Below, piece by piece: positions 1 through 44,566 of a DNA stretch of 44,566 nt. Location of the stretch: NCBI GenBank assembly GCA_002686995.1, contig NYZC01000102.1, positions 1 through 44,566 of the forward strand, written 5' to 3'. Origin of the DNA: Phycisphaeraceae bacterium. GTDB taxonomy: Bacteria; Planctomycetota; Phycisphaerae; Phycisphaerales; Phycisphaeraceae. Every line of letters starts with the position of its first letter. Position 1 is the first letter of the stretch. The position numbers and the translations under genes are program-made. The notes beneath the pieces are model-generated. The model saw only the letters and a list, made by a program, of their open reading frames with translations, was not told the origin of the DNA and made no database searches.

Positions 1-1
1 G

Positions 2-115
2 CAGCTCGAATCGAACCTGGCCGCCCTCGATATCGAGCTCAGCGAGGACGACCGCGAAGAGATCGGCGACCTCATTCCGCGCGACTGCGTGAATCGGGTG
101 TGGCCGACGTGGTAG
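2..115 (+). CDS. Aldo/keto reductase, C-terminal fragment (partial)
   Basis: The window opens inside a gene; the readable frame begins at base 2 and ends with TAG at 113-115, giving 37 residues that start QLESNLAALDIELSEDDREE and end VWPTW. The pattern of an asparagine-leucine-alanine-alanine helix followed by a short 'L-S-x-D-D' helix is typical of the last segment of aldo/keto reductases (NAD(P)H-dependent TIM-barrel oxidoreductases), where it follows the final barrel helix. No catalytic residue lies in the visible part, so the family call rests on this tail only. The next gene, on the same strand, is also a redox enzyme. Confidence 0.55.
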   Translation, partial: QLESNLAALDIELSEDDREEIGDLIPRDCVNRVWPTW

Positions 116-134
116 CGCTGGCAGAGGGTCCAGT

Positions 135-288
135 GTTCGGGGTTCAGGGTTCAGGAGGGCGCGTCGGCGCGGCAGAGCGCGATCGCACATCACGATGCTC
201 GGCCTTCGGCCCGATGCAGGATGCGGCTTGATCGATTCCGACCTACTGTCGGAATCGACCAAAAGGATCTGAACCCGAAACCCCGAAC
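135..288. repeat. Nested inverted repeats between AKR and OYE-type genes
   Basis: The gap of 180 bp after the first gene holds two nested inverted repeats. The outer arms are 135-154 (GTTCGGGGTTCAGGGTTCAG) and 269-288, its reverse complement with two mismatches. Inside lies a perfect 11-bp hairpin, 232-242 with 248-258, loop CTACT. The inner hairpin could end transcription of the upstream gene but has no T-run. A related GGGTTCAGGATTCAG string recurs at about 12250-12264. The structure also argues that the coding region of the next gene begins downstream, at 296. Confidence 0.5.
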
Positions 289-295
289 CCCACCC

Positions 296-2230
296 GTGAC
301 CGCATTCCCCCACATCTTCTCGCCTCTCACGATCAGGAACCTGACGTTGCGCAACCGGATCTGCAGCACGGGCCACATGGCGGCGTGGATGCATCTCAAC
401 GGCGTACCCAACGACGATTGCCGCGCGTACTTCGAAGAGCGGGCGCGGGGCGGTATCGGGCTCGTCACGCTCGGAGCGACGTCCGTACGGGCCGGGGATC
501 ATCCCGCGTATTTCCAGAACCTGGACGATCGCTTCATCAAGTCCTATCGCATGCTCGCCACGGCCGTGCAGAGCCACGGCGCGAAGTTCATCGCCCAGCT
601 CTGCCCCCGTGGCGCCCAGGTGCGCGCCGAGGAACTCTGTGAGACTGCGCCGACCGTGCCGGTGGCGCGCTCGATTCCGGGCATCATCAACCCGCCGCGC
701 CAGCCGTCGGAGCACGTGGCGTCGTGGTCCGTCGAGGACCTGGAGGACGTGGCCGCGTGTTGCGGACGGGCGGCGGGGCGAGCAAGGGCCGGGGGGGCGG
801 ACGGCGTCGAGCTGCACGCGCATCAGCATCATCTGCTGGCTCAGTTCCTCAGCCCGGTGTGCAATCAACGTGATGATGCGTATGGGGGCAGCTTCGAGAA
901 CCGCGCGCGACTCCTGCTTGATGCGCTGAGCGCCATGCGCCGGGCCGTCGGGGACGACTACGTGGTCGGCGTGCGTCTCAAGGCGCACGACATGCACCCG
1001 GATGGCAATGACGAATCCGACTGCGTGCGCCTCATCGAGTTGCTGAAGACCCGGGGCCTCATCGACTACGTGAGCCTCACCGTCGGAGGACTGCATCACC
1101 ATACGGGCACGCTTTACGCGCCGGAGGCCGAGCACCTGGCGCGCGTGGGTCGCGTGCGGAAGGCGATTGATCTGCCCGTGCAGCACGCCGGCAGCATCGT
1201 CACGCCGGAAACGGCGGAGGCCGCGCTGGCCGAGGGCCAGGTCGACATGGTCGGCATGACGAAGGGCCATTTCGCGGATCCGCATTTCGTGAGCAAGCTT
1301 CGGGACGGACGCCGGGAAGACATCCGGCTGTGCATCCGGTGCCAGTGGTGCTGCACGGAGGCGACCGTCGGTTGCATCTACAACCCGGTGACGGGTCGTG
1401 AGAAGGCGTGGGCGACGCCTCGACCCGCGGCGGTCCGGCGGTGCGTCGTCGTCGTCGGGGCGGGGCCGGCCGGCATGGAGGCGGCGATCGCGGCGTCGCG
1501 TCGCGGACATGAGGTGATCGTGCTCGAGAAGGCCACGCGTGTCGGCGGTCAGGTCAACCTGGCGGGGGCGGCGCCGCTGCGTCGAGGATTCGGCGAGATC
1601 GCAGCCTTCTATCAGCGCCAGGCGGAGCGCAGGGCGTTCGACGTGCGACTCGGATTCGAAGCGACTGCGGAAAGCGTCCTGTCACTGCGGCCCGACGTCG
1701 TGATCGTCGCGACCGGATCGACACCGGCGAGACCTCGCATCGAAGGGTGCCGCGACGTCTTTACCGTCCATGAGGTTCTCGACGGCGCGCTGGACGATCG
1801 TCGCAGCGTCCTGGTCGTCGACCGTGACGGGCACGCCCCGGCGTATGTCGCGGCCGACTATCTGCGCCGCGCCGGAGTCAGGGTTACGGTCGTGGCCGCT
1901 ACGGGCAGCGTGGCGGCAGACATGGGTGCCGACGATGGGCCGATGCTCTATGAACGGCTCCGTGACGCCGGTGTGTCGTTCATCGTCGGGCGCGATCTCG
2001 GCCGCATGGATGCAGGGCGCGCCGTGTTGAGAAGCATCTATGGGGAGGCCGATCAGACGGTGGGCGATTTCGACGCGGTCGTGATGGCTGCGGGGGGCCG
2101 TCCCGTCGATTCACTGGTTGGATTGCTGAAGGACGGCGTCGGCGAACTTCACGTGATCGGCGCCGCGAACGGCGGTCGGTTCATCTTCGAGGCGACCACG
2201 GATGGGGCGCGGGCCGGGCATAGGGTTTGA
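296..2230 (+). CDS. NADH:flavin oxidoreductase, OYE / 2,4-dienoyl-CoA reductase-like
   Basis: A 644-residue two-part oxidoreductase, close in length to FadH. Residues ~5-340 form the FMN-binding TIM barrel of the old yellow enzyme family; the signature DGVELHA...QFLSPVCNQRDDAYGG...ENRARL is plain. A cysteine cluster follows (C346, C349, C352/C353, C360), expected to hold a [4Fe-4S] cluster, although the spacing between the third and fourth cysteines is shorter than the 12 usual in FadH. Residues ~383-640 are an FAD/NAD(P)-binding domain with GAGPAG at 388-393. Family members reduce enoyl/dienoyl-CoA or related conjugated carbonyls, passing electrons NAD(P)H-FAD-FeS-FMN; the substrate here is unknown. 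An open frame extends upstream to an ATG at 221, but that extension crosses inverted repeats, so I prefer GTG 296, just before the conserved N-terminus. Confidence 0.85.
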   Translation: MTAFPHIFSPLTIRNLTLRNRICSTGHMAAWMHLNGVPNDDCRAYFEERARGGIGLVTLGATSVRAGDHPAYFQNLDDRFIKSYRMLATAVQSHGAKFIAQLCPRGAQVRAEELCETAPTVPVARSIPGIINPPRQPSEHVASWSVEDLEDVAACCGRAAGRARAGGADGVELHAHQHHLLAQFLSPVCNQRDDAYGGSFENRARLLLDALSAMRRAVGDDYVVGVRLKAHDMHPDGNDESDCVRLIELLKTRGLIDYVSLTVGGLHHHTGTLYAPEAEHLARVGRVRKAIDLPVQHAGSIVTPETAEAALAEGQVDMVGMTKGHFADPHFVSKLRDGRREDIRLCIRCQWCCTEATVGCIYNPVTGREKAWATPRPAAVRRCVVVVGAGPAGMEAAIAASRRGHEVIVLEKATRVGGQVNLAGAAPLRRGFGEIAAFYQRQAERRAFDVRLGFEATAESVLSLRPDVVIVATGSTPARPRIEGCRDVFTVHEVLDGALDDRRSVLVVDRDGHAPAYVAADYLRRAGVRVTVVAATGSVAADMGADDGPMLYERLRDAGVSFIVGRDLGRMDAGRAVLRSIYGEADQTVGDFDAVVMAAGGRPVDSLVGLLKDGVGELHVIGAANGGRFIFEATTDGARAGHRV

Positions 2231-2302
2231 GTGAAGGCCGTATCGCGTTGCGGGGGACACTAAGCTGTTAGTCATTAAGCCAATTGTTATTTGTGATATC
2301 GG

Positions 2303-5300
2303 ATGCATATGTCAGAACGACTGAACCGAACCGCATGGGCCGTTCTCATCCTGATTGCCGCCGGCCACTGCTTCGCGGTCGAGGAGAGCACCGAGGTTCC
2401 TGACCTTCCGCTTCCGGCGACCTCGAGGCTCGGCGATGCGACCGGTGAATGGAAGGGTGACGTGCCGTGGTGGCGGCAGCGGAAGATCGTGCTCATGTGG
2501 GGGCACTGGTGGCCGTCGCGCCAGGCGGCCGACGGAAGCACGCTCAGCAAGAGCAATCCTTCGAAGAAGCTGCCGCCCAGTCTCTTTCGCAACCTCTCGC
2601 AAGCCGGGGCCACGGTCTATGTCGAGGGCTGGGGTTTTGATATCTCCAACGCGCGCCTGGCTCACGATGCCGGCCTCAGGTGCTTCGCTTCCGTGTTCGC
2701 CTACGACCTCTCCGCCAGGATTCCCCCGAAGCACCCCGGCAGGTTCCGTCGTGCGGTGACGCGAAGCGGTGAGCTGAGCGACGAGAAGAAGGGCTGGTGC
2801 CCTCTCGACGAGTCGCTGTACGAGCAGTGGATGGTCTCACCACACCTCGAGGGCGTGCGTGAAGGACTCATCGACGGCCTGTTCTTCGACTGGGAGCCCT
2901 ACGCCGGTCACGACGAGGCAGGCATCTGCTATTGCGACGATTGCTTCGCCCGGTTCATGCGGCGCTCGGACGTGCAGGGAGAGATTCCGGAGCCCGCGAA
3001 GCGATTCACGAGACTCGAAGAGGCCGGGCTGATCGAGGCGTACGAGGAGAACTTCACCCGCCGCCGGGTCGAGATGTATTCCCGGCTGATCGGTAAGCTC
3101 CGCGCCGTCAACCCCCGCCTGCTCGTGGCGTCCTACCGCAGTTACCGATGGGCGTTCATCCGGGCGGTGCACGCGCCCGAGACGCCGTTCACCGTCCTTG
3201 CACGCCGGCACTACCACACCGACGACCGCCAGCCGTGGTGGGAGTCCTACAGCGCGTGGATGAAAGCGCAGGGTTTCCTGTGCGTTCCGGGCGGACACAT
3301 GAACGCGCTGTTTGGTGCGCAGACCTCCCAGGTGAGCGCGGCCCGATGGCTCTACGAGGCCGCGATCAACGAGGACGGCGTCTGGCTCTGGTTTCAGCGC
3401 CACCTGGACGACGAGATCTTCCGTGCCTACGCCACGGCCGACACCCGGATCAAGGCGGTGGAGCACGCCGTGGGTGAGTTCTTCGCTCGCGGCTCGGAAG
3501 ACCGCACCCTCGTGACCGCCGTCGAGTGGACGGGGCGGCCCGAGCTCGAGCAGGCGGTGGTCGTGCGCACACGTCACCTGGGCGACCGGCACCTGGTGCA
3601 TGTGAACAACGTGGACACGGAGTGGCCGCTGCGGGTGCGATTGCGATGGCCGCGCCTCGAGGAAGCAAAGCGATGGACGGCTCGGGATCCCCTGAGCGGA
3701 CTGCATTACAGCCCGGACGGAACCGGCGCCGAGTGGACCACGAGCCGGCTGAGAACGGGGCTCACCGTTCCGATGGAGCCGCGCAACGATCTGTTCATCC
3801 TTGTCGAGCCGGCGCGCGCCGGGGTCAGTGTCGATCGATCAGCGCTCATCCGGTCGCGTGACTTCGACGCGCTGCTCGACCATGCGCGGGCCGCGAAGCT
3901 GGCGGACAAGGTGAAGACGGTCCCGGTTCCGCCGCGACGAATCGAGAACAGCATCTATGGCGACCGCCTCGAAGCGATTCTGGCTTCCACGAAGAAGTTG
4001 TTCGAGCTGCCGGCCCGCGATTGGCGCTTTCAGCATGACAGGGCAGACAAGGGCGAGCGCGACGGCTGGTTCCGCCCTGAGTACACGCTGGATGGCTGGG
4101 CCTCCATCGAGATCGGCGACTTCTGGGGGGACAAGGGCGGCAAGGGCGCGGGCTGGTATCGCCGCGACATCGAGGTGCCGCCGCTGCCGGAAGGTGAGCG
4201 CGTCTACCTGCACTTCGGCGCCGTGGACGAGGAGCTGGTGCTGTGGATCGACGGAAAGCAGGTCGGCGACTTTACCCATCGTCTCGGGCCGGATTACGGT
4301 TGGATCACGCCGTTCGCCATCGACGTGACCGGTCGGCTCACTCCCGGCCGGCATCACCTCGCGATGCGCGTCTACAACATCGCGGGGGCGGGCGGCGTCT
4401 GGAAGCCCGTCGGCATCTTCGTGGGCCCGGGCTCCGGTCCGGCGTCGGCACCGATCAAAGAAGCGCCGCGCGTTGCGGCGCACGAGGGAACGCTCGTCTA
4501 CACCGCGACGGAATCGATGGGCTACGGAGGGGACGACGCGCCGCTGACCATTGCCAACACCCTGCGGCGCATCAACATCAGGACGGGAGCGCAACTGCGC
4601 GTGCGCCAGCTGCGCGGCCACCTGTGGTCCCCGAAGTTCTCGCCGGACGGGAGACGGATCGCGTTCGTTCAGGACGTCGGCGGCAGGGGGCAGATCTTCG
4701 TCATGAACGAAGGCGGCTCCGGGGTCGTCAACCTCAGCGACAACGCCCACTCCGACCGATTCCCCGTCTGGTCACCCGACGGCAGGCAGATCGCGTTCGC
4801 CTCCGACCGGGAAGCGGACTGGGACATCCACCTGATGAATGCCGACGGCACGGACCAGCGCCGTGTCGCGGGCAACCCGGGGGTGGACCGCGCTGCGGCG
4901 TGGTCGCCCGACGGCACGCAACTCGCCTGGGAAAGCCACGTCTCCGGCGTGCCCAACCTCTGGCTGTGTGACGCGGACGGCGGCGACGCTCGCCCGCTGA
5001 TCGCGCCCGGCCGCCCGCCTGAGGTCTACTTCTTCGACCGGACCAAGCTCATCCCGGACACGTTCTACCTGACCAATCCGGTCTGGTCGCCGGACGGCAC
5101 GCAACTGGCGGCTTCCATGCTTCATCATCACCTCGCGTACCGCGCCGTCGTCCTGGATCGTGACGGCTCCAGCATCACCGTCGTGTCGAAGAACACGAGC
5201 CCGATCCTGGTCCGGTGGGCGCCGGACGGCACGCAGCTCGCCGTCTCCGGTTGGGAGCACGCCCAGTCCCCGACGCCCGAGCTCACATGGATTTACCTGG

Positions 5301-5668
5301 CGCATGCCGATTTCAAGCCGGAGGATCCTCGCTATCCGCGCACGAGCCGCTGTGGCGACGTGCCGCTGCTCGAGATCCTGTCATCGCCGGGCCCGCGACA
5401 GGTCTTCGCGAACGAGCTGCCGGCCCAGGGCGACGTCTTCGACCTGCGCACCTGGTACTCGCACGGCAGCGCTCTGCCCCGGCGCGTGCTCAAGCGCGTT
5501 CATTGCCTGGCCTGGTCGCCGGATGGCAAGGCACTGGCATTCTCATCGGACATGGATCCGAGCGGCGCCTATCACGTCTACGTGGTCAGCCGCGACGGCG
5601 GCGCGCCCGTGAAGCTCGCCGGCACGGCGAGCGCGTGGCCGCAACAGATCTCGTGGCGAGCGAAGTGA
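2303..5668 (+). CDS. Secreted GH-like barrel + jelly-roll + TolB-type propeller protein
   Basis: A 1,121-residue exported protein of three modules. Residues 1-25 are a signal peptide (AWAVLILIAAGHCFA). Residues ~55-500 look like a glycoside-hydrolase-type barrel; the probable active-site strand reads FFDWEPYAG (D196, E198, Y200), followed by a CYCDDC cysteine motif (C209, C211, C214). Residues ~590-710 resemble the galactose-binding jelly roll of GH2 enzymes (YRRDIEVPPLP, VYLHFGAVDEELVLWIDGKQ). Residues ~730-1120 carry six WSPDG/FAPDG-type PD40 repeats, a full six-bladed TolB-like propeller. Barrel proteins with the same signature occur five more times nearby. It probably acts on or binds an extracellular glycan; the reaction is unknown. 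A second ATG two codons in (2309) is an equally possible start; no strong ribosome site decides. Confidence 0.75.
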   Translation: MHMSERLNRTAWAVLILIAAGHCFAVEESTEVPDLPLPATSRLGDATGEWKGDVPWWRQRKIVLMWGHWWPSRQAADGSTLSKSNPSKKLPPSLFRNLSQAGATVYVEGWGFDISNARLAHDAGLRCFASVFAYDLSARIPPKHPGRFRRAVTRSGELSDEKKGWCPLDESLYEQWMVSPHLEGVREGLIDGLFFDWEPYAGHDEAGICYCDDCFARFMRRSDVQGEIPEPAKRFTRLEEAGLIEAYEENFTRRRVEMYSRLIGKLRAVNPRLLVASYRSYRWAFIRAVHAPETPFTVLARRHYHTDDRQPWWESYSAWMKAQGFLCVPGGHMNALFGAQTSQVSAARWLYEAAINEDGVWLWFQRHLDDEIFRAYATADTRIKAVEHAVGEFFARGSEDRTLVTAVEWTGRPELEQAVVVRTRHLGDRHLVHVNNVDTEWPLRVRLRWPRLEEAKRWTARDPLSGLHYSPDGTGAEWTTSRLRTGLTVPMEPRNDLFILVEPARAGVSVDRSALIRSRDFDALLDHARAAKLADKVKTVPVPPRRIENSIYGDRLEAILASTKKLFELPARDWRFQHDRADKGERDGWFRPEYTLDGWASIEIGDFWGDKGGKGAGWYRRDIEVPPLPEGERVYLHFGAVDEELVLWIDGKQVGDFTHRLGPDYGWITPFAIDVTGRLTPGRHHLAMRVYNIAGAGGVWKPVGIFVGPGSGPASAPIKEAPRVAAHEGTLVYTATESMGYGGDDAPLTIANTLRRINIRTGAQLRVRQLRGHLWSPKFSPDGRRIAFVQDVGGRGQIFVMNEGGSGVVNLSDNAHSDRFPVWSPDGRQIAFASDREADWDIHLMNADGTDQRRVAGNPGVDRAAAWSPDGTQLAWESHVSGVPNLWLCDADGGDARPLIAPGRPPEVYFFDRTKLIPDTFYLTNPVWSPDGTQLAASMLHHHLAYRAVVLDRDGSSITVVSKNTSPILVRWAPDGTQLAVSGWEHAQSPTPELTWIYLAHADFKPEDPRYPRTSRCGDVPLLEILSSPGPRQVFANELPAQGDVFDLRTWYSHGSALPRRVLKRVHCLAWSPDGKALAFSSDMDPSGAYHVYVVSRDGGAPVKLAGTASAWPQQISWRAK

Positions 5669-5671
5669 CAT

Positions 5672-5783
5672 TAGAACCTATCCCAGAACCACAGGTCTGC
5701 CGCACAACATGCACTGTCGAGCCTTGAAAACGCAAGTTACCAACCAGGATCTCGCCCGATTCGGGGTTCTGGGATAGGTTCTA
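5672..5783. mobile_element. MITE-like element with perfect 19-bp terminal inverted repeats
   Basis: The left end TAGAACCTATCCCAGAACC (5672-5690) is repeated exactly in inverted form at 5765-5783. The 112-bp interior codes for nothing. The outermost TA on both sides may be a target-site duplication, leaving 17-bp inverted repeats. The end sequence is of the kind seen in IS5-type (DDE) insertion sequences, so this looks like a non-autonomous derivative mobilised in trans; no transposase of that type is present in the window. It starts four bases after the stop codon of the large propeller gene and would also fold as a long hairpin between convergent genes. Confidence 0.65.
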
Positions 5784-5901
5784 GGCTATTAGGCTCTTCC
5801 GTCGTCAATTCTTGTCGCGGCGACGAGAAGTTGAATAACCACGGATGAACACGGCCAGGGCAACGGGGCTCGCTTCGCTTAACCGCGGCACGCGCACTGT
5901 C

Positions 5902-6041
5902 GGCGAACCGCGCGGCGTAAGCCCGCGGGTCAGATGTGAGCCCGTCACGTCACGAACGGATCGTTCGGCGCGTCTCAACTGCATCGGCTGAATGAAGCCG
6001 TCATGGCATTCGACCCGCGGGCTGACGCCGCGCGGTTCGCC
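5902..6041. repeat. Palindromic intergenic repeat (30-bp inverted arms)
   Basis: Arms at 5902-5931 (beginning GGCGAACCGCGCGGCGTAAG) and 6012-6041 are reverse complements with one mismatch, enclosing 80 bp. Flanking phrases ACCACGGATGAACACGG (about 5838) and ATCCGTGG (about 6074) are also partly inverted, so the larger structure spans most of the gap between the two convergent genes. I recall similar GC-rich palindromes as dispersed intergenic elements in planctomycete genomes. A 103-residue open frame across it on the - strand is an artefact of the repeat. Confidence 0.6.
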
Positions 6042-6112
6042 AGCATTCATCCGTCGCGGCGCAAAGCGCCGTGATCCGTGGAACCTGCGCGTTGGCCTAA
6101 TGACTAATCGCT

Positions 6113-7447
6113 TCATGTCATCCCGTCCTGACGCCTCCTCAAAGTCAACGCGAACGAATCACCCAGCCTGACATCGTCATACGTCAGGGCTTCGTCCCTT
6201 CCCACCGGTCGAACAAGCTCCGCGCCGTGCGCGAGCCCCATGGGCAGCAGGTTCTGACTGCGGGCCACGTCCGTCGTTTCGATCATCCCGTAGACCGTGA
6301 ACCCGCCTTCACCGTCCAGCACCGTCCCCGGCTCCAGATCCTTCTTGGCACCAACCACGACGTCGGAGAAGTGTCCCTTCGGCGCGCCGCTGGCCTTGCC
6401 CAGCAGCATCATCCGCGCGATGCCGATCGGCACCTCGTGTCCGACGAAGTGCTGCCTTCGATAGATCATCGCCTTACGGCTCCGCTCGCCGATGACCATG
6501 CCGAGGATCTGGTCGTATGACGCCAGGGAGTCGATGGCGAAGGGCGTGTCGCTGCCGACCACGGCATACATCCCGCCGCGGATACTCTGCGCGACCTCGC
6601 GGCCATCGGGGTGCAGCGAGCTCACCGCTTCGACGACGCCTTCGTGCTCCAGAATGCCGCCTTCGGACTCGAGACAGAGCTTCTCGGGAATCTCGCCCAG
6701 CTCCAGAGGTGGAAAGCGCAGACCTCGCACATCGGGGCGCAGCCCCGTCATGTTCGACAGCGCCGCCATCTCGATCTGGCTCTTGGTGTTGTCCAGGAAC
6801 GAGCAGAACATCCTGGCGTTGTAGTCCTCGCCCTTGAAGCCGTAGAGCTCGGCCACGTCGTCGGGGGTGGCGTGGCGGAAGTCAGGCTTGTACCGGGAAC
6901 CCTTGCCGGCCGCGATCACCTTGAAGCCCAGGGTCCGGGCCCAGTCGACGAGCTCGTAAGCCAGCGACGGCTCATCGCCGTAGGCCGCGCTGTAGATCAC
7001 CCCCGCCTCGTCCGCCATCGTCCTGAGCAGGTACCCCACGAGGACTTCGGCTTCCACCGTCACCATGACCAGGTGTTTGCTCCCCTCGATCGCCATGTGT
7101 CCATGCCGTGCGCCCAGGTCCGGGTTGCCTGTCGCCTCCACGACGACGTCGATCCCGCTGCCGATCAGTGCGTCCGCGCGCGTGGTCACTGCGGCGAGGT
7201 CCCGGCCGATGGCGTCGTCGATCGCTCCTGAAGTTTCGGCGGTGAGGACCGCGTCGTCCTTCCGGCCGCCCAGCTTCAGCGCTCGCATCGCACGATCGAC
7301 CTGAAGGTCGGCCACGGCCGACATGCGCATGCCCGGGATCCGGCATACCTGCGAGATGATCTGCGTGCCGAACGTGCCCGCGCCGATGACGCCTACCTTG
7401 ATGGGCGTGCCGTCCTTCTCCAACTGTTCCAGTCCGTCATGGAGCAT
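6113..7447 (-). CDS. Homoserine-dehydrogenase-like oxidoreductase with SAF domain (COG4091 type)
   Basis: A 444-residue cytoplasmic protein. The N-terminus has a Rossmann fold with GVIGAGTFG (residues 19-27). The middle resembles the substrate domain of homoserine dehydrogenase-like NAD(P) enzymes. The last ~110 residues are a SAF domain (VVVGAKKDLEPGTVLDGEGG, then LPMGLAHGAELVRPV and EALTYDDVRLGDSF), as in the predicted homoserine dehydrogenases of COG4091. The true substrate of this group is generally not homoserine, and is unknown here. A GGAG seven bases before the ATG supports the start. It is the last gene of a - strand run; the 73-bp gap to the gene upstream permits co-transcription. 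Confidence is high for the family, low for the reaction. Confidence 0.8.
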   Translation of the reverse strand: MLHDGLEQLEKDGTPIKVGVIGAGTFGTQIISQVCRIPGMRMSAVADLQVDRAMRALKLGGRKDDAVLTAETSGAIDDAIGRDLAAVTTRADALIGSGIDVVVEATGNPDLGARHGHMAIEGSKHLVMVTVEAEVLVGYLLRTMADEAGVIYSAAYGDEPSLAYELVDWARTLGFKVIAAGKGSRYKPDFRHATPDDVAELYGFKGEDYNARMFCSFLDNTKSQIEMAALSNMTGLRPDVRGLRFPPLELGEIPEKLCLESEGGILEHEGVVEAVSSLHPDGREVAQSIRGGMYAVVGSDTPFAIDSLASYDQILGMVIGERSRKAMIYRRQHFVGHEVPIGIARMMLLGKASGAPKGHFSDVVVGAKKDLEPGTVLDGEGGFTVYGMIETTDVARSQNLLPMGLAHGAELVRPVGRDEALTYDDVRLGDSFALTLRRRQDGMT

Positions 7448-7520
7448 GGTCAGTCTCCACTGCGGCTCGGTTCCGCATGCCGTCCCCGGGGATGGGCAGG
7501 GGCAACTCGAGTGCCATGGA

Positions 7521-8819
7521 TCATTCCTCGAGGTTCCATATCACCGCCGAGATCTGTCCAAGGCCAATGAAGTTCGCACCGGCATTCGGGTTGCTGATCA
7601 TGGGGCGCTGTTCCGGAGACAGACCGATTTCGCTCGTCCAGTAGTGAGGCAGACGCTCCGGCAGATCCGTCCAACTGCAGGTGATGTGGTGCATGAAGCA
7701 GGTGAGGAGGCGGCCGTCGTTCAGCACGACCGTGCGCGGGCTGTGCATGGAGGGATCGTTGCTGCGATAGATGATGTAGCGATTCAGCCAGTCCCATGTG
7801 CGTCCGTGGTCGGTGCTGACGACGGCTTCGTACCCGCGGTATATCCGCCCGTCCAGCTCGCCGATCCGGGCGGCGTGCGTCATGATCAGGCGACCGTCCG
7901 GCACCACCGTGATGTTGGCATGGACCCGGCCGAAACGGAAGAACGCCTGCGGCTCGGCCCAGGTCTCACCGTTGTCGGAAGACCACGTGGTGGAGATCGC
8001 CCGCCACCCGTCGTGCGGCGAGGGAATGTCGACCAGGTGGGTGCGCAGGCAGGCCACCAGGTCCCCATTCTTTGCTCTCACCACTGAAGATTCCGAGGTT
8101 CGCCATGCCTTGGGCAGGAGCCGGGGCTCGTCCCATGTTTCGGTGTCCGCGTGATACGTGCGAAGCAGTGACTGGCCCCCCATGGGCTCGGTTTCGGGCT
8201 GCGTCGATCCTTCCACGTAAAAGCCGAACGTCATCTCGGTCCCCTCGACCAGCGGTTGATAGGCCAGGTCGGTGTAGAGCTCACGTCCGTCGGGCAGATG
8301 CCCCACGGCCGAGCATTCGCCCCAGGTCTTGCCGCGATCGTCGCTGCGGCATAGCGAGTGCGTATGTGAATCGTCGTCGCCCCTGTAACCGCGAAGGATC
8401 AGCGTGTCCGGTCCCAGCGCGGGCACGGCCATCGGCGCGCAGCGCGACAGCGGGACCCGGTGCGGCGGGTGCCAATCCTCGCCCGATGGATCGCCCACGA
8501 ACAGAAGGCGGTCGCAGGCGTGCAGGTCATGAAGGTCCCGGGTGCGCACGGGCGCCGTCATCGTCAGCACGGGCGAGCCGTCGCCCATGATGTCCAGCCC
8601 GGGAAACTTGGGCAGGTTGACCAGGAAGGTGTAGGTGAGGCCCTCGAAGTAGTCCGGCCGGCCTTGGTCGCGGTTCCTGCGGATCGGATGCGGCGAGACC
8701 TCCGAGATGATGCGCGTCTTCGGGTAGAGCCCCTGGGCGTCGCGCTGCTCTCTTTCGTCGACCCATTCCGGATCGAGCGTCTGCAGCCTGCTGTTGAATG
8801 CTTCATCGAAGATCGGCAT
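7521..8819 (-). CDS. BNR/sialidase-like beta-propeller protein, cytoplasmic
   Basis: A 432-residue protein with three clear Asp boxes (S-x-D-x-G-x-T-W) at residues 159-166, 280-287 and 335-342, the mark of six-bladed sialidase-type propellers. I do not see a convincing arginine triad, so neuraminidase activity should not be assumed. There is no signal peptide. It is a paralogue of the secreted BNR protein at 16584-17909: both share TRIIS-x-VSP, a GY/LTYTFL-N-P-K-PGL block and a MHSP...GR-LT...MHH block. AAGGAAA eight bases before the second of two in-frame ATGs (8819) selects that start over 8825. It lies 39 bp after the preceding gene of the same - strand run. Confidence 0.7.
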   Translation of the reverse strand: MPIFDEAFNSRLQTLDPEWVDEREQRDAQGLYPKTRIISEVSPHPIRRNRDQGRPDYFEGLTYTFLVNLPKFPGLDIMGDGSPVLTMTAPVRTRDLHDLHACDRLLFVGDPSGEDWHPPHRVPLSRCAPMAVPALGPDTLILRGYRGDDDSHTHSLCRSDDRGKTWGECSAVGHLPDGRELYTDLAYQPLVEGTEMTFGFYVEGSTQPETEPMGGQSLLRTYHADTETWDEPRLLPKAWRTSESSVVRAKNGDLVACLRTHLVDIPSPHDGWRAISTTWSSDNGETWAEPQAFFRFGRVHANITVVPDGRLIMTHAARIGELDGRIYRGYEAVVSTDHGRTWDWLNRYIIYRSNDPSMHSPRTVVLNDGRLLTCFMHHITCSWTDLPERLPHYWTSEIGLSPEQRPMISNPNAGANFIGLGQISAVIWNLEE

Positions 8820-8858
8820 GATCATTTTCCTTGGCTCATAACCTAAAACTACCTGCCG

Positions 8859-9716
8859 TCAGGCCGGCATCGGAATGCCCACCAGGCGATTCGTGGCTCG
8901 CAGCGAATGCGGCCCGGAAAAGTGCATCACCGACACGTGGTCGTTCGGCGACGGCAGCGCCGTGAGCTGCTCGAGCACGAAATCGGCCGCCGCCGGGTGA
9001 CGGCTCACGGTCGCGATGAACCCCAGCGAAAACGCGGTCACCGGCGCGTCGTAGCGCCTGGAGAGATCTGGGACGCCGACCGGGCCCGTGTCGATCTGCC
9101 AGACGCTGGCATCGCGATCGGAAGGATAGCCGGCGCGGCTCACGTTCATCGTCTTGACCGGGTATTCGATCACGGCGCGCAGGCGCGTGTCGGCGTCTTC
9201 GATCTGCGTCTGAGCGACGATGGCATCGCCCGCATCCGTCGCCCGCGCCGCCGGCTCGAACTCGTCCGCCGGGATGTCGTACGCGCCCGTCGCCGGTCTA
9301 AGCTGGAGCCGCGATTCCCCCCAGGTCTCCGTCGTGTCCGCACGCACCTCTCGGTACGTGACCGGTTCACCTCGACGGCTGGTCTTCCGTACGTCAAGGC
9401 CCCGTCGATAGATGACGGCGCTCCCGTTGCCGATGATCCATGTGAAGTCATAGTTCGGATCGACGAACAGCGTGTTGGCTCCGGGGCGAAATCCGGTCTC
9501 GCCATAGTCCTTATTGACACCGTAGGTGTCCTCGCTCTTGCAGGACGCGCCGAGGTAGTAGGCCGTCGCCGTACCGGCTTCGTCGTCGTAAAGGATCGTA
9601 CGGCTCTCGATGGCGACGCGGACGGAGTCACGTGCCTTGTTGTAGGGCCACATGTACGAATGCGCGTAGTCGAGGCATGTGATGCCGTCGGAAGTACCTG
9701 TCGGGAATTCCTGCAT
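8859..9716 (-). CDS. Unrecognised protein in the carbohydrate operon
   Basis: A 285-residue soluble protein with no family I recognise. It is rich in aspartate and aromatic residues (YAHSYMWPYNKARD, FVDPNYDFTWIIGNGSAVIY) and has alternating hydrophobic strands, compatible with a beta-sandwich or propeller like its BNR neighbours, but I see no Asp box. There is no signal peptide or membrane segment. The frame stays open to a TTG at 9764; the ATG at 9716 looks the better start, though its ribosome site is weak. It sits 97 bp downstream of a GH123-like gene and 39 bp upstream of the BNR gene, so it is probably read as part of that operon. Confidence 0.6.
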   Translation of the reverse strand: MQEFPTGTSDGITCLDYAHSYMWPYNKARDSVRVAIESRTILYDDEAGTATAYYLGASCKSEDTYGVNKDYGETGFRPGANTLFVDPNYDFTWIIGNGSAVIYRRGLDVRKTSRRGEPVTYREVRADTTETWGESRLQLRPATGAYDIPADEFEPAARATDAGDAIVAQTQIEDADTRLRAVIEYPVKTMNVSRAGYPSDRDASVWQIDTGPVGVPDLSRRYDAPVTAFSLGFIATVSRHPAAADFVLEQLTALPSPNDHVSVMHFSGPHSLRATNRLVGIPMPA

Positions 9717-9812
9717 ATTGTTTCGCCGGTAACGAGCCTTGGGGTTCAGTATCGCAGATGACAACGGAGACGTTCATCGAAGATCCTTGACGCGCGAATG
9801 CCGGCGTGACGA

Positions 9813-12218
9813 TCAGGGCGTCTCCAGGGGTGCGGCCGTCGCCCGACGCGACGGGGACGCGTTCAGCTCGCGACGAAATACGTCGATGCCGACGGACGCC
9901 TGCAGGTCAACGGCCATCATCGCGATCCGGCGGCGAGTTCGAGTCGCGGCGGCATCGTTCCAGCTTCCCTCGTCCTCGTCGTACACCTCCTTATAGGGGA
10001 CGGACTCGAGCAATGCATCGATCCGCCGCAGTGCCATCTCGCCTTTTCTCCGCACATCCCGATCGAAACTGGCCCTTGCGCGCTGCGCCAGCGTCCGCGC
10101 GGTGTTGACGTACCGCGAGTCGTCGATGGCCTCACGGTAGCCGAGCAGGTTGAGGCTGCGCGCGGCGCGCCCCGCGCGGTCGACGCGCGTCCAGGGACCA
10201 CCCTTGAAGGTGATGTGCAGGTCTCGAAAGGGATCGACCGGCCGGCCGAGATCTTCGACGCGGCCGATCACCCACTGCACCCACGGCATCATCCCCTTCA
10301 GTCCGCACTTCTCGCTCATGAATCCGATGAGACGGCCGTGGTCGAAGAAGGTGTCCTCGACGGCCATCGACCATGCCATGCCGAGCACCGTCGTGTCCAG
10401 ACGCTCGGCCTCCTGTCGCGCGGCCGCGGCGGCTTCGGCCGATCGGCAGGGATGCACGTAGTGCATGAAGTTCAGGTCGATCCTTTCTTCGAACGGCCCC
10501 ATCGACTCGTAGAGCGACGTCGCCGTCATGAGCGAGCCCGCGGCCTGCCGGGCGGTCGGATACATCAACAGCGCGCCGATGCGCGTTTTCGCCCGGCTCC
10601 ACGGCTCGTCGGCGAGGTACGCGTAGAAGGGGGGCAGCGACTGCTCCAGTCCGTGATCGTAGAGGCGACGCAGGTTGTGGTGGACCAGCGCGCGGTAGCT
10701 CTCCGGGAGCGCGTCGGGCAGCACGCCGATCAGCCTTCGTCCCGCGAAGCCATACTGCGTGAGCAGCTCCCGATCCAGCGACTCGGTCATGCTGAACAGC
10801 CAACCCTCCAGCGCCAGCACCGCCGGATCGGGAAAGCCCGCCTCCTGGTATAGCGCGAGGCACTCGTCGTAGAAACCGAAATCGGGGGCGCGGGCCTTGC
10901 CGGATTCGTAGCCGGGGCGGTTCTGGACGAACAGCGGCGAGATGACACACTGGGTCATGCCGTGCCGGCGCAGCTCGCGCAGCTTGAGCAGGGCGTCCTC
11001 CCGGCGGTGCGGCATCCCGTGCCAGCCATAGACGAACGCGCCCCAGTTTCGGGCGCGGTCGAGCGCCAGGTCCAGCACCTCGACGTGAACTTCGAACCGG
11101 GATTCGGAGCCGCGTTCGCGCCGGATCGTGACGGGTGCGGTGTACGTGCCTGGCGGGGCGTCGTCCGGGACGCGCACGTCGATGAAGAGTTGGACGTTCT
11201 CACCCGCCTTGCCCCGTGCGCCGGTCGCCGGTCGCAACCACTTGACTCGTCGCACGAAGCGGGTCGTTTCCGATCGACGCAGGCCGGCCTGTTCGACGGT
11301 GACGTCGCCCACGTACAGGTCGGCTTCGCTACCGGAAAAGCTCGCGCCGACGGAAGACGAGAAGTCACCGATCTCGAAGTTCATCTTCCCGAGGTCGCGC
11401 AAGGGCCGGATGACGAACGTCGTCAGCTCATACTCACCGGGGCTCGCGAAGCAGGTCACCCGGCTGGCCCGTTCACGGTCCGACGGACGGTAGTCCGGCA
11501 TCACGCCTTCGCGATCCCCGGGCACGAAGGTCATCAGGCTGTGCTCGCGCTCAAACTCGGTCGGGGTCGGCTCATCCCGGTGAACCTGTGGCAATCGAGT
11601 GACGGGATATTCGGCGGTCCCGTCCGGACCTTGGATTTCAAGGACCGACCATCCGTTGCCGTAGTCGTGTACGGAGACGTTCCTGTTGACGGATCGGGAG
11701 CCGGAAGGGCGTTCGACGAAGGTGAACGCGACATCGTCGAACACCACATCACCACGCCCATTCAGCTCCATGTGAATCCTGACGGGCAGCTCATGTCTGA
11801 ACTTCGCCCCGGTGTAGCACATCGCCGAGAGCTTCAGTACGTTCCGGTTGGCGCCGACGACGTGATCACTTACGCAGAGCGTCGGTCCGTCTTCATGGCC
11901 GTAGCCGACGCCGATGCGAACGTCCCCCCTGGTGCCGAAGACGCGCACCCGTGCCGACAACCGATAGTAGCCCGACTGCTTGAGGGGGCCCAGTTTCTGT
12001 GACACGGACGCGCCGATCTCGCGGGCCCTGATCCGCAGCGCCGGCTGGCCGACCGTATCGCGCTCGGTCAGGATGGACACGTTGCCCGCTGCGTTGGAAT
12101 GGGTCTGCCAGCCCGCCAGACCGTCGTCGAACCGGGGGTTGACGACCAGGTTCTCCGCGCCGACCGTGACGGTGGCGCAAGCCGCGCAGGCGCTGAAGAT
12201 GAGCAGGCGAATCTTCAT
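9813..12218 (-). CDS. Secreted GH123/DUF4091-like glycosidase with N-terminal CBM-like domain
   Basis: An 801-residue exported protein. Residues 1-21 are a signal peptide. Residues ~22-170 look like a carbohydrate-binding jelly roll (NLVVNPRFDDGLAGWQTHS, typical of CBM4/9-type domains). A beta-sandwich linker follows, and residues ~390-780 form a GH123/DUF4091-like barrel. YAYLADEPWS holds D537-E538, matching the neighbouring Asp-Glu pair by which GH123 N-acetyl-beta-galactosaminidases work with substrate assistance. The C-terminal helix motif REAIDDSRYVNTARTL is typical of DUF4091. The gene upstream is a diverged paralogue with the same architecture. N-acetylhexosamine as substrate is an inference from GH123, not shown. 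Confidence 0.75.
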   Translation of the reverse strand: MKIRLLIFSACAACATVTVGAENLVVNPRFDDGLAGWQTHSNAAGNVSILTERDTVGQPALRIRAREIGASVSQKLGPLKQSGYYRLSARVRVFGTRGDVRIGVGYGHEDGPTLCVSDHVVGANRNVLKLSAMCYTGAKFRHELPVRIHMELNGRGDVVFDDVAFTFVERPSGSRSVNRNVSVHDYGNGWSVLEIQGPDGTAEYPVTRLPQVHRDEPTPTEFEREHSLMTFVPGDREGVMPDYRPSDRERASRVTCFASPGEYELTTFVIRPLRDLGKMNFEIGDFSSSVGASFSGSEADLYVGDVTVEQAGLRRSETTRFVRRVKWLRPATGARGKAGENVQLFIDVRVPDDAPPGTYTAPVTIRRERGSESRFEVHVEVLDLALDRARNWGAFVYGWHGMPHRREDALLKLRELRRHGMTQCVISPLFVQNRPGYESGKARAPDFGFYDECLALYQEAGFPDPAVLALEGWLFSMTESLDRELLTQYGFAGRRLIGVLPDALPESYRALVHHNLRRLYDHGLEQSLPPFYAYLADEPWSRAKTRIGALLMYPTARQAAGSLMTATSLYESMGPFEERIDLNFMHYVHPCRSAEAAAAARQEAERLDTTVLGMAWSMAVEDTFFDHGRLIGFMSEKCGLKGMMPWVQWVIGRVEDLGRPVDPFRDLHITFKGGPWTRVDRAGRAARSLNLLGYREAIDDSRYVNTARTLAQRARASFDRDVRRKGEMALRRIDALLESVPYKEVYDEDEGSWNDAAATRTRRRIAMMAVDLQASVGIDVFRRELNASPSRRATAAPLETP

Positions 12219-12406
12219 GGTCGGCTGTCGTGCAAGGGGTCGGAGGTCGGGGTTCAGGATTCAGTCGCACATGCCGCTGCGCGGCACCCAGAGATCATGA
12301 ATGTCTCGTCCTCGCTCGACCCCAGCCACCCATTCATCGTGGTTCCAACGCGTCAGGCCTTTACCTCGACAACGTGTCAGACCATTCTCTGGTGCAGGTC
12401 TCAAGA
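12219..12406. other. 188-bp spacer inside the operon
   Basis: No open frame of interest. It contains CGGGGTTCAGGATTCAG (12248-12264), resembling the repeat arms near base 140, and no obvious hairpin-plus-T terminator. A promoter for the downstream gene could lie here, but I cannot point to one. Confidence 0.4.
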
Positions 12407-14845
12407 TCATTTCGCCATCGCGGCTTGAAGGTGTACTGCGATGTCCGCGCACACCCGTCGCACCTTATCCGCGCTGTCGCTGGTCCACGTCGAACCCGGC
12501 CGCCGCAATTCGGCGACCCACGGCACGGCGGTCATTGCGTGTTCGAGGCGCAGTGAAGCGGCCTGTGCATCTTCGGCAAGCTCCTTTCGGGATCGCGCCC
12601 TTTCGATCCAGGCCCGGGCCGTGTTGAGGTAGCGCGAGTCGTCGATGCCTTCCCGGATGCCGAACCACGCCGTGCTTCGCATGGTGGTGCCATTTTGCAG
12701 GTGCACGGCCCAGGGACCGCCTTTCCAGTAGCTGTAGGTGAACACGTAAGGGTCGAAGTCATCGGGATCCAGTCCGTAGTTCTTCTCGTACTCCTTGATG
12801 TCGTGATCGACCCATTGCGTCCAGCACAGCACACCGTCGACGCCCTTGGCGCTGGTGAGCGAGATTTGCCGCCCCTCCCAGAACGTGTTGAGCGCGCCGA
12901 TGAAGTCGATGCCGAATAGCGTGTCCGTGCCCATGTCACGAGCCAGGGCGCGCCAGCGGCGGTTGCCGGGCTCGTTGTTGCAGGGGTGCACGTAATGCAC
13001 GGTGTTGATGTCGAGCGGGCTGTCGAACTTTCGCCACCAATCGAACGTGTAGATGCCCGAGTGCAGCCGGATGTCCGGGGCTTGCTTGCGCCAGACCGGG
13101 TACAGGAACCGGGCGTTGACCATCTTGCCGCCGGGTGCGATCTCGTCGACGAGGTGCACGGCGTACGGTCCCCATCCCGCCTTCACCGAATGATCCCGGA
13201 TGTTGCGGACCACCGTCGCCGCGAACGTGCGCACCTCGTCAGGAATGTCCTGCTCGCGGAAGCGCGCAAAGCCGCGGTTGTCGAAGGCGAGATCCACGCC
13301 CAACGCTGCGCAGATGGACGGCAGCAGTCGCTCCATCCCGATGATCGGTGGATCGGGGAATCCGGCCTCCCTGTACAGGGCCACGCATGCGTCATGACCG
13401 GACAGATCAACCGACCCGTCCGCGCGGACGGCGATGTTGCCCTGCCGGATGATCGCGGCCTGGGTCATGCCCGCCCAGCGCATCTCGCGCAGACCGCGCA
13501 GGTAGCGGGCCCGTCCCTCGTCGTCATCGATCCGCCATCCGTAGCGGAAGAATCCCCAGGGCATCGGGCGCTCGAGCGAGATCGGAAGAACCTCGATCGA
13601 GAACGGGATGGTCGAGGCGGAACCATGTTCCGGATCCAGGTGGACCCGTCCCCGGTAGCGTCCGGCGGGGATCTCCGACGGGACGGCCACGTCGACGTAG
13701 ATCTGGATGTTGCGTCCCCGTCGTGCCGTGCACCGAGCCGTCGGGCGCAGCCACTTGCTGATCCACTGGTACCGGGCGCCGGGAACCCGGGCGTTGTATC
13801 CGATCATTTCCGCCGTCGGATTCACGGGTACGTAAAGGGTGCAGCGATCGGCTTTGATCCTGGTCCTGCCGGGACCTGTCAGATCCTCGAGGCGCAGGTC
13901 GACGACGCCCAGGTCGGACAGGGGACGGAGACAGAAGGTCACGAACTCGGACTCGCCCCGCGCCGCGAAACGCAAACGATCCGCGCTGATCTCGCTGGTG
14001 TCGGGGACGTATTCCGGCAGAACGCCGGCGCTGTTCGAAGGAACGAAACAGACATACCCCGACGCCTTCTGTGCAGCAGAAGTCGTCGGTTCGGGGCGCG
14101 TCGACGGCGCCTGCGGGATCAGGCGGACGCGATGACTCCCATCGATGTCCAGGATGACGTTTCCGGGACCGTAGTGCTCCTCCCGGACGCGTTCGTTGAT
14201 CCACGTCACGCGCGGCTGGATCCGCGCGAGACGAATGTCGCCGAAATCCGCGCGCCCCGGGGACGACAGGATCAGCGCGACCTGCATCTTCGGTTTGGGT
14301 GCCGGCGTGTGTCGTGCGGGGCCGAAGTAGAACGTTCGGGATGCTTCGACCCAGTCGCCGGCGCCGCCGGACAATGCCAGATCGACGTAATGCCGAAGGG
14401 CGACCGGTCTTGCACCGAAGACGGTGATGCGCGCCTTCACGTCGGTGTCGGACTTCCGCACGCGGGCCTGGATGCGATAGAAGCCCACGTGATCGTCGCC
14501 CGGCAGCTCCACCCATTGGCTGTACCAGGCATCGTCGTGTGCGATCGCGCTGGAGATCGTCAGCGCGTGCCCCGCGTCGATGGGCGTGACGGAAAATGTC
14601 GGGACGGCCGCGCCGTCCGGCGTCGACGGCTTCCAGGCCACGGGATGTCCCTCGGCGAGATCGACGACGTTACCGTTGCGCAGCAGGTTGTCGCCTGCGA
14701 CCGGTGGCTGAGGATCATCGGCGCGCAGGACATGGCCCGTCATGCAGATCGATGCCGCAATGAGCATGATGAGACGAACGTGGCGGTATCGCCGATGCGC
14801 GGTGGCGCCGGGTTCGACATTCTTGCGATGACGATTGAACGTCAT
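12407..14845 (-). CDS. Secreted GH123/DUF4091-like glycosidase, paralogue
   Basis: An 812-residue exported protein, paralogous to the next gene downstream. Its N-terminus is basic for 26 residues before a hydrophobic core (LIMLIAASICMTGHVL), so a start at the internal methionine 27 is possible. Residues ~45-210 are a jelly-roll-like binding domain. The barrel, about 425-790, has VHLVDEIAPG with D567-E568 in the position of the catalytic Asp-Glu pair of GH123. The DUF4091 signature REGIDDSRYLNTARAW closes it, as does a YVHPCN block shared with the paralogue. Only 13 bp separate its ATG from the stop of the PhyH-like gene upstream, so the two are almost surely co-transcribed. Substrate unknown. 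Confidence 0.75.
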   Translation of the reverse strand: MTFNRHRKNVEPGATAHRRYRHVRLIMLIAASICMTGHVLRADDPQPPVAGDNLLRNGNVVDLAEGHPVAWKPSTPDGAAVPTFSVTPIDAGHALTISSAIAHDDAWYSQWVELPGDDHVGFYRIQARVRKSDTDVKARITVFGARPVALRHYVDLALSGGAGDWVEASRTFYFGPARHTPAPKPKMQVALILSSPGRADFGDIRLARIQPRVTWINERVREEHYGPGNVILDIDGSHRVRLIPQAPSTRPEPTTSAAQKASGYVCFVPSNSAGVLPEYVPDTSEISADRLRFAARGESEFVTFCLRPLSDLGVVDLRLEDLTGPGRTRIKADRCTLYVPVNPTAEMIGYNARVPGARYQWISKWLRPTARCTARRGRNIQIYVDVAVPSEIPAGRYRGRVHLDPEHGSASTIPFSIEVLPISLERPMPWGFFRYGWRIDDDEGRARYLRGLREMRWAGMTQAAIIRQGNIAVRADGSVDLSGHDACVALYREAGFPDPPIIGMERLLPSICAALGVDLAFDNRGFARFREQDIPDEVRTFAATVVRNIRDHSVKAGWGPYAVHLVDEIAPGGKMVNARFLYPVWRKQAPDIRLHSGIYTFDWWRKFDSPLDINTVHYVHPCNNEPGNRRWRALARDMGTDTLFGIDFIGALNTFWEGRQISLTSAKGVDGVLCWTQWVDHDIKEYEKNYGLDPDDFDPYVFTYSYWKGGPWAVHLQNGTTMRSTAWFGIREGIDDSRYLNTARAWIERARSRKELAEDAQAASLRLEHAMTAVPWVAELRRPGSTWTSDSADKVRRVCADIAVHLQAAMAK

Positions 14846-14858
14846 GAACCTGTGTCGT

Positions 14859-16460
14859 TCATTGCCCCGTGGACGATGTCTCGTTGGACGGATTTCCCTT
14901 GTCCGTGCTCCATCGCCATAGCGCGACGTTGTTCACGGGACGGACGGACACCTGTCGACCGCTCATGAATTGAATGACCGTGCGCCGGTCCCAGTCGGCG
15001 CGCCATGCGGTGGTGCCGTGGGCCACGCCACCGAAGAAGAGCACGTCACCGGCCTGCATCGCAGGTTTGTGGACCTGGGGCAGATCGATGCTCGTCGTGC
15101 CCGGGCCAGGAATCGGGAATGACGCCTTGTGACTGCCCGGTACACAGATGAAGCCCCCGCTGGGATCGCCGAAACCGGCGGGTTCGTCATGCAGGGCCCA
15201 GGCGACATTGACCCCGTCAACGTACGGGCGCCCGTTGATCATCGAGTACCCGCGCTGGCCGTGCAGAGAGCCGCCGGTCGTCCCTCGCGGGTAGATGCAG
15301 CACATCGGTTCCCAGGCTTCCCTGAAGGCCGGGCCCAGCATCCAGTTCAGCCGCTGGACGATCGCCGGATGCGCGATCATCTTCCTGAACGGCTCGCGGT
15401 GCGGTGCCGGCAGTTCGTAGAGTCCGCCGATGCGCGGCCGGTGGATGTCGCCCCGTATTCGCGCGGACGTTTCGGCCGGCCACTGTCCTCCGTTTTCGCG
15501 GAAGATCGCCTCCGGCACCTCCTCGAACTTGCTGGGATGACCGGGCGGAAGGTCCGCCTGGGAGGCGATCGTGGCGTCGATCGCCTCGTGGGCCGCGGCG
15601 AGCCAGGATTCGTCCATGACGCCGCGCACCACGAGGTAGCCGCGCACGTCCCAGAACCAAAGCTCTTTCGGGTCGGGCGCGAAGTCCTCGTCGAGGACGT
15701 CGTCGATCGACCGTGGCCTGTCCACTGCCCCAACCACCTGTGCGCGTTCTCCATTCGAAACCAGCGCCGCCCCCTTGCCCGTCGTTCTCGGTCCGAGCAC
15801 GGCCATCTGCGGCGGCGTCAGATCGCCGGTCCATGCGGGCGGCGCGACGGCGTCGAACCCGTCGGAAGGCATCGCGCGTGCGCTGATGACCTGGCTCGTG
15901 AGCAATCGTCCCGGATCGCCGCGCACACCGTGCAGCGTGGTGGCGGCACACAGGAGCAGGTCGCCGGCCTCGAGCTGCGGCTCGACCGTCATACCCAGCG
16001 CGTCCGTCGCGTCGAGCACGTCGGCCGACGGCTCCATCCATCGCTTGTGGCTCGCCGGCACCAGCACGAGGCCGCCCTCGGACGTGGTAGAGGGCGCCAG
16101 CGCCCACACGACACGCACGCCGTGGGAGACCCGCTCGCCGCCCTGGCAGACATAGCGGAGCCTTCGATGGTGCTGAGGGTCACCTGCCTGCAGCTTCATC
16201 TGCTCCGTCACGTCCAAATCGGAGACGAACATGGAGAGCGGGCGGTCCACGACGAAGCCGGGACCACACAGCGCCTCGAGATACGACTGCAGTATCGGAT
16301 GTTCCTGCAGCGCACGAAACGCGTCACCCTGCAGCATCCCCTCGCTGCGGCCAGCGGCTTCAATCGCCTCGTTGCAGGTTGCCATCTCCGCCTCGCCCAG
16401 GACCTGCGGCACACGAAGAAAACCCGCCACGTCAAACCCGTAGTCTTCGTCGTTGGTCAT
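14859..16460 (-). CDS. Tandem phytanoyl-CoA-dioxygenase-like (PhyH) protein with altered metal triad
   Basis: A 533-residue protein made of two PhyH-like double-stranded beta-helix halves, about 5-200 and 260-510; single-domain members are usually ~270-300 residues. Both halves carry the family features: GG(L/F)-V-VP-SHK (residues 129-139 and 435-445), GD-L near the distal histidine, and a distal His followed by Arg (H177...R185; H481...R492/493). The usual iron ligand pair H-x-D is not intact: the second half reads LHGQRG (H400-G401-Q402) and the first HHRR around H97/H98. Family members are Fe(II)/2-oxoglutarate hydroxylases; loss of the Asp occurs in related halogenases. It is first in the - strand operon. 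ATG 16460 is preferred to a GTG five codons upstream. Confidence 0.75.
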   Translation of the reverse strand: MTNDEDYGFDVAGFLRVPQVLGEAEMATCNEAIEAAGRSEGMLQGDAFRALQEHPILQSYLEALCGPGFVVDRPLSMFVSDLDVTEQMKLQAGDPQHHRRLRYVCQGGERVSHGVRVVWALAPSTTSEGGLVLVPASHKRWMEPSADVLDATDALGMTVEPQLEAGDLLLCAATTLHGVRGDPGRLLTSQVISARAMPSDGFDAVAPPAWTGDLTPPQMAVLGPRTTGKGAALVSNGERAQVVGAVDRPRSIDDVLDEDFAPDPKELWFWDVRGYLVVRGVMDESWLAAAHEAIDATIASQADLPPGHPSKFEEVPEAIFRENGGQWPAETSARIRGDIHRPRIGGLYELPAPHREPFRKMIAHPAIVQRLNWMLGPAFREAWEPMCCIYPRGTTGGSLHGQRGYSMINGRPYVDGVNVAWALHDEPAGFGDPSGGFICVPGSHKASFPIPGPGTTSIDLPQVHKPAMQAGDVLFFGGVAHGTTAWRADWDRRTVIQFMSGRQVSVRPVNNVALWRWSTDKGNPSNETSSTGQ

Positions 16461-16583
16461 GGCGATGAGATCCACGCGTGATTCATGTTCGCATCCGTGC
16501 GGGGCGGCGAGCGCTCTCGGGTACCATCTGAGTGGGTCCGGACAACACCGTCAAACAGAACCGTCAAACAGGAAGGAGCCACG

Positions 16584-17909
16584 ATGCTCAGCGATCGGTT
16601 GGGACCGGCCATGCTTGTCTTCGTTCTCGCCTCGCTGGCCGCGGCCGAGTCGCCGCTCAACGGCACGATCCAGGGCTCGGTCAACAAGGACAAGCTCACC
16701 AACTCCGTCATGCACACGCTGCCGCTCGACGCGGCCGTCGCCGACCACAGGACGGGCATGGACGGCCAGCAGCTTCCGACGCGCATCATCTCGACTGTCT
16801 CGCCGGTCGTCGTGCGGCAGAACGATCCGGACGGTCCGAAGTACCAGGAAGCGCTCGGCTACACGTTCCTGCTCAACTCGCCGAAGTATCCCGGGCTCTG
16901 CCGCATGGACGACGGCACGCTCGTGCTGACGCTGACCGCTGCGCTGTCGGGAGAGATCGTGGACGGTCCCGACGGCGTTCAGTTCGTCGACGAAAATACG
17001 CGCACGGACGTCATTCTCCATTCGAAAGACCAGGGCGCTTCATGGAGCCAGCCGCGCCGGATTCCGGGTTACCGCACGACCCCGATGAACCTTGGAGGCC
17101 GCCGCCTGATGATGCGCGGCTACACCAGCAAGAACGACGTCCCGGAAACCTACCACCTCTGGTTCAGCGACGATGCGGGCGCGACCTGGGGTGCGCCCGA
17201 ACGAATACCCGCGCTGCCTGACGGCAGCGACGTGATCACGGACGTCGCCATGAACTTTCCGCGCGAGGGCGACGTGATGCGCTTCATGTTCTTTCACAAG
17301 CCGACCAGACCCGACCGGACGGGAACGATCATGCGCCCGTACAACTTCGTCGAGCACAAGTGGGGTGACCCGACGTTCTTCCCGAGCAGCTTCCGCAGTT
17401 CGGAGGCATCACTGGCCCGCGCCACCAACGGGGATCTCGTGGGCGTGTTCCGTTCGGGCCGCGAGGGCATCCCCGCGCCGTCGGATCATTGGCGCGGCAT
17501 CGTGACGGGCTATTCGAACGATGACGGGAAGACATGGGCCGGCCCGTTCGTGCATTCACTTTACGGTCACGTGCACCACAGCCTGGTCGTGTTCCCCGAC
17601 GGGCGCATCCTCATGACTTTCGCTTCGCGCCTGGGCGAGTTCGACGGCCGGCTCTACCACGGTTGCGAGGCCGTGTTCAGCCACGATCACGGGCGCACGT
17701 GGGAGTGGGAACGGCGCTTCATCCTCTTTCGCTGGCCCGACGGCAGCATGCACAGCCCTCAGTCGGTACGACTCGACGACGGCAGGGTGCTCACCGTCAT
17801 CATGCATCACACGAGCTACACATGGCGCGACAAGCAGACGCACGGGAACCTGCTGGCGATGAGCCATGTGTCGGTGGTGATCTGGGAGCCGAGGCGAGGG
17901 AGTCATTAA
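16584..17909 (+). CDS. Secreted BNR/sialidase-like beta-propeller protein
   Basis: A 441-residue exported protein. The ATG at 16584 is preceded by AGGAAGGAG at ideal spacing and begins a signal peptide (MLSDRLGPAMLVFVLASLAA), so longer upstream frames can be dismissed. Four Asp boxes (S-x-D-x-G-x-(T/S)-W) are visible, at about 147-154, 195-202, 330-337 and 385-392, giving a sialidase-type propeller. It is a paralogue of the cytoplasmic protein at 7521-8819. It is divergent from the PhyH-like gene across 123 bp, where TACCAT at 16522-16527 could be a -10 box. Its stop codon overlaps that of the convergent gene in a shared TTAA. True sialidase activity is not supported by an identifiable arginine triad. 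Confidence 0.75.
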   Translation: MLSDRLGPAMLVFVLASLAAAESPLNGTIQGSVNKDKLTNSVMHTLPLDAAVADHRTGMDGQQLPTRIISTVSPVVVRQNDPDGPKYQEALGYTFLLNSPKYPGLCRMDDGTLVLTLTAALSGEIVDGPDGVQFVDENTRTDVILHSKDQGASWSQPRRIPGYRTTPMNLGGRRLMMRGYTSKNDVPETYHLWFSDDAGATWGAPERIPALPDGSDVITDVAMNFPREGDVMRFMFFHKPTRPDRTGTIMRPYNFVEHKWGDPTFFPSSFRSSEASLARATNGDLVGVFRSGREGIPAPSDHWRGIVTGYSNDDGKTWAGPFVHSLYGHVHHSLVVFPDGRILMTFASRLGEFDGRLYHGCEAVFSHDHGRTWEWERRFILFRWPDGSMHSPQSVRLDDGRVLTVIMHHTSYTWRDKQTHGNLLAMSHVSVVIWEPRRGSH

Positions 17910-19894
17910 TTTCCCCCCTCTACGCTGAGCGCGGCGCGCAATCCGTAGTCAGGCAAGGCGTAGTAGGGCGCGTATCCGCGATGGCGGAACGACGTGCGGA
18001 GATAGGGGGCCTTGCACAGGTAGGAGCCGCCCCGCAGGAAGTATTGCCATTGCGCCGCGTCATTGCCGGGTCGCCGGTCGCCGCCCGCGCACCACTCGAA
18101 GACGTTCCCGTACATGTCGTACAGTCCCCACGGGTTCGCGAGCTTTTCGCCGACCGGGTGCGTGCGGTTGTCGCTGTTCGGACTGTACCAGGCGTGTTCG
18201 CCGAGCCGGGACGGATCGTCGCCGAAGGAGAACGCGGTTCGGGTCCCGGCGCGGCACGCGTGCTCCCACTCGGCTTCCGTCGGAAGGCGCAGCCCGTGGC
18301 CTGCCTTCGCCAGGAACTTCTCGCAGCCCTCACGCATGAACCGTCCGACCACCGGGTGTCGTTCTCCCTGGAATCGCTCGGGTTTCCAGCCCCTGATGCT
18401 TTGCGCCGGGTTCTCGCCCATGATCTTCTTCCACTCGGCCTGGGTGACTTCGTATTTCCCCATGTAGAAGGGCTTGTCGACGGTCACCGTCCGAACCTCG
18501 CCGCGTTCGGATTCGGTCTGAAAGCGGCCCGCCGGAATGAACCGCATCGGCATGCCCGTCTTCTCATGGACGATCTCGAGCGCGTACCCGGTTTCCGAAT
18601 ACGGCTCGGCCAGCGTGTGGTCCTCGACCCGGAAGCCGGGTGGGACGCGCAAGGGCTTCATGCCGCGTTCCAGGGCTTTCCAGTAGACGCGCGGAATCCA
18701 TGAGTAGTGTTTGGTCTTGCCCACGACACCGTCCTCGAACCGGGCGTCCGGCGAGTCCAGCCACCACGAGGGGAACTCGGTGTAGATCCAGACGTATCCG
18801 TCGCCGTACTCGATCGCGTTACGCAAGGAGGTTTCGAGATAGTTGGGCGTGCGGTAGTTGTCTTCGGGTCGGTCGCCGTACCAGGCGTGATTGCCGTGGT
18901 AGTTGTACATGTCCATGTAGAGGCCGAACCCGACGCGCATCTTTCGGCGGTAGGCCTCGGGGACGAGCGTGTATTGCAACGCCTTCTCCGTGACCTTCTT
19001 CCGCAGTCCCATGAACGCATCACGGCCCCCGAACCGGTATGCGCCCTCGCAGCCGTCCACGAAGATCGTCTCGTCGTCGCTGGCCTCGAGCATGCCGTCA
19101 AGGAAGCGCGCGTAGACGCCGTTGTCCGAATCGGACAGGTCCGTGGTCTCATCGCGAAGCTGGATATGGCTGTAGGCGTACAGCGTCCAGACCAGGCAAC
19201 CCGGGAATCCCTTGTTCAGGGCCCGCGCGAACGACTGGCCGCGCCGGCGCGCCTGGGCCGACATCTGCTCCCATGTCGTGTCCTTGTAGTTGTCGAATCG
19301 TTTGAGCGCGTAGTCTTCTCTCGATCCGCCCCAGCTCCAGAAGGGGCTGCCGTACTCCTCGCAGTCGAGGACGATGCCCCGGAGCCCGCCCTCCCGCGCG
19401 ACGCGGGCCAGGCTCTCGATGTTGTGCAGCACCGTCGCCCAGCGCTCGTCGTCGAACCAGTCGAAATGGGCGCCTTTTCCAAGATAGGTCACGACCCACA
19501 GGAGATTGTCGCGACTGCGCGTGACCCTGGTCGCCTTCAGGTCTTCGATGGCGGCCGTGAGCATGTCGGCGCCGAAGCGCTTGCCCTGGAACGCCTCCCA
19601 GGAGACGCCATGGCCCGATCCCTGCTCGACGCATCCCTTCGGCGCGAAGGGCCACTTGTAGAGGTGCACCAACGTCCCGGTGAACGGGCGCTGCTCCCAC
19701 CGCGCGATGTGCTTGCGAAAGTACTTCACGTCCGGGGACGACCAGCCGAGACTGATCACCATCGGCGGATCCTGGCGCGGCCCCCATGCGTCGTCACCGA
19801 CGGCGGTCTGTGAGGCCATGAACGGCAGGGCCAGCAGGACGATCCGCATCGCGAAACCAGATTCACCGACAGAATGCTTCGGGTCATCAAGCAT
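17906..19894 (-). CDS. Secreted barrel + formylglycine-generating-enzyme-like (SUMF1) fusion, copy 1
   Basis: A 662-residue exported protein. After a long n-region and hydrophobic core (residues ~16-34), residues ~45-410 form a GH-like barrel with IVLDCEEYGS (D177, E179, Y181). Residues ~435-660 are an FGE-sulfatase domain (IVHEKTGMPMRFIPAG, YEVTQAEWKK, GLRLPTEAEWEHACRAGT, GLYDMYGNVFEWC, RGGSYLC). FGE oxidises a sulfatase cysteine to formylglycine using Cu(I) bound by two cysteines; here C627 is kept but the partner is L632, so classical FGE activity is doubtful. An open frame runs further upstream, but the copy-2 alignment fixes the start at 19894, with a GAGGG nine bases before. The sibling gene is 64 bp upstream. 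No sulfatase is in the window. Confidence 0.8.
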   Translation of the reverse strand: MLDDPKHSVGESGFAMRIVLLALPFMASQTAVGDDAWGPRQDPPMVISLGWSSPDVKYFRKHIARWEQRPFTGTLVHLYKWPFAPKGCVEQGSGHGVSWEAFQGKRFGADMLTAAIEDLKATRVTRSRDNLLWVVTYLGKGAHFDWFDDERWATVLHNIESLARVAREGGLRGIVLDCEEYGSPFWSWGGSREDYALKRFDNYKDTTWEQMSAQARRRGQSFARALNKGFPGCLVWTLYAYSHIQLRDETTDLSDSDNGVYARFLDGMLEASDDETIFVDGCEGAYRFGGRDAFMGLRKKVTEKALQYTLVPEAYRRKMRVGFGLYMDMYNYHGNHAWYGDRPEDNYRTPNYLETSLRNAIEYGDGYVWIYTEFPSWWLDSPDARFEDGVVGKTKHYSWIPRVYWKALERGMKPLRVPPGFRVEDHTLAEPYSETGYALEIVHEKTGMPMRFIPAGRFQTESERGEVRTVTVDKPFYMGKYEVTQAEWKKIMGENPAQSIRGWKPERFQGERHPVVGRFMREGCEKFLAKAGHGLRLPTEAEWEHACRAGTRTAFSFGDDPSRLGEHAWYSPNSDNRTHPVGEKLANPWGLYDMYGNVFEWCAGGDRRPGNDAAQWQYFLRGGSYLCKAPYLRTSFRHRGYAPYYALPDYGLRAALSVEGGN

Positions 19895-19958
19895 GCTCGG
19901 ACACCCTCGTGGGGAAAAGAAGCGTGTAGGACACACCGGGATGAGTCGACGACGGATC

Positions 19959-21947
19959 CTATTCCACGCTGCAGGCGGCGCGCAAGCCGTAAGCGGGAAA
20001 GGCGTAGTAGGGCGTGTAACCTCGATGGCGGAACGAGGTGCGGCAGTACGGCGCCTTGCTGTTCCAGGAGCCGCCCCGCAGGAAGTATTGCCATTGCGCG
20101 GCGTCGTTGCCGGGTCGCTGTTCGCCGCCCGCGCACCACTCGAAGACGTTGCCGTGCATGTCGTACAGCCTCCAGGCGTTCGGCAGCTTCTGCCCGACGG
20201 GATTCGGACCCTTGGTGTTGTCGATGTACCACGCGTGGTCGCCGAGCCGAGCCGGGTCGTCGCCGAATGACCAGGCGGTTTTCGTCCCCGCCCGGCACGC
20301 GTGCTCCCACTCGATCTCGGTCGGCAGGCGCAGGCCGCTGCCGGCCTCTTTGAGAAAGCGTTCGCAGTCCTCGCGACGAATCGCCCCGAGGATTGGGCGC
20401 TGATCCCCGAGGAATCTCTCGGGTTTCCAGATCTTGACCTTGTCCATGGGGTTCTCACCCATGACCTTCTTCCACACGGCCTGGGTGACTTCGTACTTCC
20501 CCAGGTAGAAGGGCTTGTCGACCGTCACGGTCCGGACCTCGCCGTTATCAGATTCGGTCTGAAAGCTGCCTGCGGGAATGAACCGCATCGGCATGCCCGT
20601 CTTTTCGTGGACGATCTCGACCGCGTAGCCGGTATCCGAATACGGTTCGGCGAGCGTGAGGTCCTCGACGCGGAAGCCGGGCGGGACGCCCAACGACTTC
20701 ATGCCACGTTCCAGGGCCTTCCAGTAGGCGCGCGGAATCCACGTGTAGTGTTTGGTCCTGCCCACCACGTCTTCTTCGAAGCGCGACTCGGGCGCGTCGA
20801 GCCACCAGGAGGGAAACTCGCTCCAGATCCAGACGAATCCGTCGCTGATCTCGAGCGCGTTGCGCACCGACGTCTCGATGTTGTCCGGCGTGCGGAAGTT
20901 GTCCTCGGGCCGGTCGCCGTACCAGGCATGGTTGCCGGGGTAGTTGTACATGTCCAGGTAAAGGCCGAACCCGAGACGCATCTTCCGACGGTAAGCATCA
21001 GGCACGAGCGTATATTTCAGCGCCGTCTCCTTGGCCTTCTTCCGCAGCTTGATGAACGCTTCACGATCCCGGTACCGATACGAGCCCTCGCTGCCGTCGA
21101 CGATGATCGTTTCGTCGTCGCTGGCCTCGAGCATGCCGTCGAGAAAGCGGGCATAGATATTGTTGGAGCCTTCGGACAGGTCCTCGTCCCCATCGAGAAG
21201 CTCGATGTAGCTGTACGCGTACAGCGTCCAGACCATGCAGCCCGGGTATCCCCTGTTCATGGCCCGCGCGAACGACTGACCGCGCCGGCGTGCCTGGGCC
21301 GACATCTGCTCCCATGTCCTGCCCTTGTAGGTGTCGAAGTTCTTCAGCGCGTAGTCCGGCCTGGGCCCACCCCAGCTCCAGAAGGGGCTTCCGTACTCCT
21401 CGGTGTCCAGGATGATGCCGCGCAGGCTGCCCTCCCGCGCGACCCGGGCCAGGCTCTCGATGTTGTGCAGGACCGTCGTCCAGCGCTCGTCGTCGAACCA
21501 GTCGAAATGACCTTTTCGAAGATACGACACCACCCACATGAAGTTGTCGCGACTGCGCGTGACCGGCGTCGCCTTCAGGTCTGCGATTGCGGTGGCGAGC
21601 ATTTCGGCGCCGAATCGCTTGTCCTGGAACACCTGCCAGGATATGCCGTGGGGGGATCCCATCTCGACGCACCCCGCCCGCGCGAATGGGTACTTGTAGA
21701 GGTGCACGGCCGTCCCGGTAAACGGGCGCTCCGCCCAACGCGCGGCGTGCCGGCGAAAGTACTGGACGTCCGGGCACGACCAGCCCATGCTGATCACCAT
21801 CGGCGGATCCTGGCGCGGCGCCTCCCACTTCTGCTCCGCGGCGACGGACTGGAAGCACGGTATCGAAACGACCAGAAAAAATGCCGACACCAGGACGTTC
21901 AACGCGAATCGACCGGACGGCGAGGCGGACTCGTGGTGTTGCTCCAT
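19959..21947 (-). CDS. Secreted barrel + formylglycine-generating-enzyme-like (SUMF1) fusion, copy 2
   Basis: Also exactly 662 residues and closely similar along its whole length to the downstream copy. The signal region includes ALNVLVSAFFLVVSIP. The barrel at ~50-415 has IILDTEEYGS; the FGE-like domain spans ~440-660. At the copper site it reads RGGSWNSKAPYC: the first cysteine is serine (S630) while the second (C635) is kept, the reverse of copy 1. No ribosome-binding site precedes the ATG; instead TAGATT lies six bases upstream (21954-21959), suggesting a leaderless transcript. The pair is clearly a tandem duplication. The barrel also resembles that of the CBM9-like fusion at 37431-39269. 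Role: probably an extracellular carbohydrate-active or glycan-binding protein; reaction unknown. Confidence 0.8.
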   Translation of the reverse strand: MEQHHESASPSGRFALNVLVSAFFLVVSIPCFQSVAAEQKWEAPRQDPPMVISMGWSCPDVQYFRRHAARWAERPFTGTAVHLYKYPFARAGCVEMGSPHGISWQVFQDKRFGAEMLATAIADLKATPVTRSRDNFMWVVSYLRKGHFDWFDDERWTTVLHNIESLARVAREGSLRGIILDTEEYGSPFWSWGGPRPDYALKNFDTYKGRTWEQMSAQARRRGQSFARAMNRGYPGCMVWTLYAYSYIELLDGDEDLSEGSNNIYARFLDGMLEASDDETIIVDGSEGSYRYRDREAFIKLRKKAKETALKYTLVPDAYRRKMRLGFGLYLDMYNYPGNHAWYGDRPEDNFRTPDNIETSVRNALEISDGFVWIWSEFPSWWLDAPESRFEEDVVGRTKHYTWIPRAYWKALERGMKSLGVPPGFRVEDLTLAEPYSDTGYAVEIVHEKTGMPMRFIPAGSFQTESDNGEVRTVTVDKPFYLGKYEVTQAVWKKVMGENPMDKVKIWKPERFLGDQRPILGAIRREDCERFLKEAGSGLRLPTEIEWEHACRAGTKTAWSFGDDPARLGDHAWYIDNTKGPNPVGQKLPNAWRLYDMHGNVFEWCAGGEQRPGNDAAQWQYFLRGGSWNSKAPYCRTSFRHRGYTPYYAFPAYGLRAACSVE

Positions 21948-21980
21948 GCGGGAAATCTAATCGATGCGCGCCGGCATATC

Positions 21981-22278
21981 GAATCGTTCGTCGCGACCGA
22001 CTGGAATCCATGTTGCTCCTCGCGGGTGCCTGGGGTCGAGCGCAGCGAGCCTCCAGCGGACGTCATGAGCACGTTGAGACACTGGTCGCTTGTCGCGTCG
22101 GGGCATTCGGCGTGACACTGGGCGCCCACAAGATCTTCCCCGGCCGTTTCGACTCGGCTGGTGCGCGTTTCGACGTTTCTCGTGGTTTCAAGCGTCGCGC
22201 CCTCGCTGGGGGCTCGCTGCGCTCGAGCCCAGGCCCCCGCGCATGAATCGTTCGTCACGACCGGCTAGAATCCATGTT
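21981..22278. repeat. Direct repeats enclosing an inverted repeat between divergent genes
   Basis: Two 34-bp direct copies beginning GAATCGTTCGTC lie at 21981-22014 and 22245-22278, with three mismatches. Between them an inverted pair at 22028-22058 and 22204-22234 (31 bp, core TCGAGCGCAGCGAG, about two mismatches) encloses ~145 bp. The arrangement of direct repeats outside inverted repeats is what insertion of a small element with target duplication leaves, although 34 bp is long for a target-site duplication. No transposase is present. Confidence 0.55.
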
Positions 22279-22290
22279 AGGAATCAAGCC

Positions 22291-23334
22291 ATGACCCGAT
22301 CCGACGAGTCGCTCAACGCTTTCGAAGCCGAAGAGCGATTGTGGCATGAATACCTCGAGGCGTATCGTCATCCGCCTCGCGATTTCGCCGGGGGCTTTCG
22401 ACCGCTGGGCGGATTCATCGCCGACTTTACGGTCGTCTGGCACGAGCAGCGCATGCACATGTTTCACATCGACCGGCGCCTCGGCGAGACCGAGTGCGCC
22501 TGGCCGGGGCACGAGATATTCATCGGGCACGCTTCGACCGGCGACCTGGTGAGCTGGGAGGTCCACGATCCGGTCCTTCTCATCCGGCCGGGGACCTGGG
22601 AGGGCTGTCATGTCGGGGCGCCCTACATCCAGCCTCACGACGGGCGTTACGTCATGGCGTACCAGGGCATCAACGAGGCGGGAAGCCAGAACCTGGGCCT
22701 GGCGTTCAGCGACGATTTGTTCGAATGGAAGCGGTCGCCGCACAATCCGATCAGCCCGCTCGCGCAGGCCGAGTGGGCGTTCTGGCGGAGCGACGGCACC
22801 GCCAGCTGCCGGGACGCTCACCTCAACTTCGTCGACGACCGATTCTGGCTGAACTTCACCGCCTGCACGCGCGAAGGGGGAACCTGCATCGCCATGGCCA
22901 GCAGCAGTGACCTGGTGACGTGGAACGATCACGGGCCGATCATCGACGGCGGCTCCGATCGGAACGCCGACGACGAATCGGCGCCGTTTCACCACGTGCA
23001 CCACATCGAGTCGAGCGCCCTGATTCCCCACGAGGGTCACTGGTTGCTGTTCGGCATCGATCGTGACGGCATCCATTACTGGGAAAGCCCGACGATGGAT
23101 CGATTCGACTACGCGCAGGGAAAGCCACTGTGGAAGGACGTGGGGCCGGGCGAAGTGGCATGGCGAGACGGATCGCGGTGGCTCATGTGCGCCTGCCATT
23201 ATGAAGACGGCTACGGCGTGCCGGGTTCCGTACTGCGCTTCGGTGAGATCGACTGGTCCGATGCCGAACCCGAGGTGAGGATGATCACGGGCGAGTCGCG
23301 TATTGCGGACTGGGTCCGCAGGATCAAGACATGA
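22291..23334 (+). CDS. GH43/GH32-like five-bladed propeller protein
   Basis: A 347-residue soluble protein without a signal peptide. The pattern of short aromatic strands (GGFIADFTVVWHEQRMHMFH, HASTGDLVSWEVHDPVL, GLAFSDDLFEWKRSPHNPI, MASSSDLVTWNDHGPII, HYWESPTMDRFDY) is the repeated 'S-D-L-x-x-W' blade motif of the five-bladed propellers of GH43, GH32 and related families. The exact family and catalytic acids cannot be fixed by eye. The ATG at 22291 follows a weak GGA; TAGAAT at 22266-22271 could be a -10 box. Its TGA overlaps the next gene's ATG (ATGA), so the two are translationally coupled. Confidence 0.65.
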   Translation: MTRSDESLNAFEAEERLWHEYLEAYRHPPRDFAGGFRPLGGFIADFTVVWHEQRMHMFHIDRRLGETECAWPGHEIFIGHASTGDLVSWEVHDPVLLIRPGTWEGCHVGAPYIQPHDGRYVMAYQGINEAGSQNLGLAFSDDLFEWKRSPHNPISPLAQAEWAFWRSDGTASCRDAHLNFVDDRFWLNFTACTREGGTCIAMASSSDLVTWNDHGPIIDGGSDRNADDESAPFHHVHHIESSALIPHEGHWLLFGIDRDGIHYWESPTMDRFDYAQGKPLWKDVGPGEVAWRDGSRWLMCACHYEDGYGVPGSVLRFGEIDWSDAEPEVRMITGESRIADWVRRIKT

Positions 23335-26300
23335 GCCGACGGGATTCGTCCAGACGCGAGCGGGCCGCGATCGACTGGCGGGTCGCGTGGAGCATCGTGA
23401 TCGTGCTCGGCCTCGGCGCCTATTACGGGTACCAGTTCTACATGCGGGCCCAGGAACGGAAGACGGTTGCGCTCGTGAAGAGCATCGTGGAGCCGGAGGA
23501 GCTGATCGGCAGGCTGATGCCGCGATTGCGGCACCTGGACCAGGCGGCGCTCAACCTGCAGGTGCCCGACCACGACGCGCGACAACTCTTCGCCGATGAA
23601 GTTCGCGTCCGCGACCTGGCGCCGAACGCCCCGGCGCCGGCGGCCGGGAGCGACGTCCTCGAGACGCGACTGGCGCCCTGGCCCGTGACCGACGCCGAAG
23701 CATCGCGATCGATCGATACCGCGCCGATCTGGCGCGGATACCTCTCGTCGATCGAGTCCTTCGAGCACGCGCATTTCTACATCGTGCGCGGCCGCCTGGC
23801 GTCGGACGGAACCCTCGAAACGGACATGGGCTTCACGGGACTCGCCCGAACCTCGTCCGGTGCCCTCGAGGCCGTCCACGCCCGGCAGCAGGTCGTCTGG
23901 ACGCGCACGCGCGCCGAAAAGGACCCGTGGCGCATCACCACCTGGCGGCAGGGGAAATTCGAGCGACGACTGCGCGAATCAGCGATGTTCCGCGAATCGC
24001 TCGACCTCGCGCTGCAGGATCCGCGCGACCTCGAACGTGCCCGCACGTCGCGTCACGCGAAGCTCGCCCTGAAGTTCGCGCAGGGAAAGCGGTTCATGTT
24101 GCCGGACAAGGTGCACACCGCAGTGTTCGATACCGCGTCCACGCTGCAGCATCCCGGCCTATCGGTGGTGGATGTCGACGGCGACGGGCTGGATGACCTG
24201 TACGTCATGCCCCGCTGGGGCAGCAACCTGCTGCTGCATAACCAGGGCGGCGGTCGATTCAGGGAGCGGGCCGCCGACTTCGGCCTGGATATCCGTGCGG
24301 CCTCGACCAGTGCGATATTTGCCGACTTCGACAACGACGGCGATCCGGACCTTTGGCTCGGGCGCAGCGTCAAGCCAAGCATGTACCTGGTCAACGAAGA
24401 CGGTCGATTCGTCGACCGGTCCTCGACGCACGTGTCGATCAGCATGCCGTACCTGGTGGTGTCCATGTCCGCGGCGGACTACAACGGCGACGGCCTGCTC
24501 GACGTGTACCTGGCCCGATACGCGCTCTCCCCGGCGACGCCCGACTCGAGCTGCGAACTTATGAGCGCGGAGCATTGCGCGGAGCTCGAGCGCCGCACCG
24601 GCGCCATGATCATCTCGGATCGATTCTTCAACGATCCTGGTCCGCCGAACCTGCTGCTCGAAAACCAGGGCGGTGGACGATTCGCGCCCAGCGCACGGAG
24701 CCGCCAGGTCGCGCCGTGGTTCAACTCGTTCCAGGCCACGTGGTCCGATTTCGACGATGACGGCGACCCCGACCTGTACGTCACCAACGATTTCGCCCCG
24801 GACAACCTGTATCGCAACGACGGTCCGGCGGGCTTCGTGGACGTGACGGCGAACTACGGCGGCGAAGCGATGACGGGATTCGGAATGGGCGCGTCGTGGG
24901 GCGACTACGACAACGACGGCCGACACGACCTGTACGTGTCCAACATGTACAGCAAGGCGGGCCTGCGCATCACCGGACAGATCGACAGGCTCGACCGGCG
25001 GTTTCGCCACCATGCGGCCGGCAACGTGCTGCTTCGCAACGCCGGCGCGCAGTTCGACGCGGTATCCGGTCTCGAACCGCCGGCGTTGACGGTCGCGAAG
25101 GCCGGTTGGGCGTGGGGCGGCCAGTTCGTGGACGTCGACAACGACGGATTCCTCGATATCTACGTCACGAACGGTTACTACACGGCGCCCTGGCAGGTGG
25201 ACAGCCTGGCCGACATGTGAAGTGCGTTCTGGCGCACGGTCGTGCGCGTCGATACCGAGATGCCGCCGCTCTTCCGCGGATCGACCGCGTGGAAGATCAA
25301 GTTCGACAACGAGACGTTCACGCCGGAGGACGCACGGTCCTCTTTCAGCGGCCATGAGCGCAACCACCTGTTCGTCAACCACGGTGGCGAACGTTTCAGC
25401 GACCTCTCGACCGTCTCCGGTCTCGACGCCGATCGCGACGGCCGCGCGTTCGTGATCTGGGATTACGATCGCGACGGCCGCCAGGACATCGCGCTGGTCA
25501 ACGCCAACGCGCCGCTGCTGAACCTGTATCGCAACGAGATTGGTGGCGCCAATCGAATGATCGCACTGCGCTTCGTCGGGGCCAACCACACGGACCAGCC
25601 GGCGCAGGAAGCCGCCTGCCGTGATGGATACGGCGCCGTGGCGGAAGTGGCGCTCGGCGACATGACGCTCAAGCGCGAGCACCGGTGCGGCGAGGGATAC
25701 GCGGCCCAGAACAGCCGCACGATGATCGTAGGTATCGGTCGGCACCAGAAGGCGCAGCACGTGCAGATACGCTGGCCGTCCGGAAAGACGACGCGAATCG
25801 AAGATGTCGCCGCGGGCACGCTGCTGACTTGTTTCGAAGACGAGGCGACCTCACCGCGCGCCGCGAGCTTCCACCAGGAGTCCTACCTGGCCGACGCGAG
25901 CAGTACGTCGTCAGCGGCACCGCCACGTCACCTGACGCGCTTCGCGTCCGATCCGGCACCCGACGCCGGTTCCCGGCTGCGCCTGCTGATGACGATGGCG
26001 ACCTGGTGCGTGGCGTGCAGCGAACGGAAGCCTCAACTCGAACTGCTCCGCAGCCGGTTCGACCCGGCCGAGCTTGCGCTGTTCGGACTGCCCGTCGACC
26101 CGTCCGACACGCGCGCGAAGCTCGGCGCGTACATGAATCAGTTCACGCCTCCCTATGAGCTGCTGTACGACCTGACCAGCCGGCAGCGTCGCGAAGTCGA
26201 GCAACTGCTTTCCGAGACGGGGCACGAGGAGACCATTCCGTCCAGCATCGTCATTGACGGGAGCGGGGCAGTGCTGCGCGTGTTTCCGGGGGTGCCCACG

Positions 26301-26348
26301 GTTTCGGAGGTGAGGGTGCTTTTACGCGAGGAGGAGGGGGAGAATTAA
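23331..26348 (+). CDS. FG-GAP propeller + UnbV/ASPIC + thioredoxin protein, with in-frame TGA (candidate selenoprotein or pseudogene)
   Basis: Read through the TGA at 25218-25220, this is one 1,005-residue frame. Residues ~18-42 are a membrane anchor (VAWSIVIVLGLGAYYGY). Six Ca-binding FG-GAP loops (DxDxDGxxD) follow, between about residues 282 and 620. Codon 630 is TGA, then SAFWRTVV, and a seventh FG-GAP loop (DYDRDGRQD) completes a seven-bladed propeller. An UnbV/ASPIC domain comes next (GYAAQNSRTMIVGIG, IRWPSGKT), then a thioredoxin-like domain with WCVAC. The stop thus splits a conserved CRTAC1-type fold, yet the downstream 375 codons stay open and conserved in pattern. Readings: selenocysteine insertion (a hairpin follows), a nonsense mutation, or a sequence error. 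GTG 25242 could restart translation but has no ribosome site. The start overlaps the previous stop (ATGA). Confidence 0.7.
25218..25247 (+). promoter_or_regulatory. UGA codon with SECIS-like hairpin
   Basis: The TGA at 25218-25220 is followed, after 11 nt, by a perfect 6-bp stem GCGCAC (25232-25237) / GTGCGC (25242-25247) closing a GGUC tetraloop (25238-25241). The loop starts 17 nt after the UGA. Bacterial SECIS elements need a G in the first two loop positions and roughly 16-37 nt between UGA and loop; E. coli fdhF has a GGUC loop 18 nt after its UGA. A bulged U in the stem, as in fdhF, is not evident. A competing 5-bp hairpin (25224-25228 with 25233-25237) exists. Whether the genome has selA/B/C/D is unknown. 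Confidence 0.45.
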
Positions 26349-26352
26349 GCTA

Positions 26353-27708
26353 TCAGCTTGATTGCTGCGTCGCCAGGTCCGGATCGCAGTCGGCCAGCCA
26401 TTCATCGGTAAGGAACTTGCCCAGCAGGAAGTGCTTGCGGTCGGGATAGAAGAGGATGCGCTCGTTGTCGTCCTCGAGCAGGCTGGGATAGGAGCCGGCG
26501 TCGCGCCGCCCGGCGACGCCGATGGGTGCGCCATCCGTGTTGATCAGCACTTTGGGCGGGCCGAATCGCAGGCCGCGCGCGGGGTGTGCCTCGTCTTCGC
26601 GTCCGATGCTCGCGAACGCGGGCCAGCGGTTCTCGCGCCAGCATTCGAAGCGGCACGGAAAGTGCCCGCCGTTGGCGTCACCGTTGTTGTTGCAGTAGAG
26701 CAGCAGAAAGCGACCATCGCGCATCCGGTAGAGCGGCGCCGGGGTGACGGGGTGCAGCATCAGGGGCCCCCCGTGATCCCGGTAGACCGGGGCAGGCGGA
26801 CTCCATGTCCGGCTGCGATCGTTCGACATCGAGAACGACAGGAAGCCGGCGTCGGTCCGCATGACGCAGTAGAAACGTCCGTCGGAAAGCTCGACCAGCG
26901 CCGGCTCCTCGCAGAACGACTCCTTCGGATCGATGGCGCTCGGCACGCGCAGGCCGCGCGCGCTTTCCGGGAACGTCGTCGTGGTCAGAAGCGCAGGGTC
27001 GCGCTCCGTCAGGATGTTGTCGAACCGCATGAAATAGGATTCGCTGCCGGGACCGGCGGGGGAGTGCGCCGAATTCCAGCAGGTGAACGGCGCGATGATC
27101 TCGTCAAGGTCGGTGCGCAGCGGTGTCTGCCAGATGATCCAGGAGACGGGGATCGCCTGGTCCGGGTTGTCGCCGCACGTTCTTTGCAGGGGGATCTCGT
27201 AGCGATCGTCGCTCCAGGTGACGCCGTCGTCGTCGCTGTACCGGCAGAGCAGCGCGCCGCTGATGTCATATCGAAAGTCCGCGACGCCCGTGCATTTCCA
27301 GTAGAAGCAATAGACGCGGCCCATCTCGGGCACCACCACCGGAAAGCCCCACGAAGCCATCCCCGCGTGGTCCTTCGCGGCTTCATCGCTCAACGCGGCG
27401 GCGCGCCACACGCGGTCACGGTTGATCGGCGCCCGAAAGTTCGGATCCATTTCGGTCGCACGGCCGTCGACGATCGCGGGCGCCGTCCACGTGCGACCGC
27501 GGTCGGTCGAACGCGCCACGACCACGGACTGGTTGGGCTGCCCCTCGTCGGCGCCCATCGTCCAGAAGGCAAGCCACGCGCCGCCCGGGGCCTTCACCAC
27601 GAGCAAGTGCTGGTTGGCGGAGTCGTGCCCGTTCTCGCTGTCGGGGAGGTAGACGACCAGGTCGGGGCCGGTCCGTTTCCATTCTTCGGCGTACGCAATC
27701 TGTCCCAT
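26353..27708 (-). CDS. BNR/sialidase-like propeller protein
   Basis: A 451-residue protein without signal peptide. Asp boxes appear as ARSTDRGRTWTAP, RYSDDDGVTWSDD and a degenerate SMSNDRSRTWSPP, the hallmark of sialidase-type propellers. Cysteine is frequent for a propeller (for example CFYWKC, FPCRFECW). It is more distant from the other two BNR proteins of the window than those are from each other. It ends four bases from the convergent FG-GAP/thioredoxin gene. The ATG has no ribosome site, but TAGAAT stands six bases before it (27715-27720), suggesting a leaderless message. Substrate and catalytic activity are unknown. Confidence 0.65.
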   Translation of the reverse strand: MGQIAYAEEWKRTGPDLVVYLPDSENGHDSANQHLLVVKAPGGAWLAFWTMGADEGQPNQSVVVARSTDRGRTWTAPAIVDGRATEMDPNFRAPINRDRVWRAAALSDEAAKDHAGMASWGFPVVVPEMGRVYCFYWKCTGVADFRYDISGALLCRYSDDDGVTWSDDRYEIPLQRTCGDNPDQAIPVSWIIWQTPLRTDLDEIIAPFTCWNSAHSPAGPGSESYFMRFDNILTERDPALLTTTTFPESARGLRVPSAIDPKESFCEEPALVELSDGRFYCVMRTDAGFLSFSMSNDRSRTWSPPAPVYRDHGGPLMLHPVTPAPLYRMRDGRFLLLYCNNNGDANGGHFPCRFECWRENRWPAFASIGREDEAHPARGLRFGPPKVLINTDGAPIGVAGRRDAGSYPSLLEDDNERILFYPDRKHFLLGKFLTDEWLADCDPDLATQQSS

Positions 27709-27848
27709 GAATCCATTCTAATCGAGATGCCTCCAACTGAACTCGACAGCACCTGGCTTCACATCCATCGTGCTGTCTTCTCCGTGGCTTCGCGTCTTCG
27801 TGAGAGGCCTTCCCGGGATTGGGTTGCAGGTCTGCCGCGGCCTGCTGG

Positions 27849-29876
27849 TTAACCGCGATTCCATTCCAGAACGATCGCGGTGAAATCCAGCGCCTTCAGC
27901 TCGGTGTTCAGCACCAGGTGCAGTCCAGCGTCCGATTCGGTCATGCTGGCGGGCCGAACGTCGCGCCACCGGCCGTCCTCATCGGGCATGAGCACGCGGG
28001 CGGGCAGGCCGTCGTCCGACGACAGCGTGATGGAGATGGAGGGCCAGTCATCCGTCTCGAGGTTCGCGATCCCCACGACCGTGTAGCCGTCGTAGTCGCG
28101 TCGGACGGGAACCATCCAGGTCGCGTCGCCATCGACGGTCAGTTCTACAGGGCCTCGGCTCAGCCATCGGACGACGTCCTGCATCTGCCGGCGACGATGC
28201 CAGTTCATGAAGTAGACGTCGGTCCCGTCAGAGAGGTCGCAGGCGTAGGTCGCCACGCGGCCGCCGCGCTCGTTCTCGTACTGGACCATCGCCGGGCGAA
28301 TGGGCCGACGGTCCATGTCCACGAACTGCGAGATGACCTGCGCGCCGTCGCAGGGTGTGATGCCGCAGGAGTTCCGAGCCACCCTGAGCGTGTCCAGCGC
28401 CATGTAGGAATCAGTTGGACCGCCCGATTCATCGACGTACGCTTCCGCGACGATCGGCGTCTTTGCAGACTCGAGCACGTCCGATGGCTCGACACCTGTC
28501 AGCAATCCAAACCCCAGGTCGTGCAGCACCTTCAGCGCGCTGGCATCGACGAGCAGTCCGTTGGCAAGCATCGCGGAGATCGTCTCGTGATCGAGGGCGC
28601 GCAGCGCCTGGCCGGTGGTGCAGCAGACGATGGAGGGATTCCAGATGACCGGGACTCCGCTGCCCTGCAGCGGCGCCGCCCATCCGTCGCCGTCGCCGAG
28701 TCGCAGTAATCGGGACATGTCGTCCCCGGGGCGCAATTGCTTGTGATCAGCGGTCCTCGGATCGAAGAGCACCTGGATCCCGCGCGGTTTGCCGCCCGGA
28801 CCGCATCGATCGGACAGCGCGTGCAGAAACGGCTTGACCCCGCGCAGCATCGGGCCGTACCGCCGATCCACGGCGAGCGGCGTGCCGAGGTGATCGAAGA
28901 GGTTCATCGTGATCGACGAGTGGCCGAACAGTTGCGAAAGTCCCAGCTCGAGGCGCGTGAAGCGTGCCGACTTCGCGTACGGCGTGTACGGGTAGTTTTC
29001 CAGCTCCGGGCATATCCTCGTGTCGGGCGGCAGGCAGGCCAGCTCCTTCTGATGGTCTCTCCGGTCGGGCAGCAGGCCGTCGGCCCTGACCTCGCAGTAT
29101 GGGCTGAAGCTGGGGCGTGCCACCGGCTCGTGCGGACCGGCGAGCGCCTTCAGCGCTCGCGGCCACCACCGGCCGTCCAGCGATTCGCTGCACATCAGGC
29201 CCAGCCGGGTCGAGGGGCTCACTTCGTGCACGGCGCGGGCGACGCGGCCCGCCGTCTCGACCATCGCCTCGCCGAGCAGTTCGAACCAGGCGGCGCGGAT
29301 CGGATCCGGCGGTCCCGGTCGGAGCAAGCGCGCCACGAGCGCTTCGCGGTCAATGGGCTCACCGACCGCATCGGACAGCGCGGCCATGTGGTCGGGGCAG
29401 TAGCACCCCCATTCGACCGGCTCGTGGTTGAAGGTGCGGTAGTCGTCCTCCAGCCAGAGGATGTGCGGCTTCGTCGAGGCGTAGAGGGCGTACGCCTCGA
29501 CCAGCCAGGTCTGCCAGGCTTCGGAAAGCGGACAGGCGCATGCCCTGCACTGCGCCCCCGATTCATCGACCATCCATCGCATTGCCGGGTGGACGTCCCG
29601 CATGTCCCGACGGCGATCCGCGTGGTTCAGCGTGACCCAAGGGTTGACCGACGAGGCAATGCCGTGATCCGCCGTGGCGATGCGCGCCTCGTCGAGCCAG
29701 GGAAGGTAGGCCTTGATCGTGTCGAGTGGTGTCAGCCCGTGATTGAAATGCTCGACGTCGACCTTCCAGATCACCTCGTCGATGTCGTGGGCGCGACAAT
29801 ATTCGACCGTCTCCGCGATGTCCTTCGCGGCGCGCCACGGCGACAGGCAGCGACGGAGCATGTAGTGGGCCGGCAT
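27849..29876 (-). CDS. Glycoside-hydrolase-like barrel protein
   Basis: A 675-residue protein with no signal peptide. The first ~380 residues look like a TIM barrel of the GH-like type: VIWKVDVEHFNHGL, SSVNPWVTLNHA, then LWLEDDYRTF (E143, D144, D145) followed by GCYCPDHM (C158, C160), comparable with the D-x-E-x-Y plus C-x-C sites of other barrels in the window. A second cysteine group CRACACP is at 110-116. The C-terminal part (~580-675: VELTVDGDATWMVPVRR, SISITLSSDDGLPARVLMP) looks like a beta-sandwich, as in GH42-type enzymes. The ATG at 29876 is preferred because upstream codons overlap the preceding gene. It lies 25 bp after that gene and is probably co-transcribed with it. Confidence 0.65.
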   Translation of the reverse strand: MPAHYMLRRCLSPWRAAKDIAETVEYCRAHDIDEVIWKVDVEHFNHGLTPLDTIKAYLPWLDEARIATADHGIASSVNPWVTLNHADRRRDMRDVHPAMRWMVDESGAQCRACACPLSEAWQTWLVEAYALYASTKPHILWLEDDYRTFNHEPVEWGCYCPDHMAALSDAVGEPIDREALVARLLRPGPPDPIRAAWFELLGEAMVETAGRVARAVHEVSPSTRLGLMCSESLDGRWWPRALKALAGPHEPVARPSFSPYCEVRADGLLPDRRDHQKELACLPPDTRICPELENYPYTPYAKSARFTRLELGLSQLFGHSSITMNLFDHLGTPLAVDRRYGPMLRGVKPFLHALSDRCGPGGKPRGIQVLFDPRTADHKQLRPGDDMSRLLRLGDGDGWAAPLQGSGVPVIWNPSIVCCTTGQALRALDHETISAMLANGLLVDASALKVLHDLGFGLLTGVEPSDVLESAKTPIVAEAYVDESGGPTDSYMALDTLRVARNSCGITPCDGAQVISQFVDMDRRPIRPAMVQYENERGGRVATYACDLSDGTDVYFMNWHRRRQMQDVVRWLSRGPVELTVDGDATWMVPVRRDYDGYTVVGIANLETDDWPSISITLSSDDGLPARVLMPDEDGRWRDVRPASMTESDAGLHLVLNTELKALDFTAIVLEWNRG

Positions 29877-29901
29877 GGGGTCTCGGGTTCCGGGTCGCTC
29901 G

Positions 29902-30465
29902 TCATTCGGCGGCGTTCTGCGTCTCGACGTGCGCCCTGGTTCCATGGCCGATGCACTCGATGACGGCGACCAGGGCGTCATCGAGCACGCGGTGGAGCGC
30001 GTCGAGCAGCTCGTCCTGCGTCGCGATGTCCCCGAAGACGAACACGTATGTCGGCACGCGAAGTCGCCGGTCGATCCGTTCGATCATCGCGCGCTGCTCG
30101 ATGCTCAGGCAATAGGTGTAGTTGATCAGCTCCTCGTAACCGGGATGAGCCTCGACGAGGATCGAGATCATCAGCGTCGGCACGTCGTCGCTCTTGCCCT
30201 GCTCGACCACTTCGATACCGGCCTCGGTGAGCCGCTTGTGGATATGGCCCATGGCTCGGCTGGTCGTGAATCCGGCTTTTCGAAGGGCGTCGTCGTCGGC
30301 CTCGAACGCGACGCTCAGCTTCCTGATCCGAGCCAGCGACACGAGCTCGTCGCTGATCTCCGGGCGCGGCGGCACGAAAGGGCCCGCCAGGCAGGCCCAG
30401 CCGATGAGCGTCACGGCAGGGATCGCCACGAGCAGTGATCTCGATTTCGTTCGCCAGGGCCTCAT
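29902..30465 (-). CDS. Small exported protein of unknown function
   Basis: A 187-residue protein with an N-terminal signal or anchor (SLLVAIPAVTLIGWACLAG); the cysteine there does not fit a standard lipobox well. The rest is a soluble alpha/beta domain (KLSVAFEADDDALRKAG, VPTLMISILVEAHPGYEEL, VPTYVFVFGDIATQDELLDA) with no family I recognise. GGAG about eight bases before the ATG supports the start. It precedes the GH-like barrel gene by 25 bp and probably heads that two-gene unit. Confidence 0.6.
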   Translation of the reverse strand: MRPWRTKSRSLLVAIPAVTLIGWACLAGPFVPPRPEISDELVSLARIRKLSVAFEADDDALRKAGFTTSRAMGHIHKRLTEAGIEVVEQGKSDDVPTLMISILVEAHPGYEELINYTYCLSIEQRAMIERIDRRLRVPTYVFVFGDIATQDELLDALHRVLDDALVAVIECIGHGTRAHVETQNAAE

Positions 30466-30602
30466 GACCGGGTCTCCGGATTGGCAGTTCGAGTCTTCCG
30501 ACGGGCATCATATCCTCGGGGTCACACCGGGATGGTGACGTCGCAAAACAGCCCATCTTCCCACCTTGGCCTGTCATTTTGGCGGATCGATCGATCTCTC
30601 GG
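30466..30602. other. Divergent intergenic region
   Basis: Between the small exported protein and the PEP-CTERM promoter. I see no coding frame or repeat here; it must hold the promoter of the - strand unit, but no box stands out. Confidence 0.4.
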
Positions 30603-30631
30603 TTGACGGCCCTTCTGAATAAGGGTATCAT
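30603..30631 (+). promoter_or_regulatory. Sigma-70-type promoter of the PEP-CTERM gene
   Basis: TTGACG (30603-30608), a 17-nt spacer, and TATCAT (30626-30631): a near-consensus housekeeping promoter. Transcription should begin near 30638, giving a ~124-nt leader. The leader contains a CTCCCG-TC-CGGGAG hairpin around 30692-30705 and ends in an AAAGGA ribosome site before ATG 30762. Confidence 0.75.
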
Positions 30632-30761
30632 TCAGGCCAGTACGGCGAGGTGAAAGCGGCACAGCATTGGAGGGCGATTCACTTTTAGTATGGCTCCCGT
30701 CCGGGAGAAATGATCTCTATTGCGGTATCTGACTTCGAAGATCTGAAAAGAAAGGACACAC

Positions 30762-31574
30762 ATGAGACGCGCTAGCTTGATGATGACCGCCCTGGCGGTC
30801 GGCCTGATGGTGACCGGCTCCGCCTGGGGCGTGCACACGTTCCAGAAGATGGAGAACTTCAGCAGTGATCCCGGCTGGGACGCGACCGGCAACACGCCGG
30901 GCGACGGCCTCGGGCAGGACTTCGGGTTCTCGAACACGAACAATGCCGGTGCTGCGGCAGGTGAAGCCGGCGGCATCATCGGACGAACCGGAACGTCAGG
31001 CAGCAACCCCTCCGCCCCGGTCGCGTATTATGCCGCCGATCTCGGTGGAACCATCGACTTCAATCACCCCTTCTCGGCGAGCGGCAGGATTTTCCTGCAG
31101 GACCAGGCAAATACGACGAACGCCTTCCTCGGTTTCTTCGATTCCAACAATGCCTGCTTCAGCTCCCAGTGCAGCGGCCCCTCGGTTGCCGGCTGGCTGG
31201 TCGACTTTGCTTCGACCTACATGGTGTGGGATGGCCCCGGAGGAGGATCCTGGGAAAAGAGCGCCGGATTCCCCACGACCGAGAGAGGCTTGCTGGATTG
31301 GTCATTCTCCTATGACCCCGATGCAGGCACCAACGGAGAGATCTCCGGAACCCTTGGCACGATCGTCGTCGCCCCGACTGACATCAGCGCATTCGTACGA
31401 GGCAGTGGCGCGACCTTCGACCGTTTCGGCATTGCCGGTGGCACGGACACGAACTTTGGTAGCACCGGCCCGGCCTACATCGACGACGTCACCTACACCG
31501 CGATCCCCGAGCCGGCGATCGCGGGCCTTCTGGCCTGTGGCGGCCTGATGCTGTTCCGGCGCCGTCGGGCGTAA
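30762..31574 (+). CDS. PEP-CTERM sorting-domain protein
   Basis: A 270-residue exported protein. The signal peptide is MRRASLMMTALAVGLMVTGS, cleaved around AWG. The body is a Gly/Asn/Ser-rich beta domain (ENFSSDPGWDATGNTPGDGL..., IDDVTYTAIPEP), compatible with a concanavalin-type sandwich. The C-terminus IPEPAIAGLLACGGLMLFRR followed by RRA is a textbook PEP-CTERM tail: PEP box, transmembrane helix and arginine cluster, recognised by an exosortase for sorting to the cell surface or matrix. No exosortase is in the window. The gene stands alone with its own promoter, an AAAGGA ribosome site and a strong terminator 28 bp after its stop. Confidence 0.85.
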   Translation: MRRASLMMTALAVGLMVTGSAWGVHTFQKMENFSSDPGWDATGNTPGDGLGQDFGFSNTNNAGAAAGEAGGIIGRTGTSGSNPSAPVAYYAADLGGTIDFNHPFSASGRIFLQDQANTTNAFLGFFDSNNACFSSQCSGPSVAGWLVDFASTYMVWDGPGGGSWEKSAGFPTTERGLLDWSFSYDPDAGTNGEISGTLGTIVVAPTDISAFVRGSGATFDRFGIAGGTDTNFGSTGPAYIDDVTYTAIPEPAIAGLLACGGLMLFRRRRA

Positions 31575-31601
31575 TGACCTGACTTGACAGAAAGATCAAA
31601 G

Positions 31602-31637
31602 ACGGCGCGGCGCTTCGGCCCGCGCCGTTTTTTTTTT
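31602..31637 (+). terminator. Rho-independent terminator
   Basis: ACGGCGCGG (31602-31610) pairs perfectly with CCGCGCCGT (31620-31628); the loop includes a GC-TTCG-GC tetraloop hairpin, and ten T follow (31628-31637). It is the clearest intrinsic terminator in the window and serves the PEP-CTERM gene. Confidence 0.9.
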
Positions 31638-31661
31638 ATGCGCCGTATGTGGGTGTGGCGC

Positions 31662-31689
31662 CTGGAGGGCCGAGCTCCCGCGAGGCCGC
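31662..31689 (+). repeat. REP element, copy 1
   Basis: 28 bp beginning CTGGAGGGCCGAGCTCCCGC, identical to the REPs that flank the RAYT gene at 34464-34940. A less conserved tail (GGAC-CACC, then CTTCGGC) follows, as in copy at 35014. It forms a convergent pair with the inverted copy at 31805-31832. Confidence 0.75.
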
Positions 31690-31788
31690 CACCTGCGAGG
31701 ACGGACACACCCTTCGGCGTCGCCGGACGCGAGGCGATGGAGGTCGGCGTGCGCTCGGGCGAAGTCCAGCTCGGACCGTAGCGGTGAG

Positions 31789-33507
31789 TCAGTCTTCTGA
31801 GTTTGCGGCCTCGCGGGAGCTCGGCCCTCCAGCCCGTCGCAGGTGCTGCGCCGCCTCGTCCGACTTGCCCTGCGCCTCCAGCGCCCGGGCGAGGTCGGCG
31901 TGCGCCCGGGCCAGGTCCGGATCGATCGCCAGCGCGCGGCGCAAGGTGCTTACCGCCTCGTCCAGCTCACCTTTCAGCGTCAATGCCAGGCCGAGATTGT
32001 CCAGCGCCCCCGCGTTGTCGGGTCGGATCCCCAGGGCGGCACGAAAATGCCCGATCGCCTCGTCGAGGCGGCCCTCGTCCAGCCGAACGATGCCCATGTT
32101 GTTGCGCGCGTCGAAATGATGGGGACTGACCCTCAAGGCCCGCTGGAACAGCTCGACCGCCTCGTTCACGCGACCTTTCCGTGCCACGAGCATGCCCAGG
32201 TTGCTCATCGCATCCGCATGTTCCGGCTCCAGATCCAGCGCCTGGCGATACAGTGTTTCGGCCTCCCTGTTTCGTCCCTTGCTCTGCATGAGCACCGCCT
32301 GGCCGAACAGGTCCTTCCCGCTGCTCGACTGCTTCTTCAGCGCCTGCTCTCGCCGGCGCTGCAGCGTGTCGCGCGCCGCGTCGCCTATTGGCGGCGTCCA
32401 TCCCAGATGCGCCAGCCGATCCGCCAGCGCCCGCGCCACGACGACGTTGCCCAACGGATTGAAATGACCCGAGTACGCGCTGCGCGCCTCCCGATCCGAT
32501 AGCGCGTCGAAGATCGGATCGAGGTCAACAAACGCATAGCCGATCGGGTCCGACCAGGCCTTCAGGTCATCGCGCACGGGCATCTCCGATTCCCCGTACG
32601 CCTTCTCCGGAATGAACATCACCAGCATCCTCGCCCCGCAATCGGCAATATCTTGCTGCATCTGCTGCAGGATCGCCTTGACCAGCGCGGATCGCTCCGA
32701 CCGGTACTGCGGGGACGCCTGCTCTCGAGTGGTTTGTCGAGCTTGTGATCGCTGACGGTACCAGTGAAGGGCGTAGCTGATCGGGGCGCGGTGCGCGTGC
32801 TGCGCCAGGATCTGCTCGGGCGTCGGCACCGGCACGTTGGTCAGCTCGAGCTGATCGTCGCGAAGCTCGAACCGCGGCTTGGCGAACTCGCGAAAGCTCA
32901 GCAGCGCCCGGTCTGCATCCAGCTCGTAGAAACCGACGATCACGACATCCGGGTCGTACCGGACGCCTTCGTCCTGCAGCATGATCAGCTGCTGATCGAT
33001 GCCGTAGCCGAACACGCCGAGGTTGACCACATCCCATCCGCCGATCGCTTCCTCGAGCACGAACGGCCAGATCTCCTCGTCTTCACCGTCGAAACCGAAC
33101 GTGTACGAGTCACCGATCGCCACGATTCGCTTGCGGCCTGCAGGTTTCTCATACGGGATCTCGCGCATGCTGCGCAGACCTCTGGAGTTCGTCGATACCG
33201 GAGGATGATCGCCGACCTCGACCTTCGCGAGATTCGCGATGGGCACCCATCCGAGCCGCGGGTGGTATCGACCCATCCCGTGGACCAGGGGCTGATCGCC
33301 GTCGTTCCGCGATGCGCGTTGTCGCGATTCCAGCCAACGGTTGCGATACATCTCGCTGCGCCTGCCGTATGCAGCGAACACCGGCGTGCCGCTCACCGCG
33401 TAGTAGACGCGCGCCAGTCCTTCGACGAGCAGCAGCGCCACCAGCAGGGCGCCGATTGATAATCCGATCTTCCGGGTCATGCGGTTGCGGGAAGAGGTCG
33501 ATGGCAA
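31789..33507 (-). CDS. Membrane-anchored SGNH/GDSL-type hydrolase with TPR repeats
   Basis: A 572-residue protein. Residues ~11-38 are a membrane anchor (IGLSIGALLVALLLVEGLA). An SGNH-like domain spans ~85-370, with IVAIGDSYTFGFD (nucleophile S134) and GHFNPLGN (H348) as the late catalytic block; the usual Asp three residues before the His is not present. Residues ~398-560 hold five TPR units (for example AETLYRQALDLEPEHADAMS). SGNH proteins of this layout often act in cell-surface polysaccharide acylation; that is an inference. The last ~14 residues (AGGPSSREAANSED) and the stop codon lie within and just beyond a REP element (31805-31832), so the native C-terminus has been replaced. An internal ATG (33480) is an alternative start. 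Confidence 0.7.
   Translation of the reverse strand: MPSTSSRNRMTRKIGLSIGALLVALLLVEGLARVYYAVSGTPVFAAYGRRSEMYRNRWLESRQRASRNDGDQPLVHGMGRYHPRLGWVPIANLAKVEVGDHPPVSTNSRGLRSMREIPYEKPAGRKRIVAIGDSYTFGFDGEDEEIWPFVLEEAIGGWDVVNLGVFGYGIDQQLIMLQDEGVRYDPDVVIVGFYELDADRALLSFREFAKPRFELRDDQLELTNVPVPTPEQILAQHAHRAPISYALHWYRQRSQARQTTREQASPQYRSERSALVKAILQQMQQDIADCGARMLVMFIPEKAYGESEMPVRDDLKAWSDPIGYAFVDLDPIFDALSDREARSAYSGHFNPLGNVVVARALADRLAHLGWTPPIGDAARDTLQRRREQALKKQSSSGKDLFGQAVLMQSKGRNREAETLYRQALDLEPEHADAMSNLGMLVARKGRVNEAVELFQRALRVSPHHFDARNNMGIVRLDEGRLDEAIGHFRAALGIRPDNAGALDNLGLALTLKGELDEAVSTLRRALAIDPDLARAHADLARALEAQGKSDEAAQHLRRAGGPSSREAANSED
31805..31832 (-). repeat. REP element, copy 2 (inverted), inside the SGNH-TPR gene
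   Basis: Exact inverted copy of the 28-bp REP at 31662-31689. Read on the - strand it continues AAACTCAG and GACTCACC, as at 34434-34461. It encodes the end of the SGNH-TPR protein. Confidence 0.75.
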
Positions 33508-33511
33508 TCCA

Positions 33512-33540
33512 TTGCCTTAGGACACGGAGCGAGATACCAT
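33512..33540 (+). promoter_or_regulatory. Promoter of the pseudopilin gene, probably leaderless
   Basis: TTGCCT (33512-33517), a 17-nt spacer and TACCAT (33535-33540). The ATG is only seven bases beyond the -10 box, and no Shine-Dalgarno sequence fits in between, so transcription should begin at or next to the start codon. Confidence 0.5.
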
Positions 33541-33547
33541 TATTGTT

Positions 33548-34345
33548 ATGAATTCGCCAGTGCGATACAAACATGTTCGAAGACGTAAGCTGCGATTCAG
33601 TCGACATGAGCGCGCAGGATTCACCCTGATCGAGCTGCTGGTCGTGATCAGCATCATCGCGCTGCTGATCGCCTTGCTTCTGCCGGCGATCAAGAAGGCC
33701 AAGGACGTCGCACAAATGTCCGTGTGCCTGTCCAACCTGCGACAGCAGGGGATCGCCGTGGCCGCCTACCAGTCGGAAAACAATGGTTTCTTCCCGCCGA
33801 GTTTCACGATCATCGGGTTCGACCTCACGTTTGTCTACGAGCGCCTCGAGTATTACGACCTGCCAAAGGTCGGGAACGAACCCGACGCCAGGCGAAACGC
33901 GTGGATCTGTCCAGCCGATCCGCTGGAGGAAAGCAGTTTTTCAAGCACCTCGTGGTGGCACTTCAACGGCTACTACCACGTGGCCGACAACGACGAATAT
34001 CGAACCAGCTACGCCTACAACTCGCCGGAAGGACGCACGACTTTTACGCTGGACGAGCCCTGGGGGCTTTACGATATCACGGACGGATTCCCTCGGAACA
34101 TCACCGCCATCGAACAACCGTCGCGCACGCTGCTGTTCGTCGAGGCGTCGATCAATCCATGCTGGTCGGGCTGGATCTCCGCCGGCGATACGCCGCTCGA
34201 GCTCTTCCCGTTTCACCAGAATGGCCTGGCCGCGACGCTGTCGGCCGTCGACGGGCATGCCGAGGTCTTCTCCGATCTCATACCTACCCACTGGTCGGTG
34301 GCCGCGTTCGGATTGCCGGAATACTGGTATCGCATCGACCAGTAG
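33548..34345 (+). CDS. Type II pseudopilin-like protein (prepilin N-terminal methylation motif)
   Basis: A 265-residue protein with a basic leader of 23 residues ending in G, then [20 protein letters not shown]: the type IV prepilin/pseudopilin signature, cleaved after the glycine and N-methylated by a prepilin peptidase. The C-terminal domain has a H-x11-DGH block ([20 protein letters not shown]), similar to the 'H-x9-DG' ends of the large planctomycete pseudopilin families of the DUF1559 type. These proteins are expanded in planctomycetes; a role in a type II secretion/uptake pilus is possible but unproven. It is divergent from the SGNH-TPR gene over 40 bp. Confidence 0.85.
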
Positions 34346-34380
34346 GAGAAACTGGCTGCGATTCAGATGGTCCCGGTGCG

Positions 34381-34461
34381 CTGGAGGGCGGAACTCCCGC
34401 GACGCCGAGGCGGTGAGTCCGTCTACTGAGTTTGCGGCCTCGCGGGAGCTCGGCCCTCCAG
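34381..34461. repeat. REP pair (BIME-like) at the 3' side of the RAYT gene
   Basis: An imperfect forward REP at 34381-34407 and a perfect inverted REP at 34434-34461 face each other across 26 bp. The inverted copy ends two bases before the RAYT stop codon. Reading outward from the inverted copy, AAACTCAG then GACGGACTCACC is shared with copies at 31805 and, more weakly, at 35014. Confidence 0.75.
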
Positions 34462-34463
34462 GA

Positions 34464-34940
34464 TCAAGGGCCGATCCATTGCAGCAGGTTCAATTCGCCC
34501 TGATATGACCAGTCATCTGTTTCTGCCACCAGACCCGCCCTGACGGGATTCTGGCGTACGTATTCCCATTTTGCCGCGTAGTGTTCCAGGTTTCTCATTT
34601 GCGTATCCCAAAAGTCGGACTGCCAGATCGGCTTTTGAGTCGGTTCGGGCCATTCACGTGTGACCTGGTTTCGCCAATATGACATCCATCCCTTGATTTC
34701 GCGCTCGACGGCACCGGGTGCACAGAAAAAGTGCACGTGATCGGGCATGATCATGTACCGCCCAACGAGCCAGTGATCGGCCTGCGCCCACTTTGTTCTC
34801 ACAAGGTTGTGAACGTCGTCGTTCGCAAGAATGCCCCTGCGGCGCTGGACGCATGCCGTGACAAAGAGAATCGTTGATCTATAGACACGTGCGACAGGCG
34901 GCACATGCGCGGGGTATCTGCGCGTAGGCAGGTCAGTCAT
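34464..34940 (-). CDS. REP-associated tyrosine transposase (RAYT, Y1/IS200-like)
   Basis: A 158-residue single-strand DNA transposase of the Y1 HUH family. The metal site is MPDHVHFF (H68, H70) and the nucleophile is Y127 in WEYVRQNPVRAGLV, the diagnostic RAYT block. RAYTs are domesticated relatives of IS200/IS605 enzymes that nick and join REP palindromes; they are single-copy and do not carry classical IS ends. This one is bounded by inverted REPs at 34434-34461 and 35014-35041, identical over 28 bp, which are its probable substrate, and further REPs lie 3 kb away. All catalytic residues are present, so it may be active. Confidence 0.88.
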   Translation of the reverse strand: MTDLPTRRYPAHVPPVARVYRSTILFVTACVQRRRGILANDDVHNLVRTKWAQADHWLVGRYMIMPDHVHFFCAPGAVEREIKGWMSYWRNQVTREWPEPTQKPIWQSDFWDTQMRNLEHYAAKWEYVRQNPVRAGLVAETDDWSYQGELNLLQWIGP

Positions 34941-35013
34941 GCGCCAAAGTTATCGCGGATGATTGCCAGCTTGGTGGAGATCCACGCACCCATACGAAAA
35001 TCGCACCTTGACC

Positions 35014-35041
35014 CTGGAGGGCCGAGCTCCCGCGAGGCCGC
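35014..35041 (+). repeat. REP element, copy 5, upstream of the RAYT gene
   Basis: 28 bp identical to the REP at 31662-31689, followed by AAACTC, GTAGACC and CACCTTCGGC. With the inverted copy at 34434-34461 it brackets the RAYT gene, starting 73 bp before its ATG. Confidence 0.75.
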
Positions 35042-35166
35042 AAACTCTGGAGGTAGACCCACCTTCGGCCGTCACACGGCGCTCCGCCGTCCGATGCAGG
35101 AAACATCCTGAGGCCGGGGGCAGGGCAGCCTTATCAAGGGAGACTTTGAAGCATCGGCAGCGACCT

Positions 35167-36999
35167 TCACTCGTCGCTGAATTGCAGCGTTCCGAACCGT
35201 GCAGGCGAGTGGAAGCCGCCATAGGTCGGGCTCCAGGCGGCACCGTCGGGGGAGAACCGATAGAAGTTCGCGCCCCAGAAGTCGCCCGCCGCCGGCGGGC
35301 GCGCCAGGGGCTCGAACGGGATGCGCACCTCGACGACATACCGGCCGCCGCCGTGCATGGCGGCCGCACTGACGTCGGCATTCCACGACGGCGAACCGTA
35401 CTTGCCGGTGCCGCCGTCGATGTCGACCAGCAGATCGGTCACGTCCGCGAGCGCCGAGACCATGAACTGCGCATAACGACGCGTCGAGCGGTCGGGGGCG
35501 ATGAAGATCTCGACCCCGTCGAATTGCCAGATGGCGGTGTTGTCGCGGCCGCGCTGAGGCACGTTCACGGTGGTCTCGCCTTCGGGCATCTGCGCCTCGA
35601 ACGCGACGTAAAGGGCCGCGGCGTCCCAGCACACGCGCACCGCCGTATCGCGCGTCGCGACCTCGCCGAATCTTGTAGTGGGCATCGTCACGCGCGCGGC
35701 GCGTTGCCACGCGGGTTCGTCAAGTTCGCCGTCAACCGATATCTCCCCCCGGCGCCTCGGCACCTCGACCTGCGGTGGCGCGGGCACGGCCGGCATCTTC
35801 GGCCACTGGTTCGGATCGGTGCCGATCAGCGCGTCGAGCCGGGCGTGCGTCTCCGTGAGCCTGTCGTGGTATTCGATGGCCGTCGTGCCTTTGACGCGCC
35901 CGTACGGGCTCTTGTAGGCGTCGGGCTCGTCCGTGCCGACCTGGGTCATCAGGGCAGTGCCGTACCAGGCCCACCAGCCGTCACCGTAGAGCGCACCCCG
36001 CAGCGCGTTGCCGGCCAGCATGTCCGGATCCTGATGCTGGATCATGAGTCCGCTCAGGTAGATCGCGGGGATTCGATCCGTCCTGATGCGCTGCACGTTC
36101 GCGAGCGTCTGCGGGCTGGGGCCATTCGTGTACTCCTGCTCGGAGAAAACGAGGCACGGGTTGTGAGGGGTGCCCAGTCCCCGCGTCAGCCCGGCGAAGC
36201 TGTCGAGAAACGGCGCGTAGCCGAGCAGGAACGCCGGGTTGATCGCCTGGCAGCGGGCGCGGATGCGATCGTAGAGGTCCTCGACACGACCCGTCTGGTA
36301 CCGGTTGTACGTTTCGGCCTGGCCCCTGTTGTTGATCCAGTTGCCGGGATGCTCCGGCATGTGACCCCGGATCGCCAGATCGTGGTCCTCGAGATATTGG
36401 CGGAAACAGTCATCGCAGAAACACGGTCCGGGATAGGTCGTCGTGTCCGACTCGTACATCTCGGTGTCGAAGACGAACCCGTCGGCGCCAAGCCGCGCGC
36501 ATTCGACGGCCCATCGCCCCACGTGTCGATCCACATAACCCGCGTCCAGCGGACAGCACGTCGTTTCGTGGAACTTTCCGCCGCCTTCGCGGTACTTGCG
36601 ATACGGTTCCAGATGCGTCGAGCCGTACTGCCACTTGGCGAGCAACTTCAGACCGTGCTGACGGGCCACGGCCAGGTTTCGCCGCAGGCGGTCGGCCAGG
36701 TGGGGGGATCGTTCGCGGTCATTGCGATCGACGCCGGTGTACAGCACCACGAGATTGAATCCCGCGTCCGCGAGGACGCGGCCCTTGGTCTTGTCGCTGT
36801 CGCCGAAGGGATCGTCCAGATCGCCGCCGATCCAGATTCCGCGCACCTTTCGCTCCTGGAGCCAGTTCAGATCCGGGTGCAGCGCGTCATCGGGTTCCGA
36901 GGCGGTCGGCGCGTCGATGGTTCGACATGACGGCGCGACGATCACGAGGAGCGCGATTCCGATGAGGGGCGAGAACGCTCTCGAATTCATGGCGAACAT
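35167..36999 (-). CDS. Lipoprotein-like GH-type barrel + CBM9-like protein
   Basis: A 610-residue exported protein. The start at ATG 36999 gives a hydrophobic leader ending VIVAPSCRT, a plausible lipobox; ATG 36990 is nearly as good. Residues ~50-400 are a barrel with FVFDTEMYES (D178, E180, Y182) and CFCDDCF (C193, C195, C198), matching the secreted propeller-fusion protein at 2303-5668. The last ~180 residues are a CBM9/DOMON-like sandwich (ISVDGELDEPAWQRAARV, DGVEIFIAPD, GRYVVEVRIPFEPL, GDFWGANFYRFSPDG), a domain common in outer-surface proteins that bind sugars at reducing ends. Probably a cell-surface glycan-acting lipoprotein; the reaction is unknown. Confidence 0.72.
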   Translation of the reverse strand: MFAMNSRAFSPLIGIALLVIVAPSCRTIDAPTASEPDDALHPDLNWLQERKVRGIWIGGDLDDPFGDSDKTKGRVLADAGFNLVVLYTGVDRNDRERSPHLADRLRRNLAVARQHGLKLLAKWQYGSTHLEPYRKYREGGGKFHETTCCPLDAGYVDRHVGRWAVECARLGADGFVFDTEMYESDTTTYPGPCFCDDCFRQYLEDHDLAIRGHMPEHPGNWINNRGQAETYNRYQTGRVEDLYDRIRARCQAINPAFLLGYAPFLDSFAGLTRGLGTPHNPCLVFSEQEYTNGPSPQTLANVQRIRTDRIPAIYLSGLMIQHQDPDMLAGNALRGALYGDGWWAWYGTALMTQVGTDEPDAYKSPYGRVKGTTAIEYHDRLTETHARLDALIGTDPNQWPKMPAVPAPPQVEVPRRRGEISVDGELDEPAWQRAARVTMPTTRFGEVATRDTAVRVCWDAAALYVAFEAQMPEGETTVNVPQRGRDNTAIWQFDGVEIFIAPDRSTRRYAQFMVSALADVTDLLVDIDGGTGKYGSPSWNADVSAAAMHGGGRYVVEVRIPFEPLARPPAAGDFWGANFYRFSPDGAAWSPTYGGFHSPARFGTLQFSDE

Positions 37000-37430
37000 C
37001 GTATCGGTCCCGGCAATTGACGTACTCGCTCCGGCCGCGAGCCGGGCCGTCACGGCCCGGATCCTCCCGTTACTCGCAGTAATCGTTTGATTCGTAGCGG
37101 AAATCGCCAGACTTCAGATATCCATTGCGCGAGTGAACGTTTTCCGAAGTGTGGCCAAGTCGGCTACGCTGCGGTGATCATGGTTCAGCGTCCCCCTCAG
37201 GACATCATGGCCAGCCTCCCGAAGCATTATCGATCGGACGCGCCGCACGAGTGGACGAAATCCGGCGTCAACGCCGCCGAAACATCGCCGACGGGACGGG
37301 AGATCGGACAGTTCGTGGGCGCGATCATCGGCGGCGACCTGGGGTCGTCCGGCGGATGTCGCAGCGGAAACCCGAACTTCTGGGCTTGGGCATCAACTAC
37401 GCATCGCCTCTGCACTTCGCCGTGCATGAG
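37000..37430. other. 431-bp intergenic region
   Basis: Lies between two - strand genes. A + strand frame from 37087 to 37449 encodes 120 residues with no recognisable motif and overlaps the end of the next gene; other frames are no better. I see no repeat, terminator with T-run or RNA gene. It presumably carries the promoter of the lipoprotein gene at 35167-36999. Confidence 0.35.
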
Positions 37431-39269
37431 CTATCGAAAGGTCAGGTAGCCGAAGTTTGTCGGTTCGACGAAGCCCTCTGCGACCGGGGACCAGGTGCAG
37501 AACTCCCCGGCGGTGCCGGCGCGCCGGGCGCGGCAGAGATTGACGCGCAGAGTCGTGCCCGGTGACGGCGGTTCCATTCCCATTTCCGACCAGGACACGG
37601 CCAACTCGACGTCCCAGGCACCGGCGGTCTTCGTCACGGCGCTTCGCCACCGGCCATCGAACGAGGCCGGATCGTTGCCGCGGCCGTCCCACCGTACGTT
37701 GTTCGGATTGACGATGAAGTGATGGAAGGGCTCCGGGGCCGATCCGATCGAAAGGAAGACGTCGACGGAATCGCCCTCCCAGACGGCATCGTCGGGCTCG
37801 ACGCCATGCGCGCGCAGCCGCGTCATGAACGGCTCGATACAGCGAAAGGCGACGTAGAGATGCTCGGCGTCGCAGGTGATCCAGGCGCGCGTTTCCGCAT
37901 CGGGGTCGAACTGGGTGCCTCGCATGACGAATCTCCCGATGCGCAACGCGTTGCTCCACGCATCGTCGCTCAGATCACCATCGACGCTCGGTGGCGCGTC
38001 GCCTGGCGCCAGGCTCGTCACGTTTGCCCGTCGATGCTGACGATCGGGCGGCGCGTCCGCTTCAGTCGAGAGGTTGCGCAGCAGCCGGGGATCGCGGCCG
38101 GCGATCCGATCCCGGGCGTTGCGCATGGCGTCGTTGATTCCGTGGGGCAGCTTACGGAGGCGCGGCGGCCACCAGAACCAGTCCTCGTTGTAGATCCATA
38201 CGTACTCGTCGCTCGTCATCAGAGCGTGGTAGACGATCCTCTCGAACTGCCGGGCCTTGTTCTCGGGAGCCGCCTCGCCTCGAAACGTCTTCTGCAGGAA
38301 CAGCCCATGGCCGACCTGCACCTGCGTCTGATACCTGGCCCGATTCTCCGGCGAGATCAGCCGTCCCGTGCTCTGACTGATCATGTGGTAGGCCTCGAAG
38401 AACTCGATGGGCGTGCGATACTTGTACGCCGCTTCATTGCCGTCGACGATCGTCATGCCGGGGCGGATGCCGTCGAGCATGCCTTCGAGGAACGCCGGGA
38501 GCAGGGCGTATTCGGTCGCCGTCAGGGCTGCGGACACGTCCGGCGCGTGAAACGCGTCGACCTTGTTGGCCGGGTAGCTGGCGAGGATCAGGCAGAGCAC
38601 GACGGCCCGGGGCATCTTGCGGCCGATCGTCTCGATGAACTGGCGTCCGCGGAGTCGTGACTGCGCGGCAAAGCGCTCGAACTTGCCGGGGTCCTTGCGC
38701 AGCGCGGCAGGCCGCCACAGGGGCGCCATCCTGTCCTTCAGCGTGTAGATCTCGGGATCGAAGATCACGCCCTTGCAGCCGACGATGTTGGCCGCATCAA
38801 GGTTGAGGGCCACGTTGTGCATGGCGATTTGCCAGTGGTCGTCATCGAACCAGTCCAGCGTCCCGGGCGCGGCGTTGATCACGATGAAGTTGTCGGTGAA
38901 CTTCTCGAAGCGAACGTGTCGCAGGTCCTCGTAGTCCGCGGCCAGCCACGCTTCTTCGATCCGCTCCGGCCGGAACGCGTAGAACGCGGCGGCGCTGCCG
39001 GATCCGGGTACGCGTCCCTTGACGCGAAAACCGATTCCGTCGAACGGGTCCTGCTCCATCTGCCGGTGGTTCTGCCTCAGTTCGGCTGCGTCCGGCACCC
39101 CCCAGCCGTACTGGATCAGCTTCTTCGGGCGGGACTGGCCTGCCGGCGGCATCACCGGGTCCGCGGCCGAAGAACTCGTCCGCGCGCAGCCGCACGGTAC
39201 GGTCAGGAGCGAGAGCACCGTCATCAGTCCGACACGGGATATTTTGCGTCGCAAGATCATTCGAATCAT
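37431..39269 (-). CDS. Lipoprotein-like GH-type barrel + CBM9-like protein
   Basis: A 612-residue exported protein. ATG 39269 (preferred to a GTG ten codons upstream) gives a leader with hydrophobic core VGLMTVLSLLTVPCGC. The barrel (~48-410) resembles that of the two FGE-like fusions: KLIQYGWGVPDAAELRQ versus their M(V)ISLGWSSPDVKYFR, LDWFDDDHWQIAMHN versus FDWFDDERWATVLHN, and MTIVDGNEAAYKY versus ETIFVDGCEGAYRF. Its signature is VIFDPEIYTL (D171, E173, Y175). The C-terminal ~190 residues are CBM9-like (PSVDGDLSDDAWSNALRIG, EGDSVDVFLSIG, VELAVSWSEMG). So one barrel type is joined here to a binding domain, elsewhere to an FGE-like domain. Function unknown, probably extracellular glycan metabolism. 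Confidence 0.72.
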   Translation of the reverse strand: MIRMILRRKISRVGLMTVLSLLTVPCGCARTSSSAADPVMPPAGQSRPKKLIQYGWGVPDAAELRQNHRQMEQDPFDGIGFRVKGRVPGSGSAAAFYAFRPERIEEAWLAADYEDLRHVRFEKFTDNFIVINAAPGTLDWFDDDHWQIAMHNVALNLDAANIVGCKGVIFDPEIYTLKDRMAPLWRPAALRKDPGKFERFAAQSRLRGRQFIETIGRKMPRAVVLCLILASYPANKVDAFHAPDVSAALTATEYALLPAFLEGMLDGIRPGMTIVDGNEAAYKYRTPIEFFEAYHMISQSTGRLISPENRARYQTQVQVGHGLFLQKTFRGEAAPENKARQFERIVYHALMTSDEYVWIYNEDWFWWPPRLRKLPHGINDAMRNARDRIAGRDPRLLRNLSTEADAPPDRQHRRANVTSLAPGDAPPSVDGDLSDDAWSNALRIGRFVMRGTQFDPDAETRAWITCDAEHLYVAFRCIEPFMTRLRAHGVEPDDAVWEGDSVDVFLSIGSAPEPFHHFIVNPNNVRWDGRGNDPASFDGRWRSAVTKTAGAWDVELAVSWSEMGMEPPSPGTTLRVNLCRARRAGTAGEFCTWSPVAEGFVEPTNFGYLTFR

Positions 39270-39394
39270 GGTAAGTGCAATTGCTGACAGGAGAGCCACG
39301 TCCCGGGCCGCTCTGCTTCAGACTCCGCCGGCACGAACACGGTACGATCTGGGCGTTGCACTACCGCTCTCACCTTTGATCGGATGACTCATCG

Positions 39395-41203
39395 ATGAAT
39401 GCGAAGACACCTCGTATGGCTGTCTGTGTCACATTGGCGTTCCTCGCTGCGGCGATCGCTCCATGGCCCGCAACGGCTGGCGCGGCCACCGACGGCGCGC
39501 GCAAAGGAGGATACGTCGACGTACGGAGCTACCTTCCGAAGGGTTACGTCACCGACGGATCGGTCGACTACCGCGTGCATATCCAGAAGTGTTTCGATGA
39601 GCACGCGTACGTCTATTTCCCCGGCAGCGACGACCCCGCGAAGCCAATGATCTACGGGAGCACGGCCGGCCTGAAGACGCGCCCGTTTTCCGTGGTGCGA
39701 TTCGGTACGAACGCCATCCTCAAACGGTTGCCGTGCTTTAACGATTTGCTCGTTCTCGGGCTCGGCACGCACCTGATCGGTGCGGTGATCGACGGTAACA
39801 AGTACGCGCACTGGCCGTTGATGAAGGATCGCGAGATCGAGTACTACGCCTACGTCGCCGGCCACGGCGTCGTGCTTGGCGGGCAGAACGTGATCAAGGA
39901 TTGCTTCGTTTTCGACCTGGCGGGCATCGCGTTCGGCGGCTGGAACTCGAGCGACAACAAGATCTACCGCAGCCGGGCCGAGAACTGCGGGTTTCTCGAA
40001 GCCATGGGAGCCGATTTCTTTTCCGGCGAGTACGCCAGCGCCGACGGGTTCTATTTTTCCGGTGGCTCACGCAACAACATCGTCAAGGACTGCGAGGCGT
40101 ACGATTGCTCGCGATGGGGATTCGTTCTGACGGAAGGCACGCGCGACAACACGATCGTTGATTGCCGCGGGGGAAACGTCCACTTTAAGTGCTACGGGTT
40201 CATCGACGTGGAGGGCAATGAGCACGCCAACAGCCTCGTGCGCTGCCGCTCGCACAACAGTCACATCACGGTGATGGGCTCCCAGAATGACCTGTTCAGC
40301 TGCGTGGCGTCGCATATCGACGCCCAGAATGCCTCGTTCGTGCGCATCATCGCATGCACCACGACGGGGGGGCCGATTCTCGTCGGCGGCACGCTCACGT
40401 CGCTCGAGCGTAACGCCAAGCCGAGCGCCATGGTGCTGTTCAACCGCGTCTTCCTGTCGCGCCCGTACGACGGCGGGGGCATCCGCGTCACCTGCTCCGA
40501 CGGCAAGTCGATCGTGGCGAACAACACCGTCTATGCGTACGAGCACGCCCGGCGCCGCGCCCGGGGCCTTGCTCTTCGCAACGTCGCAGTCAACAATGGC
40601 AACCAGGTCACTTACGGCAAGTGGGACAAGGAGATCGCCCAGTTCGAGAAACCGTACTACCTTCGGGCGCGGGTCGACCTCGAGTTCCTCCAGCGTCGCC
40701 GTCTCGAGGTGGCGCGGATGCGCCTCGAGAAGTATCTGCCGACCATGGGCATCGAAGGCAGGCCATCGCACCAGCGGATCCTTCTGGGTGAGTTCCCCTT
40801 CAAGTGGGACGAGGATGACGTGGGCCAGGCACAGCGCTGGGATGACCCATCGCGTCGGCCGAAGGACCTGGACAAGAGCTATATCGGGCGGCATTGGCGC
40901 ACGGACCATACGTTCGGTCCGCCGCCGGTCGGTTGGCATTTCGTGACGTTCGACCTGCCCGACGAACACGCCGACCGGAAGGTGTTTCTGCACTTCGGCG
41001 CCGTCGACGGTTTGGCCACGGCGTACCTGAACGGCACGCAGCTCGGGACCCATGACGGCAATGCCGAGACCAGCTGGAACCAGCCGTTTCACTTTGAAGT
41101 GACCGACCAGGTTCGTGCAGGCAGCAACGACCTGGCCTTGCGCATCGCCCCCGAGATGCTGCTCGGAGGCCCGTTCCGACCGGTCAGCATCGTGGTGGAG
41201 TGA
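39395..41203 (+). CDS. Secreted parallel beta-helix protein with C-terminal jelly roll
   Basis: A 602-residue exported protein. The signal peptide covers ~1-31 (VCVTLAFLAAAIAPWPATAG). Residues ~55-420 are a right-handed parallel beta-helix of the pectate-lyase-like type: repeated N-x-I-x-D-C turns such as GGQNVIKDCFVFDL, SSDNKIYRSRAENC, SRNNIVKDCEAYDC and TRDNTIVDCRGGNV. Residues ~480-602 are a GH2-type galactose-binding jelly roll (VFLHFGAVDGLATAYLNGTQ), close to the one in the protein at 2303-5668. Such helices act as polysaccharide lyases or hydrolases; the catalytic set cannot be assigned by eye. It is divergent from the CBM9-like gene across ~125 bp and is followed 57 bp later by an isomerase-like gene. 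Confidence 0.75.
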   Translation: MNAKTPRMAVCVTLAFLAAAIAPWPATAGAATDGARKGGYVDVRSYLPKGYVTDGSVDYRVHIQKCFDEHAYVYFPGSDDPAKPMIYGSTAGLKTRPFSVVRFGTNAILKRLPCFNDLLVLGLGTHLIGAVIDGNKYAHWPLMKDREIEYYAYVAGHGVVLGGQNVIKDCFVFDLAGIAFGGWNSSDNKIYRSRAENCGFLEAMGADFFSGEYASADGFYFSGGSRNNIVKDCEAYDCSRWGFVLTEGTRDNTIVDCRGGNVHFKCYGFIDVEGNEHANSLVRCRSHNSHITVMGSQNDLFSCVASHIDAQNASFVRIIACTTTGGPILVGGTLTSLERNAKPSAMVLFNRVFLSRPYDGGGIRVTCSDGKSIVANNTVYAYEHARRRARGLALRNVAVNNGNQVTYGKWDKEIAQFEKPYYLRARVDLEFLQRRRLEVARMRLEKYLPTMGIEGRPSHQRILLGEFPFKWDEDDVGQAQRWDDPSRRPKDLDKSYIGRHWRTDHTFGPPPVGWHFVTFDLPDEHADRKVFLHFGAVDGLATAYLNGTQLGTHDGNAETSWNQPFHFEVTDQVRAGSNDLALRIAPEMLLGGPFRPVSIVVE

Positions 41204-41206
41204 GGC

Positions 41207-41240
41207 GGGGGGGGCGAGGAGCGGGGAGCGGGGAGCGGGG
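41207..41240 (+). repeat. G-rich tract with GGGGAGC repeats
   Basis: Runs G8 (41207-41214), G4 (41223), G4 (41230) and G4 (41237) separated mostly by AGC, directly before the isomerase-like gene. The sequence could form a G-quadruplex in the transcript or coding strand. A related tract follows the same gene (42207-42247). Confidence 0.5.
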
Positions 41241-41260
41241 TGTGGCGCGAAGGGATCGGA

Positions 41261-42214
41261 ATGCTGCTCGGACTGCATACGTTCAGTTACCACCTGGCCT
41301 TCCGATGGGGCGAGATGGACTTGGTCGGCTTCATCCACCGCGCCGCCGAGCTCGGCCTGGACGGCGTGCAGCTTCACTGGCGGCACTTCCGGGAAGAGGA
41401 TTTCCGACGCCTTCCCGAACTGCGGCGCCTGATCGATGACCTGGGCCTCTACGTCGAGATCGATACGCCTTTCTTCGAACGCGGGCACCTGCGGGAGATG
41501 CTGCGCGTCTGCGCCGAGCTTGGCGCCACGCATCTGCGGACCTACATCAGCACGCCCGAGCTGATCGACGGCGCGGCGCAGCGCGACTACGTGCGGGACG
41601 AGCTGCCGCAGCAGCTCGCGGCAGCACCGTCGGTCCTGCGCGACATGGTCCCGTTATGTGCCGAGCTGGGCGTGCGCATCGGCATCGAGAACCATGAATA
41701 CGAGACGTCGGCGGACCTGCTCCGCGTCGTGGCCGCGGTCGACAGCGAATGGATCGGCATTCTTCTCGACAACGGGAACTCGATGATGGTGTGGGAGGAA
41801 CCGCTGGCGGCGGCGCGGGCCATGGCGCCGCGTGCCGTGTCGACGCACTTCAAGGACCACCTCGTCATCGTCGAAGGCGGCGAGCCAGTCGTCGTCGGCG
41901 TGCCCCTCGGGCGGGGCCGGATCGACCTGGCGGAGAGCTTTCGCATCCACGCCGCGGCGCCGCTCCTGGAGCGCCTGAACATCGAGGTCTGTTACGCCTA
42001 TCGCGCCCCGTTCCGGCGGCCGCCGCCGGGCTCCGGGCCGCCGCCCCAGAAAGGGGTCTTTCTGCCCCATCCGCCGCCCTGGGACCCGGCCGTCGTCGCC
42101 CCGTTTCCGCTCCCGGAAGACCCGGCTGGACGCCGGCGACTGATCGACTGGCAGGCCCAGGCGGTCGTGGACAGCGTGGCGTGCGTGAGCGACCTGAATC
42201 GACGCTGGGGGTAG
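41261..42214 (+). CDS. Sugar phosphate isomerase/epimerase-like TIM barrel
   Basis: A 317-residue cytoplasmic protein of the xylose-isomerase-like barrel (AP endonuclease 2) superfamily. Visible blocks are LGLHTFSYHLAF, ELGLDGVQLH, GLYVEID, ELGATHLRTYI, GIENHE (metal-binding Glu), ILLDNGN (metal-binding Asp) and VSTHFKDH (His). Members isomerise or epimerise sugars, or dehydrate inositol derivatives, using a divalent metal. Near the C-terminus a proline-rich stretch (FRRPPPGSGPPPQKG... FLPHPPPWDP, about residues 250-280) is unusual for the fold. ATG 41261 is preceded by AAGGGATC; a GTG seven codons upstream falls in the G-rich tract and is unlikely. Probably co-transcribed with the beta-helix gene. 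Confidence 0.75.
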   Translation: MLLGLHTFSYHLAFRWGEMDLVGFIHRAAELGLDGVQLHWRHFREEDFRRLPELRRLIDDLGLYVEIDTPFFERGHLREMLRVCAELGATHLRTYISTPELIDGAAQRDYVRDELPQQLAAAPSVLRDMVPLCAELGVRIGIENHEYETSADLLRVVAAVDSEWIGILLDNGNSMMVWEEPLAAARAMAPRAVSTHFKDHLVIVEGGEPVVVGVPLGRGRIDLAESFRIHAAAPLLERLNIEVCYAYRAPFRRPPPGSGPPPQKGVFLPHPPPWDPAVVAPFPLPEDPAGRRRLIDWQAQAVVDSVACVSDLNRRWG

Positions 42215-42247
42215 CGGGGAGCGGGTAGCGAGGAGCAGGGCGCGGGG
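42207..42247 (+). repeat. Second G-rich AGCGGGG-type tract
   Basis: GGGGGTAGCGGGGAGCGGGT continues into AGCGAGGAGCAGGGCGCGGGG, overlapping the last codons of the isomerase-like gene. It is a looser version of the tract before the gene. Confidence 0.45.
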
Positions 42248-42257
42248 TGAGTACCCC

Positions 42258-42285
42258 TTGGCAATCGGAGGGAAGTGGGTATAAT
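42258..42285 (+). promoter_or_regulatory. Sigma-70-type promoter of first tandem PEP-CTERM gene
   Basis: TTGGCA (42258-42263), a 16-nt spacer and a perfect TATAAT (42280-42285). The leader of ~143 nt begins with a CCCATC-gacgta-GATGGG hairpin (about 42302-42319). A block at 42383-42415 recurs, 23 of 33 bases identical, in the leader of the second gene (43937-43969). Confidence 0.75.
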
Positions 42286-42434
42286 CAAGGTGGTTGCTTA
42301 GCCCCATCGACGTAGATGGGTTTGGAAGTTGGCGAGATTGCCCATTTCATTCAGGCCATCATATGCCTGGAGCTTGCTGGCGCATCGTCCGCGCCTGCAT
42401 GGCTGTCGGTAACACGAAGTCAAGGAGAAGCATC

Positions 42435-43715
42435 ATGAAGACGAATTCAACGGTCGCGATCATCTGTGTCGGCGCGCTGCTCGCAGCGGTCGGCGAAGCG
42501 AAGGCGGGAGGTACCCTGTCGGCCCAGAGCGGGTTCTTCGACGAAGGCACCACCTGGGTGGGCGGATCCCCTCCGGTCGGCGTGCAGTCGACCGTCGTGC
42601 CGGGACACACGGTGACCATCCGCACGAACAGTCCTCAGTCCCAGTTCTACTTCTGGGATGAGAACGACGGCGGGGGCACGGTGGAGATCGATCCCGGCTC
42701 CGTCTCGACGATCAGCGCTCGCGGCACCAACCAGAAGTTCGAGGGGAACATGAACATCCGCAGCGGCGCGTTCGTCCGTTTCGGCAACCAGACCGGGACG
42801 AACCACTTCTCCCTCAACGGCACCAACACCACGATGCTCTTCGAGTCGACCACCGAATGGTTCACGGACAATGCCGACTCCAGGATCTTCATGAACGGCT
42901 CCGGCAACACGATCGATGTCAACGGCCTGCCCACGGGCGACGTCGACTTCGGCAACGGAGGCAGCGGCAGCGAGGGGTTCTTCGGCATCTACCTCTTCGG
43001 CACGAACAACACGCTGGACGCCGAGTACGCCAACTTCGCCGGCAAGCGGGCGATCTTCATCAACGACCAGGCGGTGAACCCCACCGTGCACATCAAGGAT
43101 TCGATCTTCAACAACAACACCGCGGCGGGCGGGATTATCTTCAACGAGAATGCCGACGCCAGGGCGTTGTTCGAGCGGAGCAGCTTCACCAGCCAGCCGG
43201 TCCGCAGCATCCTGAACAAGTCTCGCGTCGAGCTGATCGACGCCAACCTCGACGGCAGGACGCTGGGCGATCTCGTGATATTCAGCGGTTCTCCGAGCCA
43301 CAGCAGCGATCGCTGGGCCGCCAGCTACTCGTCGAGCGCGTCCGGCGCGTACGAGATCCTGGCATCGCTGACGGACGTTCCCATCAGCTACCAGGCGTTC
43401 GAGATCGATCCCACGCTCGCCAGCGACGTCTCGATCCACCCGGACCTGTCGGCCTATTCACCGAGCGACGGCCACGAGTCGTCGACGAGCGGCCAGATGA
43501 TCCTCGATGCCGACGGCTTCGCCAATACGCTCACCCTCGACGCGGTGACGCTTAAGCTCAACGGCTTCACCATGTGGGTCAACGTGATCCCCGATTCGGG
43601 CACGCTGGCGCTGATCGACACCAGCATGGGCGGCAGCGTGAAGCTCTTCCCCGAGCCCACGTCGGCGGTCCTGCTCGCTTTCGGGGCCGTCGCCATGATC
43701 CGCCGGCGGCGCTGA
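42435..43715 (+). CDS. PEP-CTERM protein, tandem copy 1
   Basis: A 426-residue exported protein. ATG 42435 follows AAGGAGA at good spacing and starts the signal peptide MKTNSTVAIICVGALLAAVG, cleaved near KAGG; the open frame upstream is leader RNA. The body is rich in Asn, Gly, Ser and Thr with repeated short strands (FYFWDENDGGGTVEID, NQKFEGNMNIRSGAFVRFGN, GNTIDVNGLPTGDVDFGNGG), like a beta-helix or autotransporter passenger. The tail FPEPTSAVLLAFGAVAMIRR plus RR is a PEP-CTERM sorting signal for an exosortase. The next gene is a close tandem duplicate with a matching promoter and leader. Confidence 0.85.
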   Translation: MKTNSTVAIICVGALLAAVGEAKAGGTLSAQSGFFDEGTTWVGGSPPVGVQSTVVPGHTVTIRTNSPQSQFYFWDENDGGGTVEIDPGSVSTISARGTNQKFEGNMNIRSGAFVRFGNQTGTNHFSLNGTNTTMLFESTTEWFTDNADSRIFMNGSGNTIDVNGLPTGDVDFGNGGSGSEGFFGIYLFGTNNTLDAEYANFAGKRAIFINDQAVNPTVHIKDSIFNNNTAAGGIIFNENADARALFERSSFTSQPVRSILNKSRVELIDANLDGRTLGDLVIFSGSPSHSSDRWAASYSSSASGAYEILASLTDVPISYQAFEIDPTLASDVSIHPDLSAYSPSDGHESSTSGQMILDADGFANTLTLDAVTLKLNGFTMWVNVIPDSGTLALIDTSMGGSVKLFPEPTSAVLLAFGAVAMIRRRR

Positions 43716-43726
43716 GCAGCATGACG

Positions 43727-43755
43727 GGGCGGCCCGCCGGCGCGGCGGGTCGCCC
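43727..43755 (+). terminator. Strong hairpin after PEP-CTERM copy 1, no T-run
   Basis: GGGCGGCCCGCC (43727-43738) pairs with GGCGGGTCGCCC (43744-43755) over 12 bp with one G-T wobble, loop GGCGC. No T-run follows, so it may end transcription with Rho or protect the 3' end; it lies 11 bp after the stop codon. Confidence 0.45.
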
Positions 43756-43836
43756 GGTCCCGCTCGGTCAGGGGCATTGAGAACGAGAGAAACTCGCACG
43801 CCGGGTCCGTCTCTGGCCGAGCGGCCGGTGCGTGGG

Positions 43837-43842
43837 TATAAT
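43837..43842 (+). promoter_or_regulatory. -10 box of second tandem PEP-CTERM gene
   Basis: GTGGGTATAAT here repeats the sequence at the first copy exactly. The -35 region is poor (TGGCCG with 17-nt spacing). The leader to the ATG is ~137 nt. Confidence 0.6.
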
Positions 43843-43985
43843 TAGAGGGAAGACCCGATACCCTGGTCGGCCCCGGAGGTGGTCGACGGCGCAACGGTCC
43901 AATTCCCTCGTTTACCCTGCCTTCAGCGTGCGGACACATCGTCTGCAGCCGCACGCCAGCCGGCAACATCCAGAAAAGGAGAACC

Positions 43986-44566
43986 ATGAGAACGAACACC
44001 ACAGCTATCGTCTTGATCTGCGCCGCGGCGCTGCTCGCGTCGATCGGTGAAGCGAGGGCGGCAGGCATCCTGTCGATCTCGAGCGGATCATTCAACGCCC
44101 CCGGCACTTGGACGGGCGGCATCGTGCCGCAGGCCATCCAGTCGACGGTCGTGCCCGGACACACGGTGACGATCGACTCGAACAGCCCGCAGCCCGAGTT
44201 CTACTTCTGGGACGAGGGCGACGGCGGCGGCACGGTGGAGATCGGGCCATTCGGCTCCCCCACGACGATCGCCGGTCGCGGGACGAACCAGAAGTTAGAA
44301 GGGAACATCAACATCCGCAGCGGATCGTTCGTCCGGTTCGGCAATGAGGCCGGGACGAACCACTTCGCCCTCAACGGCACCAACACGACGATGCTCTTCG
44401 AGTCGACCACCGAATGGTTCACAGACAATGAGGACTCCAGGATCTTCATGAACGGATCCGGCAACACGATCGACATCAACGGCCTGCCCACGGGCGACGT
44501 CGACTTCGGCAACGGAGGCAGCGGCAGCGAGGGGTTCTTCGGCATCTACCTCTTCGGCACGAACAA
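43986..44566 (+). CDS. PEP-CTERM-type protein, tandem copy 2 (partial, runs off the window)
   Basis: The frame opens at ATG 43986 after AAAAGGAGAACC and is uninterrupted to the window end (193 codons). The signal peptide is MRTNTTAIVLICAAALLASI. The sequence follows copy 1 throughout (GTWTGGIVPQAIQSTVVPGH, EFYFWDEGDGGGTVEIG, NIRSGSFVRFGNEAGTNHF). The last 91 bases (44476-44566) are identical to 42919-43009 of copy 1, and the preceding 100 differ at only seven positions. The C-terminal sorting tail lies beyond the window and is expected, not seen. Confidence 0.8.
   Translation, partial: MRTNTTAIVLICAAALLASIGEARAAGILSISSGSFNAPGTWTGGIVPQAIQSTVVPGHTVTIDSNSPQPEFYFWDEGDGGGTVEIGPFGSPTTIAGRGTNQKLEGNINIRSGSFVRFGNEAGTNHFALNGTNTTMLFESTTEWFTDNEDSRIFMNGSGNTIDINGLPTGDVDFGNGGSGSEGFFGIYLFGTN

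What the first reader, a model, noticed from the sequence alone, without database searches (positions are those of the whole stretch)
25218..25220. In-frame TGA splits an otherwise intact FG-GAP/UnbV/thioredoxin gene: possible new selenoprotein
The frame that opens at 23331 meets TGA at codon 630, then stays open for 375 more codons in the same frame. Six FG-GAP blades lie before the TGA and the seventh, needed to close a seven-bladed propeller, lies after it, as do the UnbV/ASPIC domain and a thioredoxin domain with WCVAC. The context DM-[TGA]-SAFWRTVV falls where CRTAC1-type proteins have a conserved D-x-x-S-(F/Y)-(F/Y)-W-R-like segment (my recollection). No frameshift and no decay of downstream coding pattern is seen, which argues against an old pseudogene. 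A TGA from a recent nonsense mutation or sequence error remains possible.
Basis: partly seen in the sequence, partly recalled or inferred. Interest (0 to 1): 0.85.

Follow-up and report, generated by a model that had tools for sequence, protein, structure and literature searches.

The report
Unlisted selenium-containing beta-propeller protein family
A bacterial gene that standard annotation cuts short at an internal TGA shares that TGA, and an RNA hairpin just after it, with over a hundred relatives, so it likely makes a selenium-containing propeller protein of a kind missing from the inventory we read.

Summary
Frame 23331-26345 has one TGA (25218-25220) and is open on both sides. A 6-bp hairpin with loop GGUC (25232-25247) has its loop 17 nt after the TGA, as the bacterial SECIS model asks; of 1118 TGA triplets in the window only this one has so good a hairpin. 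The column is TGA in 64 of 64 top profile-found rows (60 distinct genes) and in 103 of 111 matches to a pattern that left the codon free, in Planctomycetota, Verrucomicrobiota and Acidobacteriota. A synonymous Arg base covaries with its hairpin partner (112 of 115). tRNA-Sec is in 67 of 72 genomes with TGA members, 164 of 320 others. Sense homologues lose the CxxC of the fused TlpA-like domain (kept in 142 of 147 TGA rows, 15 of 126 sense rows; 12 independent pairs). No such family is in a 2026 inventory of 119. Against: selA, selB and selD were not found in the window's own incomplete genome, the global RNA fold prefers another pairing, and nothing was tested in protein.

The parts
23331..26348 (+). 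whole gene, read through TGA: 1005-residue predicted selenoprotein, TAA stop 26346-26348
25218..25220 (+). in-frame TGA, codon 630, predicted selenocysteine
   Evidence: same column TGA in relatives
25232..25237 (+). 5' arm of SECIS-like hairpin, GCGCAC
25238..25241 (+). apical loop GGUC, 17 nt after the TGA
   Evidence: bSECIS model from PMC13188914
25242..25247 (+). 3' arm of SECIS-like hairpin, GTGCGC
24156..25556 (+). FG-GAP beta-propeller (residues about 276-742); the TGA codon lies at the start of a predicted helix between two strand groups
   Evidence: Pfam; AlphaFold2; CRTAC1 match
25626..25829 (+). UnbV/ASPIC domain (residues 766-833)
25974..26291 (+). TlpA/ResA-like thioredoxin domain (residues 882-987)
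26007..26018 (+). CxxC of that domain (C893-V-A-C896), kept in TGA members and mostly lost in sense homologues
   Evidence: position read
23382..23444 (+). hydrophobic N-terminal stretch (residues 18-38), likely membrane anchor
   Evidence: read by eye; helix 16-74

Best explanation
The gene at 23331-26348 is predicted to make one 1005-residue selenoprotein: the UGA at 25218-25220 is likely decoded as selenocysteine by tRNA-Sec and SelB, directed by the hairpin at 25232-25247. The protein would be anchored in the inner membrane by its N-terminus, with a CRTAC1-type propeller, a UnbV domain and a TlpA-like thioredoxin domain outside the cytoplasm (location inferred). Residue 630 lies in the first turn of a predicted helix (629-639), which from general knowledge is a usual place for a redox-active residue. 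I infer that it is the catalytic centre of the propeller and is brought back to the reduced state by the CxxC of the fused thioredoxin domain, which in turn would be reduced by a DsbD/CcdA-type donor. Shown: the conserved TGA, the covarying hairpin, the tRNA-Sec link, and the joint loss of selenocysteine codon and CxxC. Inferred: insertion of selenium, location, direction of electron flow. Unknown: the substrate.
For: Conserved TGA: 64 of 64 top profile-found rows (60 distinct genes, the window's included) and 20 of 20 distant rows picked for having a TGA, all at the one column; 103 of 111 pattern matches with the codon left free. Hairpin: synonymous-codon randomisation gives so good a hairpin in 5% or less of draws for 58 of 68 profile-found TGA members but for 2 of 21 non-TGA homologues; the window's own value is 4.4%; third base of the Arg codon pairs with the first base of the codon 10 nt on in 112 of 115 (shuffles, which ignore relatedness: mean 93.0, highest 103 in 20,000; CGA only with T, 48 of 48; CGC only with G, 6 of 6). 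Machinery: own tRNA-Sec; selB over cut-off in 21 of 25 and selA in 20 of 25 genomes with family matches; tRNA-Sec in 67 of 72 genomes with listed TGA members against 164 of 320 others, p 2e-12. Redox relay: CxxC in 142 of 147 TGA rows against 15 of 126 sense rows, a CxxC in 11 of 225 further sense homologues; 12 independent pairs on the tree, about 8.6 in step and 0.0 against, median p 0.004. Model pLDDT 86.5, residue 630 at the start of helix 629-639.
Against: selA not found, selB and selD only below cut-off in the window's own genome; G069, the genome with most family matches, also lacks selA and selB over cut-off; five of 72 genomes with TGA members show no tRNA-Sec. The global fold of the 50 nt from the TGA prefers another pairing (z -0.91); the hairpin comes out when the first 11 nt, which a ribosome would cover, are left out. 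18 of 68 profile-found TGA members miss the -7.5 kcal/mol limit in my strict bulge-free count. Cys is rare at the column, and 6 of 7 Cys homologues lack the CxxC. A few TGA members lack the CxxC (5 of 147). An earlier, smaller tree test was not significant (4 in step, 0 against, p 0.125). A contact of residue 630 with the CxxC was not tested: the tool gives no coordinates. No protein data.
Confidence: 0.85

Rival explanations
1. Selenocysteine is made, but as a metal ligand or structural residue; the thioredoxin domain only keeps it (and other thiols) reduced for metal loading, as TlpA does for a copper site of cytochrome oxidase (recalled; entry 4txv is a TlpA-oxidase subunit pair).
For: Glu and Asp are the commonest replacements, fitting a ligand; the nearest solved thioredoxin domains are TlpA and ResA.
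Against: Ala, Ser, Asn, Gln, Arg and Gly also occur.
Confidence: 0.25
2. The UGA is a selenium-dependent switch: the 629-residue product is itself functional and the long form is made only when selenium is at hand.
For: A metagenomic relative, 81% identical over the shared half, is held as a 639-residue protein ending at the same codon (P0003); gene callers would cut there in any case.
Against: The short form lacks a further FG-GAP-like repeat (just under cut-off) and the propeller strands after residue 675; CxxC and TGA stay together.
Confidence: 0.06
3. UGA is read as another amino acid (changed code or suppressor tRNA) without selenium.
For: The frame is open beyond it.
Against: 9 of 11 large ORFs picked in the window end in TGA; as a rule one TGA per member, at one column, with a SECIS-like hairpin and a link to tRNA-Sec.
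Confidence: 0.02
4. Recent nonsense mutation or sequencing error in an ordinary gene.
For: None beyond the TGA itself.
Against: Three paralogues in the same genome and genomes of three phyla have TGA at the same column.
Confidence: 0.005

Closest known systems
CRTAC1 / UnbV-ASPIC family (murine CRTAC1, PDB 9etn)
   Different: No selenocysteine is described there as far as three searches went; the thioredoxin domain and membrane stretch are extra.
Bacterial selenoproteins with bSECIS (formate dehydrogenase and others, inventory in PMC13188914 Table 1)
   Same: In-frame UGA, hairpin with G in its loop 16-37 nt on, tRNA-Sec.
   Different: None of the 119 listed families or subfamilies is an FG-GAP/UnbV propeller (Table 1 read); here Cys homologues are rare and many copies occur in some genomes.
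TlpA / ResA thiol-disulfide oxidoreductases
   Same: Thioredoxin fold and CxxC.
   Different: Fused to a propeller; below the curated NCBIfam cut-off for TlpA (21.7 of 230 bits).
ResA-like WAxxUGC selenoprotein (NF041054)
   Same: Weak match to the thioredoxin part of four of the six proteins scanned, not of the window's own.
   Different: At most 47.2 of 300 bits; by its name the Sec there sits in the thioredoxin motif, not in a propeller.

Membership tests
Bacterial selenoprotein | In-frame UGA at a column that is UGA or Cys in homologues | tested here: met
   UGA widely, Cys in 7 of 343 sense homologues
Bacterial selenoprotein | bSECIS: loop of 3-9 nt with G in the first two places, 16-37 nt after UGA, stem 4-16 bp | tested here: met
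   loop GGUC, 17 nt, 6 bp; model from PMC13188914
Bacterial selenoprotein | bSECIS free energy -7.5 kcal/mol or lower | tested here: met
   -11.0 for the hairpin alone, -9.4 by my strict count; competing global fold
Bacterial selenoprotein | tRNA-Sec in the genome | tested here: met
   70 bits, cut-off 47; ARAGORN tca
Bacterial selenoprotein | selA, selB, selD in the genome | tested here: inconclusive
   not found over cut-off in G000, 87.6% complete; selA and selB in kin G018 and G031
Bacterial selenoprotein | Selenocysteine found in the protein | not testable with these tools
   needs mass spectrometry or 75Se labelling
CRTAC1 / UnbV-ASPIC family | FG-GAP propeller plus UnbV_ASPIC domain | tested here: met
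TlpA (NF047696) | Curated score cut-off | tested here: not met
   21.7 of 230 bits: TlpA-like domain, not filed as TlpA
Any of the 119 listed prokaryotic selenoprotein families | Same domain with Sec at the same motif | tested here: not met
   Table 1 of PMC13188914 read; NCBIfam scan, nothing over cut-off for the window protein

The most novel reading that the evidence does not exclude
FG-GAP/UnbV propellers are a selenoprotein superfamily that has been overlooked because hardly any homologue has Cys at the position: in many Planctomycetota, Verrucomicrobiota and Acidobacteriota it is the main use of selenium, with up to 29 family matches in one genome, and the Sec works together with a thioredoxin on the same chain; when Sec goes, the thioredoxin active site decays.
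Probability: 0.65. Interest if true: 0.9.

Novelty: new variant of a known kind. Interest (0 to 1): 0.83.

Why it matters
Methods that look for TGA/Cys pairs miss selenoproteins without Cys homologues; the deep-Sep paper says so of its own method (passage). Here such a family would be large, spread over three phyla and cut short by ordinary gene callers. It would put selenium into a beta-propeller kind that includes CRTAC1, and it gives a testable link: Sec in the propeller, CxxC on the same chain. Genome annotation of these phyla would need correction, and the selenium demand of such bacteria would be larger than counted.

Tried and rejected
Global RNA fold of the 50 nt from the TGA: hairpin not in the minimum-energy fold; kept as evidence against. 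Rfam scan of the window: nothing over cut-off. selA/selB/selD in the own genome: by my reading the best selB match is EF-Tu (401 aa open frame next to a weak tRNA-like hit) and the selD match lies among frames that look like hypF, hypC and hypD, so likely HypE (read; names recalled); both set aside. First tree test of joint loss: 4 against 0, p 0.125, not significant; repeated with more sense homologues, median p 0.004, range 0.002-0.039; in that set rows over 60% alike were merged only if both traits agreed, the tree is a quick one (LG+G4), the sense rows are search hits and not a random draw, and the CxxC call is a simple motif. Extra TGAs at +195 and +196 in L247 and L246 look like the genes' own ends and were not counted as Sec. 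Five TGC pattern matches (L044, L050, L059, L090, L120) have stops on both sides and are no homologues; L053 (CTG) and L113 (TCG) look like chance; L046 (ATG) is a homologue.

Literature: selenoprotein with FG-GAP gave 2 papers, neither on it by title and abstract start; selenocysteine with CRTAC1 2, likewise; selenoprotein with UnbV 0; selenoprotein with Planctomycetota 10, listing seen, passages of one read. The wider searches showed only the top of longer lists and prove no absence. The library holds open papers only. Table S9 of PMC4807772 (selenoprotein candidates of two Planctomycetes) could not be read, so an earlier listing there cannot be ruled out.

Searches list only part of their rows; one search scored 3 candidates a genome, so its counts are low. 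The 25 genomes were picked by me: three of the window's family and 22 behind pattern loci, one of them (L053) a chance match whose genome still has family members. The 72 genomes were taken by hand from the listed rows, and the five without tRNA-Sec by hand; I take the two draws of 392 to be the same. The profile A2 was built from six TGA members, which favours TGA rows at the top; the 20 no-stop and 20 distant rows were chosen by hand for those properties. Four genes among the 64 rows were fetched twice. Of the 29 matches in G069, 23 are in the listed rows, each with a TGA, some cut by contig ends.

Full report

The hairpin. After the TGA the mRNA reads AGUGCGUUCUG, then GCGCAC-GGUC-GUGCGC (25232-25247). 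Loop position (17 nt after UGA), loop make-up and stem length fit the bacterial SECIS model quoted in PMC13188914 (passages); the hairpin alone has -11.0 kcal/mol. Of 1118 TGA triplets on both strands of the window only this one has so good a hairpin at that place, and 0.14% of 89,012 positions do. Against this, the global fold of the 50 nt prefers a pairing with the nucleotides right after the TGA; a ribosome at the UGA would cover those (inference), and without them the hairpin is the best fold.

Relatives. A search of 61 related genomes with the read-through protein gave 6 matches in 3 genomes, 4 of them in the window's own genome; all six have exactly one TGA, at this column, with GGTC 17 nt on. 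The 80 titles seen name mostly Verrucomicrobiota, Planctomycetota and Acidobacteriota. A profile of the six found 185 matches in 25 genomes at 1e-60, 1 to 29 a genome (the sum is mine); every listed row but one (G077:C22, TAA) has a TGA. The column check with the profile gave TGA in 64 of 64 top rows (60 distinct genes, the window's included) and in 20 of 20 distant rows picked for having a TGA; 20 rows picked for having no stop have E 6, A 4, Q 3, R 3, N 2, D 1, S 1. Among 118 homologues close to the window protein the column is E in most and C in one, P0004; among 225 further ones D 91, E 70, S 18, N 13, A 12, C 6 and others. The window's genome is of the Planctomycetota, because G154 of its phylum draw and G077 (a MAG titled Planctomycetota, L093) have the same match coordinates (inference).

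Selection on the RNA. Randomising synonymous codons gives an equal or better hairpin in 5% or less of draws for 58 of 68 profile-found TGA members and for 2 of 21 non-TGA homologues; the window's own value is 4.4%. In 115 members with W-R-Q-V-V/L/M the free third base of the Arg codon pairs with the first base of the codon 10 nt on in 112; shuffles, which ignore relatedness, give a mean of 93.0 and a highest value of 103 in 20,000. CGA goes only with T (48 of 48), CGC only with G (6 of 6), CGG with C or T (57 of 58). Protein constraint does not explain why a synonymous base follows a Ser, Pro or Ala choice. Distant members keep a hairpin with other sequences, such as CGCCAC-GUG-GUGGCG. In my strict bulge-free count 50 of 68 TGA members and 4 of 21 non-TGA homologues pass -7.5 kcal/mol.

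Machinery. The own genome has tRNA-Sec at 70 bits, 97 bases from the end of a 7662-base contig. selA was not found, selB and selD only below cut-off. Of 25 genomes with family matches, 21 have selB and 20 selA over cut-off; G000 and G069 have neither. G018 and G031, of the window's family and with a TGA member each, have both. In 392 Planctomycetota genomes, tRNA-Sec is in 67 of 72 with listed TGA members and in 164 of 320 others, odds ratio 12.7, p 2e-12.

Function. TGA rows keep both cysteines of the thioredoxin CxxC in 142 of 147 cases, sense rows in 15 of 126; sense homologues show decayed forms such as FATSSPDC; of 225 further sense homologues 11 have a CxxC there. On a quick tree of 143 rows the Sec label changes at least 12 times on starred branches; in 12 independent pairs the CxxC goes the same way in about 8.6 and the other way in 0.0, median p 0.004. 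An earlier tree with fewer sense rows gave 4 against 0, p 0.125. I read this as a redox partnership of Sec and CxxC on one chain; direction, substrate and location are inferred. Six of seven Cys homologues lack the CxxC, so Cys does not simply stand in for Sec.

Novelty. The 2026 review PMC13188914 lists 119 prokaryotic selenoprotein families or subfamilies; I read its Table 1 and searched its main text: no FG-GAP, UnbV, ASPIC, VCBS or CRTAC1. Passages of the deep-Sep paper PMC12013277, of PMC9312934, of the Secmarker paper PMC5330540 and of the ocean survey PMC2398784 do not show it either. Searches of selenoprotein with FG-GAP, UnbV or Planctomycetota and of selenocysteine with CRTAC1 listed nothing on it. 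NCBIfam of June 2026 has nothing over cut-off for the window protein. The supplementary selenoprotein table of PMC4807772, on two Planctomycetes with sel genes, was not readable (passages of the main text only).

Noticed in passing
L241 (G101:C78:23960-26220), 1072-1149: A member with three in-frame TGAs: the family column, +21 and +25 (DAL-U-AEA-U-GHL), and a second hairpin whose loop region begins about 17 nt after the third TGA. The rows of the ten other genomes that matched it have at most one TGA each. Possible triple selenoprotein, one genome only.
   Followed up: partly
L077, second member on the - strand, position 2129 of the reverse complement: Arg on both hairpin arms is replaced, and the stem is kept by matching changes on both sides (GAGCAC-GGTC-GTGCTC).
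   Followed up: partly
P0160, P0272, P0280, P0298, P0301, P0310 and P0004: The few homologues with Cys at the Sec column; all but P0004 lack the CxxC.
   Followed up: partly
window 17906-20458 and 19959-21947, - strand: Two frames with overlapping coordinates, each with an FGE-sulfatase domain, near BNR-repeat proteins (7521-8825, 16485-17909, 26353-27708) and CBM9-domain proteins (35167-37053, 37431-39299).
   Followed up: no
window 22090-23334, + strand: Upstream gene with a GH32 N-terminal domain match, overlapping the selenoprotein gene by ATGA: likely one operon.
   Followed up: no
G069 (genome of L051; L052 and L067 bear the same isolate name): 29 family matches in one 9.2 Mb MAG but no selA or selB over cut-off: incomplete or mixed bin, or divergent machinery.
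   Followed up: no
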